From positions 3,210,501-3,274,500 of the forward strand of contig NZ_CP061205.1 in the NCBI RefSeq assembly GCF_015240255.1: a stretch of 64,000 nt of DNA, read 5' to 3'. The DNA comes from Kordiimonas pumila (GTDB lineage Bacteria > Pseudomonadota > Alphaproteobacteria > Sphingomonadales > Kordiimonadaceae). Both the position numbers and the translations under genes were made by a program. Under the pieces are notes generated by a model, which saw only the letters and a program-made list of their open reading frames with translations, was not told the DNA's origin and searched no databases. This document shows, piece by piece, positions 1 through 64,000 of the stretch (its first letter is position 1; every line of letters starts with the position of its first letter).

Positions 1-2
1 TA

Positions 3-611
3 GGCACGCCAACGCCGCGTACGGCAGAAGAACTGCAACAACTGGAAGACCTCGTTAAAACGGCTATCCCGTATGATGAAAATCGCGGCGATCAGGTAAC
101 TGTTGCAACAATGCGTTTTATTGACCCCGCCCCACTCGGCGAAACAACCGAAGCCTTTAGCATGCTGGGGCTTAACAAACAGGATGTCTTTGATGTCATG
201 AAATACGGTGGTACCGTGTTACTGGCAATTCTTGTGCTTCTGTTGATTGTTCGCCCTCTGGTTGCTCGACTTATTGAAGCAATTCCAGATGCGCCGCCAC
301 CAATAGACCCTAACCAGATTGAAGCGCGGCAACAGGAAGCCCCAGCAGCACTTGCAGGCCCTGGTTACGGCCTTTCGGCAGAAGTTTTAGCAGCAGCAGC
401 AGCGGGAGACCCTGCCGCAACTGCAGCCGTTATGGCGGCGCGGGATTCTGGATCACTAGAGCCAGCAAAGCTAGGCACTGATGGTAAAATTGACGTGGCG
501 CAAGTTGAAGGCCGCATTCAGGAATCTGCAATTAAGAAAGTGGCTGAAATTATTCGGGCTAACCCAGAAGAATCTGTCGCCATTGTTAGAACATGGCTTT
601 ACACCGACTAA
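3..611 (+). CDS. fliF: Flagellar MS-ring protein FliF, C-terminal part (gene cut by window start)
   Basis: The reading frame is open from base 3, so the 5' part of the gene lies outside the window. FliF forms the inner-membrane MS ring on which the flagellar rotor and export gate are built. Visible are the end of the periplasmic ring-building region, with a stretch reading RTAEELQQLEDLVKTAIP then VATMRF, the second transmembrane helix (VLLAILVLLLIVRPLV, about bases 216-263), a low-complexity Ala-rich cytoplasmic linker, and a C-terminal helix region (from ESAIKKVAEI to TWLYTD) that matches the FliG-binding tail of the family. fliG follows after 10 bases, so the two are co-transcribed. An internal ATG at 111 is not the start, because clear FliF sequence precedes it. 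Confidence 0.95.
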   Translation, partial: GTPTPRTAEELQQLEDLVKTAIPYDENRGDQVTVATMRFIDPAPLGETTEAFSMLGLNKQDVFDVMKYGGTVLLAILVLLLIVRPLVARLIEAIPDAPPPIDPNQIEARQQEAPAALAGPGYGLSAEVLAAAAAGDPAATAAVMAARDSGSLEPAKLGTDGKIDVAQVEGRIQESAIKKVAEIIRANPEESVAIVRTWLYTD

Positions 612-621
612 GTGAGATACA

Positions 622-1641
622 ATGAACGAGCAAAGTAAAGACCTTAGCAAAATGACAGGCTCCCAAAAGGCGGCTGCTTTTATGCTTGCCATTGGCGAAG
701 AATATGGCCGGCTTATATGGGAAAAGCTCTCAGAAGATGAGATCAAAGAGTTGTCCCAGCATATGTCTAACCTAGGCAGCGTTCGGGCTAAGTCTGTAGA
801 AGAGCTCTTCATTGAATTTGCCGGTAAAGTATCAACTGTAGGGAACCTTAATGGTTCCTTCGAAAGCACGGAGCGCCTTCTTGGTAAAATGCTGCCCGGC
901 GACCGGGTGCAACAAATTATGGATGAAATCCGTGGCCCAGCCGGTCGCACTATGTGGGATAAGCTTGGCAACGTGAACGAAATGGTGCTCGCCAGCTATC
1001 TGAAAAACGAATATCCGCAAACTGTTGCCGTGGTTCTACAGAAAATTAAAGCAGAGCACGCAGCACGGGTGTTAGCTGTACTACCAGAAGATTTTTCCAT
1101 GGAAGTCATTATGCGGATGCTGAGAATGGAATCCGTACAGAAAGACATTCTCGACAAAGTGGAACAAACTTTGCGCGTTGAATTTATGAACAATCTTGCC
1201 CGGACCAGCAGACGCGACAGCCACGAAACAATTGCAGAAATTTTCAATTACCTAGATAGAGGCGCAGAATCACGCTTTCTTGCAGCACTTGAAGATCGTA
1301 ACCGGGATAGCGCAGAGCGCATCCGTGCCTTGATGTTTACGTTTGAAGACCTTGCAAACCTTGACCCAAGCGGCGTGCAAACCCTGCTCCGGAACGTGGA
1401 TAAAGATAAACTCGCTCTGGCAATGAAAGGTGCTTCTGACACGCTTCGGGATCTGTTTTTCTCCAACATGTCAGAGCGGGCAGCCAAAATTCTGCGCGAA
1501 GACATGGAGGCAATGGGCCCTGTGCGATTGCGGGATGTAGACGAAGCGCAAATGGAAATGGTGAATAAAGCGAAGGATCTCGCTGAAGCAGGCGAAATTC
1601 TTCTTTCTGACAATAAAGGCGAAGATGAACTAATTTACTAA
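622..1641 (+). CDS. fliG: Flagellar motor switch protein FliG
   Basis: 339 residues, the normal FliG length. FliG sits on the MS ring and receives torque from the stator. Three FliG domains can be followed: the FliF-binding N-terminal part, a middle domain with EYPQ at 130-133 (a variant of the EHPQ motif that contacts FliM), and the C-terminal domain with MFTF at 238-241. The torque helix lies around 286-304, with charged residues K289, R292, E293, D294 and R302. The gene lies directly behind fliF and 16 bases before fliH. The ATG at 622 follows a GTGAG sequence. Confidence 0.97.
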
Positions 1642-1657
1642 GTTCAACAGGATTAAA

Positions 1658-2311
1658 ATGGCACAACCAGTTAAATTTACTTTTGATCAAGCATTCGATG
1701 GCGGCGCCAAAAGCCGCTATGACGTTCAGCTTGAGCGACTGCAAAAAGAAAATGTCACTGCAAAAGAAGAAATGCGGAACCAAGGCTTTGTGGAGGGCCG
1801 TGAAAAAGCATTAGCTGAGATAGAGGCTGCAACACAGGTAGCCATGGAAACCATATCACAGTCTGCCGAAGCCTTATTTGCCCAGCATAATCAACTCCGG
1901 GAAGAACTGAAACAGGATATGGTACAGCTAGCCTACGCAATAGCCAGCAAGCTCTCCCCTGCCCTTATACGCCAGCACCCTCTTGAGGAAATTTCAGCCC
2001 TGATTGAAGACTGTATGACAACAGCACACCGTGAACCACGACTAGTGGTACGGGTTGCTGAGAGCATGGCAGAACCAATTAGCGCACGCATTGACGCAAT
2101 GAAACATACAACAGGGTTTAGTGGTGATATTGTTCTGATAGGGGAAACAAATCTTGCACAGCAGGACTGTAGGGTTGAATGGCCTGATGGCGGCTCTGAA
2201 CGCAGCATGGCAGATATTCAGCGCGAAATAGAAAATGCCGTACAGCGCTTTGTTATTCCCGACACAGCAAAAACTGACGAACCCATAGAGAATGATACGG
2301 AACTCTTATAA
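1658..2311 (+). CDS. fliH: Flagellar assembly protein FliH (FlbE-like)
   Basis: 217 residues. FliH binds and restrains the FliI export ATPase and tethers it to the C-ring. The assignment rests on position between fliG and fliN, as in Caulobacter-type clusters where the gene is called flbE, and on the family-like layout: a charged coiled-coil N-terminal half (ERLQKENVTAKEEM, about 26-39) and a V-ATPase subunit E-like C-terminal half with VVRVAESMAEPI and a DCRVEWPDGG stretch near 177-186 that recurs in FliH proteins. AGGA precedes the ATG. Sequence conservation in this family is low, so the context is important. Confidence 0.88.
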   Translation: MAQPVKFTFDQAFDGGAKSRYDVQLERLQKENVTAKEEMRNQGFVEGREKALAEIEAATQVAMETISQSAEALFAQHNQLREELKQDMVQLAYAIASKLSPALIRQHPLEEISALIEDCMTTAHREPRLVVRVAESMAEPISARIDAMKHTTGFSGDIVLIGETNLAQQDCRVEWPDGGSERSMADIQREIENAVQRFVIPDTAKTDEPIENDTELL

Positions 2312-2362
2312 GCCCCGATCGGATAGCACCAAACGGGATATGTTATAACCAAGGAAGATTGA

Positions 2363-2725
2363 ATGGCCAATCAGGACGACAATAATAATGATGTAGGGCT
2401 GAAGGAGCTGTCTGCTGGTTCATCAAAGTCACCAGAGCTTGCTCAAAAAGAAGATGGCCAAGTCAGAAGTGCTCAGGAGTTGGAACCGGTATTTGATGTA
2501 CCGGTACAGGTGCAGGCTGTTCTTGGCAAATCCTCTCTTGAGGTAAGCCAATTATTAAAACTTGCCCCTGGCACAGTTGTAGAGCTGGACCGAAAAGTAG
2601 GTGAAGCTATTGATATTTATGTAAATAATCGCCTCGTTGCACGGGGTGAAGTTGTTCTGGTTGAGGACCATCTCGGCGTTACCATGACAGAGATTATCAA
2701 GCTGGATGGGGGTGCCGGAGCTTAG
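2363..2725 (+). CDS. fliN: Flagellar motor switch protein FliN
   Basis: 120 residues. A polar, low-complexity N-terminus (about 1-43) is followed by a SpoA/FliN domain (44-118) with PVQVQAVLGK, a hydrophobic LLKLAPGTVVELDR segment, and VNNRLVARGEVVLVEDHLGV, which are the classical FliN signatures. FliN with FliM forms the C-ring that sets rotation direction and docks FliH-FliI. GGAAG precedes the ATG by about 7 bases. fliM is not in this window. The gene is followed after 29 bases by a motA-like gene. Confidence 0.95.
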   Translation: MANQDDNNNDVGLKELSAGSSKSPELAQKEDGQVRSAQELEPVFDVPVQVQAVLGKSSLEVSQLLKLAPGTVVELDRKVGEAIDIYVNNRLVARGEVVLVEDHLGVTMTEIIKLDGGAGA

Positions 2726-2754
2726 GCTGCCGGTCAAGGGGAGGAACAGGCCGT

Positions 2755-3522
2755 ATGAGTACAGTTTTTGGCATGTTGACAGCATTTTTGCTGGTTGCCG
2801 GAGCAATATTTTTGGGTGGCTCTCCTATGGCTTTCATCAACCTGCAAGGGGTGATGATTGTAGTGTTGGGTACATTTGCCGTTACGGCGATCAGTTTTCG
2901 CCTACAGGAAATGATCACCTTGCCACAAAATATCTGGGCACTCTTGCGGCACGGTCAGCGTGAGCCAACAGAAGAAGCGACAAAGGTTATGAGAATTGCT
3001 GTTGAAGTTCGCAAACATAATGACATTATTATGCTTGAACGCTTAATACCACGCCTGAAGGATACGCCTTTTCTCATGCAGGCGATGCAGCTGGTTGCAG
3101 ACGGCGCACAGCCTGAAGATATTGAACAAATTATGCGCCGTGAAGCGAGCACTGCCTCTGCCCGCCATATGCGCGCTGTTGATTTTCTGCGGCGGGCTGG
3201 TGATGTGGCACCTGCCATGGGCCTGATCGGTACTCTGATAGGGCTTGTCCGCATGCTCGGCAGCCTCGATAACCCTGCTGAAATTGGCCCGGCCATGGCA
3301 GTTGCTTTGCTCACGACTTTTTACGGTGCCATTCTGGCGCATCTGGTATTTATTCCACTAGCTGCAAAAACCGAGCACTGCACAACCGAAGAGGCCCTTG
3401 TAAACAACCTGTATGCCATGGGGGCAACATCTATCAGACGCAAAGAAAACCCGCGCCGGTTGGAGATGCTGCTGAATACTATTTTGCCACCCTCCAAACG
3501 CATAACCTTTTTTAAATCGTAA
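2755..3522 (+). CDS. MotA/PomA-family stator subunit, without an adjacent motB
   Basis: 255 residues, the MotA/PomA length. Two N-terminal hydrophobic helices (about 5-23 and 28-45) and two C-terminal ones are separated by the charged cytoplasmic loop typical of stator A subunits. The third helix holds APAMGLIGTLIGLV followed by a GPAMAVALLTTFYGA segment, both family hallmarks. Such proteins pair with MotB/PomB to form the ion channel that turns FliG. The gene is embedded between fliN and flbD with no motB next to it, so its partner must be encoded elsewhere. Proton versus sodium use cannot be read here. Confidence 0.9.
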   Translation: MSTVFGMLTAFLLVAGAIFLGGSPMAFINLQGVMIVVLGTFAVTAISFRLQEMITLPQNIWALLRHGQREPTEEATKVMRIAVEVRKHNDIIMLERLIPRLKDTPFLMQAMQLVADGAQPEDIEQIMRREASTASARHMRAVDFLRRAGDVAPAMGLIGTLIGLVRMLGSLDNPAEIGPAMAVALLTTFYGAILAHLVFIPLAAKTEHCTTEEALVNNLYAMGATSIRRKENPRRLEMLLNTILPPSKRITFFKS

Positions 3523-3580
3523 GGGCAAAGACAATGATGAAACCGTTCAGCGCGCGGCATAAAATAACGGAGAAAAAACA

Positions 3581-4984
3581 ATGCGATTGCTGATTGTTGG
3601 AACACTTGAAGGCCAACTGGGTGCTGCTAGCCAAATAGCAATGGAGCGCGGCGCTAAAGTAACCCATGCAAATGATGTGGATACTGCACTTGCAATTCTG
3701 CGAAGCAGAGGGGCTGACCTATTGATGGTAGAGGTGTCGCATAACATCCCTGCCCTGATCCCCCGGCTTAGGGCGGAGCATTTCTCTATTCCAGTAATTG
3801 CTTGCGGTATTGGTACCGACCCAAAGGTAGCAGCAGCGGCCATCAGAGGTGGCGCCAAGGAATATATACCGCTACCCCCTGATGCAGAACTCATCGCTGC
3901 CGTTCTTGAGGCCGTAACAGAAGACAGCCAGTCTTTCATCTATCATGATGCTATTATGAAGAATGTTGCCGCCCTTGCCGAGCAAGTAGCGCCTTCTGAA
4001 GCAAGTATTTTGATCACGGGCGAATCTGGTACTGGTAAAGAAGTGATGGCCCGCTTTGTACACCAAAAAAGTCGCCGTGCGAACAAGCCCTTTGTAGCGG
4101 TTAACTGTGCCGCCATACCGGAAAACCTTTTAGAGTCTGAACTTTTCGGACATGAAAAAGGTGCCTTTACCGGCGCTGTTGCCCGTAGAATAGGGAAGTT
4201 TGAGGAAGCAGACGGCGGCACTTTACTGCTAGATGAGATTTCCGAAATGGATGTGCGGCTTCAGGCTAAACTTCTTCGGGCAATTCAGGAACGTCAGGTT
4301 GACCGCGTGGGTGGCTCTAAGCCCGTTAACGTTAATATCAGGATAATTGCAACCTCAAACCGCAACCTGCAAGATGCTGTAAAAAGCGGTAATTTCAGGG
4401 AAGATCTTTTTTTCCGCCTGAATGTGGTTAATCTCTGTGTACCACCGCTACGGGAACGCCCGGCAGATATTGAAATTCTATCCAAACACTTTGCCAGCAA
4501 ATATGCTGAAATCAATCAGTCCCCTGACCGGAAAATTTCTGATGATGCCATAGCAATGCTGAAAAACCACCGGTGGCCTGGTAACGTGCGGGAGCTTGAA
4601 AACGCAATCCATAGAGCGGTTCTTCTCGCCTCTGGTGACACAATATCAACAGCCGCTATCCTGTTACCCGATGCCAGTGGTAACCTCAGCACGATGCAAA
4701 CCCCAACCATGGGGGCATCGGGGGTATTCCAGTCATCTAACGAAGCAGATGAAGATAGCGATGCAGATATCAGCAATGCTATTGGCCTAGTGGGCAAAAC
4801 CGTTGCAGAGGTTGAGCGTGATCTGATTATTGACACTCTCAAACACTGCCTTGGCAACAGAACCCATGCCGCCAATATTTTGGGTATTTCTATCCGCACA
4901 CTTCGTAACAAACTAAACCAGTATAATGCTGACGGAATGAGTGTACCGCAACCGGGTGACACCGGAACACGGGCTCCAATCTAG
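3581..4984 (+). CDS. flbD: FlbD-type sigma-54-dependent flagellar transcriptional activator
   Basis: 467 residues with three parts. An N-terminal receiver-like domain (1-112) has glutamate E51 (LLMVEVSHN) where a phospho-accepting aspartate would be expected. The AAA+ domain (about 125-350) has Walker A GESGTGKE at 147-154, the sigma-54 contacting loop GAFTGA at 194-199 and Walker B LLLDE near 215-219. A Fis-type helix-turn-helix follows near the C-terminus (about 420-455). In Caulobacter, FlbD lacks normal receiver chemistry and is controlled by FliX and flagellar assembly state. The loss of the aspartate and the position between fliN/motA and flhA argue for the same role. AACGGAG precedes the ATG. 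Confidence 0.92.
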
Positions 4985-5046
4985 AAATATATCTTTCTGT
5001 GTTGCCGTGAAAACTTGGCCACACAGAAAAGGCATAAGAGATACTA

Positions 5047-7170
5047 ATGAGCGATTCTGCCTCCAGCAGTGAAAAAGGTAATGATAGCCCAAAAGGCTTA
5101 GGCCCGAACTTTGACGGACTTTTAAACAGTCTGAAAAGCCCGGATATTGCCTTTGCTTTAGGCATGGTTCTTATCCTGCTGATGCTTATTATGCCAATGC
5201 CTAGTTGGTTGCTGGATATTATGCTAGCAGCATCCATTACTTTCTCTGTCATGATTTTAATGACTGTTTTGTTCATTGATAAACCATTGCACTTTAATAG
5301 CTTCCCAACCGTCCTGCTGATTGCCACCATGCTTAGGCTATCGCTTAACATGGCATCAACCCGGCTTATTCTCTCTGAAGGCCACAAAGGCACTGACTCT
5401 GCAGGAAAGGTTATCGAAGCATTTGGCGCCTTTCTTATGGGCGGCGATGTTGTCATTGGTATTATTATCTTTGCTATACTGGTTATTGTGAACTTCGTTG
5501 TTATCACCAAGGGCTCTGGCCGTATTGCCGAAGTGGCTGCACGGTTTAGCCTTGATGCCATGCCAGGTAAGCAAATGGCCATTGATGCCGATATGTCATC
5601 TGGCTTGATTGACGAAAAAGAAGCAGTTCGCCGCCGCAAGGAACTTGAAGAAGAAAGCACGTTCTTTGGTGCGATGGACGGTGCGGCAAAGTTTGTGCGC
5701 GGCGATGCCGTTGCCGGTATTTTGATTACCCTCATTAATATAGTGGGCGGTATTATTATCGGTGTGGTAATGAATGACTTAAGCTTTGCTCAAGCAGGTA
5801 ACCGCTATACAATTCTAACCATTGGTGACGGTCTCGTATCACAAATTCCAGCGCTCATCGTTTCAACTGCTGCCGGTATGCTGGTTACAAAAGCAGGCGT
5901 TAGTGGCCGAACGGATGAAGCCCTGTTTGGGCAGCTTAGTGCCCGCCCAAGAGCCATTGGCGTGGCCAGTGCGCTTTTGATGGTACTTGGTGTAATGCCC
6001 GGCCTGCCGTTTCTACCTTTTGCATTATTCAGTGGTACACTGGGTTACATGGCTTATAGCCTTGGGAAAATGCAAAAGACCCGCGAGGATACAAAAAAGG
6101 CTATCGCAAAAGAAGAGCAAAAAACCACGCCTGTGGAAGAACCTATATCGTCTGCACTTGCTATTGACCAACTGCGCCTAGAACTTGGATACGGCCTCCT
6201 AACCCTTATCAATGACGACAGCGGTTTCCGGCTAACAGACCAAATAAAGGCGCTGCGCCGGCAACTAGCAAGCGAAATGGGCTTTGTTATGCCGTCTGTG
6301 CGTATTCTCGATAATATGCAGCTTTCATCCAACAGCTATGTACTTCGGGTTAAAGAAACCGAGGTTGGCCGCGGTGATATAAGACCCGGCATGCTGCTGA
6401 TAATGGACCCAGAAGGCCAACCCGTTCAAATTCCCGGTGAAGCAACTGTTGAACCTGCATTTGGCCTGCCCGCAACATGGGTCGCGCCCTCAGCTCGTGA
6501 AGAAGCAAACTTCAGGGGCTATACTGTAGTGGATGCAGCAACCGTTATTACAACACATCTAACCGAAGTTATTAAAAACAATATGTCAGAGCTTCTGTCC
6601 TACGCAGAAACGCAAAAGCTGCTCGACGACTTAACAAGCGAGCACCAAAAACTGGTGACAGATATTATACCAAACCAAATCACAACATCTGGTCTACAGC
6701 GTATTTTACAATCACTTTTGGCAGAACGTGTTTCCATTCGCGATTTACCTACCATTCTGGAAGGCGTGGCAGAAGCAACAGGATTTACCAAAAATATTGT
6801 GTATATAACCGAGCATGTTAGGACCCGCCTTGGCAGGCAGCTCTGCGCCGCTTACTCAAGTCATGAAGGTTTGGTACCGCTTATTACGCTCTCTCCGCAG
6901 TGGGAACAGGCATTTTCTGAAAGCCTGATTGGGCAAGGTGAAGAGAAACAGCTGGTTATGCCACCAACCAGATTGCAGGAATTTATCAATTCAGTACGGA
7001 TGATATACGACCAACAGGCCGAACGCGGCGAATCCCCCGTTTTGCTAACAAGCCCGCTGGTGCGGCCTTATGTACGTTCTATTGTTGAGCGCTTCAGACC
7101 AGCAACAGTGGTCATGAGCCAAAATGAAATTCATCCACAGGCAAAAATAAGAACCTTGGGTCAAATATAA
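5047..7170 (+). CDS. flhA: Flagellar export apparatus protein FlhA
   Basis: 707 residues. FlhA is the large nonameric component of the flagellar type III export gate. The N-terminal half contains about eight membrane helices (35-335). Between helices 4 and 5 lies the FHIPEP signature region (about 158-188: GRIAEVAARF then AMPGKQMAIDAD). The soluble C-terminal half (about 360-707) binds substrate-chaperone complexes. The start at 5047 follows an AAGAGA ribosome site. It ends 52 bases before flhF. Length and motif order are intact. Confidence 0.97.
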   Translation: MSDSASSSEKGNDSPKGLGPNFDGLLNSLKSPDIAFALGMVLILLMLIMPMPSWLLDIMLAASITFSVMILMTVLFIDKPLHFNSFPTVLLIATMLRLSLNMASTRLILSEGHKGTDSAGKVIEAFGAFLMGGDVVIGIIIFAILVIVNFVVITKGSGRIAEVAARFSLDAMPGKQMAIDADMSSGLIDEKEAVRRRKELEEESTFFGAMDGAAKFVRGDAVAGILITLINIVGGIIIGVVMNDLSFAQAGNRYTILTIGDGLVSQIPALIVSTAAGMLVTKAGVSGRTDEALFGQLSARPRAIGVASALLMVLGVMPGLPFLPFALFSGTLGYMAYSLGKMQKTREDTKKAIAKEEQKTTPVEEPISSALAIDQLRLELGYGLLTLINDDSGFRLTDQIKALRRQLASEMGFVMPSVRILDNMQLSSNSYVLRVKETEVGRGDIRPGMLLIMDPEGQPVQIPGEATVEPAFGLPATWVAPSAREEANFRGYTVVDAATVITTHLTEVIKNNMSELLSYAETQKLLDDLTSEHQKLVTDIIPNQITTSGLQRILQSLLAERVSIRDLPTILEGVAEATGFTKNIVYITEHVRTRLGRQLCAAYSSHEGLVPLITLSPQWEQAFSESLIGQGEEKQLVMPPTRLQEFINSVRMIYDQQAERGESPVLLTSPLVRPYVRSIVERFRPATVVMSQNEIHPQAKIRTLGQI

Positions 7171-7222
7171 AACCTTGGTAAAGCTGAACAAAATGCTATC
7201 AGTGCAGGAACAGTAACAAACT

Positions 7223-8251
7223 ATGCGTCTTAAAACCTTTCATGCAAAATCGATGGCGGAAGCGATGGCACAAGTACGGGCACAGCTCGGCGCAGATGCC
7301 ATCATTGTGCAATCAGAAGAAAGCAAAGGCGGTGTTAGAATTGTAGCCGCAATTGAAGCGCAGCCATCCCCGTATGAGGCACCACCGTCATTTGCGCCAA
7401 AAGCCAAGCAAACACCGGTTGCCTTAGAGGCCGCCTATAAAACACCTATCTCAGTTGAGTTTGACAAAGCAGATGTCACAGCGGTTCTAAGCCATCACGG
7501 CTTGCCTTTTGAAACAGCGGAGCGCTTTAGTCAGGCGGCACTGGCTGTAGAAGCAGCAAGCCTGCCGGAAGCCTTTTCATCAGCACTTGAAGCCGCCATC
7601 CGCTTTAACCCGATAACCGACGCACACACCCGCCCCATTATGCTAATAGGGCCACCAGGTGCTGGTAAAACCATTTGTGCAGCAAAGCTCACCGCCGACG
7701 CCCTCATACACCACCGAACCGTTCACCTTATATCGACAGATACCGTTAAAGCTGGTGGTATTCAGCAACTGGACCATTTTGCACAGCTTATGAAACAGAC
7801 AGTTTCAACGGCTGCAACGCCGCAAGAACTTGGGTTTGTTATTAAAAATCACCCCCATAACACAGCGCTAACCGTGATTGACACACCTGGCACCAATGCG
7901 TTTGATATAGATGAACTGGAAACCTTGCTAAGCTTCATCAAAGAAGTGAATGCAGAGCCTGTACTGGTAATGCCTGCTGGGCTTGACCCTTTAGATGCAC
8001 AGGAAATTGCCGGTATTTTCAACCAAATGGGCTGCTCGCGCTTCATTGCAACACGGCTTGATGCGGCACGACGCTACGCTGGTATATTAATGGCAGCCAG
8101 ACCCGGCTACCTATCGCTTGCAGCCATTAGCCGTAGCCCCTTTGTTGCAGACGGGCTTGAAACAGCAACACCCTTAGGCCTTGCCCGCTTACTGACCTCT
8201 CTTTCAAGGCCACGTAAAAAGAATAACTCCGAAACGGATAAACAACCATGA
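7223..8251 (+). CDS. flhF: SRP-type GTPase FlhF, polar flagellum placement
   Basis: 342 residues. FlhF is a homologue of Ffh/FtsY that marks the cell pole for flagellum assembly. The N-terminus MRLKTFHAKSMAEAMAQVR and LGADAIIV are diagnostic. After a linker and a helical N domain (about 85-130) comes the G domain with P-loop GPPGAGKT at 143-150 and SRP-GTPase segments such as STDTVKAGGIQQL and TVIDTPG. The last 4 bases overlap the start of flhG (ATGA), so the two are translationally coupled. Presence of FlhF implies polar rather than peritrichous flagella. Confidence 0.95.
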   Translation: MRLKTFHAKSMAEAMAQVRAQLGADAIIVQSEESKGGVRIVAAIEAQPSPYEAPPSFAPKAKQTPVALEAAYKTPISVEFDKADVTAVLSHHGLPFETAERFSQAALAVEAASLPEAFSSALEAAIRFNPITDAHTRPIMLIGPPGAGKTICAAKLTADALIHHRTVHLISTDTVKAGGIQQLDHFAQLMKQTVSTAATPQELGFVIKNHPHNTALTVIDTPGTNAFDIDELETLLSFIKEVNAEPVLVMPAGLDPLDAQEIAGIFNQMGCSRFIATRLDAARRYAGILMAARPGYLSLAAISRSPFVADGLETATPLGLARLLTSLSRPRKKNNSETDKQP

Positions 8252-9036
8252 CCGATCCAAGACCAGATCATTCCCTTGAAATACTGGAAAAGCGCCTGAT
8301 TACAGTTGCCTCAGGTAAGGGCGGCGTCGGTAAAACATGGCTTGCCGTTACCCTCACACATGCACTCTCGCATGCTGGCAAAAAAACTGCCCTGTTCGAC
8401 GGTGATTTAGGGCTTGCCAATGTTGATATTCAACTTGGTATTATGCCAGAGAAAGACCTTGGCAATGTTATTTCAGGCGATGCAACTTTCGAAGACATTG
8501 CACTGCCATACAAAGATAACGATGGCAGCAGCTTTGACGTGCTGCCGGGCAAGTCCGGCTCGGGGGCGCTTGGAGCTTTATCGCGCAGCACCTTAAATGG
8601 ATTGAAGCACCAGTTAACACTATGCGCAAAAAACTATGATTATTTATTGCTAGACCTTGCTGCAGGGATTGACCCTGCGGTAACCAGCCTTTCGCATCAC
8701 GGCGGCAAAATACTTGTCGTCATGACCGCAGACCCAACCTCGCTCACTGATGCTTATGCCTTTATCAAGCTAACCGTTATGCAAAATCCAAAGGCAGATA
8801 TTGCAGTTGTGGTGAATAATGTGGCTTCCAAGCGTGAAGGTGAACGCGCTTTTGAAGCCATTAAACGTGCCTGTGAAGGATTTTTAAAGATTTCGCCGCC
8901 ACTTATCGGTATTATCCGAACTGATAAAAAAGTGGTGGATGCAATCCGGTCGCAGGTTCCCTTGCTGACACGGCATCCTTCTTCTGAAGCGGCAGCCGAT
9001 GTTAAACAAATTGCCGCTTATCTGATGAAGGCGTAA
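8248..9036 (+). CDS. flhG: MinD-like ATPase FlhG (FleN), flagellar number control
   Basis: 262 residues of ParA/MinD type. A deviant Walker A ASGKGGVGKT is at 21-30, followed by LFDGDLGLANVDIQLG, typical for FlhG/FleN. A switch II-like region YLLLDLAAGID and the NNV(A)SKREGERAFE region follow. FlhG limits flagellar number by antagonising FlhF and, in some bacteria, flagellar activators. A membrane-targeting amphipathic C-terminal helix may be present (KQIAAYLMKA) but is not certain. The ATG overlaps the flhF stop by 4 bases. Confidence 0.95.
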   Translation: MTDPRPDHSLEILEKRLITVASGKGGVGKTWLAVTLTHALSHAGKKTALFDGDLGLANVDIQLGIMPEKDLGNVISGDATFEDIALPYKDNDGSSFDVLPGKSGSGALGALSRSTLNGLKHQLTLCAKNYDYLLLDLAAGIDPAVTSLSHHGGKILVVMTADPTSLTDAYAFIKLTVMQNPKADIAVVVNNVASKREGERAFEAIKRACEGFLKISPPLIGIIRTDKKVVDAIRSQVPLLTRHPSSEAAADVKQIAAYLMKA

Positions 9037-9076
9037 CCAGCCACTTTTAGGTATCTGTCCTGAAGTGGGAGCAAGC

Positions 9077-11209
9077 ATGAGTGATATCACCGGCCCCCCG
9101 GTTCCAAAGCCTGTTCACTCGCCCCTAACGCGAGGCACTGAACGCGCCTCAACTGTATCAAGAGACCGCCAGCAAGCAACCGGGCGGGAAGGCGAAGATC
9201 GTCAGGACAATAAAGCCAAATCTGAACCAAAAGACACGCAGCAAGTGCGCGACCCTGCCGTTTCTATTGCAGCAAGCGCGGCCCACCTGCACATTGGCGA
9301 AGAACTTGAGCAAAAGGTAAAGCGCATAGACCCTGAAGGCAGGCCTATCATTGTAACAGAAACGGCAACCTTTGCCCTACGGCCTGATGCGGGCCTAAGG
9401 CCGGGGGATGATGTCATTATTGAAGTAAAAGAAACCGGCAAAACTGTTGCTGCCGATCTTTTAGCCCTAAACGGTAACAAGATTGATCCGCCCATCAGGC
9501 TTTCTCTTACCGTTATAGCTGTTCATACACCCCCTAAAAACCCCGCTGAACCAGCAGAGCCTGCACCGCAGCTAACAATCTCAACAGGTTTTAGCATACC
9601 GTATAAGCCTACCTCGCTATCTAAGCCCTATACCGATAACCTGACACAAGCAGAGTTTGCAGCCCAAATCCTTGGGCGTACATTCAACCCCGCAAGCCAA
9701 CCTCTGTCAGGCCTACAAAGCGACAACCCAGACCCAACCGCCAGATCAAACAGCGCAGACCTCGCAACGCTTATTTCTACACAGCAAGTACAAAGTAACC
9801 AGCAAACTACCAGCCCTGCTCCACCAACACAGCCACAGCCCTCTGCTAACAGGCTTATCCCGGAAACAGACCTGACACGCCTTAGTAGCCTACAGCAAGC
9901 AGAGCAAACAGCAGGTGTTGGGCCGGTCATTACCGCAGCCACACCGGAAGGTGCTTTAAAAAACATTCAGCTTATAGATCCATCTATCAGCAAAGTAGCC
10001 CCATCTGAAATTGCTGAAGTTCTGAGTGTTAAGCCCCTGCCCTTAAGCGAAGCTAAAACGCTCGCAGTCAACCCTGCCGTCCTCGGGTCATACCAACTGG
10101 CAAAAGTGGAAACCACCAAGGGCACTTATATACTGGAGCAGCAAAAAGCCGGGCCTTTATCTGGTGAACTGGTCAGAGTAACAAACAGTGCTATTACTGC
10201 GCCCCATACAGCGGCCCCAGATGCTGTCAGTTATAAAGCCAAGCTCACAAACAGTACTGGCGGACCACCTCGTTCTGTTCTCGTCCAGTTCCCGCAAGAA
10301 AATACCGCAGTATCAGGCCCCGCAAACAGGAATACAGAGATTGCTGCTGTTCATGTAATCCGGGGCTATCTAACAGCAGAAGGCCCCAAGAATGACCTGA
10401 TGCTCGAAACACCGCTCGGTAATCTAAGCCTTACACTACTTAATACCCTGCGCCCCCATGTTGGTGATCCAGTTATTATATTGCCCACAGAAGCAGCACA
10501 AACAGCGACCGCAGCACCTGCGTTACCACTACAGGGCCTTCAACTGGCTACTGGGAGTAATTGGCCAGCCTTTGAGCAAACTTACAGTCTGATAGCTGCG
10601 GAAAACCCTGCGCTTGCTTCAAACCTTGCCGCACGAACGGCACAGGGCGGCGGCAAACTTCTCAACAGTGCAACCTTCTTAATGAGCGCGCTTGGCTTTG
10701 GCTCAAAAACAAGCTGGCTTGGGGAGGCAGAGAATTTTCTGGAAAATAGAAATAGCCAATTACTGGATATGCTGAAGAAAGATATCGCACAGTTAATGTC
10801 TGCACCAGAAAGGGCTGGCGAATGGCGCAGCCTGATGCTGCCTTTTGACATGCGCAACGGCGAAGCCTCAATGCTCGCGCTTCTGTTTGGCCAAGGACCG
10901 CTTGTTAACCCTGACAGCCAAAAGCGCCAAGGCCCTGAAGGAGAAAGTCTGCCCGAAGACAGTAAACGTTTTGTTGTAGAAGTGGAATTTACAATTTTAG
11001 GGCCAATTCAGTTAAACGGTTTTATATACGGCAAGCGTTTTGATCTTGGGGTTCACAGCCATAAAGACTTTTCAGCCAGCCTGAAAGCAGACAGTACCGA
11101 ACTATTTAACCATGCCTTGAATGTAAATGACTTTTCTGGCCAACTGTCCTTCGTGACAACAGATACCTTCCCTATCGATGTTAATAGCGTGCTGAAAGAA
11201 AGTCGGTAA
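9077..11209 (+). CDS. FliK-like flagellar hook-length control protein (putative)
   Basis: 710 residues from the ATG at 9077, chosen because GGGAG lies 5 bases upstream; a GTG at 9065 in frame is the alternative. The protein is mostly low-complexity, rich in Pro, Ala, Thr and Gln with no signal peptide, as expected for a secreted molecular ruler. The last approximately 90 residues (from FVVEVEFTILGPIQLNGF) look like the Flg_hook/FliK C-terminal domain, which switches export specificity. It follows flhG after 40 bases, and its stop codon abuts the stop of the convergent aminotransferase gene. The similarity is weak by eye, so the name is tentative. Confidence 0.65.
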   Translation: MSDITGPPVPKPVHSPLTRGTERASTVSRDRQQATGREGEDRQDNKAKSEPKDTQQVRDPAVSIAASAAHLHIGEELEQKVKRIDPEGRPIIVTETATFALRPDAGLRPGDDVIIEVKETGKTVAADLLALNGNKIDPPIRLSLTVIAVHTPPKNPAEPAEPAPQLTISTGFSIPYKPTSLSKPYTDNLTQAEFAAQILGRTFNPASQPLSGLQSDNPDPTARSNSADLATLISTQQVQSNQQTTSPAPPTQPQPSANRLIPETDLTRLSSLQQAEQTAGVGPVITAATPEGALKNIQLIDPSISKVAPSEIAEVLSVKPLPLSEAKTLAVNPAVLGSYQLAKVETTKGTYILEQQKAGPLSGELVRVTNSAITAPHTAAPDAVSYKAKLTNSTGGPPRSVLVQFPQENTAVSGPANRNTEIAAVHVIRGYLTAEGPKNDLMLETPLGNLSLTLLNTLRPHVGDPVIILPTEAAQTATAAPALPLQGLQLATGSNWPAFEQTYSLIAAENPALASNLAARTAQGGGKLLNSATFLMSALGFGSKTSWLGEAENFLENRNSQLLDMLKKDIAQLMSAPERAGEWRSLMLPFDMRNGEASMLALLFGQGPLVNPDSQKRQGPEGESLPEDSKRFVVEVEFTILGPIQLNGFIYGKRFDLGVHSHKDFSASLKADSTELFNHALNVNDFSGQLSFVTTDTFPIDVNSVLKESR

Positions 11210-12595
11210 TCAAGATGCTTTTATAGCGTTTTCAATCTCGGTCAGTGCTTCAGCCAGCACATCAACAGCAGCATCAATTTCCTTATGTGTTACAATGAAG
11301 GGTGGGCAAAGAACAATATTATTGCCTGTCGGACGTACAATAACACCGCGCAGCAATGCTGCTTGGCTGACATGGCTACAAATGCCAGCTTCAATCGGGT
11401 ACTGCGCCCGGGTTGTCTTGTCACTAACAAGCTCAATACCAGCAATAAGGCCGCATGTACGAACCTCGCCCACGAGAGGCAGATCTGCAAGGCTTGCCAG
11501 CTTTTTAGCAAAATAAGGCCCTATATCGGTCCTGACACGGTCCACGAGGCCTTCTTTCATCAGAATATCAATGTTCCGTAGTGCCACAGCCGCCATAACA
11601 GGGTGTGCTGACGTTGTAAAACCGTGCTGGAAAATATTTTCCCCGTCCTCAACAACGCTTGCAATATCATCATGTAAAACAACAGCAGAAATAGGAACAT
11701 AGCCAGATGAAAGCCCCTTTGCCAAGGTCATTATATCAGCTTTAAAGCCAAAAGTTTCCTGTGCAAACCAGTGGCCTGTACGCCCGAGGCCCGTAACCAC
11801 CTCATCAGCAACCAGAAGTACATTATATTTTCTGCAAATACGCTCTACTTCAGGTAAATAGCCTTCTGGCGGAATGATTGCGCCCATCGTGGCCTGAATA
11901 GGCTCCACAAACATAGCTGCCACATTCTCTGCACCCAGTTCGATAATTTTGTCTTCAATATCCTGCGCCGCTTTTTTCCAGTGCTGCTCAGGCGTATCAC
12001 TGCCACCTTGTCTATACCAGTAAGGTGCCCTTACTCTCTCAATGCCGGTTTCTGTCTCTAACCCGTAAGGCTCGAGCATTGCTGGGTTACCGTTCAGAGC
12101 TGTCGTCGCTAGCGTGCTGCCATGATAGGCATAGTCGCGGGTGAGGATGATTTTTTTCTCTGGCTTGCCTTTGCTGCGCCAATAATAGCGAATAAGTTTC
12201 AACACAGTCTCATTCGCTTCCGAGCCTGAGTTTGCAAAGAAAACTCTATTCATGCCCTCGGGCGCAAGGTTAGCAATAAGACCGGAAAGCGCTGCGGCAG
12301 TTGGATTGGAAACAGCAGAAAAGCTGTGGTAATAGCTTAAAGCCTGCATTGCTTCAGCCGCAGTATTCACCATTTCTTTGCGGCCATAGCCTACATTCAC
12401 ACAGCCAAGGCCAGCCATCATATCAAGGAGTTTGATACCCTGCCCCGAAACGTAACACCCACTCGCACCATCAATAAGGAAAGGCGGCGCTTGCCGCAAG
12501 GCTGAGGCTGCCGTAAAGGGGTGGATATGATGCTTCTGATCAATTTCCTGAAGCTCTATAAGGCTTGCGCCTTCCTGATCCGTTTCCTGCGACAT
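11210..12595 (-). CDS. Class III (omega-type) aminotransferase
   Basis: 461 residues from the ATG at 12595, which has GAGGGAG 6 bases upstream; an in-frame start at 12634 lacks a ribosome site. Fold-type I PLP enzyme: SGSEANETVLKL, YHGSTLATTALNG, the aspartate-containing VADEVVTGLGRTGHWF that contacts the pyridine nitrogen, and the PLP lysine in TLAKGLSSGY. It probably transfers amino groups between amines or omega-amino acids and pyruvate or another keto acid; substrate cannot be read. It lies 67 bases behind fliJ on the same strand, so it may be read from the fliI promoter although nothing ties it to motility. Confidence 0.9.
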   Translation of the reverse strand: MSQETDQEGASLIELQEIDQKHHIHPFTAASALRQAPPFLIDGASGCYVSGQGIKLLDMMAGLGCVNVGYGRKEMVNTAAEAMQALSYYHSFSAVSNPTAAALSGLIANLAPEGMNRVFFANSGSEANETVLKLIRYYWRSKGKPEKKIILTRDYAYHGSTLATTALNGNPAMLEPYGLETETGIERVRAPYWYRQGGSDTPEQHWKKAAQDIEDKIIELGAENVAAMFVEPIQATMGAIIPPEGYLPEVERICRKYNVLLVADEVVTGLGRTGHWFAQETFGFKADIMTLAKGLSSGYVPISAVVLHDDIASVVEDGENIFQHGFTTSAHPVMAAVALRNIDILMKEGLVDRVRTDIGPYFAKKLASLADLPLVGEVRTCGLIAGIELVSDKTTRAQYPIEAGICSHVSQAALLRGVIVRPTGNNIVLCPPFIVTHKEIDAAVDVLAEALTEIENAIKAS

Positions 12596-12662
12596 GGCAA
12601 TCTCCCTCTCTTCGTATCTAACAGATATTACCACTATGGGAAATGTCTTTCATGCCAACGGG

Positions 12663-13097
12663 TTAAAAGCCTGAATCAAAAGGATCACCGCCTCGAGCGT
12701 ACCCACGCAGGGCCTGCTCGTCATAGGTTTGCTGTTCTTCGCGGGCTTCTGCTTGCTGAATACGCTTTTGCTCCTGCTCGCGTGCGATTTCATATGTCTT
12801 AAGCTCGCGAAAACTTTCCGCGACTTTATCCTGCTGCTTGGATATTTCCTGCTCCAGCTCATCAATCTGGTGCGAAATCAGGTCCTGCTTTTTCCTGACA
12901 CCTGCCATATAGGCACCAACCGTCAGGGAAAAAACCTCAAGGCTGCTGGCTTTCTTTTGCTCGATTACCTCTTCTTCCAGTATGTGGATTTCGTGATAAA
13001 GCGCATCCTGCTTACCCTGCAAAATAGCAAGGTTTCGGCGCTCTTCATCCAGTTCCCACTGGCGTAGCCTGATAATATTATCGAGCCGACTGGCCAC
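12663..13097 (-). CDS. fliJ: Flagellar export chaperone FliJ
   Basis: 144 residues, almost entirely charged helix with heptad-like spacing (about 5-130), rich in Glu, Gln and Lys. FliJ binds inside the FliI hexamer and activates the export gate. The opening RLDNIIRLRQWELDEERR is typical of FliJ. It starts 36 bases after the fliI stop on the same strand, the usual fliI-fliJ order. Coiled-coil proteins are easily misnamed, but the context makes this assignment firm. Confidence 0.88.
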   Translation of the reverse strand: MASRLDNIIRLRQWELDEERRNLAILQGKQDALYHEIHILEEEVIEQKKASSLEVFSLTVGAYMAGVRKKQDLISHQIDELEQEISKQQDKVAESFRELKTYEIAREQEQKRIQQAEAREEQQTYDEQALRGYARGGDPFDSGF

Positions 13098-13133
13098 AGC
13101 CTATCCCCAATCGTTAAAAACTTAGTACGCTAC

Positions 13134-14498
13134 TCACCCCTGACCTGCCATTTGGTCAAACTGCGCCAGCACCTCTGCAGCGGGGCCTGCTTCCAGTATT
13201 TCCCGCAAACGTGCATAGCCTTCATCAATTGGGGTTCTATCGTCTTTCCACTGCCCTAAAAACTCTTCCAAATAGGGATTATAGGCAACGGCGGCATCTA
13301 CCTCCGGGTTACTACCCATGCGATATGCACCAAGGCGGATCATTTCTTCCATGTCAGAGAAGGTCGACATAAAGCGCTTTGCTTCCCGCACCAAAACATT
13401 TTCTGCATCTGTGTTACAGCGCGGCATGGTACGGGAAATAGACTTTAATATATTAATTGCCGGATACCTGCCCCGCTCTGCTATCGAGCGTTCCATAACA
13501 ATGTGCCCATCCAGAATACCTCGAACAGCATCTGCAACAGGCTCGTTATGATCATCGCCTTCCACAAGCACCGTGAAAAGGCCTGTAATATTACCGGCCC
13601 CCTGTGGGCCGGGACCTGCCCGTTCCAGCAAACGGGGCAGCTCTGTAAATACAGTTGGCGTATAGCCTTTACTGGTTGGTGGCTCACCGCCTGCAAGGCC
13701 TATCTCGCGCTGGGCCATTGCAAAGCGGGTCACGCTGTCCATCAGGCACATGACTTCTGCGCCGCCGTCACGAAAATATTCTGCAAGCGTCATTGTAAGA
13801 TACGCCGCCTGCCTGCGCATAAGGGCAGATTCGTCAGATGTGGCAACCACAACAACAGACCGAGCAAGGCCATCAGGCCCCAGATCATCCTCTATAAACT
13901 CCTGCACCTCGCGGCCCCGCTCGCCAATCAGGCCAATAACACTAACATCAGCCTCTGAATGCCGCGCAACCATCGACAAAAGAACCGACTTACCAACGCC
14001 AGAGCCAGCAAAGATACCCATACGCTGGCCGCGACAGCAACTGATAAACGTGTTGAGTGCACGCACACCCAAATCAACCTTTTCACCAACCCGCTGCCGG
14101 TTGTGGGCAGGCGGCGGACCTGAGCGCAAAAGCTTCGGTCTTGTACCACTACGAATTGGCCCCTTACCGTCGATTGGCTCCCCGAGTGCGTTTACAACAC
14201 GCCCTAGCCACGCATTAGACGGACACACCATAGGATCTGACTGTGTAACGGTTGCCTTGCAGCCAACACCAACACCTTCCAGCACACCGTAAGGCATGGC
14301 AAGGGCGGTATCGTGCCTAAAACCAATGATCTCGATAGGGACACGCCTGTAGCTTCGCGTTTCCACCTCAAGCCTTGATCCAATTGAGATATGCTGGCCA
14401 ATGCCCGACACCTCCACCAAAAGTCCGCGCACACCGGAAACCCGCCCATAGCGTCGTTCTGTTCGTATTCTGTCAATTTCTTGAATAAGACTATGCAC
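13134..14498 (-). CDS. fliI: Flagellum-specific ATPase FliI
   Basis: 454 residues. FliI is the hexameric ATPase of the flagellar export system, related to F1 beta. Walker A AGSGVGKS is at 164-171, with further conserved segments [17 protein letters not shown], the catalytic region [23 protein letters not shown] and [17 protein letters not shown]. The gene heads a minus-strand unit with fliJ, and faces away from ctrA across a 302-base intergenic region that probably contains both promoters. Confidence 0.97.
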
Positions 14499-14800
14499 AA
14501 CTACCCCTGAAGCACGCTATTGAAGCTAATGCCTGAATCGCTCATTATTTTAGAATCAGCCCGACTAACATACCCGCTACATTAGACTAGCTGTTTTAAA
14601 GATTCGTAAAAGGTCAGGCAATTTAGGTCAAACCAATTACGTTAAAATTTAATTTTTCTTTTAAAATATGTTAACCTTAGTTAATATTAACTATGCAGAC
14701 ACGCGTTTATAGCTGGTTTTTTTAATTGTGTTAGCCGGCTGTGTTGAACTAGCTAAGTAAATAGCTTCTGCAAAATTACATCTATTATGGGGGATGGAAT
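14499..14800. promoter_or_regulatory. Divergent fliI / ctrA control region with TTAA cluster and GANTC sites
   Basis: 302 bases without a gene. The half nearer ctrA is AT-rich and holds six TTAA tetramers at 14642, 14649, 14661, 14671, 14681 and 14687. Three of them (14661, 14671, 14681) are exactly 10 bases apart, and TTAACCTTAGTTAA at 14671-14684 resembles a CtrA site with a 6-base instead of the canonical 7-base spacer. Three GANTC sequences (CcrM methylation sites in this class) lie at 14535, 14553 and 14601. CtrA autoregulation and methylation control of ctrA are known in Caulobacter; their use here is inferred. Confidence 0.6.
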
Positions 14801-15502
14801 ATGCGTGTTCTTTTAATTGAAGATGATCCAACAGTTTCCCGCAGCATCGAGCTTATGCTTGGTTCTGAAGGGTTTAATGTATATAGCACAGACTTGGGTG
14901 AAGAAGGTCTCGACCTTGGAAAGCTGTATGACTATGACATTATCCTACTAGACCTTAACCTACCTGATATGCACGGTTATGATGTTCTAAAAAAACTACG
15001 CACAGCGAAGGTGAATACACCTATCTTAATTCTTTCCGGCCTTACTGAAATGGAAAACAAGGTCAAAGGCCTTGGTTTTGGTGCCGACGACTACCTCACC
15101 AAACCTTTTCACAAAGAAGAGCTTGTTGCCCGTATTCATGCGATTGTCCGCCGCTCTAAGGGGCATTCACAGTCGATCATCAAAACAGGGAAACTTGCCG
15201 TTAATCTTGATACAAAAACGGTTGAGGTTGCGAACCAGCGTGTCCACTTAACCGGCAAAGAGTATGCAATGCTAGAACTTTTATCCCTTAGAAAAGGGAG
15301 TACTTTGACAAAGGAAATGTTCCTGAATCACCTGTACGGCGGTATAGATGAACCAGAATTGAAAATTATTGACGTTTTCATCTGCAAGCTCAGGAAAAAA
15401 CTGGCGACCGCCTCGGACGGTGACAACTATATTGAAACAGTATGGGGTCGTGGCTATGTACTGAGAAGCCCGTCGGATGATAATATTGCCGCGGCAAGCT
15501 AA
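14801..15502 (+). CDS. ctrA: Cell cycle response regulator CtrA
   Basis: 233 residues, OmpR-type. The receiver domain (1-116) has the acidic pair near E7-D9, phospho-acceptor D51 (ILLDLNLPD) and KPF switch lysine (TKPFHKEEL). The winged-helix DNA-binding domain (about 125-225) contains [17 protein letters not shown] and [14 protein letters not shown], near-invariant in CtrA. CtrA controls replication, division and flagellar genes and is phosphorylated by CckA through ChpT, whose gene lies 6 kb downstream. The C-terminus ends AAAS, not in two alanines as in Caulobacter CtrA, where that ending marks it for ClpXP. A strong GGGGGATGGA ribosome site precedes the ATG. Confidence 0.97.
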
Positions 15503-15525
15503 GCCTTTTCATTTTGTGACACAGT

Positions 15526-15556
15526 AAAAAAGCAGCAATTATCTTGCTGCTTTTTT
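15526..15556. terminator. Bidirectional rho-independent terminator between ctrA and cheR
   Basis: A perfect 13-base inverted repeat (AAAAAAGCAGCAA at 15526-15538 and its complement at 15544-15556) with a 5-base loop. Each strand ends in a run of T, so it can stop transcription of ctrA from the left and of the chemotaxis operon from the right. Confidence 0.92.
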
Positions 15557-15583
15557 ATATCTACCGCAGCATAAAGGGCCTTA

Positions 15584-16426
15584 TCAATCAAACCCAAAAG
15601 GCTGTTCAACCCCACAGTTAGAAGACACATACAAACCACGCTGACCGCGCACAGGTTTGAAAGCTTCTGTGATGCCCAGCACTGTCTCAGCAGCACCAAG
15701 AAAAAGCGCACCATCTTTTGCAAGAGTTTTGCTCATACGCTCCAGAACCGCAGATTTCGTCTGTTGATCAAAATAAATAAGCACATTACGGCAATAAATA
15801 ACGTCAAATGTCCCTAGCGGTGCAAAGTTATCTAACAGATTAAAAGGCCGATATGAAACCATACTACGGATATCATTACTTAACCGCCATACATCGCCGT
15901 CTTGTGTGAAATATTTAATAAGCAGTTGGATAGGTAACCCGCGCTGCACTTCAAACTGGCTATATTCACCGGCCTTTGCCTTGTCCAACACTTTTGTGCA
16001 AATATCAGTGCCAACTATTTCAATATTCCAGTCACGCCACTTTGCCCAGTTTTCACGCAGAATAATGGCCAGAGAATAAGGCTCTTGCCCAGTAGAGGCT
16101 GCCGCACACCAAATACGCAAGCGCTTCTGGGTATCCCGTGCTTTTGCTATCGCAGGTGCCACATGGTTTTTAAACAGATCAAAGGGCGTATTATCCCGAA
16201 AAAAGAAGGACTCGTTTGTTGTCATGGCTTCCATGACATCTTTCACAAGCCCTAGATCTGCCCGCATACGCAGTTGTTGCACAAGTGTATCAAGTGTATC
16301 CATACCGCGTTTGCGGGCAAGCGGGGTTAACCGGCTTTCCAGCAGATACACTTTGTCTGGCGTCAGCATCAGCCCAGACTTTTCTTTCAGCAACTTTGCG
16401 AGGAAATCAAAATCTTCTGTTCTCAT
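15584..16426 (-). CDS. cheR: Chemotaxis protein methyltransferase CheR
   Basis: 280 residues. CheR transfers methyl groups from S-adenosylmethionine to glutamates of chemoreceptors. The N-terminal helical domain (about 1-75) has the LTPLARKRG region. The Rossmann methyltransferase domain includes RIWCAAASTGQEPYSLA (SAM-binding motif I), IVGTDICTKVLDKAK and FDVIYCRNVLIYFD. The ATG overlaps the cheB stop by 4 bases, and it is the last gene of the chemotaxis operon before a shared terminator. Confidence 0.97.
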   Translation of the reverse strand: MRTEDFDFLAKLLKEKSGLMLTPDKVYLLESRLTPLARKRGMDTLDTLVQQLRMRADLGLVKDVMEAMTTNESFFFRDNTPFDLFKNHVAPAIAKARDTQKRLRIWCAAASTGQEPYSLAIILRENWAKWRDWNIEIVGTDICTKVLDKAKAGEYSQFEVQRGLPIQLLIKYFTQDGDVWRLSNDIRSMVSYRPFNLLDNFAPLGTFDVIYCRNVLIYFDQQTKSAVLERMSKTLAKDGALFLGAAETVLGITEAFKPVRGQRGLYVSSNCGVEQPFGFD

Positions 16427-17682
16427 CCGTTTCCTCCTTGCAATCTTTTGGACACAGCGGCCCCAAGATCATTTATTGGCAATACAGCAGCGCATAAACC
16501 AGCCGTGGCAACCGCCCCAGGCATTCCCCATACAACACTGCTGGCCTCATCCTGCGCATAAAGGGTGCTACCAGAACGTACCAGTTCCCGCGCCCCGCGC
16601 AGACCATCATGCCCCATACCGGTTAGCATAACAGCCATAACTTTATCGCCGTAAACAGTTGCAGCGCTTCTAAATAAAGGGTCTACCGCTGGTTTACAAA
16701 AATTCTCAGGTGGGTCGTCCGTCAAACGGGCCTTTTTCTTGCCGTCTGAACTTTCAATCTCAAGATGCTTACCGCCTGGGGCTACATATATTTGGCCCGG
16801 CAACAATGTTTCACCATCAACCGCCTCAGCAGCTTCCCATCCTGTTGCATGCTGCAGATGCTTTGCCAGAATTGCTGTAAAATTAGCAGGCATGTGCTGC
16901 GTAATCAGAATAGGCATATTAGGTGCTTTTTCAAAGCCTTGAAAAAACTTTAGCAAAGCCTGAGGTCCCCCCGTCGAAGACCCTACCAGCAGCACGGCAG
17001 GCCTTACGTATGTTGCGGGCCTAAGCTGGATATTTTTCTGCTGCGGTACAGTTGTCGGAATATCATCGTCAATAGCTCTTGGTCTTGCAACTACAGCGAC
17101 TGGGGCAACAACACGCCGCGGTACCGACACAAAGCCTGCGGGCTGCGCACGTTCTGCAGGGCGCACGAACCCGGCTGGTTGAGCCGCCCCTACGGTAGTG
17201 GCAGCCGGTAACTTGTCCCCCCGCTTTTTACGGCGAACAGACGCCCACGCCTTTACTTTTTCAACAAGCTCGCGGCGAAAATCAATATTAGCATTAACAG
17301 AGCGTGCTGTTTCAGGCTTCGGAACATAATCAACGGCGCCCATTTGCAAAGCACGCAGGCTTATTTCTGCATTCTTGCGTGTCAGTGTAGATGCCATAAC
17401 CACTTTTAAGTCTGGGTGTTTTTCTAACATAAGAGGCAAGGCTGTCATGCCATCCATTTCAGGCATTTCAATATCAAGCACAACAACTTCAATATCATTG
17501 GTGTCAAGATTACGCAGCGCAATTTGGCCATTATGGGCGGTTGTTACCACTTCAATATCAGAATCTTCAGAAAGATAACGGCATAAAAATCCCCTAATAA
17601 TGGCGCTGTCATCAACAACCATAACGCGGAAAGGACCACCGGTATCTACCGATTTTTCAGGTTTATTCACTGTTAAAATCAC
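16423..17682 (-). CDS. cheB: Chemotaxis response regulator / protein-glutamate methylesterase CheB
   Basis: 419 residues, longer than the usual 340-370. The receiver domain (about 18-135) has D70 (VVLDIEMPEMDG). The C-terminal methylesterase domain (about 228-415) has catalytic S236 (GSSTGGP), H263 (ITQHMPAN) and the aspartate of TGMGHDGLRG. CheB removes methyl groups from, and deamidates, chemoreceptors. The extra length is a linker (about 155-225) rich in Ala, Pro, Val and Arg with the hexapeptide QPAGFV twice (168-173 and 180-185). The most upstream start is GTG at 17682 with a weak ribosome site; a second GTG at 17670 is possible. Confidence 0.95.
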   Translation of the reverse strand: MILTVNKPEKSVDTGGPFRVMVVDDSAIIRGFLCRYLSEDSDIEVVTTAHNGQIALRNLDTNDIEVVVLDIEMPEMDGMTALPLMLEKHPDLKVVMASTLTRKNAEISLRALQMGAVDYVPKPETARSVNANIDFRRELVEKVKAWASVRRKKRGDKLPAATTVGAAQPAGFVRPAERAQPAGFVSVPRRVVAPVAVVARPRAIDDDIPTTVPQQKNIQLRPATYVRPAVLLVGSSTGGPQALLKFFQGFEKAPNMPILITQHMPANFTAILAKHLQHATGWEAAEAVDGETLLPGQIYVAPGGKHLEIESSDGKKKARLTDDPPENFCKPAVDPLFRSAATVYGDKVMAVMLTGMGHDGLRGARELVRSGSTLYAQDEASSVVWGMPGAVATAGLCAAVLPINDLGAAVSKRLQGGNG

Positions 17683-17695
17683 TCAAAAAATATGG

Positions 17696-18061
17696 CTAAA
17701 TCAAGCCGACTTGTGAAAACTTGGCTTCAATTATTTCGCGGTCAAAAGGCTTCATGATATACTCATTTGCCCCAGCCTCAATCGCAGTACGAATATGAGA
17801 CATATCGTTTTCTGTTGTGCAAAAGACTACAATGGGCTGTTCAATACCCTCTCGTGATCTAATTGCTTTCAAAAACTCCAGACCATCCATAACCGGCATA
17901 TTCCAATCCAGTAGAATCACGTCAGGCATGTTTCTGTCGCATGCGTCAAGCGCATCCTGCCCATCAACCGCTTCTTCGATTTCAAAGCTTAATTCCTCAA
18001 GGATGCGCCGTGCAACCTTACGGATAACCTTTGAATCGTCCACTACCAAGCATAACTTCAT
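17696..18061 (-). CDS. cheY: Single-domain chemotaxis response regulator CheY
   Basis: 121 residues, only a receiver domain, with the acidic pair near 8-9, phospho-acceptor D52 (ILLDWNMPVMDG) and switch lysine in MKPFDRE. When phosphorylated by CheA it would bind the flagellar switch. The start at 18061 is chosen because the domain begins there and GGGAGAGG lies upstream; the longer frame to 18148 would add 29 residues unlike any receiver. It sits between cheW and cheB with 13 bases to cheB. Confidence 0.93.
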   Translation of the reverse strand: MKLCLVVDDSKVIRKVARRILEELSFEIEEAVDGQDALDACDRNMPDVILLDWNMPVMDGLEFLKAIRSREGIEQPIVVFCTTENDMSHIRTAIEAGANEYIMKPFDREIIEAKFSQVGLI

Positions 18062-18122
18062 TTGCAGACCTCTCCCAATTCCTTCTACCGGTTCAATGGC
18101 TATACTATACTGCCAGCACCAG

Positions 18123-18608
18123 TTATGCAGCCTTGCCGTTACTTTCAAATGCTAATAATCTGTTTACGTCAAGAATAGGTAGCAATTCCCCTTCAAGACG
18201 GTAAATCCCCCGGCTCACTTCCCGCCAACGTGGGTCAAGTGTCACTGGGTTTTTTTCGAACAACTGGTCATCCAGTGACAAAACTTCCCCAACTGCGTCG
18301 ATCTGTAGGCTGTATGGCTCCTCATTATGCTCTACAACCACAGACATGCTTTGCTTACCTTTTTCAAGTGGCGGCAGCCCTAGCCTGCACCTTAAATCAA
18401 TCGCGGTAACAATACGACCACGTAAATTCAGTACCCCGGCCACCCAGTTTGGGGCGAGCGGGATTTTTGTAATCTGCTGTGCATTTAAAACATCATGCAC
18501 ACCAAGAACCGGGATACCAAGTGTCTGGCCACCAACCTTGATGGTGACATAATCTTTGCTGCCAGTTCCAACAACACTTAGATCATCGCGCACAACGAGG
18601 TTATTCAT
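18123..18608 (-). CDS. cheW: Chemotaxis coupling protein CheW
   Basis: 161 residues, one CheW domain (about 15-155). CheW links CheA to chemoreceptors in the signalling array. Visible signatures are TLGIPVLGVHDVL, the IPLAPNWVAGVLNLRGRIV segment and VDAVGE-like IDAVGEVLSL. Its ATG overlaps the cheA stop codon by 4 bases, indicating coupled translation. Confidence 0.95.
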   Translation of the reverse strand: MNNLVVRDDLSVVGTGSKDYVTIKVGGQTLGIPVLGVHDVLNAQQITKIPLAPNWVAGVLNLRGRIVTAIDLRCRLGLPPLEKGKQSMSVVVEHNEEPYSLQIDAVGEVLSLDDQLFEKNPVTLDPRWREVSRGIYRLEGELLPILDVNRLLAFESNGKAA

Positions 18609-21600
18609 GCTGCATCTCCTTTGATCTTAAGCTGTTGAGCAAGGCTTCTGAGCAGTGTGGCCTTATCATATTTGGCGATATAATCATCAAAGCCTGCCTC
18701 ATGACCGCGCCGGATATCGCGCTCTGTTGCCATAGCAGAAAGGGCAACAAGCGGAATTTTATTCCAGTTATCGCTTGCTTTTATAGCCTGAGCAAACTCG
18801 AAACCATCCATTTTAGGCATATCAATATCTGAAACAATCACATCAAAACTATAGCCTTCATCCATGAGTTTCAAAGCAGCGGCAGCACTAGACACAGAAG
18901 TAACATCATAGCCCGCCACACCCAAAACAGGGTTAAGCATATTCCTGAAAAAATCACTGTCATCAACAAACAAGAGGCTCACACCCTTTTCCGGAGCGCC
19001 GTCATCTCGCTGCGCACCGCTTTTTAGCCAGTCACTAAAGGCAAGGCCAAGATAGTAGGAAACATCAATCACTTCCGTTGTTTTACCGTCAATAACCGCT
19101 GAGCCAACAACACCGTCTCTGCTCGATGCCAGTTTTACATCCAGATGTTCTTCAACAATGTCTTTAATTTCATCGACGGCCAGCCCCATGGTATATTCAC
19201 GGTCGGTAAACACTAGAACCGGCTGCCTGCCACTTTCCTGAAGTTTCATACCCTGATCAGCGAGAATAAGCGGCATCAGCGAGCCACGGTATTGCACCAT
19301 ATGCCTGCCGTCAGAAATTTCAACGCTGGCAATATCAATTTCCTCAAGCCGCGCAACTAAACCTAAAGGCACAGCTTTCGGGTTTTTATTGCCCGCCGCA
19401 AAGACCAGCATACTTTCAGTTGTGCCTTTTGCCGCTTTTCTAATTTGTTCTTTCTCTGCTTCGGCTTCTGCCTCGTGGTCACTAACCCCGTTATTGGCAA
19501 GGGAAGCAATACCATTTGGATCCAAAATCATAATCACACTACCATCACCCAGAATGGTATTTCCTGAATAGATTTGAAGGTCCTTCAAGATAGGGGCAAC
19601 TGGTTTTACAACGATCTCTTCTGTATCAAAAACCTGATCGACAACGATACCAAAAGTAAAAGGGCCAACCTGTGTAACAACAATAAAGTCATCCACATTT
19701 TCGCGTGCATCAATTTCTGCGCGGGTCATGAACCCCAGAACCTCATTCAAATACACAAGCGGCAACAGCCTGTTCCGCAAGCGCAGAACAGGTGTATCCT
19801 TAATGTTTTCAATTTTGTGTTCTGATTTGGCAGAGGCCCGCACAAGCTCTAAAACACTGATCTGAGGAATAGCATAACGTTCGTCGGCGGCTTTCACAAT
19901 CAAGCCCGCCACAATCGCAAGTGTTAGTGGTATTTTAATAGAGAAAGACGTTCCCTTGCCTTCAATGGACACCATATCAATGGTGCCGCCAATTTTTTCA
20001 ATGTTAGAGCGGACAACGTCCATACCAACACCGCGCCCAGAAACGCTGGTAACCTTTTCAGCCGTAGAAAACCCCGGGTGGAAAATAAACTTCTGAACCT
20101 GCGTATCAGACATGTCTTCAAGCTCGGCCTTGGTCGCAAGGCCTTTCTCCAGAATTTTACTAGAGAGCTTAGAAACAGAAATACCGCGGCCATCATCCTT
20201 GATTTCAATGATAATATGGCCGCCCTCATGGTACGCATTCAATACAATTGTGCCATGCGCAGGCTTGCCCAGTGCAATACGCTCTGCCGGTGTTTCTGTA
20301 CCGTGGTCCGCCGAGTTACGCACCATATGCGTTAGCGGATCTTTAATCAGCTCTAAGACCTGCCGGTCAAGTTCGGTTTCTGCACCGATCATTTCCAGCT
20401 CGATTTTCTTATCAAGCTCGACTGTCAAATCCCGTACAATCCGAGGCAGCTTCGCCCATGCGTTCCCAATCGGCTGCATGCGCGTTTTCATAACATTTTC
20501 CTGAAGCTCGGTTGTGCACTGGCTTAGGCGCTGCAACGGCACGGCAAGTTCGGAATTATCAATATCGCGGGTAATTTGTAAAAGCTGGTTACGTGTCAGC
20601 ACCAGTTCCGACACCATGTTCATCAGGTCTTCCAGCAAATCCACGCTTACTCTGATAGACTGGCTAACACGCTTACTTTCCTGCCCAGACGTGTCTTGCT
20701 GGTTAGCGGCACCGGCCTTTGCTTCTTGCCCAGCTTTATTAGCTGGCGCTTTTGCCAGCACTTTAGAGGCGGTAATAACAGCCTCGCGAACAAGTTCAAA
20801 CGTCATTACGGCTTCATCAACAGCATCCTCTGACACTTTGCATTCAGCAAGCACATCCTTAACAACGGTCAAAAGCTGGTCAAATTGCCTATCGCCAAAC
20901 CCTGTCACAGTCACAAGCTGGCGACCAACAGTATCTGCTGTATCGAGGTCATCTTTAAACAAGGCAATCATCAGCCCCATGAAGCGACCCTTGCGCTGAT
21001 CTAGCGTAGAGTTTTCAAAAAACTTTGCCAAATTTGCGTCGTTGGAAAGGCGCGAAGCAATCAAGTGTGAAGCAACAGCGATCGAATCTTCACCGCCAAC
21101 ACGATCAAATAGTGATTTTTGGGTAGACTTTGCAGATGACTTTGATGGCTCAGGCTTTTCGTCAGCGCCTTCATCCGGCCCTGGTGCCGCATTAAAAACA
21201 GCTTCCAGTTCCTCAAGGGAAACTTCGCCAGCCTTCAACGGACGTCCTAGAACCGGGTCAATAATTTCGCCTTCAACGGTATTTGGTTCAGGCTCATCAG
21301 GGGCGCTTATCTCACCCTCGGCAATAGCATCTAACCGACTAATAAGATCGCTATCATCCCCGTCTGGCTCTTCTTCCGTTGCTTCAAGCCCTGCCAGAAT
21401 TTCCTTAATACAATCAAGGCTTTCCAGAATAACGGTTACAGCATGCTCTGAAACCAGTAACTCGCCGTCCCTAAACTTCCCCAGAACGTTTTCTGAAGCA
21501 TGCGCAACAGATTCAAGCCTCGGCAGGCCTAAAAATCCGCACGTTCCTTTAATTGTGTGAACCAAACGGAATATATTATCGAGAACCTCTTTATTGTTTG

Positions 21601-21688
21601 GGTCCTGCTCCAGCTTAACAAGCTCAACATCAACAACGTCAATGCTCTCGCCTGTTTCCGTTAAAAATTCATTTAATAAATCATCCAT
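18605..21688 (-). CDS. cheA: Hybrid chemotaxis histidine kinase CheA with a globin-like insert, two CheW domains and a C-terminal receiver
   Basis: 1027 residues from the ATG at 21688; ATGs at 21697 and 21742 are in frame with no clear ribosome site. Domain order: Hpt (1-110, phospho-His H44 in VHTIKGTCGF), an acidic linker, a truncated-hemoglobin-like domain (about 190-307), dimerisation and HATPase domains (about 342-590, N-box N458, GRGVGMDVV), a CheW domain (about 595-735), a second CheW-like domain (757-885), and a receiver (903-1020, D954). CheA phosphorylates CheY and CheB in response to receptor signals. The globin-like part resembles group 1 truncated hemoglobins (SLFDRVGGEDSI, LAKFFEN) but has valine where the heme-binding histidine belongs. 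The start choice is uncertain by at most 18 residues. Confidence 0.93.
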   Translation of the reverse strand: MDDLLNEFLTETGESIDVVDVELVKLEQDPNNKEVLDNIFRLVHTIKGTCGFLGLPRLESVAHASENVLGKFRDGELLVSEHAVTVILESLDCIKEILAGLEATEEEPDGDDSDLISRLDAIAEGEISAPDEPEPNTVEGEIIDPVLGRPLKAGEVSLEELEAVFNAAPGPDEGADEKPEPSKSSAKSTQKSLFDRVGGEDSIAVASHLIASRLSNDANLAKFFENSTLDQRKGRFMGLMIALFKDDLDTADTVGRQLVTVTGFGDRQFDQLLTVVKDVLAECKVSEDAVDEAVMTFELVREAVITASKVLAKAPANKAGQEAKAGAANQQDTSGQESKRVSQSIRVSVDLLEDLMNMVSELVLTRNQLLQITRDIDNSELAVPLQRLSQCTTELQENVMKTRMQPIGNAWAKLPRIVRDLTVELDKKIELEMIGAETELDRQVLELIKDPLTHMVRNSADHGTETPAERIALGKPAHGTIVLNAYHEGGHIIIEIKDDGRGISVSKLSSKILEKGLATKAELEDMSDTQVQKFIFHPGFSTAEKVTSVSGRGVGMDVVRSNIEKIGGTIDMVSIEGKGTSFSIKIPLTLAIVAGLIVKAADERYAIPQISVLELVRASAKSEHKIENIKDTPVLRLRNRLLPLVYLNEVLGFMTRAEIDARENVDDFIVVTQVGPFTFGIVVDQVFDTEEIVVKPVAPILKDLQIYSGNTILGDGSVIMILDPNGIASLANNGVSDHEAEAEAEKEQIRKAAKGTTESMLVFAAGNKNPKAVPLGLVARLEEIDIASVEISDGRHMVQYRGSLMPLILADQGMKLQESGRQPVLVFTDREYTMGLAVDEIKDIVEEHLDVKLASSRDGVVGSAVIDGKTTEVIDVSYYLGLAFSDWLKSGAQRDDGAPEKGVSLLFVDDSDFFRNMLNPVLGVAGYDVTSVSSAAAALKLMDEGYSFDVIVSDIDMPKMDGFEFAQAIKASDNWNKIPLVALSAMATERDIRRGHEAGFDDYIAKYDKATLLRSLAQQLKIKGDAA

Positions 21689-21809
21689 GTCCGTCATCCA
21701 TGCAAGGAAAAGCGTGTGTACGTATAAGATATTGATGTACAAATAATGTCACGAAGCCAGCCTAAGGTAAAAAGAGTTAAGAACGTGTAAAACCTATCGT
21801 AATTATTAA

Positions 21810-22451
21810 TTATAATGCTTTTTTAAGTAAGCTTGCATGCACTGCAATTTGCTCGCCTTCTGTAAAATCAAGTTCCAGATGCCCACCTAATTCACGCACA
21901 AGAAGCGATGCAAGATGTGCAGGAGCGGTTCTTGGTTCCAGTTCATCCATAGCATTTCCTGCTGTCAGTGTGGCTCTGATATTTTCAGGAAAAATAATAC
22001 GTGCACCACTCGCAAGCACCGATATATTAATGGCCTCATCTGCTTCATCTAGTTGAACCGTAATTTTGCCGCCCCGGATAAGTGTTTCAGAAACCACAAG
22101 ACACAGGTTTAAAAGCAGCTTCACAACGCTTTTGCTCGCACTTGGTACAGATACCTGCCAATCCATTTCAATGCGGCTGCCACTTATCAGGGCGCGTGTA
22201 GCTTTTTCAGCTTCGCGCATATCAAGCTGTGCGGAAAAGCCCCCAGCCGCCCCAAAGGCAAGCCTGAAAAACTGTAATTTATTAACTGTCTGTCTTGTCG
22301 ATTTATCAATAAGATCAAGCACAGCATCGCGCATTGCGGGATCTTTTTCTTCTGCCAGAATTTCAAGCCCGTTATTAATCGCTCCCACAGGGCTAACAAG
22401 ATCATGACACAATCGCGAACATAACAGCGAAGCAAAATCCAGATCAGACAT
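21810..22451 (-). CDS. chpT: Histidine phosphotransferase ChpT
   Basis: 213 residues from the ATG at 22451, preceded by GGGGGAGA; an upstream frame to 22484 is unlikely. Residues 4-20 (FASLLCSRLCHDLVSPVG) contain the phospho-histidine in the CHDLVSP motif characteristic of ChpT. The C-terminal half is a degenerate HATPase-like fold. ChpT passes phosphate from CckA to CtrA and CpdR. The gene lies directly upstream of cheA on the same strand, so the relay gene and the chemotaxis operon may be co-transcribed. In many alphaproteobacteria chpT lies near flagellar or che genes. Confidence 0.9.
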   Translation of the reverse strand: MSDLDFASLLCSRLCHDLVSPVGAINNGLEILAEEKDPAMRDAVLDLIDKSTRQTVNKLQFFRLAFGAAGGFSAQLDMREAEKATRALISGSRIEMDWQVSVPSASKSVVKLLLNLCLVVSETLIRGGKITVQLDEADEAINISVLASGARIIFPENIRATLTAGNAMDELEPRTAPAHLASLLVRELGGHLELDFTEGEQIAVHASLLKKAL

Positions 22452-22629
22452 CTTTTCTCCCCCTATGCACCGCCAGTATACCATCTAAATGAAATACGAC
22501 AGGTTTCTCATGACAGGCAGTTATTTAATACCTATAAAGCAATAACAACTGCTCTGACACGCTACTTTAACCAAGGAATGCATCAGGGCCAAGCAACAAA
22601 ACCAGTATAGTTAATTTTTTGGGGTAGTT

Positions 22630-23451
22630 ATGACACCTGATCTGCATAGAATAACCGAGCCACTGATTAAGACCATGCTACACGCAGGCAGTGTAGTGAT
22701 GAAAGTTTTTCATTCAAACTTTGAAGTTTACGGCAAAGCAGATACATCGCCTGTCACCGAAGCAGACCGGCGCGGCGAAGAAATCATAACAAAAGCACTT
22801 CATAAAATTGCCCCTGACATCCCTGTTGTTGGCGAAGAAGCAAAATCAGAAGGCCAGTGCCCTGATATCTCTGGTGGTATATTTTGGCTTGTTGACCCCC
22901 TGGACGGTACAAAAGAGTTTGTTAAAAAAGGCTCTGATTTTACCGTTAATATTGGCCTAATCAAAGACGGCCACCCCATTATGGGGCTAGTTCTTGCCCC
23001 TGCCATGAATAAACTTTACTGGGGCATTGTAGGCTCGGGTGCATGGGTCGCTGATGTTGAAGATAATAGTATCATAAATACAAAATCCATATCCACCCGC
23101 ACCGCCAACCCGGATAAGCTTGTTATAGTCGCCAGCAAATCACATCGCTCCTCTGAGTTGGAAGCCTATCTCGAGAATTTTCCCGGTGCAGACAATGTTT
23201 CAATTGGCTCCAGCCTGAAACTCTGTCTGTTAGCAACCGGCGAAGCAGACCTTTACCCTCGTCTAGGCCCAACATGTGAATGGGATACAGCGGCGGCACA
23301 TGCTGTTCTTCTGGCGGCTGGCGGTTCTGTTGAAGTGGTAGGTGGAGCACCGCTCACCTATGCAAAAGACCTAACCACCTTTTTAAACCCATGGTTTCTG
23401 TGCCGGGCTGATACAACATTTCAAGTGCCTACACTGCAAGCAACGGTGTAA
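22630..23451 (+). CDS. cysQ: 3'(2'),5'-bisphosphate nucleotidase CysQ
   Basis: 273 residues of the inositol-monophosphatase fold. Motifs GEEAKSEG (metal glutamate) and WLVDPLDGTKEFV (metal aspartates, with the KEF characteristic of CysQ rather than SuhB) are clear, as is CEWDTAAAHAVLLAAGG. CysQ hydrolyses 3'-phosphoadenosine 5'-phosphate, a by-product of sulfate assimilation and of sulfotransferases. This is of note because a sulfotransferase gene lies at 49.2 kb. The gene stands alone, divergent from chpT. Confidence 0.94.
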   Translation: MTPDLHRITEPLIKTMLHAGSVVMKVFHSNFEVYGKADTSPVTEADRRGEEIITKALHKIAPDIPVVGEEAKSEGQCPDISGGIFWLVDPLDGTKEFVKKGSDFTVNIGLIKDGHPIMGLVLAPAMNKLYWGIVGSGAWVADVEDNSIINTKSISTRTANPDKLVIVASKSHRSSELEAYLENFPGADNVSIGSSLKLCLLATGEADLYPRLGPTCEWDTAAAHAVLLAAGGSVEVVGGAPLTYAKDLTTFLNPWFLCRADTTFQVPTLQATV

Positions 23452-23461
23452 CCATAAATGC

Positions 23462-23483
23462 CGGCAGGCCACACGGCCTGCCG
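23462..23483. terminator. GC-rich hairpin between convergent cysQ and a small gene
   Basis: CGGCAGGCC, a 4-base loop ACAC, and GGCCTGCCG form a perfect 9-bp stem placed 10 bases after the cysQ stop. No T-run follows on either strand, so it is either a weak terminator or an mRNA end stabiliser. Confidence 0.55.
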
Positions 23484-23496
23484 CAAATAGAATAGC

Positions 23497-23832
23497 CTAA
23501 CTGCTTTTATGGTCTTCCTTCAGGTCAGCAATCTGTTCTTTATGCTCTTGTTCCATTTCCTTGCGCTGTTTTCTGTGCTCCATCGCAAGCTTGGACCGAT
23601 CTGCGTCGGTTGATGCATTTGTCATGTCATTACTTTGCTCTTCAATCATGGCGTCCCATTCCTGTTGCTGACGCTTAATCAAAGCCGCTAGTTCCCGCGC
23701 ATACTCACGGTCTGCCTGCTGGTTATACTGGGCCAACATCAATTTGGGCGCATCTGCCAACACCGCAGAACCAGCACCCAAAGAAAAAATCATTACTGTT
23801 GCACTAACTGTATGTTTAAAAAAATGTTTCAT
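23497..23832 (-). CDS. Small exported coiled-coil protein of unknown function
   Basis: 111 residues. A Sec signal peptide is likely at 1-26 (basic start, hydrophobic VSATVMIFSLGAG, AxA-like end VLADA). The rest is highly charged helix rich in Gln, Glu, Lys and Met with a long run of heptad-like residues (about 40-108). No catalytic motif is visible. Such proteins may be periplasmic chaperone-like (Spy-like) or structural, but no family was recognised. GGAGGA precedes the ATG. Confidence 0.7.
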   Translation of the reverse strand: MKHFFKHTVSATVMIFSLGAGSAVLADAPKLMLAQYNQQADREYARELAALIKRQQQEWDAMIEEQSNDMTNASTDADRSKLAMEHRKQRKEMEQEHKEQIADLKEDHKSS

Positions 23833-24006
23833 GGCTTATCCTCCACTACATTTGCCCCTCAAGAAGTAGAGTACCCGCCTTAATTGTGATTTCTGTGTCT
23901 AAACTATGGTAATAGTGTGGCTCGCAAATTAAGCGTCATATTGCTGTATTAAATCCGGCCATTTCGCGGTATTCTCTGTGTCTGTCATGAACAAAAGGAT
24001 ATATAG

Positions 24007-24567
24007 ATGGCCATCTTGTTTCTTGGAATAGCCCTGTTTTTTGGGCTACATATGATACCCTATTTTGGGCAAGCACTCCGCACTAACCTTATCGGCAAAA
24101 TTGGCGCATTACCCTATAAAGGCCTGTTTGCCCTTGCCTCCCTCTGCAGCTTTGTTGTTATCGTGATGGGCTGGCAATCTGTTGATGTAATCCAAATATA
24201 CTCGCCGCCAGTTTGGGGGAAGCATGTTACTTTCCTGTTCGTGCTTATTGGCATCATACTTTTTATTGCAAGCAACGCCCCCACAAACATTAGGCGTATC
24301 CTGCGGCACCCACAGCTTATAGGGGTAACCATCTGGGGTATTGGCCACCTGTTTGCAAACGGCGAGAACCGCTCAGTTCTGCTGTTTGGGGGCTTTATTA
24401 TTTTCAGCCTTGTCAGCATATGGGCCACCAACCGGCGCGACGGCGTGTGGGTGAAACGCGATAAAGTGTCCCCGATCAGCGATATTATTACTGTGCTGAT
24501 AGGTATCGGCGTTTATGGAATATTCTTTACTTTCCACCAAAACATAATTGGTGTGCCGGTCATGTAA
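24007..24567 (+). CDS. NnrU-family membrane protein
   Basis: 186 residues, about five transmembrane helices. NnrU proteins are linked to nitric oxide or nitrite metabolism in denitrifiers and are related to methyltransferases of the isoprenylcysteine type, but have no established activity. Family features are the opening LFLGIALFFGLHMIPYF, the middle RHPQLIGVTIWGIGHLFANG (histidine-containing) and the FTFHQNIIGV end. No denitrification gene is nearby. AAAGGAT lies upstream of the start. Confidence 0.85.
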   Translation: MAILFLGIALFFGLHMIPYFGQALRTNLIGKIGALPYKGLFALASLCSFVVIVMGWQSVDVIQIYSPPVWGKHVTFLFVLIGIILFIASNAPTNIRRILRHPQLIGVTIWGIGHLFANGENRSVLLFGGFIIFSLVSIWATNRRDGVWVKRDKVSPISDIITVLIGIGVYGIFFTFHQNIIGVPVM

Positions 24568-24568
24568 T

Positions 24569-24985
24569 CTAAAGCAGTTCCAGAATATGAGCTGGATCTG
24601 CTAAAATTCCAGCGGCGATGATATCCGCCATATTGTCGCCGCTAAAATACCATTCAGACGCTATTTTACCGCCTGCCCACATTTGAATATGCAGCCCGTC
24701 AACCGTATGCGGCAAGCCCTCTGCCCCACTATACGAAACAAAGTTCTTGAAAACGCAAAATTCGCTGAACGTATCAACAAATAAACCTGAAATAGTGCAT
24801 GTAAGCTGCGTTACTGATTGCATAAAAGGCATTTGACGCGCCATGCAATCATGCAGGCCTTCACCGAATACGGCACCGTTTGCATACATAACGCCGTAAT
24901 CAGCCAGAAACTGGTCCATCGCTTCCAGTATCTGGCCTTGTTCTAAAAGCGCTATATGCCTTTCAATATCAGCCTGTAACGACAC
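24569..24985 (-). CDS. SnoaL/NTF2-like small protein
   Basis: 138 residues. The pattern of a helical N-terminus (DIERHIALLEQGQILEAMDQFLADYGV) followed by beta strands ending in GLHIQMWAGGKIASEWYF resembles the cone-shaped NTF2/SnoaL-like fold, which includes isomerases and ligand-binding proteins. No catalytic assignment is possible. The start is GTG at 24985, with AGG upstream. It begins 9 bases after the tolB stop, so it is probably the last gene of the tol operon. Confidence 0.65.
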   Translation of the reverse strand: MSLQADIERHIALLEQGQILEAMDQFLADYGVMYANGAVFGEGLHDCMARQMPFMQSVTQLTCTISGLFVDTFSEFCVFKNFVSYSGAEGLPHTVDGLHIQMWAGGKIASEWYFSGDNMADIIAAGILADPAHILELL

Positions 24986-24994
24986 TTAAACCTG

Positions 24995-26362
24995 CTATTT
25001 TGACGTAACTGGTAGAGGCGGCGACCATGCTGGGTCACTGGCATCAAACGGTGTTGAGACCTTGCGTTCATTATAGCCTGTCAGGTCCACCGACCATAGG
25101 CTAGGTCTGCCAGAAGCGCTTGAACCATCATAAGGGTTTGTCCTAAAGAACATTAACACGCGCCCATTAGGTGACCATGTTGGCCCCTCATCCTGAAAAG
25201 CGTCTGTCAACAAGCGTTCTCCCTTGCCCTCGGGGTTCATAACACCAATTCTAAACTTGCTGTCCCCAATTTTAGTGAACGCAATCAGGTCGCCGCGCGG
25301 TGACCAAACCGGTGTTGCATAGCGCCCTTTACCAAAAGATATCCGGTGTACATTGCGACCATCTGAATCCATAACATACAGTTGCTGGCTGCCACCACGA
25401 TCAGAATTGAACGTAATTTTTCTGCCGTCTGGCGAATAGGAAGGCGATGTATCAATGCCCGGATTATCCGTCAGCCTGGTCATTTTACGGCTTCTCAGGT
25501 CCATAACATAAACATCTGTATTGCCGTTTTCAGCAAGGGACATAACCACCTTGTTGCCGTCCGGTGAAAAACGCGGAGCAAAGGTCATATTCGGGAAATC
25601 ACCCAACACCTCAAACCTGTTTGACAGAATGTTAAACAGATACACCCTTGGTTTATCGTTAAAATAGCTAAGGAATGTAATTTCCTGACGATTTGGGCTA
25701 AATCGCGGCGTTAAAACAAGGTAGCTACCGTCTGTCAGAAGTTGCTGGTTTGCGCCGTCCTGATCCATAATTGCCAAGCGCTTTTTACGGTTCAGCGGGT
25801 CGCCCTGCTCGGCAATATAAACAATGCGGGTGTCAAAATAACCTTCTTCACCAGTAAGGCGGCTATATATCCGGTCAGAGATTACATGGGCAATACGGCG
25901 CCAATTGGAAACCGGGGTATTATAGCCAACACCTTCCATTTGCACTTCGGCAACCACATCCCACAGTCGAAACTCAACCCGAAGGTTACCGTTTGGTTGA
26001 ATTTGAAGGCGCCCCGTTACCAAACCCTGTACTGCAAGGGGCCGCCACGAAGCAAAATTAGGTGCCACAACATCAGCCGTAATACGTTCAATAAACGCAT
26101 TTTCATCAACCGCTCTAAAAAGCCCGGTTGAAACAAGGTTACTGGTTATGACCTGTGAAATACTGACACCAATATCTGACAAAGTACCTGTCGGCGTTTC
26201 AACATCCTGAACCGGCACAAAGTCAGGTATCGCAATTGGCACGGGGTCTATAGTACCGCGGTTTACATCAACCCGCAGCTGCGCATGTGCCATACTTGCC
26301 CCAACAAGGCACATAAGAATAACACCTAGAATACGATTTACAGACTTCCTAATCATAGCCAT
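24995..26362 (-). CDS. tolB: Tol-Pal system protein TolB
   Basis: 455 residues. A signal peptide (about 1-27, ending in AHAQ) leads to the periplasmic N-terminal domain (30-165) and a six-bladed beta-propeller with repeated [10 protein letters not shown] / FSPDGNKVV / [10 protein letters not shown] / [10 protein letters not shown] / [10 protein letters not shown] units. TolB cycles between Pal and TolA and helps constrict the outer membrane at division. GGAGGG precedes the ATG at 26362. It follows tolA with 2 bases between. Confidence 0.97.
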
Positions 26363-26364
26363 GT

Positions 26365-27243
26365 TTACCCTCCGGCGAATTCAGCGCCGTTAAAGTTAAA
26401 GTCAATATATTTTTGCCCCGCACCAATATACTGCGAAGCTTCTTCAAATGGTTCGCATATACGCACCGCTCTGCGGGCGCTTTCTGCAAATACACGGTAA
26501 AAAGCCCGGTCTGGATCGTCCAGATTACCAGCATCAACAAACTCTGGCGGCCGTGAAAGTGTGCCGTCAGGTCTAAGCCAAATACGCACCGTTACCTGCA
26601 TTTTTTCAACATCTTTTGCCCCACGAGGAAAAGTCCAGCATCCAGCAAGTTTCTGGCTTAAAGCATCGCGCAGCGACGCTGTTGCAACAGTTCCCCGCAG
26701 TGACTGCGCCAATGCCGTTGGTTTTTCTTCAGGCTTTTTCGCCTTTTGTTTTTCCTCGCGCTCTTTATCTGCCTGATCCATTTGGCGCTGCTCTTCCTCG
26801 ATCGACTTATCAATCAACGATGATATCCGGCTAATTTTAAGCCGCGAAGGGGCCTTCGGCTTTGTGCGTGGCACCACATTGCTTGCAAGCTTGCGTGCCT
26901 CGGAAATTTCAGGCTTTGGCTGTAGTTTTGGTTTCGGTTCTGGTGCCACTTCTTTCTTTGGCGGTGTTTTGTCAGGCAGCGGTACAGCTTCAGCTACTGG
27001 CGCAGGCGCTTGCTCTGCAGCAGCATAGTTTTTCTCTGGCTCTTCTTCCTGCGGTTTCTGTTCCACAACTTCCTCTGGCGCTGTTTGCCGTGTTTGGTCT
27101 GCAATTTGTACAAACTCAATTGCAATAGGCGGCGGCGGTGTGGGGCGCGGGCGTGATAGCTCAGGCAAGCCCAACAAAGCCACCAAGACCACCCCTACAT
27201 GCAGAAGTGCCGATAAAATCCAGCCCAAATTACCACCAGACAC
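26365..27243 (-). CDS. tolA: TolA-like periplasm-spanning protein
   Basis: 292 residues with one N-terminal membrane helix (about 6-25), a Pro/Glu/Lys/Ala-rich spacer (about 30-200, PPPP, many PKP and KE runs) and a C-terminal TonB/TolA-type domain (about 205-287, [16 protein letters not shown]). TolA uses the TolQR proton motor to reach Pal and TolB. The order tolQ-tolR-tolA-tolB secures the name despite low sequence conservation. The start codon is GTG at 27243, with GGAG 9 bases upstream. Confidence 0.93.
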
Positions 27244-27267
27244 TTGGTGTTACTCCACAACCTGTTA

Positions 27268-27705
27268 CTATTTTTGTTCCGCCACAAGCGCCACTTTCGT
27301 GAAACCACCAGCATTTATGGCACCGATCACCTGCATAACTTGCCCGTAATCCAGCCGTGTATCGCCCCGCACATATATGCGGGTATCTTTATCATTACCT
27401 GCAATTGCCGTTAGGCGCGGTACCAGTTCATCAAGTGTTATTTCAGTTTCCACAATAAATATGGCACCTTCATGATTAATAGTAATCTCAAGCGGCTTAT
27501 TATCCTGCGGCAGAGGTTTTGCTTGCGCTTTGGGTAAATCCACCTGAACACCAGCGGTAAGCAGTGGTGCCGCCACCATAAAAACAATCAGCAGTACCAG
27601 CATAACATCCACAAAGGGGGTTACGTTAATTTCTGCCATCGGCTTATAACGCCCACGCCTGCCGGCCGTGCCGCGCCCTGTGCCGCTTGTAACTGTCGCG
27701 CCCAT
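27268..27705 (-). CDS. tolR: Tol-Pal system protein TolR
   Basis: 145 residues of the ExbD/TolR family. A Gly/Arg-rich cytoplasmic start is followed by MAEINVTPFVDVMLVLLIVFMV, in which the aspartate is the proton-carrying residue of the single membrane helix. The periplasmic domain includes DTRIYVRGDTRLDYGQVMQV. It overlaps the tolQ stop by one base (TAATG). Confidence 0.97.
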   Translation of the reverse strand: MGATVTSGTGRGTAGRRGRYKPMAEINVTPFVDVMLVLLIVFMVAAPLLTAGVQVDLPKAQAKPLPQDNKPLEITINHEGAIFIVETEITLDELVPRLTAIAGNDKDTRIYVRGDTRLDYGQVMQVIGAINAGGFTKVALVAEQK

Positions 27706-28430
27706 TAGTGCCCCCTCTCGTCAAGCTGACGGGAAAGAATGGCCGCAAATTCATCAGAAAAGCCTTCAATACGGCTGGCGTAACGGCCAATATCTGTTGA
27801 AAGCTTGTTGTACCAAATAACAGATGGAATTGCCGCGACAAGCCCAAGCGCCGTTGCCAGCAGAGCTTCGGCAATACCCGGGGCCACAGTTGCCAGCGAC
27901 GTGTCAGACGCAAGCGCAATAGATGTAAAACTATTCATGATACCCCAAACGGTACCAAAGAGACCGACAAAAGGCGATGCGGAACCAATCGTTGCAAGGT
28001 AACCAACCTGACCTTCAAGTTGGTCCATCTCACGGCTTGTGGTTACATGCATAACCTTTGTAATACGGTCTTGTACGGTTACCTTATCAACACCACCGCT
28101 TGTACGGCTACTTAGGCTGCGCTGCCATTCCCGCATCGCTGCCACAAAAACCGCTGCAAGCGGGTGGTTTGGCGCATTTTTAAGCCGTGTATAGAGGTCA
28201 TCAATGCTGCTGCCAGACCAGAAAATTTCTTCAAACTCATCGGCTTTATTTCTGGCGGCACGCACACGCATCCATGTATTAAAAATAATCGACCAGCCCC
28301 AAACACTGGCTGTAATCAATAGCAGCATCACAATCTGCACGACTATATCAGCCTGAAAAAACATGCCCATGATCGAAAAATCAGGTACACTACCGCCCAG
28401 TTCAACTGCCTCAACGGCTACGTTTTGCAT
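27705..28430 (-). CDS. tolQ: Tol-Pal system protein TolQ
   Basis: 241 residues of the MotA/TolQ/ExbB family with three membrane helices (about 28-50, 143-165, 178-200). The conserved segment LATIGSASPFVGLFGTVWG and APGIAEALLATALGLVAAIP are diagnostic. TolQ with TolR converts the proton gradient to TolA movement. The ATG at 28430 follows GGGGAGA. ybgC precedes it by 28 bases in the same direction, the conventional ybgC-tolQRAB order. Confidence 0.97.
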   Translation of the reverse strand: MQNVAVEAVELGGSVPDFSIMGMFFQADIVVQIVMLLLITASVWGWSIIFNTWMRVRAARNKADEFEEIFWSGSSIDDLYTRLKNAPNHPLAAVFVAAMREWQRSLSSRTSGGVDKVTVQDRITKVMHVTTSREMDQLEGQVGYLATIGSASPFVGLFGTVWGIMNSFTSIALASDTSLATVAPGIAEALLATALGLVAAIPSVIWYNKLSTDIGRYASRIEGFSDEFAAILSRQLDERGH

Positions 28431-28458
28431 TCAAGTCTCCCCGCGTTTAACGCGTCAT

Positions 28459-28941
28459 CTACTCGTTTAAATGACCGGCTTCGTGTGCCTCTGTCATCCA
28501 TTGTTTCCAACAATCTCTTGCTTTCGGGTGCCAGCGGCGTGGTTTGCCGTCAACCCCAACAATTGCAACCAGAATATCAGCACTGGCAATCAGTGTATCA
28601 CCGCGTGTAATCCACTGCTTTGCTTCAATAGCAGCAGCGCGTACTTTTGTGACCATACTATGGCCAATCAGCAAATCATTTATTTTTGATTGCTGATGAT
28701 ACGCAATATTCAGCTTGCTCACTACATAGGTAAGCGGACCACCTTCATCGTCAGGGATATTGAAAAGCACATCCACATCGGCCTCAGACCCCCGGATGCT
28801 TTCGCTGCGTACCCGTTCAAAAAAGCTAACATAGCGGCCATGGTAGGTCATGCCGCCCACGTCTGTGTCTTCATAATATATGCGAATGGGAAACCGAAAG
28901 ATGCCCCCGTTCCATTCACCTGTGGGTGGTACCATTGTCAT
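28459..28941 (-). CDS. ybgC: Tol-Pal-associated acyl-CoA thioesterase YbgC
   Basis: 160 residues, hot-dog fold. The signature IYYEDTDVGGMTYHGRYVSF holds the catalytic aspartate D27, equivalent to D18 of E. coli YbgC. It hydrolyses short or long acyl-CoA and is linked to phospholipid metabolism and the Tol complex. The ATG shares one base with the ruvB stop (TAATG), so it is coupled to the ruv genes upstream and to tolQ downstream. Confidence 0.94.
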   Translation of the reverse strand: MTMVPPTGEWNGGIFRFPIRIYYEDTDVGGMTYHGRYVSFFERVRSESIRGSEADVDVLFNIPDDEGGPLTYVVSKLNIAYHQQSKINDLLIGHSMVTKVRAAAIEAKQWITRGDTLIASADILVAIVGVDGKPRRWHPKARDCWKQWMTEAHEAGHLNE

Positions 28942-29984
28942 TATTTATCCCCCAGAAGGTCTATCTGGCCATTACTTATGCTGCGCGGCGGTGTAAGCCC
29001 CAAATGCTTCCAGCCATCGGGCGATAGCATGCGCCCGCGCGGTGTGCGCTGCACAAGGCCTATTTGCATCAGATACGGTTCAATAATATCCTCGATCGCA
29101 TCACGCGGTTCCGATAGCGCCGCCGCCAGTGTTTCCACGCCCACCGGGCCGCCTGTGTATGTTTCCCCAATACAGGAAAGATAGCGCCGATCCATAATAT
29201 CAAGGCCCAAATTATCCACCTGCAGGCGGGTAAGGGCAGCATCAGCAATTTTGGCATCCACCCTTTCATCTGCCGCCACAAGGGCAAAATCGCGCACACG
29301 CCGTAGCAAGCGCCCCGCAATACGCGGCGTACCGCGCGACCGGGCTGCCACTTCGCGGGCGCCTTCGTCTGTTATAGGAAGCCCTAAAAGACGGGATGCC
29401 CGGCGCACAACTTCGGTCAGTTCGCTCACCTTATAAAATTCAAGCCGGGTTGGAATACCAAACCGGTCCCGAAGCGGCTTTGTAATAAGGCCAGAACGTG
29501 TGGTTGCGCCCACAAGGGTAAAGCGCGGCAGGTCAATGCGCACACTGCGCGCCGCCGGGCCTTCACCAATAATCAGATCAAGCTGGAAATCTTCCATCGC
29601 AGGATACAGAATTTCCTCCACAGCCGGGTTAAGTCTGTGGATTTCGTCAATAAACAAAACATCGCGGTCTTGCAGGTTGGTGAGCAGTGCCGCCAAATCC
29701 CCCGCTTTGGAAATAACCGGACCTGATGTCGCCCGGAAATTCACCCCAAGTTCGCGGGCCACAATCTGCGCAAGCGTTGTTTTACCAAGGCCAGGCGGCC
29801 CATAAAACAACACATGGTCCATTGCCTCCGCGCGGGTGCGCGCTGCTTCAATAAACACCTGCAAGTTGCCGCGTGCCTGTTCCTGCCCAATAAACTCTGA
29901 CAAAACCTGCGGCCTAAGGCCTGCATCAAGTGTATCACCTGAAGCCTCATTCCCGCTTACAATTCTGTCTTCTGCTTCCGTCAT
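28941..29984 (-). CDS. ruvB: Holliday junction branch-migration helicase RuvB
   Basis: 347 residues. AAA+ motor with Walker A GPPGLGKT at 62-69, Walker [11 protein letters not shown], the arginine-finger region VGATTRSG and the C-terminal winged helix ([17 protein letters not shown]). RuvB drives branch migration with RuvA. The ATG overlaps the ruvA stop by 4 bases. Confidence 0.98.
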
Positions 29985-30610
29985 GCCAAACTACTTAAAT
30001 GCTTGAGGGCTGCTGGCACCAATTTGCCAACCGTCGCATCCTCACCCAGCTCACTTGCGGCTTTTGCAGCCGCGCCGTGCGCCTCCACCGGCTTATAGCC
30101 AAGGTTGACCAGTGCTGAAATTGCGTCTGCCACCGCGCCGCTTTCAGCAGGGGCCACTTGTGCCGCACCAGACGCAGGCATTTGCACACCTTGTGGCTTT
30201 AAGGCAAAGGCCGTTACCTTGTCTTTCAGTTCTGTCACGATACGGGTTGCAACCTTTGGTCCCACACCTTTGGCACGCGACACAACGGTTTTGTCCTGCG
30301 CTGCAATCGCGTTTTGCAAATCATTCGGCGACAGTGCAGACAGGATAGCAAGCCCGACTTTTGCCCCAACCCCCTGCACACTGGTAAGCAACCGGAACAT
30401 ATCCTGCTCAGAGGCGGTCAGAAAGCCATAAAGCGTGATCGCATCTTCCCGTACAACAGTTTCAATATAAAGGCTTACGGCCTCGCCGACAGACGGCAAG
30501 CCAGAAAGACTGCGGCTGCTGGCATGCACCAGATAGCCAACACCCACCACATCAAGAATGGCCCAATCATCGCCCGTGCTATCCACAAGCCCTTTTAATT
30601 TGGCAATCAC
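29981..30610 (-). CDS. ruvA: Holliday junction DNA-binding protein RuvA
   Basis: 209 residues from a GTG at 30610. This start gives the family-typical opening [11 protein letters not shown], has AAGGGAG 7 bases upstream and overlaps the ruvC stop as GTGA; the longer frame to 30673 would read back into ruvC. An OB-fold domain (1-65), helix-hairpin-helix motifs ([16 protein letters not shown] and [13 protein letters not shown]) and a C-terminal RuvB-binding domain (about 155-205) are visible. RuvA holds the four-way junction flat for RuvB and RuvC. Confidence 0.96.
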
Positions 30611-31116
30611 CGCGGTACTCCCTTCATGCCAAGGCCCATATTGGCGTTTGCCTGCACATGATGCGCATGACAAATAGCAACTGCAAGAGCATCTGCGGCA
30701 TCAGGGCCATTTATTTTCACACCGGGTAATAATATCTGCACCATGGCATCAACCTGTTCCTTGGCGGCATGACCCGCCCCCACCACAGATTTTTTAACAT
30801 GGTTTGGGGTATATTCAGCAACCAATAGCCCAGCCTGCGATGGTACAAGCAGCGCAATACCGCGCGCCTGCCCAAGCTTTAAGGTACTGGTAGGGTTTTT
30901 GTTCACGAAGGTTTCTTCTACCGCACAGGAATATGGCTGCCATTCAGCAAGCACTTCTGTTAAGCCGTCATAAAGCTCAACAAGGCGCTCTGCGAGTGAC
31001 TTTTTGCTATCAGACTTCACCACACCGTTTGCCACATGCGTAAGGCGGTTGCCGTGGCTTTCCACAACACCCCACCCTGTTTTTTGTAGTCCTGGATCAA
31101 GCCCTAAAAGACGCAT
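30607..31116 (-). CDS. ruvC: Holliday junction resolvase RuvC
   Basis: 169 residues. RNase H-fold endonuclease with catalytic D7 in [14 protein letters not shown], glutamate in [11 protein letters not shown], and the C-terminal [14 protein letters not shown] acidic cluster. RuvC cuts junctions presented by RuvAB. It leads the ruvCAB set and lies 32 bases after yebC. AAGG precedes the ATG. Confidence 0.98.
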
Positions 31117-31148
31117 GAAAACCTTGATACTCCCCCGAATAGTGCAGG

Positions 31149-31901
31149 TTAATCTGCTGCCAGCTGCTCCAGAACATCTGCCGGAATGTCATAGTTACCA
31201 AACACAGTCTGCACGTCATCATGATCTTCCAGCGCATCAATAAGGCGCATCATTTTTTCGGCACCTTCTTTATCAAGCGCAATCGGCTCTTTTGGTTTCC
31301 AGATCAGGTTTGCGCTTTCTGGCTCTTGGCCCAGCGCCTCAGTAAGCGCAGACACAACAGCATGCAAATCGCCCGCTTCTGTATAGACAACATGGCTTTC
31401 ATCGTCAGATTCAACTTCCTCAGCACCAGCTTCTAAAGCGGCCTCGAAAACAGCGTCTGCATCTGCAACACTAACCGGAAAAACAACCTCGCCCACACGG
31501 TCAAACATAAAACCAACCGAGCCACTTTCGCCCAAATTACCACCAGCCTTATTAAAGATCGTGCGCACATCAGAAGCTGTGCGGTTACGGTTATCTGTCA
31601 GCGCTTCAACGATAACGCCGACACCGCCAGAACCATAGCCTTCATAGCGCATTTCGTCGTAGTTCTCAGCGTCGCCGCCTTCGGCTTTTGCAATTGCCCG
31701 CTCGATATTGTCTTTTGGCATAGACTGGGCACGCGCTGTAGCAATCGCCAGCCTTAGGCGTGGGTTGCTATCAACATCACCGCCACCCATTTTGGCGGCA
31801 ACGGTAATTTCGCGGCTGAATTTCGAGAACATTTTAGAGCGCTTCTTATCCTGCGCACCCTTACGGTACATAATATTTTTAAACTTGGAATGTCCAGCCA
31901 T
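31149..31901 (-). CDS. yebC: YebC/TACO1-family protein
   Basis: 250 residues, full length. The start [21 protein letters not shown] and the segment [16 protein letters not shown] are invariant family features. YebC proteins were first described as transcriptional regulators and are now also linked to translation of polyproline tracts. The gene heads the yebC-ruvCAB-ybgC-tol block. GAGGAT precedes the ATG. Confidence 0.97.
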
Positions 31902-32068
31902 GGGTATCCTCTGTCACTGTATCACTTAAAGTTGGCATGGGGCACAGTATGTGCCCTAAGTTGGCCCCCTTATTAGCAGATTTAGCGCCCTTGAACAGGG
32001 GAAATCTTGGCCTTGCCTGTGTTTACTTCATACTTTAGCCTGCAACGCGCGCTTGAAAGGATATGATC

Positions 32069-32497
32069 ATGACTTTACACAAAGGCGGTTGCTACTGCGG
32101 CACCATTGAGATTGGCTTTTATGTTGATGATACCTTAAGCTTGGTACCCCGTGCCTGCGACTGTGATTTCTGCGAAAAACACGGCGCTGAATGGGTATCT
32201 GCCGCCACGGGTTCCCTTGATATAACGATTAAGGATAAAGCCAACCTTCAGCTCTTTAAACAGGGCAGCGAAACAGCTGACCTGTGGATATGCAAAAATT
32301 GTGGCGTGGTAGCCTGCGTTACATATAACACCGGCGACAAGCTGGTCGGCGCTGTTAACCGCCGCGCGCTTGATGATTGCTCAATTTTTACAAGCGCACA
32401 AACCATTAGCCCCAAAAGCCTGAGCACGAGCGAGAAAAAAGCCCGCTGGAGCGAGCTTTGGATTCAAAAAGTTCAGGTGAACGGCGTTACCCCTTAA
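32069..32497 (+). CDS. GFA-family (CENP-V fold) zinc protein
   Basis: 142 residues from the ATG at 32069, which has AAGG at a proper distance; an ATG at 32063 directly abuts that site. The pattern KGGCYCGTIEI, then CDCDFC and later CKNCGVV supplies the zinc cysteines of the glutathione-dependent formaldehyde-activating (GFA) fold. Members range from Gfa to proteins of unknown role, so an enzymatic function is not claimed. Its stop lies inside the 3' end of the convergent ABC-F gene (11-base overlap). Confidence 0.85.
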   Translation: MTLHKGGCYCGTIEIGFYVDDTLSLVPRACDCDFCEKHGAEWVSAATGSLDITIKDKANLQLFKQGSETADLWICKNCGVVACVTYNTGDKLVGAVNRRALDDCSIFTSAQTISPKSLSTSEKKARWSELWIQKVQVNGVTP

Positions 32498-34310
32498 AGC
32501 TCTCGGCCATTTCCTCAAGCTCAAGCCAGCGCATCTCTTTGGCTTCCACCATCTCGCGGGCTTTTATCACTTTGTCGGTCAGCTCCTGAAACCGCTGCGG
32601 GTTTTTGCCGTATAGGTCGGGGTCTGAAAGTTTGGCTTCCATCTCTGCGATCTGCATGGTCAGGGTTTCCACCTCAGCAGGCAGGTTATCAAGGTCGCGC
32701 TGGTCTTTATACGATAGCTTGCCCGATTTTTTCTTCTGCCCACTATTAATAGACACTACCGTTGCCTTAGGTTTTGTATCTTTTTGCACTTCATCAGAAG
32801 GCGCTGCCTTGGCGGCGCGTTTTTTCTGGGCTTTATAATCACTGTAGCCACCGGCATATTCCGTGATCGTGCCATCGCCCTCTAGCACGATGGAGCTGGA
32901 TACCACACGGTCAATAAAATCCCGGTCGTGCGATACCAGAATGATAGTGCCTTTATAATCTGCCAGCACTTCTTGCAGCAGGTCGAGCGTATCCATATCA
33001 AGATCGTTTGTTGGCTCATCAAGCACAATCAGGTTTGAAGGTTTCGCGAAATTCGCGGCTATTAAAAGCCGGTTACGCTCCCCGCCGGACAGGCTGGAAA
33101 CAGGTGTGCGCGCCACGCTTGGGTCGAACAGGAAATCTTTCATGTAAGACATCACGTGTTTTTTCTCGTCGCCTATATGAACCCAGTCACCTTCGCCGCC
33201 CGTTAGCACATCCATGACAGTCATAGTGTCCTTGAGGTCAGCACGTTTTTGGTCAATCATAATCGAGGCTAGGTTGGTGCCGGTAATCAGCGTACCTTCA
33301 TCCGGCTCAATTTCGCCCATCAATACCTTCAACAACGTGGATTTACCTGCCCCGTTCGGGCCGATTATGCCAATGCGGTCGCCGCGTGCAATTTTGGTTG
33401 AAAAGTTTGAAAACAGCGTTCGTCCACCATATGACTTACTAATGCCTTTGGCCTCTATCACCCGTGCGCCAGAACGCTCACCGCCAGCAACCGAAATATT
33501 CACGCTGCCTTCTGCCTTCACGACAGAGCGCCGCTCCTGCCGCAAATCCTGCAAACGCCGCATACGGCCCTGATTACGCGTACGGCGGGCGCTAATACCT
33601 TCCACTGACCAGCGGGTTTCTTCCTTGATCAGCTTGTCCATTTTCTTGAGGGCGTCGGCTTCTTCTTCGTAAACTTTTTCCTGCCACAGTTCAAACTGGT
33701 CAAACTTGCCTTCCATGCGGCGAATGCGGCCCCGGTCAAGCCACAGGCTAGCGCTGGACAAACGGTTCAGAAAAGCCCTGTCGTGGCTGATCAGCACCAT
33801 CGCACCGCGCCAACTGGCAAGGTAGCCTTCTAACCACTCGATGGTCGCAATATCCATATGGTTTGTAGGCTCATCAAGCAGTAGTAATTCAGGCTCGCCG
33901 ATCAGGGCGCGGGCCAACGCTGCACGCCGCATTTCCCCACCAGAGGCGCTCATGGGGTTTGCTTCCGCTTTAATTTTCAGGTCTTCGACCAACACATCTA
34001 CACGGTATGTTTCATCGGCTTCTGCTTCAGGCAGACCAGCAGCGATATAATCATAAAGGGTAGCAAAACCACTTGGGTCTGGTTCCTGCGGCAGGTAGGC
34101 AACCTTGGCACCCGGCTGTACCCAGCGTTCACCGCCGTCAGGTTGAATAAGGCCCGCGATCACTTTCATCAAGGTTGATTTACCTGCGCCGTTACGGCCA
34201 ATCAGGCACAGCCTGTCGCTCATACCGATATGCATTTCAAGCTTATCGAGAACCGGAGCAGAACCCCAATGCAGTTCAATATCACGTAAACTCAAAATCG
34301 GCGGCGCCAT
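32487..34310 (-). CDS. uup: ABC-F family ATPase (Uup-like)
   Basis: 607 residues from the ATG at 34310, with AGGAGTG upstream; an in-frame ATG at 34340 is less likely. Two ABC cassettes in one chain and no membrane segment: Walker A GRNGAGKS and GPNGAGKS, signatures SASGGEMRR and SSLSGGERN, and two DEPTNHMD/DEPTNDLD Walker B motifs. The interdomain linker is Arg/Lys-rich (ISARRTRNQGRMRRL). A basic linker and a C-terminal coiled coil (about 515-605) point to the Uup branch, which acts on ribosomes or branched DNA intermediates. Confidence 0.9.
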   Translation of the reverse strand: MAPPILSLRDIELHWGSAPVLDKLEMHIGMSDRLCLIGRNGAGKSTLMKVIAGLIQPDGGERWVQPGAKVAYLPQEPDPSGFATLYDYIAAGLPEAEADETYRVDVLVEDLKIKAEANPMSASGGEMRRAALARALIGEPELLLLDEPTNHMDIATIEWLEGYLASWRGAMVLISHDRAFLNRLSSASLWLDRGRIRRMEGKFDQFELWQEKVYEEEADALKKMDKLIKEETRWSVEGISARRTRNQGRMRRLQDLRQERRSVVKAEGSVNISVAGGERSGARVIEAKGISKSYGGRTLFSNFSTKIARGDRIGIIGPNGAGKSTLLKVLMGEIEPDEGTLITGTNLASIMIDQKRADLKDTMTVMDVLTGGEGDWVHIGDEKKHVMSYMKDFLFDPSVARTPVSSLSGGERNRLLIAANFAKPSNLIVLDEPTNDLDMDTLDLLQEVLADYKGTIILVSHDRDFIDRVVSSSIVLEGDGTITEYAGGYSDYKAQKKRAAKAAPSDEVQKDTKPKATVVSINSGQKKKSGKLSYKDQRDLDNLPAEVETLTMQIAEMEAKLSDPDLYGKNPQRFQELTDKVIKAREMVEAKEMRWLELEEMAESFKG

Positions 34311-34476
34311 GGCGTCAATCACTCCTGGAAACGGGGGCACTATGTTCTACGCATCATGCACCCTTTTATTGCCCGCGCCTTATACCCATGTTTATAGTGT
34401 GGTGACAAGCGGGGACATGGCACCAAAAGCGCTTAACCCCACTTTTTCACACTGCAATTGGCATACGGGGGACAAA

Positions 34477-35025
34477 ATGAGCAGCACACCATTTGAAAAC
34501 AGCACCATGCCTGAGGCCAGCCTTAACCCTTGTAGCGACCTGCTTTTTGAAAAGCTCGATCCCGGATATAAAACCAGCCTCCTTATCCCTTGGGTGTTTA
34601 TCTGCGGTATTGCCGGGTTAACAAGCTCTACTGCTGTGTTTTTCGCGAGCGGTATTATTATATTTCTGGACTACCTATGGGCATTCCCTGCCTTTGTAGC
34701 GTTTATAGCAACAGGCTTTATAGTGACGCCCGTTATTGCTGGCGCACGCGGGGTAGCCCTCCGCGAGCACGACATTCATTTCCGTTCTGGTGTTATATGG
34801 CAAAAAGTTATTTCGCTTCCCTTTAACCGCATTCAGCATGTGGAAATGGAAAGTGGCCCGCTTGAGCGAATGCTGAAACTTACGACCCTTAAAATATATA
34901 CCGCAGGCGGCGGTAGCACTGATATGAGCATTCCCGGCCTGTCATTTGGCAGGGCCTCAAAACTGCGCAGTTATATTTTGCAAAAAGCCGGCATTGCAGA
35001 CAGCACAGGCGCGGTAGATGACTGA
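34477..35025 (+). CDS. YdbS-like bacterial PH-domain (bPH2) membrane protein
   Basis: 182 residues from the ATG at 34477 preceded by GGGGGA; the frame is open upstream but that stretch overlaps the uup start and is not protein-like. Two membrane helices (about 36-58 and 64-85) are followed by a bPH2 domain with LREHDIHFRSGVIWQKVISLPFNRIQHVEM, a family hallmark. Such proteins occur as pairs in YdbS/YdbT; in Bacillus they influence resistance to certain antimicrobial compounds. The last 8 bases overlap the next gene. Confidence 0.85.
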   Translation: MSSTPFENSTMPEASLNPCSDLLFEKLDPGYKTSLLIPWVFICGIAGLTSSTAVFFASGIIIFLDYLWAFPAFVAFIATGFIVTPVIAGARGVALREHDIHFRSGVIWQKVISLPFNRIQHVEMESGPLERMLKLTTLKIYTAGGGSTDMSIPGLSFGRASKLRSYILQKAGIADSTGAVDD

Positions 35026-36601
35026 ACCGCAGCAACCCAAAACCATAAAGGACCTGCAAACCGATAAATGGCACCAGCTATCACCCATCGCCATTTTGCA
35101 CTTTGCCATAAAATTTCTGTTCCAGAGCTTTCAGCAAGGATTGCAAAGCCTGCTACCGGCGCTCGCGGTAGCTGTCACTTTTCTGCATAATCAACTATTT
35201 CTCGTTATAGTACTGCTGCTGGTACTTGGCCTGTTACTTACCGCTGCGGCCTTTATGGGATATTTAAAGTTTCGCTACCGGCTAAGCAGCGACAGTGTCC
35301 TTATCCAGCGCGGGGTGCTGACACGCAAGCGGCTTTCTATCAGCTTTGATCGCATCCAGAATATTACTATCAGAGAGCCGATCTATTTTCGGCCTTTCGG
35401 GCTGGTTGCCCTCTCCATTGAAAGTGCGGGATCCTCCGCCGAGGAAGTGAGCCTCGCGGGCATAGAAAAACAGCTTGCAGAAGAAATTCGGCGTTTGGTT
35501 CTGCGTGCTAAAACCACAGCGCCAGACAAGGCACATTTCAGGCACACTAATGGCACAAATTCCGACCAAAATGGCACAGAGTGCAAAGATGTGCCAACGC
35601 CTGTGCCAACGGAGGCTAAAACCCTGCTACGCCAACCTATTAGCGAGCTGATACGCTATGGCCTTTCAAATAATAACATCTGGATTTTTGCAAGCTTAAT
35701 CATCGCCGCAATCGCCCAAGTCAACTGGAAAGACTATGCTTTCACCGATACTGTAGCAGCCACGATTATAGACATGACCGGTGGTGACAAGCTGATTATA
35801 GGGCTATTATTTTCTACAGGTATCATCACTTTTATCCTCAGCCTGATGATGATCTCTGCCATTGGCGCTATTGTACTTTATTATGATTACCACTTAACAA
35901 GTGATAAACGCCAACTGCACCAAAGCAAGGGCTTGTTTGAACGGCAGGAAACCAGTTTATCAAAAAGCAAAATACAGTGCCTCAGGCTCAATAAACCATG
36001 GCCAGCAAGGCTTTTTAACCGGCACCATATCACTATAAAACAGATTGGATTCAATGAAAAATCGGCGGCAGCCAACACGAAAAAGGCCTTTATCATTCCC
36101 AGCTGCCCTGACGCATTTACCAAACAGCTGTCAGAAGAACTATACCCTTCCTTTAACTGGAACGTTGCACAGCTTCAGTCTATCAGTTCGTATTATACAC
36201 GCAGGATTGTCGTCTGGTTCATTGTCCCGCTTTCCTTGATCACTGCGCTTTGCCTAAGCTTCTCGGTCGGCAATGATGGCATGCTAGCGCTCTTAGCGCC
36301 GTTTTTCGCTTGGCCTATAATAGCCCGCAGAACAAGTATGTACGGATATTACACCGATACCCAACACGCCCTGATACGCACAGGGTTCATTGGTCACAAA
36401 CTTACAGTATTCCCACTATATAAGGCGCAGGTTGTTGAGGTAAAACAATCACCCGGCCAGCGCCGCAAACAGTTAGCCACACTTACCATCAAACTGGCAG
36501 GAACAACGCTCAAGCTACCTTATATTCCCATGGAAGATGCAAAAAGCTGGCGCGATACTATTTTATACTGCGTTGAAACCAGCAAGAAACCCTGGATGTA
36601 A
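35018..36601 (+). CDS. YdbT-like protein with multiple bPH2 domains
   Basis: 527 residues. Three pairs of hydrophobic helices (about 35-80, 215-290, 390-425) alternate with PH-like domains, each starting with a variant of YRLSSDSVLIQRGVLTRKRLSISFDRIQNI (the other copies include YHLTSDKRQLHQSKGLFERQETSL and YYTDTQHALIRTGFIGHKLTVFPL). This three-repeat layout fits YdbT. The start overlaps the YdbS-like gene by 8 bases, so both proteins probably form one membrane complex. Their exact job is unknown. Confidence 0.85.
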   Translation: MTEPQQPKTIKDLQTDKWHQLSPIAILHFAIKFLFQSFQQGLQSLLPALAVAVTFLHNQLFLVIVLLLVLGLLLTAAAFMGYLKFRYRLSSDSVLIQRGVLTRKRLSISFDRIQNITIREPIYFRPFGLVALSIESAGSSAEEVSLAGIEKQLAEEIRRLVLRAKTTAPDKAHFRHTNGTNSDQNGTECKDVPTPVPTEAKTLLRQPISELIRYGLSNNNIWIFASLIIAAIAQVNWKDYAFTDTVAATIIDMTGGDKLIIGLLFSTGIITFILSLMMISAIGAIVLYYDYHLTSDKRQLHQSKGLFERQETSLSKSKIQCLRLNKPWPARLFNRHHITIKQIGFNEKSAAANTKKAFIIPSCPDAFTKQLSEELYPSFNWNVAQLQSISSYYTRRIVVWFIVPLSLITALCLSFSVGNDGMLALLAPFFAWPIIARRTSMYGYYTDTQHALIRTGFIGHKLTVFPLYKAQVVEVKQSPGQRRKQLATLTIKLAGTTLKLPYIPMEDAKSWRDTILYCVETSKKPWM

Positions 36602-36756
36602 GCATCGCACCGTCTTTAGCTTAGCCCGCCCAACACACAGTTGAGCAGCATTAGCCACGCATATTAACAGAGCCTGCATGCCATGCTCTGCAAGCATAGC
36701 TCCTATTCGAAAAATGAGCCTTTTAGCATTCCTAATATATTGTATTGTACTCTTAG

Positions 36757-36773
36757 TTAATAATGATTATTAA
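36757..36773. promoter_or_regulatory. Fur-box-like palindrome upstream of the first TonB C-terminal gene
   Basis: TTAATAATGATTATTAA is a perfect palindrome around one central base. Its inner 7-1-7 arrangement TAATAAT-G-ATTATTA matches the classical Fur core TGATAAT-N-ATTATCA at 12 of 14 arm positions. It ends 26 bases before the ATG at 36800, a place where bound repressor would block initiation. Iron control is inferred. In alphaproteobacteria Irr, RirA or Mur may replace Fur, so the regulator is open. Confidence 0.65.
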
Positions 36774-36799
36774 TTGCAAATACAGGAAAGGACTTTTTA

Positions 36800-37189
36800 A
36801 TGCGCCGCCACATCATATTAGCATGCGCTGCAGTTTGCACCCTTGTCTCACTTCAACCTGCATTTTCTGCGCCCCAAGAGGGTCTAAACAACTGGGCCGC
36901 ACAGGTTCAAAAGGAAATTGCCAGTAACAAGCATTATCCTGCACGTGCTATTAAGAATGGCATAGAGGGTAAAGTTATGGTGCGCGTTACTGTCATGAAA
37001 ACCGGGCAGATCAAAAGTGTTCAAATGGTATCCGCCTCTGGGAACCATCTATTAGATTCAGAAGCTATGAGGCTTGCTGCCACCTTGACAGGCTTACCTT
37101 CCTTACCTGAGGGTTTGCAAGAGCATACATTTGAACTTCCTATTTCCTTTATATTACAAGGAGATAAAGAAACAAAAAACAACATCTAA
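36800..37189 (+). CDS. Exported protein with a lone TonB C-terminal domain (paralogue 1 of 3)
   Basis: 129 residues. A Sec signal peptide (1-23, MRRHIILACAAVCTLVSL, cleavage near AFSA) is followed by one TonB C-terminal domain (about 30-120): YPARAIKNGIEGKVMVRVTV, then GNHLLDSEAMRLA and LPSLPEGLQEH. There is no membrane anchor after processing and no proline-rich spacer, so the mature protein should be free in the periplasm. TonB C-terminal domains bind the TonB box of outer-membrane receptors or partner with TolB/Pal. A Fur-like palindrome precedes it. AGGAAAGG is the ribosome site. Confidence 0.85.
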   Translation: MRRHIILACAAVCTLVSLQPAFSAPQEGLNNWAAQVQKEIASNKHYPARAIKNGIEGKVMVRVTVMKTGQIKSVQMVSASGNHLLDSEAMRLAATLTGLPSLPEGLQEHTFELPISFILQGDKETKNNI

Positions 37190-37535
37190 AGCATGCACTG
37201 CTTGGATGTTGCAACTGAGGCCTTGCCAAACGGTCAGATGTGTGATTTTCCCCGATGCCTCTTGGTATCCCTCCCCAATCGCGCTCATTGCCTTTACCGC
37301 AAGGTCTCAGTTACCCCAAACAGCATGAACCATAGTCTTATTCATACCGCAACCGCATGATTACTGAAAATATGAATACGTGTGAACACTTTACATAGCC
37401 ATGCATAAAGTGCGTAGCACCTATGCGTTTATTAACTTTGCTGATCAAAGAATGGGCAGTGTACATTTTTAATGCAGGCATGATGTAGGTATGTGTTCTG
37501 CAACGAAAAGCAACCCCCCAATCGGAGATTTGAAG
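37190..37535. promoter_or_regulatory. 346-base spacer between TonB C-terminal paralogues 1 and 2
   Basis: No gene is evident. At its left edge CAACATC (37180-37186) and GATGTTG (37205-37211) can pair around an inner AAGCA/TGCTT stem, forming a hairpin over the stop codon of paralogue 1 but without a T-run. Near the right edge GCATA-aa-GTGC-gta-GCAC-c-TATGC (37403-37426) forms a second imperfect hairpin. No Fur-like box was found here. Both structures are visible by pairing only; function is not known. Confidence 0.4.
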
Positions 37536-37910
37536 ATGTTCCCCACTTCTATCAAAAAAACACTCCTCGGAACTGCCCTATTATCAGGACTTTTCCTTGC
37601 CACCCCTTTGGCTTCTGCTCAAGCGTCTGACACCTATGATGCATGGGCTGCTAAAGTTCGCTCCAAAATCGCGTCGCAGCAATCCTATCCCCAGATTGCA
37701 CTCGACAAGAAATTACAAGGTCAGGTTCTGTTACTTGTGCAGATGACGGCAAAAGGCCAACTCAAAGGTGCAACAATTATTGAAACATCTGGTCATGAAT
37801 TGCTGGATATGGCAGCGTTGAAACAGGTTATTAACCTGAAAAGCCTGCCTGCTGTGCCAGAAGGACTGGAGTTTGACTCTCTCTTGGTGCCTGTATCTTT
37901 TACACTTTAA
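37536..37910 (+). CDS. Exported protein with a lone TonB C-terminal domain (paralogue 2 of 3)
   Basis: 124 residues from the ATG at 37536, preceded by GGAG at 8-9 bases; an ATG at 37491 in frame would spoil the signal peptide. Signal peptide about 1-29 (KKTLLGTALLSGLFLATPLASA). The TonB C-terminal domain (about 32-122) aligns with the neighbours: W-AKVRSKI, SYPQIALDKKLQGQVLLLVQ, SGHELLDMAALK, LPAVPEGL. It is the most divergent of the three. A terminator hairpin follows, so it is transcribed on its own. Confidence 0.83.
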   Translation: MFPTSIKKTLLGTALLSGLFLATPLASAQASDTYDAWAAKVRSKIASQQSYPQIALDKKLQGQVLLLVQMTAKGQLKGATIIETSGHELLDMAALKQVINLKSLPAVPEGLEFDSLLVPVSFTL

Positions 37911-37938
37911 AACCAGGTTTTCATGAGACCAAAACATG

Positions 37939-37969
37939 AAGGGCGCTGCTTATAGCAACGCCCTTTTTG
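37939..37969 (+). terminator. Rho-independent terminator after TonB C-terminal paralogue 2
   Basis: AAGGGCG(C)TGC pairs with GCA(A)CGCCCTT around a TTATA loop, with one mismatch and a T-run after the right arm. It lies 28 bases after the stop codon at 37910. Confidence 0.85.
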
Positions 37970-38119
37970 CTATTCCAGCACTTTAGCTATGCGCTTTTTG
38001 CAACCCTGATAGGCGTGATAAATTTATTATTCACATAGCTGTGACAAAGTTGAAACCAAAGAAAACTATAGTCTGCGCAGGTCAACTAAGGAACCCATTG
38101 CTATTTTCAGGAGCTAAAT

Positions 38120-38551
38120 ATGTTTCGCACTTCTTTCATCTCAACTCTTGTTGCCGCTAGTTTTGCCCTGCTACCACTTGGCACTGCACAAGCAACTGAT
38201 ACCATGACAGAATGGTCTGCCAAGGTTCGTAATGAAATCGTTGAAAATAATTATTACCCACAATCAGCTATCAACCGCGGGATTGAGGGCAAAGTAAAGG
38301 TTCGCTTTGAAGTTTCAGGTAGCGGCCTTGTAAAGGGTGTTCAGATTACAGAAACATCTGGCAGTGACATCTTGGATGCAGAGGCGATGCGCCTTGCGCT
38401 GCGCGTTGCAAAGCTGCCTTCGTTGCCAGAAGGGCTTAATCAGCATTCATTTGTTGTGCCGATCACTTTCAAACTGGCAGAAGCAAGCAAACAGGGCGAA
38501 AAAACAAAAGCTGTTGCTGAAAACATGGATTTAAAAATCCGTCTTGGCTAA
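38120..38551 (+). CDS. Exported protein with a lone TonB C-terminal domain (paralogue 3 of 3)
   Basis: 143 residues. Signal peptide about 1-26 (ISTLVAASFALLPLGTAQA). The TonB C-terminal domain (about 30-118) is close to paralogue 1: W-AKVRNEI, YYPQSAINRGIEGKVKVRFEV, GSDILDAEAMRLALRV, LPSLPEGLNQHSF. A Lys/Glu-rich tail of about 22 residues follows the domain. CAGGAG precedes the ATG. A strong terminator follows. The protein lacks any anchor other than the cleavable signal. Confidence 0.85.
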   Translation: MFRTSFISTLVAASFALLPLGTAQATDTMTEWSAKVRNEIVENNYYPQSAINRGIEGKVKVRFEVSGSGLVKGVQITETSGSDILDAEAMRLALRVAKLPSLPEGLNQHSFVVPITFKLAEASKQGEKTKAVAENMDLKIRLG

Positions 38552-38579
38552 CAGTTTACTATCCTATGGCTAGAAAACG

Positions 38580-38606
38580 AAAACGGGGCATTTGCCCCGT
38601 TTTTTA
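38580..38606. terminator. Bidirectional terminator between TonB C-terminal paralogue 3 and the molybdoenzyme operon
   Basis: AAAACGGGGC at 38580-38589 and GCCCCGTTTT at 38594-38603 pair perfectly around an ATTT loop, with T-runs on both strands. It serves the plus-strand gene ending at 38551 and the minus-strand gene ending at 38625. Confidence 0.92.
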
Positions 38607-38624
38607 TTATTTTCACCATAGGCT

Positions 38625-40868
38625 TCAGGCCATTAATTGATCTTTAATGGGTAGCCTACGAATGCGCTTACCTGTTGCCGCAAAAATAGCATTTGTGAGA
38701 GCAGGAGCCACAGGCGGTACACCCGGTTCACCCACACCGCCGGGGGCAGCATTACTTTCCATGATATATACGTCAACATCAGGGCTTTCGCTCATTCTGC
38801 ACACCTGATAGCTGTCGAAGTTACTTTGCATAATCTGCCCGGCTTCGGCTGTAATTTCGCTGTGAAGCGCGATCGACATACCAAACAGCACCGCGCCCTC
38901 CATCTGCGCTTTCACCCTGTCTGGGTTCACCGCCGTACCGCAGTCTACTGCAATCCATGCTTTTGGTACCTTAATGGTGCCATTCTCCAATACCTCTACT
39001 TCAACCGCACAGGCTACATAAGTAACAAAACTACGATGCACGCTAATGCCAATACCCTTACCTTTTGGCATGTCCTTGCCGTAGCCGGACATTTCCACAG
39101 CTTTTCTGAGGACCGATTTCAACCGGGCGGTATCATAGGGCATTTCATCTAGCGACATATGATAGTTATGAAACTCAGCACCGTCATCTGCTGGGTTAAC
39201 GTGCCTGTCGCTGCCAATCATCTCAAGCCATAGGTCTGCGGTATTTTGCCCCTCACCTTGCGCTATCTCGTCAACAAAGGAACCAACAGCAAAAGCTTGC
39301 TGAATATTACAAACAGACCGTAGCCAACCAATACGCACATGAGCCTCGGCTGCCCCTGAATCAACCTGCAAATTCGGGATTTCAAAGGGCATATCTATAA
39401 GCCCCATGCCAAGCTCATTTCCTTGCGGGCCAGACGCACCTTCTTTAAAGGTCGACAATATTGGCGGATAGGCTGCTTTGTGTTTCCAAGCCGTTACTTT
39501 ACCATCTGCGCCAACCGCCGCCTCTGCACGCTGGGCAGATACCGTATGATAGTAGCCATGCTGAATATCGTCTTCCCGTGTCCACACCATTTTAACAGGG
39601 CGACCAGCTTTTTTTGCGAGAACCGCAGCTTCAACAGCAAAATCAGGCTTTGACTTACGCCCAAAGGCGCCGCCGAGAAGCGTTGCCTCAACATATATTT
39701 CTTCAGGCTTTTTATTAAAAAACGGCGCCACAGTTTCCTGAACTGATTGCGGATCCTGACAGCATACCCACATGCTCAGGTTTTCGCCCTGCCATTCCGC
39801 TGTCGCGGCAGGAGGTTCCATGGGTGCATGGCTTAAATGCGGTACGTAATAGTCTGCCTGATACACCTTTTTTGACGATGCAATTACATCTTCCGCATCG
39901 CCCCGCTGCAAATGCGTTGTGCCAACACCGTCGATCGCCTGCCATAAAGTTTTTTCATACTCAACAGAATCGTACCCTGCATTCGGCCCACCTTCAAATG
40001 TTGCCGCTAATGCCGTGCGGCCCTTGATGGCAGACCATGTGTTTGTTGCAACAACGGCAACACCGCCAAGCGGCTTGAACATAGCCGGAAATTCAAGGCT
40101 AGGCAGTTCCACCACATCAACAACACCCTTAATGGCCATTGCGGCATCACGGTTATAGGCCTTTAACTTACCACCAACAACAGGAGGACGCGCAGCAACC
40201 GCAAACAGCATATTGTCACGCTTTACATCCTGACCAAAAACGCTGCTGCCCGTTACAAAGTCATTCATATAAATATTGCGTTTGGGCTTGCCTATATAGG
40301 CATGGTCTTTGGGAGCTTTTAATGTAACCTTGCTGCTATCAGGCACGGGCAGTTTTGATGCAGCATCCACAAACACTGAGAAATCTTCTGACTGGCCTGT
40401 TAGGTTATTTATAATCCGATGCTTTTGGGCGGTAACATCGCCCAATGCAACACCCCATTTTGCTGCGGCTGCTTGCTCTAGCATCAAGCGGGCCGCAGCA
40501 CCAGCACGGCGAAATGTATCGTAGAACATACGAATTGAGGTTGAACCATCGGTATTCTGGTCACCAAATTTTTTATCGCCGTAAGCGGCTTCAAAAACCA
40601 GCCTGTCCCAATCTGCTTCCAGTTCGTCAGCAATAACTTGCGGCAGCCCGGTGCGGCTGCCTTGCCCCATTTCAACACGGTGAATATAAATATGCACTGT
40701 ACCATCAAGGCCAATTGTCAGGTACGCTGAGCCAAATTCACGGGGGTGGCCTTTCATGGCCGCAAAAAGGTTTTTACTTACTAAAGGCAGCGCAAGAACA
40801 AGGCCCGTACCAACACCTAAACCTTTTACAACATCCCTGCGGGACACATTGCTTATGGAGGTATTCAT
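38625..40868 (-). CDS. Molybdenum hydroxylase large subunit, xanthine dehydrogenase / isoquinoline 1-oxidoreductase (IorB-like) family
   Basis: 747 residues. A twin-arginine signal ([19 protein letters not shown], from residue 9) implies export of a folded, cofactor-loaded enzyme. The molybdopterin-cytosine dinucleotide-binding region includes [43 protein letters not shown] and the C-terminal [16 protein letters not shown] containing the catalytic glutamate. These enzymes oxidise N-heterocycles or aldehydes; the substrate is unknown. The ATG overlaps the stop of the small subunit gene by 4 bases. No cytochrome gene or Mo-insertion chaperone is adjacent. Confidence 0.9.
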
Positions 40869-41320
40869 GCTGCCCCTCCTGCTACTTGACGAATGGCATT
40901 TTTAATACGCTGATAGGTACCACAGCGACAAATATTACCTTCCATCGCAGTGTCTATTTCTTCGTCTGTTGGCGTTGGGTTTTCGGCAAGTAGTGAAGCC
41001 GCCTGCATAAGTTGACCTGATTGACAGTACCCACACTGCGGCACGTTATTATCGACCCATGCCTGCTGTAAAGCATGCAATTTATCTTTATCAGCAAGAC
41101 CTTCAATGGTCGTCACATCAAGACCTTCAATGTCTTCCATAAATGTCTGGCACGATCTTACAGCAAAGCCGTCCACATGAACCGTGCAAGCCCCGCACAG
41201 ACCAGCGCCGCAACCAAACTTTGTTCCCGTCATACCCTCAATGTCGCGTATGTACCAAAGAAGAGGCATATCGCCTTCCCCATCATACGATACGGTCCGG
41301 CCATTCACTCTGAATTCCAT
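40865..41320 (-). CDS. [2Fe-2S] small subunit of the molybdenum hydroxylase (IorA-like)
   Basis: 151 residues. A plant-type ferredoxin domain holds the first cluster ([16 protein letters not shown] plus a later cysteine in RSCQTF). The helical C-terminal domain holds the second cluster with CGYCQSG and CRCGTYQRI. It carries electrons from the molybdenum site to an acceptor. No signal peptide, so it would cross with the twin-arginine-bearing large subunit. It is the upstream gene of a two-gene operon. Confidence 0.94.
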
Positions 41321-41446
41321 TGATCTGCTCCAGTAAATTTTCCTGACTTTGGCTAACTATACAGATGCAAATGCCAGAGTCGAAACAACTTATCTTTACT
41401 ACACGAAAAATTTATATATTTTCAGACAGGCGACAGTAACCGCTAT

Positions 41447-42220
41447 TTAAGGCTGAGGCCGCTGGAAAACCCATTCATCCTTTGTGCTTTTATCAGCCTG
41501 ATATTTGTAACCATCAATAGAAAAATCTTTTAATTTCTCAGGGTCTGTAATGCGGTTATCGACAGTATAACGCGCCATCATTCCCCGTGCTTTTTTTGCC
41601 AAAAACGAAATAACCCTAGCCTTATCATCACGCACTTCCTGAAACACAGGTGTTACAATCCGTGCTTTTAGCGCCTTCTTATCAACAGCTTTAAAATACT
41701 CGCCCGAGGCAAGATTAATCAGTACTGGGTCCTCCCCTCCTGAGAAGGCTTTATTCAATTCTTTCGAAATTCTGTCCCCCCAAAAGCTATACAGAGTAGC
41801 CCCTCGCTCTGAGGCAAACTTTACGCCCATCTCCAGACGGTAAGCCTGCATTAAATCCAGGGGCCTTAAAACGCCGTACAGACCTGATAAAATTCTGATG
41901 TGGTTATTTGCAAAAGACCGGGCTTCATCATCAAGCGTTTCTGCATTTAACCCTACATATACATCACCCTTAAAGGCATCAAGTGCAGGCCGGGCATTTG
42001 CTGGTGTAAAGGGCGTTTTAAAAGCCTTGAAGCGGGCAACATTCAGCTCTGCCAAATTATCTGAAATACCCATCATTGCTTTCAGGTCTTCAACCTTAAG
42101 CGTTTTGGCCTGCTTGATAAGCGTTTTGGTTTCAGTCATTAAGGCAGGTATGCTGTTATCAGCGCGCAAATTTTCACTTTCAAAATCTAGTTTTTTTGCT
42201 GGCGACAGAACAATCAGCAT
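41447..42220 (-). CDS. yaaA: YaaA-family peroxide stress protein
   Basis: 257 residues from the ATG at 42220, with AGGAGA 5 bases upstream; the frame runs to 42289 but the family begins exactly with MLIVLSPAKKLDF. YaaA in E. coli lowers free iron after hydrogen peroxide stress and has a DNA-binding-like fold. Other conserved segments are LYGVLRPLDLMQAYRLEMG and LINLASGEYFKAV. It stands between the molybdoenzyme operon and a histidine kinase, both on the same strand. Confidence 0.95.
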   Translation of the reverse strand: MLIVLSPAKKLDFESENLRADNSIPALMTETKTLIKQAKTLKVEDLKAMMGISDNLAELNVARFKAFKTPFTPANARPALDAFKGDVYVGLNAETLDDEARSFANNHIRILSGLYGVLRPLDLMQAYRLEMGVKFASERGATLYSFWGDRISKELNKAFSGGEDPVLINLASGEYFKAVDKKALKARIVTPVFQEVRDDKARVISFLAKKARGMMARYTVDNRITDPEKLKDFSIDGYKYQADKSTKDEWVFQRPQP

Positions 42221-42310
42221 TATTTTCTCCTGAATTTGGCAGACTTTATGTGCATGCCTGTGACTAGCACAGCGCATTTGATAAACCAAGACGATATGAA
42301 GGCTTGAAAG

Positions 42311-43888
42311 CTAAGCGTCTACTGTTTGAATAACCCGTGATGCCGGTAGATACAGGGTAAAGGTTGTTCCTTTATCTACTTCACTTTCAAGCTCAATACG
42401 GCCTTCATGCATATCTACAAACACCTTCACTATTGAAAGCCCCAAGCCCGTTCCCTCGTGGCTGCGGCTAAGTGCAGATGCTGCCCGCATGAACGGTGTG
42501 AAAATCAGATCCTGATCAGATTCAGGGATCCCAATGCCATGATCACTTACACGTATGGCCATTTCTTTTTCAGGAGTTTGCCACGCTTTGACACTAACAT
42601 TGGAACCGCCACCGGGAGTGAATTTAACTGCATTGGAAAGCAGGTTTAGAACCGATTGCTTCATGCGCAGACGGTCACCCTTAATTTTGGGCAAACCTTC
42701 TTTAAGGTCAAGCTCAATACTAAAGCCTTTTTGCGCGGCCTGACCATTGACAAGGGCTTGGCTTTCAACAATAAGCTTTTCGAGATCAACGGTTTCTTCT
42801 TCCATTTTAAACTGACCAGCTTCAATTTTTGCAAGGTCAAGCACCTCACCCAGAACATCTGAAAGATGTTGGCTGGAAGAGCGAATATCATCAATATACT
42901 CGCGGTATTTATTATTGCTAATCGGGCCAAACATCTGGTCTGACATAATACTGGAAAAACCAATAATCGCATTAAGCGGGGTTCTAAGTTCATGGCTAAC
43001 ATTTGCCAGAAACACACTTTTCGCTCGGTTTGCTGCCTCGGCCTGCTCTTTGGTGATGATAAGCTCAACAGAGGTTTTTTTAGTGCGTTCAATTTCCTGC
43101 TCTAATTCCCAAGACCGCTTTCTAAGAGTTTCCTCTGAGGCTGAAAGTGCTTTATTTGTCGATCTGAGATTATCAAGCAGGACCTGAATAGCATCAAACG
43201 ATAGGTTCATCTGCGTCGCCAACAAGCCCAACTCATCTTTTTTATGACGTTTATTGACGATGATACGCTGTTCATGCGGGTGCTCTGGGTTAATGCTCGC
43301 AATCTTGTCAACAATCTGCGTGAGCGGTTTTGTCAAGCCTTGATGAAACGCAAAATACAGCAGCATGACAAGTAGCAGGTTACGTACAAGACCAGACATA
43401 AAAGTGGTAATTGCCCGCGCAAAAAAGGGTTCCAGTCCAACAGCCCGGTCAACAACAACTCGCAACGTGCCCGGGCGCTCTGCCATTGTTTCAGGAAGTT
43501 CCAGCTCGCGGCTATGGATGGAAATATCATCAATAATCAGCCGTGCAAAATCCAGCCCGCCACCTTTTTCCGTCGCCGTGTTTTTAACATTGCCCGCCAG
43601 CACAGAACCATGATCATCAAGAATGGCCGCTTCTGCTATATAAGGGTACGCTAACAAGCCCGAAACAACCTCAGCAGCATAATCTGAATCAAGAATAAGA
43701 ACAGCGCGGGTAGCGGCATTTTCTGCTACCTCAAGGCTTTTATCTACCTTCTGGTTAAGGATTCCATCTTCTTCAAGATAATCAAGATAAACTTGCCCGG
43801 CAGATAAAACGAGACCCACAACAAACGCAATTAATACGGCTGTCCAAGCTAACTTGAAAGAAATTCGATCAGACCAATGTAGCTTCAC
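42311..43888 (-). CDS. Membrane-bound sensor histidine kinase without an adjacent response regulator
   Basis: 525 residues from a GTG at 43888 with GGGGAG 6 bases upstream. Two membrane helices (about 13-33 and 162-182) bracket a periplasmic sensor region of about 130 residues of the CHASE-like type (AATRAVLILDSDYAAEVVSGLL). HAMP (183-235), a coiled coil (240-290), HisKA with H299 (NVSHELRTPLNAI) and HATPase (about 400-515, with DHGIGIP and GTGLGLSIV) follow. The H-box context resembles PleC/DivJ-type kinases. No receiver gene is nearby, so its partner may be a cell-cycle regulator such as DivK, which is an inference. Confidence 0.9.
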   Translation of the reverse strand: MKLHWSDRISFKLAWTAVLIAFVVGLVLSAGQVYLDYLEEDGILNQKVDKSLEVAENAATRAVLILDSDYAAEVVSGLLAYPYIAEAAILDDHGSVLAGNVKNTATEKGGGLDFARLIIDDISIHSRELELPETMAERPGTLRVVVDRAVGLEPFFARAITTFMSGLVRNLLLVMLLYFAFHQGLTKPLTQIVDKIASINPEHPHEQRIIVNKRHKKDELGLLATQMNLSFDAIQVLLDNLRSTNKALSASEETLRKRSWELEQEIERTKKTSVELIITKEQAEAANRAKSVFLANVSHELRTPLNAIIGFSSIMSDQMFGPISNNKYREYIDDIRSSSQHLSDVLGEVLDLAKIEAGQFKMEEETVDLEKLIVESQALVNGQAAQKGFSIELDLKEGLPKIKGDRLRMKQSVLNLLSNAVKFTPGGGSNVSVKAWQTPEKEMAIRVSDHGIGIPESDQDLIFTPFMRAASALSRSHEGTGLGLSIVKVFVDMHEGRIELESEVDKGTTFTLYLPASRVIQTVDA

Positions 43889-44020
43889 AAACCACTCCCC
43901 AAAACACCTTAGCCTTTACCTGTACCAACCCTGTAGCGTAAGTTGTATGATACAAAACCCACTTGCGAAAAGGTTTTTTCAACCCCAAGTACATAATATA
44001 TCGGATTTTATTAAATTACG

Positions 44021-44440
44021 CTACCATGTACCTGTATTTTCCATCGACACCCAAGGTTCCGCTTTCTCTAAAGCCTCGCCTTTTTGCAGTAATTCTATAG
44101 AAATATTATCTGGGCTACGAACAAATGCCATCTTACCATCGCGGGGTGGGCGGTTGATAATTACACCCTTATCCTGCAAGGCCTTACAGGTTTTGTAAAT
44201 ATTATCCACTTCATAAGCAAGGTGGCCAAAATTGCGCCCACTATCATATTTCTCTGGCTCCCAGTTATAGGTAAGTTCAACCTGGGCAGCTTCATCACCG
44301 GGGGCTGCTAAAAAAATAAGCGTAAATTTGCCTTGCGGCACCTCTTTGCGGCTGAGTTCAACCAAACCGAGCTTATTACAGTAAAAATCAAGCGATGCGT
44401 CTAGGTCTGTAACACGCACCATGGTATGGAGATATTTCAT
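44021..44440 (-). CDS. gloA: Glyoxalase I family protein (GloA-like)
   Basis: 139 residues, vicinal-oxygen-chelate fold. [20 protein letters not shown] supplies the first metal histidine H5, VELTYNWE and [11 protein letters not shown] further metal or substrate residues, and [11 protein letters not shown] the last glutamate. This arrangement fits lactoylglutathione lyase, which detoxifies methylglyoxal with glutathione. GAGGA precedes the ATG. It follows the fRMsr gene by 7 bases in the same operon. Confidence 0.85.
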
Positions 44441-44447
44441 ATAGTCC

Positions 44448-44924
44448 TCATTTGAATATTTTAGTTACCATGTCTTCCAGAAACAATTTATCCGTCTCGT
44501 CAAATGCCGCATAAAGTGTTGAATCAATATCAAGCACGGCAATAAGTTTTTTGTCTGCATTCCACACGGGAACAACAATTTCAGAATTACTGCGGCTATC
44601 GCAGGTGATATGGTTAGAAATGGCATGCACATCATCCACAATCTGCGTTAGCCCACTAGCCGCAGCCGTACCGCATACGCCGCGCCCAAAAGCTATACGC
44701 AGGCATCCTAATGTACCCTGATAAGGCCCAACAACCAGTTCAGTCTCGCGCGCGGGGTCTACGCAGTAAAACCCTGTCCAGAAAAACCTGTCACCAAAGG
44801 CCTCAGAAAGCATGCAGCTTACCGTCGCCATTTTTGCTGTTGTATTTGGTTCACCCTCCAGGAGCGTTTCAACCGCCATTAGCAAGGGTTTATAAATATC
44901 TGTTTTTTCTTTCCGGTTCATCAT
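44448..44924 (-). CDS. msrC: GAF-domain free methionine-(R)-sulfoxide reductase
   Basis: 158 residues, one GAF domain. The family line [19 protein letters not shown], then GVCGTAA and [15 protein letters not shown], presents the three catalytic cysteines C74, C84 and C108 at expected spacing. The enzyme reduces free methionine-(R)-sulfoxide, an oxidative damage product. It overlaps the preceding GNAT gene by 4 bases and is followed by a glyoxalase gene, a small detoxification operon. Confidence 0.9.
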
Positions 44925-45412
44925 CCACCGCGCTGCTCAGCCAGCAGTTTAAGGCTATCCAGCCCCATATCGAAGTGCAATCTGCCATTCTCTTTCTCTG
45001 CGCCCAAGCGCTGATAAAATGCTTCGGCTTCGCCATTAGTAGTCAGGGCGGACCATTCCATAGCACAGCAACCGGTTTTCAGGGCATAGTCAGCAAGATG
45101 TGCCATCATAAAGCGCCCATAACCAGAACCCTGTACTGTCTTTGTTACCAAAACATCTTCAATGTATAAAATCGGCTTAGCCCTAAAACTCGAAAACATT
45201 TTACACACCAGTGCATAGGCAACAGGCTTATCATTACCGTATCCGACAAAGCTTTTTGCAATAGCCGCATCACCAAAAAGCAGGGCTGCCAAAGCTTGTG
45301 GCGTTGCTGTCACGGCATTTGGCCGCCCCTCATGGTCCGCCAGTTCTTTAACAAGTTGAAATATAACATCTATATCTTTTGGTTGTGCTTCCTCAAATCG
45401 GAATGAACTCAC
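44921..45412 (-). CDS. GNAT-family N-acetyltransferase
   Basis: 163 residues from a GTG at 45412 with GGAG upstream. The acetyl-CoA-binding motif A is LVTKTVQGSGYGRFMMAHLADYAL, preceded by YIEDVLV, and followed by the C-terminal EAFYQRLGAE. The protein resembles spermidine/diamine acetyltransferase-like GNATs, but the substrate is not decided. First gene of the GNAT-msrC-gloA operon. Confidence 0.9.
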   Translation of the reverse strand: MSSFRFEEAQPKDIDVIFQLVKELADHEGRPNAVTATPQALAALLFGDAAIAKSFVGYGNDKPVAYALVCKMFSSFRAKPILYIEDVLVTKTVQGSGYGRFMMAHLADYALKTGCCAMEWSALTTNGEAEAFYQRLGAEKENGRLHFDMGLDSLKLLAEQRGG

Positions 45413-45969
45413 GCGTTTATCTCCAGCAATTTAAAAATATTTCCTCTGCGCCAGCAGATCAAACTAATAGATAATTAGCAAGTCGATATCTACTCATACG
45501 AATCAACACCCCGACGAATACCATTCCTGTCTTTATGGTCAATATTGATTCGAAATGCATATATCCAACGATTATTGAATGCCTCAAAGCCGGGAATAGA
45601 GCTTTTGCTATAGGATACCTCCTGCCTAGTACTACAAAATCAAAAAAATCAACGATCCCTAGAATTAAGTAATTTATTTTAAATCTGTTTTTTATCTTAA
45701 AAATCAAATTGTTATACAATTGTACAACAATAAAGTTGATGAATTTTAATCATGAAATCATCCATATATTGCACCAAAAACAAGGTAATAGACTGTCACT
45801 CATTAGCACCAACTGTTACACTTAAGTCACATCCTCGGTAAAATAGTACCAACACTACCGCTAAACTTAGGAACTAATTCTAGCCTGCTCAGTCTATTTA
45901 TTAATAACTGGTTGTCGGCACAAACGTCGCGGCCAGTATAACTGCGACAACTTCCTTGGGAGGACACTT
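45413..45969. promoter_or_regulatory. AT-rich control region upstream of the TonB-dependent receptor
   Basis: 557 bases without a convincing gene, clearly richer in A+T than the flanks (most strongly about 45650-45780). It contains a 24-base near-palindrome at 45708-45731 and, directly before the receptor, two competing inverted repeats: GTTGTCG (45911-45917) with CGACAAC (45945-45951), and GTCGC (45926-45930) with GCGAC (45944-45948). A TATAAC at 45937 could be a -10 element, but the nearest -35-like TTGTCG is 19 bases away, so no promoter is claimed. GGGAGG provides the ribosome site of the receptor. Confidence 0.5.
45708..45731. promoter_or_regulatory. 24-base near-perfect palindrome, candidate operator
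   Basis: Left half begins ATTGTTATACAA, right half ends TTGTACAACAAT. Eleven of twelve base pairs match; only 45714/45725 do not. The centre is about 250 bases upstream of the receptor start. Long dyads of this type bind dimeric regulators (for example GntR, LacI or TetR type), but no regulator gene lies next to it. Confidence 0.5.
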
Positions 45970-48900
45970 ATGAATAGTAGCGAGAAACTCAAGACGTTTT
46001 TGCGTCTTGGTACTGCGTCTTCATTGATGCTCGCCATTGGTGCAATTTCAGCACCGCTCGCAGTGGCACAAGATTCTGATACAGATGAAGATATGAGTGA
46101 AGTTGAAGAAGTGGTGGTTACGGGTTCCCGTATCCGTCGTTCTAAAGTTTCAAGCAGCGCACCTGTTGACGTAATTCGTACAGATAAAGCACAACTAGAA
46201 GGTATTGTTGATGTTGGAGCACTTCTGCGCACCTCAACAGTTGCTTCCGGTTCGCAGCAGGTAACGGCTGCAACAAGCGCTGAATTTGTACAAAGCGGCG
46301 GACTTGGTGCACAAACCATTTCCCTTCGCGGCCTTGGTGCAAACCGTACACTGGTACTTCTGAATGGCCGCCGCGCTGGACCAGCCGGTGTTCGCGGTGA
46401 AGTATCATCCTTCGATCTGAACGTAATTCCTATCTCTGCCATTGAGCGTGTTGAAGTTCTTAAAGACGGCGCGTCATCAGTATATGGTTCAGATGCGGTT
46501 GCTGGCGTGATCAACCTGATCACCAAAAAAGAAGATGGCGGCTCTATTGAAGCCTTCTATTCCCAGCCACAGCGTTCAGGCGGTGAAGAACTACGGATTA
46601 ACGCTACATACGGCCAAGTTTTTGACCGTGGTAACTTCCGTATCACAGCGGATTACTACCGCCAGAGCGAACTCGCACGTGGTGACCGTTCGTATTTCCA
46701 GTGCGGTGAAGGTAACTTCTACGACCCAGACACTGGCGAACGTGCGGACGCGATTGACCCACGTACTGGTGACTATGCCTGTCAGGACCTTCTTTGGGGC
46801 CATGTTTGGGTATATGACTATGCCGCAGACCCAAACCTTGAAAGTGCAAGAACAACGCTTATCCAGTATGACCGTAACGGTGATCTGGGCAACTATATCC
46901 CAGGTATTGCACCGGGTAATTTTGGTGCACCAGACGGTTGGTATCAGGTAAACTATGATAAGCTTTCTGCCGGTGTTGCAGACTATGACCACCCATACCA
47001 GAATGAAATTGCTCTCATCCCTAAAGTTGAGACATTCACAGGCCTGATGGAAGGTGAATATGAGATCACAGATAGCATCACAGCTTATGCTGAAGTGCTC
47101 GTAAACCGCCGCAAAACGTATGCGAATGGCTACCGCCAGTATTGGAGCTACATTTACAACTCCAACAATCTTATTTTTGATGCTGGTGATGTAGGTGAAG
47201 GCAATGCGAACCCATTGGCAGATGGCTGGACAGGTGAAAACTGGCTAAGCCCAACACCAATCACTGATTGGTTTGATAGTGCTGTTGATATTGATTACAT
47301 GCGTGTTGTAACAGGTGTCAAAGGCGACTTCGGTGACATGCTGCCGGGCTGGGACTGGGATGTTTCTGCACAGTTTAGCCGTTCAGACGCTGACTATTAT
47401 AACCAGCAAATCCTGAACGATTCTATCGACATGACAATGTTCCGCACTAGTCTCTGCGGTGCAGATGAAGTAACACCAATTTCTGGCAAACAGTGTGTGG
47501 ATGTTGACTGGCTCGACCCAGACTTCCTAGCGGGTGATGTTTCTGATGCTGAGCGCGAGTTCATGTTTGACGAAGAAACCGGCACAACACTGTATAAACA
47601 GATGACCATTGATGCCAGCATGACAGGTAGCCTGTTTGAGCTGCCAGCCGGTTCAGTTGGTGCTGCCTTTGGTTTCCAGTTTCAGGACGAATCCCTGAAC
47701 GATACACCAGGTGACATCACGTATGCAGGGTATAGCTTCAATGGTGGTGAGACTATCCGCTACCTTGGTAACAACCCATCTGATGTTGCTGAACTGCAGC
47801 GCCTTCAAGGGCTTGCAGCGTCTGACCCTACAAATAACTCGCTGGATCTTGTTAGTAATGCATGGAGCGTATCAAGTGCTGGCCCAACTTTTGGTAGCCA
47901 GAAAACTTGGGCCATATTCGGTGAGCTTGAAGTACCTTTGATTGCGGACAAGCCTTTTATTCAGGACCTTTCCTTGAATATTTCTGGTCGTTATACGTCT
48001 GTAAAAGCATCACAAGGTGATGTTTCGTTCGCGTCAGACACAGACAAAACCTATAAAATTGGTTTGAACTGGCAAGTAACACCTGAAATTCGTTTCAGGG
48101 CTACAAAAAGCACATCGTTCCGGGCACCTGCTCTGTACGAATCGTTCCTTGCGGGCCAAACTGCTTCACTACGTCAAAGTGCGGCTGACCCTTGCTTAAA
48201 CTGGGGCCAAGCTATTAATGAAGGCGCCATTAGCCAGCAAATTGCTGATAACTGCGCCGCAGCCGGTATCCCTGATGATTTATCATCCGCGATCTCTGCA
48301 ACCATCATTACGCAGGGCGGCGGTGAAGCTCTGGAGCCAGAAACAGCCTCGTCTAAAACACTGGGTATGGTCTGGACACCAGACTGGGCAGACCTAACAC
48401 TGACTGTTGATTATTTTGACATTACAGTGAAAGGCCAGATTGCTCAGGTTGGTGCACAGAATATTTCGAAGCTTTGTTTTGAAGCAGAGAATATGGCAAC
48501 TGAGCCTCTATGTGATCTGATCACACGGTCAGACGGCACAACTGGTTTGCCTGAGTACCAAATCATATCTATTGAAGATAACTACATCAACATCGCGACA
48601 CAGGAAAGCCGCGGTATGGATGTACACCTGACGTATCGTACAGATACCAAACTTGGGTACTTTACACTTGATACACAGCACACATTCCAGTTCCATGATG
48701 TAACAGAGGTTCTACCTGGTTCCTTCATCGATGAAAATGGTGAAGCAGGTGAGCCTAAATACACAGGCCGCGTTGACCTGACACTTGAGCGCGACAAATG
48801 GGACTTCTTCTACGGCGTTACCTTCATTGGTGCGACATCAAACGTAGAAAGCTGGGGTGGTACAACCTCAACTTACTTCGGTGAAACCATTGAAGTACCA

Positions 48901-49119
48901 CTGGAAATTCCATTCTGGCATTACCACAATGCTTCTGTGACCTATAAGGTCAACGAAGATGTGTCTGTACTGCTTGGTGTAAGCAACCTTTGGGATCGCA
49001 AACCACCACGGGTTTGGAACAACAACTCTGAAATGTACAATGTGGGCGATTCAGCCTTCTATAGCCAATATGATTGGTATGGTCGTCGTTTCTTCCTGAA
49101 CGTGAAGTACGGCTTCTAG
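45970..49119 (+). CDS. Large TonB-dependent outer-membrane receptor
   Basis: 1049 residues. Signal peptide about 1-34 (SSLMLAIGAISAPLAVAQ). A TonB-box-like segment EVEEVVVTGSRIRRS (about 45-59) leads to the plug domain (about 60-170: SLRGLGANRTLVLLNGRR, VERVEVLKDGASSVYGSDAV), then a beta-barrel with many aromatic girdle residues that ends in phenylalanine (NVKYGF), as needed for Bam-dependent insertion. The oversized plug-barrel form and VVVTGSRI start are common in marine and sphingomonad-like receptors for peptides, glycans or other polymers; the ligand cannot be read. A terminator follows, so the downstream sulfotransferase has its own signals. Confidence 0.95.
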   Translation: MNSSEKLKTFLRLGTASSLMLAIGAISAPLAVAQDSDTDEDMSEVEEVVVTGSRIRRSKVSSSAPVDVIRTDKAQLEGIVDVGALLRTSTVASGSQQVTAATSAEFVQSGGLGAQTISLRGLGANRTLVLLNGRRAGPAGVRGEVSSFDLNVIPISAIERVEVLKDGASSVYGSDAVAGVINLITKKEDGGSIEAFYSQPQRSGGEELRINATYGQVFDRGNFRITADYYRQSELARGDRSYFQCGEGNFYDPDTGERADAIDPRTGDYACQDLLWGHVWVYDYAADPNLESARTTLIQYDRNGDLGNYIPGIAPGNFGAPDGWYQVNYDKLSAGVADYDHPYQNEIALIPKVETFTGLMEGEYEITDSITAYAEVLVNRRKTYANGYRQYWSYIYNSNNLIFDAGDVGEGNANPLADGWTGENWLSPTPITDWFDSAVDIDYMRVVTGVKGDFGDMLPGWDWDVSAQFSRSDADYYNQQILNDSIDMTMFRTSLCGADEVTPISGKQCVDVDWLDPDFLAGDVSDAEREFMFDEETGTTLYKQMTIDASMTGSLFELPAGSVGAAFGFQFQDESLNDTPGDITYAGYSFNGGETIRYLGNNPSDVAELQRLQGLAASDPTNNSLDLVSNAWSVSSAGPTFGSQKTWAIFGELEVPLIADKPFIQDLSLNISGRYTSVKASQGDVSFASDTDKTYKIGLNWQVTPEIRFRATKSTSFRAPALYESFLAGQTASLRQSAADPCLNWGQAINEGAISQQIADNCAAAGIPDDLSSAISATIITQGGGEALEPETASSKTLGMVWTPDWADLTLTVDYFDITVKGQIAQVGAQNISKLCFEAENMATEPLCDLITRSDGTTGLPEYQIISIEDNYINIATQESRGMDVHLTYRTDTKLGYFTLDTQHTFQFHDVTEVLPGSFIDENGEAGEPKYTGRVDLTLERDKWDFFYGVTFIGATSNVESWGGTTSTYFGETIEVPLEIPFWHYHNASVTYKVNEDVSVLLGVSNLWDRKPPRVWNNNSEMYNVGDSAFYSQYDWYGRRFFLNVKYGF

Positions 49120-49147
49120 AAACATATTCAGAGATATCTAGCATTCT

Positions 49148-49177
49148 GTGCGTCGGCTTAGGCCGGCGCACTTTTCT
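49148..49177 (+). terminator. Rho-independent terminator after the TonB-dependent receptor
   Basis: GTGCGTCGGC and GCCGGCGCAC pair over 10 bp with one G-T wobble and a short TTAG loop, followed by TTTTCTTT. It lies 28 bases after the receptor stop codon. Confidence 0.88.
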
Positions 49178-49244
49178 TTAGGAAACAGCCCTAAAATATT
49201 GTTACACTACAGACAGTAACGACCTACTGTCAGGGGAGAAGTTC

Positions 49245-50033
49245 ATGCCGCGCATTCTGGCAAAGTCCGACAATTTGAATGAACTGAACAAAAATTTTGA
49301 GCAAACACCGCTTCAAGAGCCTGTATTTCTGAATAGCGTCCCCAAAAGTGGCACACACCTGATCCGCAATATCATGCGCATGTTTGTCCCTGTTCAGCAG
49401 CAATATCATGATGCCTTCATTCAAATCCCCTTACTATCGCAGCACCTTGCAGCCTATGCGCCCTCCAGCCCAAAGCTAAGCTGGGGCCACCTGCTGTTCT
49501 CTGACGATTCGGCTATTGCCCTGAAACCAGTGAACCATATTTTGCTGGTACGCGACCCCTATACATGGGTTTTGGCACGGGCTAGGTTTTTCCTCTCTGA
49601 TACGTTTCAAGGCAACCTCGAGCATCTTAAAGGAGGTAATGTATCTACAGAAGAGATCCTGAACATGATGATTTTTGGTATCCATAACAAAGTGCCTACG
49701 ATGCTAGAAATTTACACCCACAACTGCCTGTCATGGCTTGGCACCAAGGTAGAGCTGATCAGGTATGAAGACCTATTGCACGCCGTTAAAAACCTTGAAA
49801 CCGAGGAAGCAGAAGATTTTTTTGCCGAACTTCTTGGCAAATGTGGCATTGAGGAAATGCCCCATGACTGGCAAGAGCGTGTGCGTATAGGGTCAGACCG
49901 CAACCAAAGCGGCACTGCTCGTGAAAACTTGGCGGGTAACACAGAAGAACTGCCCAATGAGCTACCTGAAATGCAAAAGAAACTGGTCAATTTTGCAGCA
50001 CCCGGCCTCAGAGATATTCTGGGTTATGCCTGA
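49245..50033 (+). CDS. Sulfotransferase-fold protein
   Basis: 262 residues. The 5'-phosphosulfate-binding loop is FLNSVPKSGTHLIRN with PKSGTHL at 33-39, and the 3'-phosphate-binding motif is LLVRDPYTWVLARARFF with VRDP at 102-105; together these identify a PAPS-dependent sulfotransferase. Length and motif spacing suit the cytosolic carbohydrate/tyrosyl-type sulfotransferases. No signal peptide. AGGGGAG precedes the ATG. Its end overlaps a glycosyltransferase-like gene by 8 bases, and it follows a TonB-dependent receptor. The acceptor could be a glycan, a peptide or the receptor itself; none of these is shown. Confidence 0.85.
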   Translation: MPRILAKSDNLNELNKNFEQTPLQEPVFLNSVPKSGTHLIRNIMRMFVPVQQQYHDAFIQIPLLSQHLAAYAPSSPKLSWGHLLFSDDSAIALKPVNHILLVRDPYTWVLARARFFLSDTFQGNLEHLKGGNVSTEEILNMMIFGIHNKVPTMLEIYTHNCLSWLGTKVELIRYEDLLHAVKNLETEEAEDFFAELLGKCGIEEMPHDWQERVRIGSDRNQSGTARENLAGNTEELPNELPEMQKKLVNFAAPGLRDILGYA

Positions 50034-50901
50034 AAGTAGCCGCACGACAAAAACCCAAGCCTTTAAGAAAAACGGTATTATCTATCAGGCTTCACGGTCT
50101 TATAAATATGTGCTTGATGCAGCCCTTTCTGCGCTTAGTGCGCGGCGGGTTGGCTATAATGGCCCTATTTGTCTTTTTACAAACCTTGATCTACCCATGC
50201 CGCCGCCAGAGCTTATCTCTGAAATTATTCAATCAGGCCCTGTCAAAAAATATGCCTCAAAATGGGTTACTGGCAAATTTCCAAAGCTGCAGGCTTTGCA
50301 AAACAGCCCTTACAGTCGCACGCTCTATATTGATACAGACACCCGCATTTTAAATGCTGGCATTAAAGACTTCCCACGTCTGCTATTCAGTGCAGACCTT
50401 CTAATGGTGCGCGTATCACCGCATAACAGCTTCTGCGCTAAAGCCCTTAATACAGATATTTATAATGCGGGCGTTATTGCCTTTAAACAAACGCCTACTG
50501 TTATGGATCTGTTTTCTCAGTGGGAAGCACATACACATAAGCATCACAAACTGCTCGAAGATACCAATCTTCCGTCCCCTGAAATACTGGCAGGTATTAG
50601 TGACCCTAAAAAAAGGCAAAAGCTTCTCAAAATGGACCAGCTAGGGCTTTATGAACTGTTAAACCCCCAGCTCAATCAAACGGGGGTAAGTTTTCAGGAA
50701 ATGGGCGCTGTTTGGAACTACCGTGAGCGCACGACAGTTGCCTTAAAGGAAACAATTATCCACCACCATAACCGGTACCGGAAAAACCAAACTGCTGAAG
50801 CCCAACAGGCGATTCAGGCCTTACAAGCAGAAAAACACGATGCTATAGCGCTCTGGCTTCAAAAGGTTTTAGACTTATGGCAACGGGAAAAGCTGAGCTA
50901 A
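50026..50901 (+). CDS. GT-A-fold nucleotide-diphospho-sugar transferase-like protein
   Basis: 291 residues from the ATG at 50026, which overlaps the sulfotransferase stop by 8 bases; the open frame further upstream is in the wrong frame over that gene. The sequence YIDTDTRI with DTD at 103-105 is the metal-binding DxD motif. The surrounding NTDIYNAGVIAFK (NxGxx) and the C-terminal EMGAVWNYRERTT and HHHNRYRK resemble GT8/nucleotide-diphospho-sugar transferases. It would add a sugar from a nucleotide donor in the cytoplasm. The tight overlap implies that it works with the sulfotransferase. Confidence 0.78.
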   Translation: MPESSRTTKTQAFKKNGIIYQASRSYKYVLDAALSALSARRVGYNGPICLFTNLDLPMPPPELISEIIQSGPVKKYASKWVTGKFPKLQALQNSPYSRTLYIDTDTRILNAGIKDFPRLLFSADLLMVRVSPHNSFCAKALNTDIYNAGVIAFKQTPTVMDLFSQWEAHTHKHHKLLEDTNLPSPEILAGISDPKKRQKLLKMDQLGLYELLNPQLNQTGVSFQEMGAVWNYRERTTVALKETIIHHHNRYRKNQTAEAQQAIQALQAEKHDAIALWLQKVLDLWQREKLS

Positions 50902-50919
50902 AAAATCGCTCAGCTTTTT
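50888..50919. terminator. Bidirectional terminator at the end of the sulfotransferase-glycosyltransferase pair
   Basis: AAAAGCTGAGC (50888-50898) and GCTCAGCTTTT (50908-50918) form an 11-bp perfect stem with a 9-base A-rich loop that includes the stop codon region. T-runs on both strands allow it to act for the converging AstE-like gene as well. Confidence 0.88.
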
Positions 50920-50923
50920 AGCT

Positions 50924-51967
50924 CTATATAATTTCGTCTTCGTCAAACAAGGGGTCGTCGTCCAGCTGTGCGGAAAGGCTATCAACAGTTGCTTCTGCCT
51001 CATCTTTTGCCTTTACACTGGCAATATGAAACAAGCCATCGCCTTCATTCACAACCGGCAAGTTTGTGCGCCCGATAACCAGCCCTCCGTCTTCCGCGCA
51101 TATTTCGGCGTCAACCTCCCCAAATGGGTCTGATACAACACCGAGCAATTCGCCAGCTTTCACTTCTTCGCCAATTTGTTTAAAAGTGCGCAGCAACCCG
51201 CCCGCTGGTGCCCTTACCCACTGGCTGGACTTTGACCAAATAGGGCTGGCTTTGGGTTTAGTAATGCCTTTAGCAGACACCATGCCCAATTTGTTCATAA
51301 TGCGTAGAATACCGGTAACCCCGGCCCTAACGGCAAACTCATCAAAGCGCAACCCTTCGCCTGCCTCATAAAGCAAAACATCAATATTTTTTTCACCCGC
51401 TGCTTTCCTAAGCGATCCTTCTCTAAGAGCGGAACGCAGCACAAGCGGCGCACCAAAAGCTTCGGCCAGAGCCAATGTTTCAGGCTTCTTTGATGAAACC
51501 CGTATTTGTGGCAAGTTTGCACGGTGGATAGCGGCTGAGTGCAGATCAATTCCAAAATCGGAACGAATAACAATTTCCCGCATAAATATATGAGCAAGAC
51601 GCGATGCAAGTGACCCTTTTGGGCTGCCCGGAAAAGACCTGTTCAGGTCGCGGCGGTCAGGCAAATAACGTGACCGGTTCATAAATCCAAATGAGTTAAC
51701 AATAGGCACAGCAAGCAGGGTGCCTTTCAAGCGGTCAAGGCTGGGGGCACGTAGCAAACGCCGCACTATCTCAACACCGATCACTTCGTCACCGTGAACA
51801 GCAGCACTTACAAACATGGTCGGGCCGGGCCGTCTACCGTGCACCACCTGCACAGCCAATGAAACCGGCGTGTGGTCAGACGTTACGCTTACCGGCAGGC
51901 TTACAGTTTCCCGTGTACCCGGGGCAATACGACGCGTCCCAATACTGAACGAAGCCCGATCTGGCAT
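50924..51967 (-). CDS. Succinylglutamate desuccinylase / aspartoacylase-family zinc deacylase
   Basis: 347 residues. M14-like zinc site: AAVHGDEVIGVEIVRR supplies His and Glu ligands, and FGIDLHSAA supplies the third ligand histidine. The C-terminal part (about 255-325) looks like a biotinyl/lipoyl-like beta-sandwich, as is common in this subfamily. Such enzymes cleave amide bonds to glutamate or aspartate. It is translationally coupled to rimK by a TAATG overlap, which suggests removal or trimming of glutamate additions, an inference. Confidence 0.85.
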   Translation of the reverse strand: MPDRASFSIGTRRIAPGTRETVSLPVSVTSDHTPVSLAVQVVHGRRPGPTMFVSAAVHGDEVIGVEIVRRLLRAPSLDRLKGTLLAVPIVNSFGFMNRSRYLPDRRDLNRSFPGSPKGSLASRLAHIFMREIVIRSDFGIDLHSAAIHRANLPQIRVSSKKPETLALAEAFGAPLVLRSALREGSLRKAAGEKNIDVLLYEAGEGLRFDEFAVRAGVTGILRIMNKLGMVSAKGITKPKASPIWSKSSQWVRAPAGGLLRTFKQIGEEVKAGELLGVVSDPFGEVDAEICAEDGGLVIGRTNLPVVNEGDGLFHIASVKAKDEAEATVDSLSAQLDDDPLFDEDEII

Positions 51968-52872
51968 TAGCCTTTTCCCTTGGTTTTGGTTTTGCCCGGC
52001 TGGGCTTTTTTCTCTAGCAATTCTATAATTTGCCCCGCTACATCAATGCCTGTTGCTGTTTCAATGCCCTCAAGGCCGGGGGATGAGTTTACTTCCATGA
52101 CCACTGGGCCGTGGTTCGCCCTCAGCATGTCAACACCGCAGACATTAAGACCCATAGCCTTGGCGGCACGAATGGCAGTAGAACGCTCTTCTGGCCGTAT
52201 TTTTACAGCGTGTGCAGTGCCACCCTGATGCAAGTTTGAGCGAAAATCACCTTCAGCCCCTTTACGCTGCATTGCTGCCACAACCTTGCCGCCGACAACC
52301 AGCGCCCGAATATCGGTGCCATTCGATTCCTTAATAAACTCCTGAACCAGAATATTCACCCCGGCGCCCCTGAATGCCTCAATCACCGATTTTGCAGACC
52401 TATCTGTATCAGCAAGTACCACACCAATGCCCTGCGTACCTTCAAGCAGCTTGATAACAAGCGGCGCGCCCCCTGACAGCTTCAGTATTTCTTTTGTCTG
52501 CTTTGGGTCGTGGGCAAAAGTAGTAACCGGCAAGCCAACACCGTCTCGCGCCAAAATCTGCATAGAGCGGAGTTTGTCGCGCGACCGGCCTATAGCCACA
52601 GATTCGTTCAAAGGGTACACCCCCATCATTTCAAACTGCCTGAGAACCGCAAGGCCGTAGAAGGTAACAGATGCACCAATGCGCGGAATGACAGCATCAT
52701 AAAGCGGCAACTTTTCACCGTTATAATAAATTTCCGGCCTTCTGGAGGCAATATTCATATAGCAGCGCAGCGTGTTAATAATATCAAGCGTATGGCCACG
52801 CTCTTCGGCTGCTTCTTGCAAGCGTTTATGCGAATAAAGGTTAGGGTTGCGGGCCAGCATGGCGATTTTCAT
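51967..52872 (-). CDS. rimK: RimK-family ATP-grasp glutamate ligase
   Basis: 301 residues, full length. ATP-grasp motifs: [19 protein letters not shown], the magnesium-binding [23 protein letters not shown], and the N-terminal [17 protein letters not shown] typical of RimK. RimK adds glutamates to the C-terminus of ribosomal protein S6 or makes poly-alpha-glutamate. It is the middle gene of rimB-like, rimK, desuccinylase. GAGGT precedes the ATG. Confidence 0.95.
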
Positions 52873-52875
52873 CTG

Positions 52876-53367
52876 TTATACCTCAATAGTTTTTGTAAGT
52901 ACCGCCTCAGATGCCGGTACTGGTGGGCCCACTAAAAATGATTTTCCAGGATCAACCATAATATGCCTGCCCCGGATTGATGTACGCCCGAGGATTAGGT
53001 CAAATCCCATATTTTCACGGTCAGCAAGAGACACTTCAATGTGCCAGCGCCTTTTGCCCATCACGAGCAATGTCTCAATCACATAGCGCTCTTCAGGCAC
53101 ACCGCTGGTGTTTTTAATGGCACGCACATCGCAAAGCGGAAAACAGCACTGCCGTTTCAGCTTCCCGATCGGTACACAAAACTCAACCCAAGGTGCGCCG
53201 TTTATTGTAACAGGCTTTATATGTGTTGCATGCAGGGCTGATGTGCGGGCTCCGGTGTCGATCTTCGCACGGATTACAGGTATATTCAAATCTGGAAAAG
53301 CAATATGTTCACGCCACCCAATGACAGTGACCTTGCTCTTCACATCTTTTTTTATCTGTCTAACCAC
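52876..53367 (-). CDS. rimB: RimB-like retropepsin-fold protease (ATP-dependent zinc protease family name)
   Basis: 163 residues from a GTG at 53367 with AAGGG 6 bases upstream; a TTG at 53370 is the alternative. VIRAKIDTGARTSALHA contains the D-T-G-A active-site signature of retroviral-type aspartic proteases, and LILGRTSIRGRHIMVDP the second conserved block. Proteins of this family are encoded beside rimK in many bacteria and are reported to modulate RimK. It starts the three-gene operon, with 3 bases before rimK. Confidence 0.85.
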   Translation of the reverse strand: MVRQIKKDVKSKVTVIGWREHIAFPDLNIPVIRAKIDTGARTSALHATHIKPVTINGAPWVEFCVPIGKLKRQCCFPLCDVRAIKNTSGVPEERYVIETLLVMGKRRWHIEVSLADRENMGFDLILGRTSIRGRHIMVDPGKSFLVGPPVPASEAVLTKTIEV

Positions 53368-53570
53368 CAACTGCCCTTTTATGTCACATATATAGGTTAC
53401 ATGCTTTTTGTTAAGTATCTCTATTCAGGAGACAAAACTATTTGCAATCAAAAAGTAGCCTATCCCAAAAATGTAATAATTGTTAGGAATTTGACCGCAG
53501 TGATCAGCCAATCAGCGGCGCTTGCTTCCCTACCTTACTTCTCATAGACTGCACACGAAGGAGACTGTTC

Positions 53571-54965
53571 ATGGTCGAAAAGCGTACAGAATCAGATACA
53601 ATGGGTACCATTGACGTGCCGACCAACAGTTATTGGGGTGCACAAACACAGCGCTCCCACGAGAATTTTCGTATTGGTATAGAACATATGCCAGAAGCGC
53701 TTATAAGAGCGCTCGCTATTCAGAAAAAAGCTGCTGCTGAAACCAATATAGCGCTTCAGCAATTGGATAAGACCATTGGTAATGCGATCATTGATGCAGC
53801 AAACAGTATTATTGCGGGTCAAATGCTAGATCAGTTTCCTTTGGTTGTGTGGCAAACTGGATCGGGCACCCAGACAAACATGAACATGAATGAAGTGCTC
53901 TCTAACCGTGCCATTGAATTACTGGGCGGCAAAAGGGGCAGCAAAAGCCCTGTTCATCCCAATGACCATGTGAACATGAGCCAAAGCTCAAACGACAGTT
54001 TCCCAACGGCTATGTCGATTGCGATAGCCCTTGAAATAACGCAAAACCTTATTCCTGCTGTGCAAACGCTGTACAAAGCACTGGAAACAAAAACAGCTGA
54101 ATTTGCAGATATTATCAAGATAGGCCGCACCCATACACAAGATGCAACACCCATTACACTTGGGCAAGAATTTTCTGGTTATGCCCGGCAGATAGAGCTT
54201 GGCCTTGACCGCCTAACCGACTGCCTTCCAAGAGCCATGGAACTGGCACAGGGTGGCACAGCAGTAGGCACAGGCCTCAATGCGCACCCTGACTTTGCCG
54301 CAGAATTTACCAACCATGTTTGTGCCATCACAGGCCTACCCTTCACCAGTGCAAAAAACAAGTTTGAAGCTATAGCAGCCCATGATGCCGCAGCCGAAGT
54401 ATCTGGTGTTCTTAATGTTCTCGCCGTCAGCCTTATGAAAATCGCAAACGACATCAGGTTTTTGGCAAGTGGCCCCAGAAGCGGTCTCGGCGAACTGGTA
54501 CTACCCGCAAATGAGCCCGGTTCATCCATTATGCCCGGTAAAGTGAACCCGACACAGTGTGAAGCACTCACACAGGTTTGTGCACAGGTAATGGGCAACC
54601 ATGTAACCGTTACAATTGCTTGTTCAAATGGTCACTTTGAACTGAATGCTTTCAAGCCGGTGATTATATATAATCTGCTGCAATCCATACGCCTGCTTAC
54701 CGATGCCAGCCACAGTTTTACTGATAAATGCTTAATGGGCATTACAGCTAACAGAAACCGCATTGCTGAATTAATGGAACAGTCTCTAATGCTGGTAACA
54801 GCCCTTAACCCCCATATTGGCTATGACAAAGCAGCGATCATTGCTAAAAAAGCCCATGCTGAAGATATAACGCTCAAAGAGGCGGCTATAAAGTCAGGGC
54901 TTGTAAGCGAGGAAGATTTTAAAAACTGGGTTAAGCCTGCAAGTATGGTTGGTAAAAAGGCCTAG
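53571..54965 (+). CDS. fumC: Class II fumarate hydratase FumC
   Basis: 464 residues, full length. The signature [10 protein letters not shown] at 318-327, the [14 protein letters not shown] motif (97-109) and [10 protein letters not shown] with H188 at the active site identify a class II fumarase (not aspartase, by the overall family line). It interconverts fumarate and malate in the TCA cycle without iron-sulfur clusters. AAGGAG precedes the ATG. Its end meets the convergent gene at 54969 with 3 bases between. Confidence 0.95.
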
Positions 54966-54968
54966 ATT

Positions 54969-56510
54969 TTAAGTGGCATCTTCAACAGCGATATGAATAC
55001 CCATTTCCTGCGCCAACACCTTCATATCATAATCCGGCAGATCGCAAGATAATACCCCCACATCGCGGTAACGCCATGTCTCAACTAGTTTTTCCATCAG
55101 GTCTTTACCGTCAAAGTGGCCCGCGAGTTTGCGCATTAAATTTGGCTGAATTTCTACATACCCACCACGCACGCAGCCAAGCGCCTCGGTTTCTAGAACA
55201 GCGTCCCCAAACCTGTCGATCCATAAGGGGTGCCCCAGATCAGCAAGCCGCCCGAGCGCATGCCAGTGTATGCCACCACGCTTTACAGGCGGTACACCTT
55301 TTATGCGAAAGCCCACAAACACAGGGCGTTCATTATATTTTTCCATGATCTTTGCCAGCCCTTCAAAAAAACCTTCCTGAATAAGTGTCGAGCGGCAAAG
55401 TTCGTAATAATCTGGCACTTCTCTTTCTATCTGTTTTTTCCTGACCCGCATTCGAATAAGGTCATCAAGCTGTGCCAAATCATGCACTAAACAGAGGTCA
55501 GGGTGGTCTGCCATAACCAGAATTTCATCTGGCTGGCATATTTTGCCCTCAAGATTAATTTTACCTTGCTGCAAATGTGCAAGGGATGTGCTTTTAACAG
55601 TATCAAGTATCACCCTAGGACTTACCCGGTACTCATATTTAGAGAGAGCCTGCTCAATAAGCTTACGGTTATGTTGAATACCATCCAGAACACCACTTAG
55701 GCATGTAAGGGGTTGGCCTGTGTCTACCTCACCCAGAAAAATTGCCCGCGAATGCGCTAGTGCTCGCTGCAACTCAGCGGTATCTAGTGTTCGGTTATCC
55801 ATATTCATACGGGCGGTTTTGGCCGTTAATACGGCAGGGTCTATTTTAAGGCTAGCCGCAACCGCAAGCATTTCTGTAGCATAGGCTTTTTCGTCAAATG
55901 TGCCATCTACAAGTAAGCCGTAACTCGCCTCATCCATAATACCAAGAGTTGCCCCAATGGCGCGTGCCTTCAGGCCTTTTTCAATTTCCTGGCGAGCAGC
56001 ATATTTGGCTGTATCAGATAGTGTGCTACCTTCTCGTAAGGCATCAACACTTACCATAGCCAAGCCAATTTCACCTTCATAAGGTGAATTTAACAAGCCC
56101 TCTACAAAGTTAAAAAAGCTGTAAAGGTCTGTCGACGTATCTGCTACTTCAAAGGAGCCTTCATGCTTACCGGGGCGGAAAAAATCCAGCCTGCGTTCTG
56201 CATAGCCAAGGCGTTTCATTTTCATATCAAAGTTAATGAAGCCACCCGTTTTAAGGCGCAGAGGCACACGCGGAAATACCACCCCCTCAAGAAGAGCATC
56301 GTCACATTCAAGCAATTTATCAAGCCTGCCGTGGGCGTCGGCGGGAAACAAAAAGCTAAGCGGCCTTCTGAAAAGGTCGACATCCTGCCATTTCATTAAG
56401 CTTTTAAAGCGGGGGTCAGCCTTATCTATCAGGCTATTTTTCACCAAAAACAGGCTGAACTCTTCCTTTTCCACCAGATTTCCTCGCCGAATAAATGATC
56501 TGCCAATCAC
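54969..56510 (-). CDS. PAS-like plus degenerate GGDEF- and EAL-like protein, function unknown
   Basis: 513 residues, no signal or membrane helix. Residues 14-112 look PAS-like. Residues 148-260 follow the GGDEF domain pattern (VSVDALREG, SDTAKYAARQEIEKGL) but the GGDEF loop is replaced by MDEASY at 192-197. Residues 400-510 follow an EAL domain (LADLGHPLWIDRFGDAV at 422-438, VEIQPNLMRKL, then an AEGVE-like region at 506-510), with the DDFG aspartate pair reduced to IDRFG. Both catalytic centres appear lost, so it may bind c-di-GMP or act structurally; this fold reading is by eye. AAGG precedes the ATG. An 18-bp palindrome lies just upstream. Confidence 0.6.
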   Translation of the reverse strand: MIGRSFIRRGNLVEKEEFSLFLVKNSLIDKADPRFKSLMKWQDVDLFRRPLSFLFPADAHGRLDKLLECDDALLEGVVFPRVPLRLKTGGFINFDMKMKRLGYAERRLDFFRPGKHEGSFEVADTSTDLYSFFNFVEGLLNSPYEGEIGLAMVSVDALREGSTLSDTAKYAARQEIEKGLKARAIGATLGIMDEASYGLLVDGTFDEKAYATEMLAVAASLKIDPAVLTAKTARMNMDNRTLDTAELQRALAHSRAIFLGEVDTGQPLTCLSGVLDGIQHNRKLIEQALSKYEYRVSPRVILDTVKSTSLAHLQQGKINLEGKICQPDEILVMADHPDLCLVHDLAQLDDLIRMRVRKKQIEREVPDYYELCRSTLIQEGFFEGLAKIMEKYNERPVFVGFRIKGVPPVKRGGIHWHALGRLADLGHPLWIDRFGDAVLETEALGCVRGGYVEIQPNLMRKLAGHFDGKDLMEKLVETWRYRDVGVLSCDLPDYDMKVLAQEMGIHIAVEDAT

Positions 56511-56530
56511 GGCCTTATGGCCTAGGGCAC

Positions 56531-56548
56531 AAGCCCTATATAGGGCTT
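56531..56548. promoter_or_regulatory. 18-base perfect palindrome in the promoter of the degenerate GGDEF/EAL gene
   Basis: AAGCCCTATATAGGGCTT is a perfect dyad 21 to 38 bases upstream of the minus-strand ATG at 56510, where a dimeric regulator could control transcription. It also lies 31 bases past the end of the amidohydrolase gene (56579), so a weak terminator hairpin is possible, but there is no T-run. Confidence 0.5.
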
Positions 56549-56578
56549 ATCAAAGGAGGCTTAAATCCAGGTAAATTA

Positions 56579-58066
56579 TTAGTTCAAATTAGAGTTATAT
56601 TCTGGTGCAGCGCCGTCGCCGCTCAAGGGGGTAGGGGAAGAAACTGCACTTTGGCCAGCGCGTATTTTTTCTGCAATCACTTCAACATCGGCCTTCACTT
56701 TTTCTGCATCCAGTGTTTTAACAACGCCGTGCCGCATTAACACTTGTCCATCTACAATGGTTGTAACCACATCCTGTGATGTTGCCGCATACACCAAATG
56801 AGAAACAACATCATAAAGTGGGCTTAGGCGCGGGCTATCAAGCGATACCTGTATCATATCAGCCTGCATTCCTACTTTTATGCTGCCAATGGTGTCTGCT
56901 TTGTCTATCGCCTTTGCCCCGCCGCTAGTCGCAAGGCCTAAAGCATCAATGGCAGGCATTAATGTTGGATCAAGGTTAACCCCTTTATGGATAAGGGCGG
57001 CAAGCCGTATTTCTTCCCACATATCCAAGTCGTTATTCGATGCGGCACCGTCGGTACCCAAACCAACCTTAACACCGGCTTTCAGCATTTGTGGCACAGG
57101 GGAAACCCCAGCAGCGGTTTTCAGGTTTGATGTAGGATTATGAATAACCCCCACCTGTGAGCGCGCTAACATGGCAATATCTGTTGGTGTGGGCCACACA
57201 ACATGAGCGGCAATCGTTGGCTGGTTCAACATACCAACGCGGGATAAAAGCTGCACCGATGTTGTACCATACTGCTCTGATATGGTGCTCACCTCGGCCT
57301 TATCCTCTGCCAAGTGAATAGAGATGGGTACATCAAGCTCTCGTGCCGCAGTGAACGCTGCCTTCAAATGATCAAACGAAACAGTATAGGGCGCATGCGG
57401 GGCAAGAGCAGGGCTTATACGGCTATTTTTACCATGCCAACGCCTTGCAAAATCAACGCCCGCCTGAAAGCTGTCATCCCAGCCTGTAAAGCCCGGGCTT
57501 GGGTAATCTATCATTGGGGCAGCAATAATTGCCCTAAGACCACATTCTTCAACAACGCTTGCAATAACATCCGGGTAAAAATACATATCCACAAAAGTGG
57601 TCGTGCCACCTCTGATCATCTCGTAGCAAGCAAGGGATGCCCCTGCCCTGATCAGGTCTTCATCAACATAGCGACCTTCTGCGGGGAAAATATAATTTTG
57701 CAACCATGTCATTAAATCAAGGTCATCCGCAAGCCCACGGAATAAAACCATAGCAGAGTGTGTATGGCCGTTAATAAGCCCCGGCAACAGGGCCATATTG
57801 TCATCATCAATTATTTCAGCAGCATCATATGATTTGAGAATTTCATCCCGCAGGCCCACTGCCATAATAACACCGTTTGAGATGGCAACAGCACCGTCTT
57901 TTAAAACACTGTTACCTTCATCCATGGTTATTACATATTTAGCGGTTACAATGGTGTCGGCCATTTTAGGGGTAGTTTCCTCTGCCACAGCCAAACCTGA
58001 AACACAGGCTATGAGGGCACAGCACATGCTAACCCACCGTATTTTCATCCCTAATTCCCGCATCAT
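56579..58066 (-). CDS. Exported amidohydrolase of the MTA/SAH deaminase-chlorohydrolase type
   Basis: 495 residues. A signal peptide lies at the start (KIRWVSMCCALIACVSGLAVAE); the ATG at 58048 or 58066 could be used, each with a partial ribosome site. The metal-dependent hydrolase fold shows GLINGHTHSAMVLFRGLADDLDLMTWL (first two metal histidines), SIHLAEDKAEV (third), and GLGTDGAASNNDLDMWEE (metal aspartate), the line typical of 5'-methylthioadenosine/S-adenosylhomocysteine deaminase and related chlorohydrolases. An exported member of this normally cytosolic family is unusual. Substrate unknown. Confidence 0.87.
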   Translation of the reverse strand: MMRELGMKIRWVSMCCALIACVSGLAVAEETTPKMADTIVTAKYVITMDEGNSVLKDGAVAISNGVIMAVGLRDEILKSYDAAEIIDDDNMALLPGLINGHTHSAMVLFRGLADDLDLMTWLQNYIFPAEGRYVDEDLIRAGASLACYEMIRGGTTTFVDMYFYPDVIASVVEECGLRAIIAAPMIDYPSPGFTGWDDSFQAGVDFARRWHGKNSRISPALAPHAPYTVSFDHLKAAFTAARELDVPISIHLAEDKAEVSTISEQYGTTSVQLLSRVGMLNQPTIAAHVVWPTPTDIAMLARSQVGVIHNPTSNLKTAAGVSPVPQMLKAGVKVGLGTDGAASNNDLDMWEEIRLAALIHKGVNLDPTLMPAIDALGLATSGGAKAIDKADTIGSIKVGMQADMIQVSLDSPRLSPLYDVVSHLVYAATSQDVVTTIVDGQVLMRHGVVKTLDAEKVKADVEVIAEKIRAGQSAVSSPTPLSGDGAAPEYNSNLN

Positions 58067-58242
58067 ATTTTTATCGCCCCTGATAGTTTCTTTTTTACTA
58101 GCATTAATTTCTTGAGTTTTGTCAAACTGAACACAGCTTCGTCTATATAAAAACGAATTTCAATCCCTGCCCTTATATCCAAGCTTTACTCTTGCCAAGC
58201 CATTACAGCTTGCTGATAGTGTTTTAGTACGGGAAGGGGAAA
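58067..58242. promoter_or_regulatory. Divergent promoter region between two amidohydrolase genes
   Basis: 176 bases. Toward the plus-strand gene, TTGCCA and GATAGT with 18 bases between could be a sigma-70 promoter. AAGGGGAAA forms the ribosome site before ATG at 58243/58246. Nothing else distinct was seen. Confidence 0.35.
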
Positions 58243-60015
58243 ATGATGACATATGATCTGATAGTCCAAGGCGGCACCCTTTATGATGGCAACGGCGCCG
58301 CACCTTATAGAGCCGATATCGGCATTAAAAACGGTATTATAACCACAATTGAAACATCAATAGATGCAGCAGCACATAAGCTTATTGATGCAAAGGGCAT
58401 GATAGTTACCCCCGGTTTTGTAGATATTCACACCCACTATGACGGGCAGGTGTCGTGGGATGCAAACCTGCAACCTAGTGTTAATCACGGCGTAACAACT
58501 GCGGTGATGGGCAGTTGCGGCGTTGGCTTTGCGCCCGTAAGAAAAGCAGACCACGCCAAACTGGTCCGCCTTATGGAAGGTGTGGAGGATATTCCCGGCA
58601 CAGCACTTACTGAAGGCCTTACATGGAACTGGGAAAGCTTTCCCGATTATATGAATGCGATTGATTTCCCCCATACAATTGATTTTGCAGCACAGATTGT
58701 ACACGACCCGTTGCGGGTTTATGTGATGGGTGACAGGGCTGTTTATAATGAACCCGCCACAGACGCAGATATCGCCGCCATGCAAAAACTGACCCGCGAA
58801 GCCTTAGAGGCTGGCGCGGTTGGCTTTTCAACGGGCCGGTCAGATGTACATAGAAGTGCTGACGGCCAGTGGACGCCATCCTCTGAAGCTGGCAAGCAGG
58901 AGCTTGCGGGCATTGCCGAGGCCTTAAAAGGGCTTGATCACGGCGTTCTGCAAGCCGTAAATGATTTTGACCTTGAGCGCGGTGACCCTGAGGCTTTTGA
59001 CAGAGAGTTTGATCTTCTCGAAGCTTTTGCCAGCGCAGCAGGCGGCAAGCCTTTTTCGCTTTCCTTAATGCAGCGGGACTTTGCCCCAAAACAGTGGCAA
59101 AAAATTATCGCCCGGGCAGAAAAAGCAACTGATAAAGGCATTAATATGCGCCTACAGGTAGCACCGCGCGGCATTGGTGTTATTTTAGGGCTGCAATGCA
59201 CATTTCACCCCTTTATAGGCTTTCCCAGTTACAAGAAAATTGCCCACCTGTCCCTTACCGAGCGGGTTAACATTATGAAAGATGCGACCTTCAAGGCCCG
59301 ACTGCTCTCTGAAACATCAGAAAAGGTGGCAGGCGACGGTACACCTATCCCGCCACTTGCAGATCTTTTATTGGCGCAGATTGCTTTTGTATCCTGCAAA
59401 ATGTTCAAACTCGGCGAAAACCCTGACTATGAACAACCAATAGAGCATTCTATTTACAAGATGGCAGAACGTGAAGGTATAAGCCCGCTTGAGAAAATCT
59501 ATGATATTTTGCTCGAAAAAGACGGGCGTGAATTTATCTATTTCCCCATCTATAACTATACCAACATGAACTATGACGCTGTGTCTGAAATGATGCAGCA
59601 CCCGCTATCACTTATGGGCCTGACAGACGGCGGGGCCCATGTAGGCACCATTTGTGATGCCAGCTTCCCAACCTACCTGCTTTCCTATTGGGCAAGAGAC
59701 AGAAAAACCGGAGAAATACCTCTTGCTAGAGCCGTTCAAATGCTGACAGCCGACGTTGCTGACTATATTGGCTTTCATGACCGGGGGCGGCTTGAGGTAG
59801 GTAAAAAGGCCAATATTAATGTGATTGATCATGCTGCACTGCGCCTATATGCGCCGCGCATGGTGCAAGACCTGCCAGCAGGCGGCCAACGGTTACTACA
59901 AGATGCAAAAGGCTACCGGGCTGTAATTGTGAATGGTACGCCTGTTATTGAAAATGACATGTTAACAGGCGCTCTTCCCGGCCGACTGGTCAGGCTCGGC
60001 AAGCACGCTGCATAA
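58243..60015 (+). CDS. N-acyl-D-amino-acid deacylase / D-aminoacylase-family amidohydrolase
   Basis: 590 residues, Amidohydro_3 type. It begins [18 protein letters not shown]; metal site [14 protein letters not shown], then [19 protein letters not shown], and the distal [20 protein letters not shown]. Family members hydrolyse N-acyl-D-amino acids or D-aminoacylases related to dihydroorotase. Two ATGs (58243, 58246) are equally placed. A TSUP transporter gene starts 8 bases downstream, so uptake or export may be linked to this hydrolase. Confidence 0.87.
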
Positions 60016-60023
60016 GGACATAT

Positions 60024-60779
60024 ATGAACCAAATACTGGCTGACTTCAGCATAGGTGCTATTGCAGGCATGACCATCGCCATCTTTTTTGCAGCTATCCT
60101 AAGGGCCTTTACCGGCTTTGGTTTTGCGCTTGCCGCCTTGCCGGTTTTAAGCCTGTTTTTCCTGCCGGGCACAAGTGTTAGCCTAGTAACCTTGCTTACC
60201 CTTATTGTCTCTGTTGCTACCATCCGCAGCTATTGGGGGCTTGCATCACTAAAGCCCATTGGGGTTATGCTTGTTTTCTCGGCAGTGGGGACCATGATCG
60301 GCGTTTATGTTTTAACCCTTATTTCAGCCGATACCTTCCGCTTGGTGCTTGGCATCACCGTTATGCTCGCCTGCCTTTTGCTCGCAAAGTTTAAACCCCA
60401 CGAAGCACGGAAAGAAGGCGGCCCAAATGCATGGGGCGCAGGGCTGCTTTCTGGTGTTTTAAACGGCGCTATTGCCATACCCGGCCCACCTGCCATTATT
60501 TATGCCATGGCTGTGTTCCCTGAAGCCAGCAAAAGCCGAGCTTTTCTAATGGTTTTCTTTTTGTTTTCAGCAGCATTTGCAACGCTTGGATTTACGTACG
60601 AAGGCCTTATCGGTACCAGAGAGCTTATACTAACAGCGCTTTCCCTACCTGCATTACTAGCAGGCGATAAACTTGGGTCATTCCTGTTTAAAAAATATGG
60701 CAGTGCCACCTACCGGAAAATTGGTCTTATTGCCTTATTTATCATCGGCATTGTTGCTGTAATTGGAGCTACCACCTAA
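60024..60779 (+). CDS. TSUP (TauE/SafE) family membrane transporter
   Basis: 251 residues with about eight hydrophobic segments. Two half-repeats each carry the family-like glycine-rich sequence (FTGFGFALAALPVLSLFF and the later LLSGVLNGAIAIPGPPAIIYAM). TSUP proteins move sulfite, sulfolactate or other organosulfur anions. AAGGA precedes the ATG. It overlaps the convergent signal-peptidase-like gene by 4 bases. Confidence 0.87.
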   Translation: MNQILADFSIGAIAGMTIAIFFAAILRAFTGFGFALAALPVLSLFFLPGTSVSLVTLLTLIVSVATIRSYWGLASLKPIGVMLVFSAVGTMIGVYVLTLISADTFRLVLGITVMLACLLLAKFKPHEARKEGGPNAWGAGLLSGVLNGAIAIPGPPAIIYAMAVFPEASKSRAFLMVFFLFSAAFATLGFTYEGLIGTRELILTALSLPALLAGDKLGSFLFKKYGSATYRKIGLIALFIIGIVAVIGATT

Positions 60780-61252
60780 TGCCCGTCATACGGTTCAGCT
60801 TTTTTTACATAACCCAGAAAGCTACTTTCAGGGAGAAGCCCCACACGGGCACTATCAAGGCTGCCGGGGTGGCCTAAAAGCATATAACCGTCGAGGATGC
60901 CTTCAATTTCTTTAAAACGAGTTTTATAGGCCCCTAATAAAAGGTAGGGCTTCGAAAAGGGGGTCATTACCATCACATCGTTAATATAAAAATGCCCGTC
61001 ATCTTCCACCCTCAGTATATCGCCCGGCAGGCCCCATAGTTGTTTTACCACAGCGTTTGGTGTTTCAGGGTGTGTGAAAAGAATATAATCATAGCGCGAA
61101 GGTGTGTCACAGCCAAAACTGTAAACCGTAATGTTCTGCTTGTCCCAGAGCAGGCCCTGCATGGAATTACCGCTGATTGTTGTTTCTGTTGTTGTGCACG
61201 TATCCTCCTCAGGAAAGAGCATAAGCGCCGCAAATAGAAATGCAGTAATCAC
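60776..61252 (-). CDS. Small signal-peptidase-I-like (S26) serine protease
   Basis: 158 residues from GTG at 61252. A short N-terminal hydrophobic helix (about 2-13) is followed by SGNSMQG with catalytic S30, RYDYILFTHP, VVKQLWGLPGD with catalytic K70, and a box E variant LLGHPGSLDSARVG. This is half the length of typical LepB and close to TraF-like or accessory signal peptidases. It may mature a specific exported protein; the divergent neighbour at 61351 encodes one, but the link is only positional. Confidence 0.82.
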   Translation of the reverse strand: MITAFLFAALMLFPEEDTCTTTETTISGNSMQGLLWDKQNITVYSFGCDTPSRYDYILFTHPETPNAVVKQLWGLPGDILRVEDDGHFYINDVMVMTPFSKPYLLLGAYKTRFKEIEGILDGYMLLGHPGSLDSARVGLLPESSFLGYVKKAEPYDGH

Positions 61253-61350
61253 GTATTATAACCTTATGTTTGCATAAAATATATCTATACCATAAAATCA
61301 TGAAGCAGATCATGCAACCTGCATGTGCAGCACTCTCAATGAGGACAACC

Positions 61351-61932
61351 ATGAAACCGACGCGCTTGATACTCTGCCTTTTATGCCTTTTCACTATATG
61401 GGGGCCAGTGCATGCACAAAGCGATGCTACAGAAAGAAAGCGCCCTAGCCCTCTTGATGCACGGGGTGGTATTCCTATCCCTAAAAACCTAAATGACCTG
61501 AAAAACATTTCGCTCACATACTGGCTAAAATTCAGGAAAACGAACCAACAACTATATAATTATATTAACGAAGCTGCAGAGTTCCACGCCTACCTGAATG
61601 TTTGCAAACGGCATGAACTGCACATTAGCATGGACCTGATCGTCCGGCAGGCAAACATAAACCTACAAGCAGCTATTCCCGCTCACTATGACGAGCCTGA
61701 GTTTGGCTTGCTTGATCCACTCTCAAAAGAAGATCAGCAAGCCTATCTTGATGATATGTCCAGCGACCTATACGCTTTTGAATATGGCTACCGAGTAGCT
61801 TTACTGGACGAAAAGGTCGCAAAAGCCGATGAAACAAGCAAAGTATTCTGTGAGACTATCCAGGAAGAATATTATAAAAAATATGTTGCCCTTCTGGCAA
61901 CAGCCCGCAGAAATCTGGCTAACAAGCAATAA
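61351..61932 (+). CDS. Exported protein of unknown function
   Basis: 193 residues from the ATG at 61351, chosen for the GAGGA upstream and the clean signal peptide (MKPTRLILCLLCLFTIWGPVHAQ, cleavage after HA at about 22). The mature part is mainly helical, with many Tyr and Leu residues and two cysteines (VCKRH near 84 and VFCETI near 166) that could pair. No family was recognised. It is divergent from the S26 protease gene and followed by a terminator-like hairpin. Confidence 0.7.
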   Translation: MKPTRLILCLLCLFTIWGPVHAQSDATERKRPSPLDARGGIPIPKNLNDLKNISLTYWLKFRKTNQQLYNYINEAAEFHAYLNVCKRHELHISMDLIVRQANINLQAAIPAHYDEPEFGLLDPLSKEDQQAYLDDMSSDLYAFEYGYRVALLDEKVAKADETSKVFCETIQEEYYKKYVALLATARRNLANKQ

Positions 61933-61966
61933 AAACGGGCTCAAAATCATTGAATGCCCCGTTTTT
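61931..61966 (+). terminator. Terminator-like hairpin after the exported unknown protein
   Basis: AAAAACGGG at 61931-61939 pairs with CCCGTTTTT at 61958-61966 across an 18-base loop, with one extra C. The right arm ends in a T-run. It starts within the stop codon region. Confidence 0.65.
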
Positions 61967-62074
61967 GCCCTTATGTTCTGGCTTAAGCAACTGGCATAAT
62001 TGACCAAACGCAAATATAAACACCGATAAATGCCTTAATAAAGCATGGCTGGAAACGACAGACCGGAGCAGTTG

Positions 62075-63157
62075 ATGCCCACAACAGACTTGATTGAAGA
62101 CTTCCCACTAAGGGAAGCGCGTAGAATTGTAAAAGATCTGCAAGCCCCTAACCCTTTGGTTTACTGGGCCGATTTTCTTGCCTCTAATATAATTGGCTGG
62201 TCTGCTGTTGCCATTGCTACCTTCAGTCCACTTCTGTCTGTACTACAGATTGTTGCCGTTGTTGTTGCGACCATAGCCCTGTACCGCGCGGTTATTTTCA
62301 TCCACGAGCTGTCGCACCTAAAGCGTGATAGTTTCAAACTGTTTAGATTTGTCTGGAATGTGACATGTGGCATTCCTCTTATGGTCCCATCGTTTACCTA
62401 TGCAGGCGTGCACATTGACCACCATAAGCCGCAAATATATGGCACTCATGAAGACGGCGAATATTTACCAATTGGCATTGAAAGCCCTTGGAAACTACCG
62501 CTATACTTGATCATTTCGCTGGTACCACCCTTGGTTTTTGCCTTCCGTTTCATTGTGCTAACACCGCTTTCATACCTGCATCCCAAACTTCGGGCCCTTG
62601 TATGGCGGCACGTGTCGTCGCTTACAGTTGACCTTGCTTACAAGCGGCCAGAGGCGACAAAGCAGAATGACCGCACGTGGCTATTGCAGGAATGGGGTGC
62701 ATTTTTTTACGGCGTTGCTTTGCTTGCCGCTGTTTATTTTGGCTTGGTGCCCCTTGCCTTTCTGGGTGTTTGGTATGCTGTAACTGTTTTAATATTTATG
62801 CTCAATGCGGTGCGCACACTGGTCGCCCATGCTTATAAAAACCCCGGAGACAACCGTATGAGCCGTGCACAAGAATTTTACGATTCCATTGATGTGCCAG
62901 GTAATGCGCTCATTACGCCTATGTGGGCACCAGTGGGCTTACGCTTTCATGCAACGCACCATCTATTTCCGTCCATGCCCTACCATAACCTTGGTGCCGC
63001 ACGGCGGAAATTAATTGCTGAACTGGCTGATAATGAACCCTACCTGCGCTCGACCCGCAAAAACCTGCGCCATGCGCTGGTTCGCCTGTGGCGCGAAGCA
63101 AAAGCCGCACAGCAAGCAGAAAAACAAAAAACTACAGCAAAAGAGCAAACCGTCTAA
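62075..63157 (+). CDS. Membrane fatty acid desaturase
   Basis: 360 residues from the ATG at 62075, with GGAG 6 bases upstream; an ATG at 62045 lacks a ribosome site. Three histidine boxes that hold the diiron centre are present: HELSH at 77-81, HIDHH at 113-117 and HATHH at 292-296. Hydrophobic helices flank them (about 38-72, 145-172, 208-252). Enzymes of this type insert double bonds into acyl lipids. A Lys/Gln-rich tail ends the protein. Its end overlaps the convergent ABC transporter gene by 4 bases. Confidence 0.9.
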
Positions 63158-64000
63158 AGCTTTACAAAAGCTTCTGCCTTTTCCTCTTCAGTTAACTCTT
63201 CCAGCTTTTCGGCGGCTTCCGTTGCCTGCTGCTGCCTATGCCACATTGCGTGGTAAGCCCCGCCTTTTTCCAGCAAAACATCATGGGTGCCGTGCTCAAT
63301 AATAGCACCTTTATCAAGTACTAAAATCTCGTTTGCGTTCACCACTGTTGACAGTCGGTGTGCAATCACGAGTGTTGTACGGCCTTTTGATATTTGTTCC
63401 AAAGCCTTTTGAATCCCGCGCTCTGTATGGCTATCAAGTGCGGATGTTGCTTCATCAAGCAAGAGAATTTCAGGGTTTTTCAAAATTGTTCGTGCAATTG
63501 CCACGCGCTGTTTTTCACCGCCAGAAAGCTTAAGCCCACGCTCCCCGACTTCCGTTTCATAACCTTCAGGCAGGCCCAGAATAAAATCATGAATTTGCGC
63601 CAAGCGCGCCGCTTCTTCAACTTCAGCATCTGTTGCATCAGGGCGACCATAGCGAATATTATAGCGGATATTATCGTTAAAAAGCACTGTATCTTGCGGC
63701 ACAACCCCCACATGTGACCTAATACTTTGCTGCGTAACAGCGGCTATATTTTGGCCATCTATCTCTACACTGCCCCCGGTTATATCGTAAAAGCGGAACA
63801 GGATACGCGAGATGGTTGATTTCCCAGCGCCGCTTGCACCGACAATAGCCGTGGTGGTGCCAGCTGGCACTTCAAAGCTAATCCCTTTCAGGATTTGCCG
63901 CGCCGGATTGTAATGAAAACTCACATCCTTGAAAGATACAGTTCCACCTTTGATTTTAAGCGGTTCGGCATTCAGCTCATCTTTCACATCCGGGTTGGTT
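63154..64000 (-). CDS. ABC exporter (Atm1-like) ATPase domain, 3' part only (gene cut by window end)
   Basis: The frame is open to the window end, so only the C-terminal approximately 282 residues are seen; a GTG at 63987 inside family sequence is not the start. Visible: [30 protein letters not shown], Walker [10 protein letters not shown]-loop [17 protein letters not shown], signature [13 protein letters not shown], Walker [12 protein letters not shown] and the H-loop VIAHRLS. The ATM1/heavy-metal exporter class typically has exactly this [12 protein letters not shown]-like line. Such proteins export glutathione-sulfur compounds or metals. The membrane half is outside the window. Confidence 0.88.

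Follow-up and report, generated by a model that had tools for sequence, protein, structure and literature searches.

Genomic context and domain architecture of CheA

The window, a 64,000-nucleotide stretch of the Kordiimonas pumila genome, contains a chemotaxis cluster in which the minus strand carries chpT, cheA, cheW, cheY, cheB, and cheR, in this order, and the plus strand carries a ctrA-like gene. With chpT upstream of cheA, cheWYBR downstream, and ctrA at the end, the cluster has the layout of the ChpT/CtrA-linked alphaproteobacterial type. Its features relevant to this study are the following:

14801-15502, plus strand: ctrA-like response regulator gene at the opposite end of the cluster (ORF, name assigned from the sequence; also present in relatives)
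18123-18608, minus strand: cheW, the next operon gene after cheA (ORF; adjoins cheA in relatives too)
18605-21688, minus strand: cheA (ORF from the likely ATG, 1027 aa; Pfam domains)
18653-18973, minus strand: C-terminal receiver domain of CheA (Pfam PF00072, E=9.6e-20)
19502-19906, minus strand: P5, CheW-like domain (Pfam PF01584)
19922-20338, minus strand: P4, ATPase domain (Pfam PF02518, E=8.6e-17)
20483-20665, minus strand: P3, dimerization domain (Pfam PF02895, E=2.9e-15)
20639-20761, minus strand: globin-P3 linker, taken as flexible (low pLDDT over residues ~313-350)
20762-21121, minus strand: group 1 truncated-hemoglobin (trHb1) domain, residues ~190-309 (profile, AlphaFold2, Foldseek)
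21065-21067, minus strand: His208, globin position B7 (alignment)
21194-21229, minus strand: conserved short motif GEVSLEELEAVF in the P1-globin linker (conservation; predicted helix)
21413-21682, minus strand: P1, Hpt domain (Pfam PF01627, E=1.4e-14)
21810-22484, minus strand: chpT-like phosphotransferase gene upstream of cheA (ORF; same place in nearly all relatives)

According to the Pfam matches, Hpt, dimerization, ATPase, and CheW-like domains follow one another as in CheA histidine kinases, and the core of the protein is 90% identical to that of the CheA of Kordiimonas gwangyangensis. The ORF and the Pfam domains together define a hybrid CheA with the order P1, globin, P3, P4, P5, second CheW-like domain, and receiver domain. 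The second CheW-like domain is located between P5 and the receiver domain (19019-19420). A weak second globin-like match at residues ~780-880 of several CheAs corresponded to this domain and had a chance-level score; it was rejected.

Identification of a truncated globin in CheA

CheA residues ~190-308 constitute a group 1 truncated hemoglobin domain. An earlier note on this DNA had proposed such a globin, located after the Hpt domain (P1) and before the dimerization region (P3), and our analysis confirms both the identity of the domain and its site. Taken singly, the sequence (residues 190-307, QKSLFDRVGGEDSIAVASHLIASRL...AVITASK) scored 18.1 bits (E=0.003) against Pfam Bac_globin, slightly below the 21-bit cut-off, and matched Chlamydomonas THB1 in the PDB weakly (E=5e-4). 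The search with a domain profile built from 31 orthologues gave a clear trHb1 match: THB1 was retrieved from the PDB at E=7e-14, followed by some twenty further truncated-hemoglobin chains at E<0.01. Alignment by hhalign with ten free trHb1s encoded in the same genomes or in related ones reached a probability of 99% (E=6e-18) over 116 columns. Of the profile members themselves, 18/31 matched Bac_globin at E<=1, the best at 1.3e-6.

Structure prediction and fold search, likewise proposed in the earlier note, returned a truncated-globin fold. The AlphaFold2 model of the domain (34 sequences) had a pLDDT of 94.5 and a pTM of 0.87, with helices at domain residues 7-10, 13-28, 43-58, 62-70, 80-96, and 101-124. 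The top Foldseek matches were exclusively truncated hemoglobins (best 1dlw, E=9e-5, TM 0.74/0.81), and the VIA Z against 1dly was 14.5 across 115 residues. The domain thus has both the sequence similarity and the predicted 2-over-2 fold of trHb1. Neither of the outcomes that the earlier note had named as refuting a globin, a different predicted fold or no profile match above background, occurred. The Pfam score of the single sequence, just below the cut-off, might be taken to indicate a helical P2-like domain with a chance likeness to globins, but the profile and structure searches both find truncated globins and intermediate sequences score clearly above the Pfam cut-off; we regard this explanation as refuted.

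Distribution among CheA proteins

A survey of CheA proteins for the same insert, also suggested earlier, found it in relatives, several of them with the proximal histidine. The orthologous ChpT/CtrA-linked CheA was present in 137 of the 385 alphaproteobacterial genomes drawn, and about 20 of these 137 have a trHb1 between P1 and P3, one of them (L148) being marginal. The insertion site is constant: it is always the P1-P3 gap, in one CheA lineage and with the same neighbor genes. The globin is common to nearly all Kordiimonas-type CheAs, including those of every member sampled from the window's family, and is patchily distributed in many other alphaproteobacterial CheAs. It was found in Kordiimonas laminariae, K. 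marina, K. aquimaris, K. sediminis, Pseudokordiimonas caeni, Eilatimonas milleporae, Rhodothalassium salexigens, and Iodidimonas muriae. The close relatives L066-L068 have no globin in CheA, and therefore the kinase can function without the domain. Because the combined profile was trained on some of the surveyed sequences, its E-values are circular for those; the Kordiimonas-only profile A1 found most globin-CheAs independently, with the exceptions of L138 and L148.

When 398 genomes were drawn across the phylum, the globin-CheAs among the matches listed were all alphaproteobacterial. The only other frame longer than 900 aa among these matches (L198) is not a CheA. The long frames with a C-terminal globin from outside Alphaproteobacteria (L198-L201) have no further Pfam domain and are probably read-through frames and not fusions. 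Plasmid-borne CheAs of Azospirillum matched in P1 and P3 but not in the globin, and a plasmid search with a His-keeping globin as the query yielded other trHbs only. In family f193, which lies outside Alphaproteobacteria, adjacent pairs of free trHb genes occur in many genomes (e.g., G485:C44:10911-11777).

A second globin was detected within the CheW-like P5 domain of L119/L194 (L119 residues 706-826) and of L123 (residues 656-776). The P5 loop at residue ~656 of the window's CheA corresponds to this second insertion site of the two relatives. The same loop holds other inserts of roughly 30-150 residues in L070, L073, L145, L150, and L151.

Heme-binding and clade-specific residues

The earlier note had stated that the proximal histidine is absent and that valine stands in its place. 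The histidine is indeed missing, but the valine assignment was incorrect, as the alignments place the F8 site in a deletion of 3-4 residues between 'DTVG' and 'RQLV' (DTVG----RQLV in the window versus AYMRRAHKGLV). None of the 23 Kordiimonas-type rows of the alignment has the F8 histidine. Neither distal residue of heme-binding trHb1s is present in the window: B10 is Ala instead of Tyr (Ala or Ser in most Kordiimonas-type rows), and E11 is Phe instead of Gln in the profile alignment. The pre-F loop is shortened and helix F is reshaped; the GG motif and the Phe pair (FF) of helix C/CD are kept. Since the F8 histidine, TyrB10, and GlnE11 are all replaced, canonical heme chemistry is absent, and judging from these residues the domain presumably exists in a heme-free state.

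Other CheA globins differ in this respect. The F8 histidine and TyrB10 are kept in L121, L122, L132, L195, L197, and both copies of L194, and the F8 histidine is kept in both copies of L123. Families f94 and f111 have Phe at F8, and in family f44 helix F is deleted. Family f8 (L065, L080, L082, L083, and L084) has Phe at F8 and helix B histidines at both B7 and B10.

His208 (B7, residue 20 of the domain) is present in 22/23 Kordiimonas-type rows, in 0/21 other CheA globins, and in 0/25 other trHbs. D13, V17, and K45 of the domain are also conserved specifically in the window's clade. The i, i+4, i+7 spacing of D13, V17, and H20 may place these residues on the same face of helix B. The clade with the almost invariant helix B histidine is precisely the one without F8, which could mean that the window's domain retains heme through a non-canonical ligand (e.g., histidine B7) and responds to O2, NO, or redox state; the retained Phe pair and GG motif, as well as the second histidine at B10 in family f8, are compatible with this. 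However, the joint change of TyrB10, GlnE11, and the geometry of helix F fits a filled pocket better. Moreover, B7, a polar position in other trHbs, is located one helical turn ahead of B10 and therefore probably does not face the iron. We consider heme retention of this kind unlikely.

Evolutionary history of the insertion

Mapped onto the CheA tree, the presence or absence of the globin requires 11 changes, of which at least 5 are forced. On the globin tree, 43/44 CheA globins are separate from the free trHbs, and the AU test does not reject a single clade of CheA globins (p=0.42). In L123, the second globin clusters with the free trHbs. The domain may have been gained once at an early stage and then lost many times, or it may have been gained on a few occasions. 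In CheAs of the window's clade, the GEVSLEELEAAF motif lies N-terminal to the globin; it is not found in the His-keeping CheAs, and therefore the insertions may not all represent one event.

An alternative history would be the independent capture of a trHb1 in each lineage, in which case the window's domain would never have been a gas sensor of CheA. The patchy distribution with its forced state changes, the position of the second globin of L123 among free trHbs, and the restriction of the linker motif, among globin-CheAs, to the window's clade are in favor of such captures. The separation of almost all CheA globins from the free trHbs, the single clade that the AU test allows, and the constancy of the P1-P3 gap, the CheA lineage, and the neighbor genes argue against them. 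We therefore rate independent capture as a serious but rather unlikely scenario. The ligands are retained by the free trHbs and by those CheA globins that are less derived; the ancestral state was therefore probably heme-competent, and this competence was then lost in several lineages, including that of the window.

Selective constraint and linkers

Among Kordiimonas relatives, the globin domain is 60-71% identical, similarly to the receiver domain, and P1 is 92-97% identical. Raw pN and pS were used because saturation of synonymous sites makes dN/dS unusable; pN is ~0.2 versus a pS of ~0.8, the latter being near saturation. The globin domain is therefore under purifying selection. This bears on the possibility that it is a neutral relic, i.e., a spacer that merely keeps P1 on a long tether. 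The loss of the heme residues and the lack of the domain in the close relatives L066-L068 would agree with a relic. The intact predicted fold, the purifying selection, the new residues conserved specifically in the clade, and the presence of the domain in every member sampled from the window's family do not, and we find this explanation very improbable.

The full-length CheA model had a mean pLDDT of 69.7 and a pTM of 0.28; its relative domain placement is not to be trusted. Within it, the globin kept a pLDDT of 84-94, and residues 168-190 and 313-350 had values of only 26-39. The identity of the globin-P3 linker drops to 31-55% among Kordiimonas orthologues. The low-confidence flanks of the model fit a globin held on two flexible tethers.

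In the P1-globin linker, the GEVSLEELEAVF region is modeled as a helix at residues 158-167, with low confidence in the full-length model. Kordiimonas-type CheAs conserve the motif whether or not they have the globin, and many families of Alphaproteobacteria have CheAs with the motif but without the globin. The motif was found in no sampled globin-CheA beyond the window's clade, including the sampled ones that keep the heme residues. The motif may serve for docking of response regulators.

Comparison with known systems

The domain belongs to the same family as the group 1 trHbs HbN, Chlamydomonas THB1, and the Paramecium and Tetrahymena trHbs, sharing the predicted 2-over-2 fold, GG, and FF. 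It differs from them in lacking the F8 histidine, TyrB10, and GlnE11, in its shortened pre-F region, and in being embedded in a kinase, whereas these trHbs are free-standing.

The globins of globin-coupled sensors are of the 3-over-3 kind. In these sensors (HemAT receptors, histidine kinases, and cyclases), as in the window's CheA, a globin is joined to a signaling output. However, their heme-binding globin is N-terminal, whereas the window has a truncated globin internal to CheA, and this globin has lost the canonical ligands. The globin passages of a 2026 review on aerotaxis receptors describe HemAT as a globin joined to chemotaxis output and mention no kinase of the kind reported here (PMC13401364).

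A heme-free globin in a signaling protein has a precedent in RsbR. The N-terminal domain of RsbR in the Listeria stressosome is a non-heme globin that binds Prli42 (PMC6614362), and Vibrio RsbR is a heme-binding globin sensor (PMC9237108). Listeria RsbR thus contains a heme-free globin with heme-binding relatives, and the window's CheA seemingly does so too; RsbR, however, has a different globin type and a stressosome output, whereas the window's domain is in a chemotaxis kinase. By analogy, RsbR provides a precedent both for a heme-free docking globin and for a heme-binding sensor among its relatives.

P2 of CheA is an alpha/beta domain that binds CheY. In E. coli CheA it occupies the same P1-P3 position on flexible linkers as the globin does here. 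No match to P2 or CheY-binding families was found in the window's CheA with Pfam at E<=10.

Truncated-globin family domains are known from chemosensory systems: Corallococcus coralloides has an MCP with PAS and Bac_globin domains (PMC6194562), where the globin is in the receptor and not, as here, in the kinase. We observed a similar receptor in an alphaproteobacterium (G343; L120, 3465-6326), with a truncated globin, PAS, and MCP arrangement of ~950 residues and with the F8 histidine and TyrB10. In Magnetospirillum, cheOp1 is required for aerotaxis (PMC12442639). Our search of open-access papers found no published case of a globin inside CheA, in agreement with the earlier note, which knew of none; an earlier mention elsewhere is possible. 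The papers that came closest were those on the Corallococcus MCP and on the aerotaxis receptors cited above.

Functional interpretation

The heme residues are lost in the window's CheA and kept in matching kinases of other alphaproteobacteria; the kinase therefore seems to have acquired a module for sensing O2 or NO that was repurposed later. We infer ancestral gas sensing, a docking function, and an effect on kinase activity along the following path. A trHb1 would have entered the P1-P3 linker of a ChpT/CtrA-linked alphaproteobacterial CheA, which presumably turned the kinase itself into a heme-based gas sensor, and several living lineages retain the proximal histidine and TyrB10. In Kordiimonadales and their neighbors, the proximal histidine, TyrB10, and GlnE11 were lost and the pre-F loop was shortened with retention of the fold, and new conserved residues (Asp13, Val17, and His20) arose on helix B in the window's lineage. 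The domain would now most likely be a docking or regulatory module that lacks heme and is flexibly tethered; by binding a protein or small-molecule partner, it may change how readily P1 reaches P4 or response regulators. As a whole, this conversion of a former gas-sensing module of CheA into a heme-free docking or regulatory domain is the explanation that we favor, with a chance of being correct that we put slightly above even.

For the CheAs that keep the histidine, direct gas sensing by the kinase would be the simplest reading. The earlier note had suggested a repurposed sensor or docking module that would pass gas, redox, or protein signals to the kinase; for the window's domain, a heme-free docking or regulatory role appears to be a better guess than gas sensing. 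The broader proposal that the CheAs of several alphaproteobacterial families are heme-based sensors of O2 or NO that need no receptor, by means of a truncated globin in the P1-P3 gap and in some cases another one in P5, and that Kordiimonadales lost the heme and gained a binding surface, is tentative, and we place it somewhat short of an even chance.

Chemotaxis kinases are usually viewed as obtaining gas and redox signals via receptors. With heme-competent and heme-less CheA globins present in relatives, gas sensing by the kinase itself can be tested directly. The CheA globins may represent a natural series showing the conversion of a heme sensor into a regulatory domain without heme.
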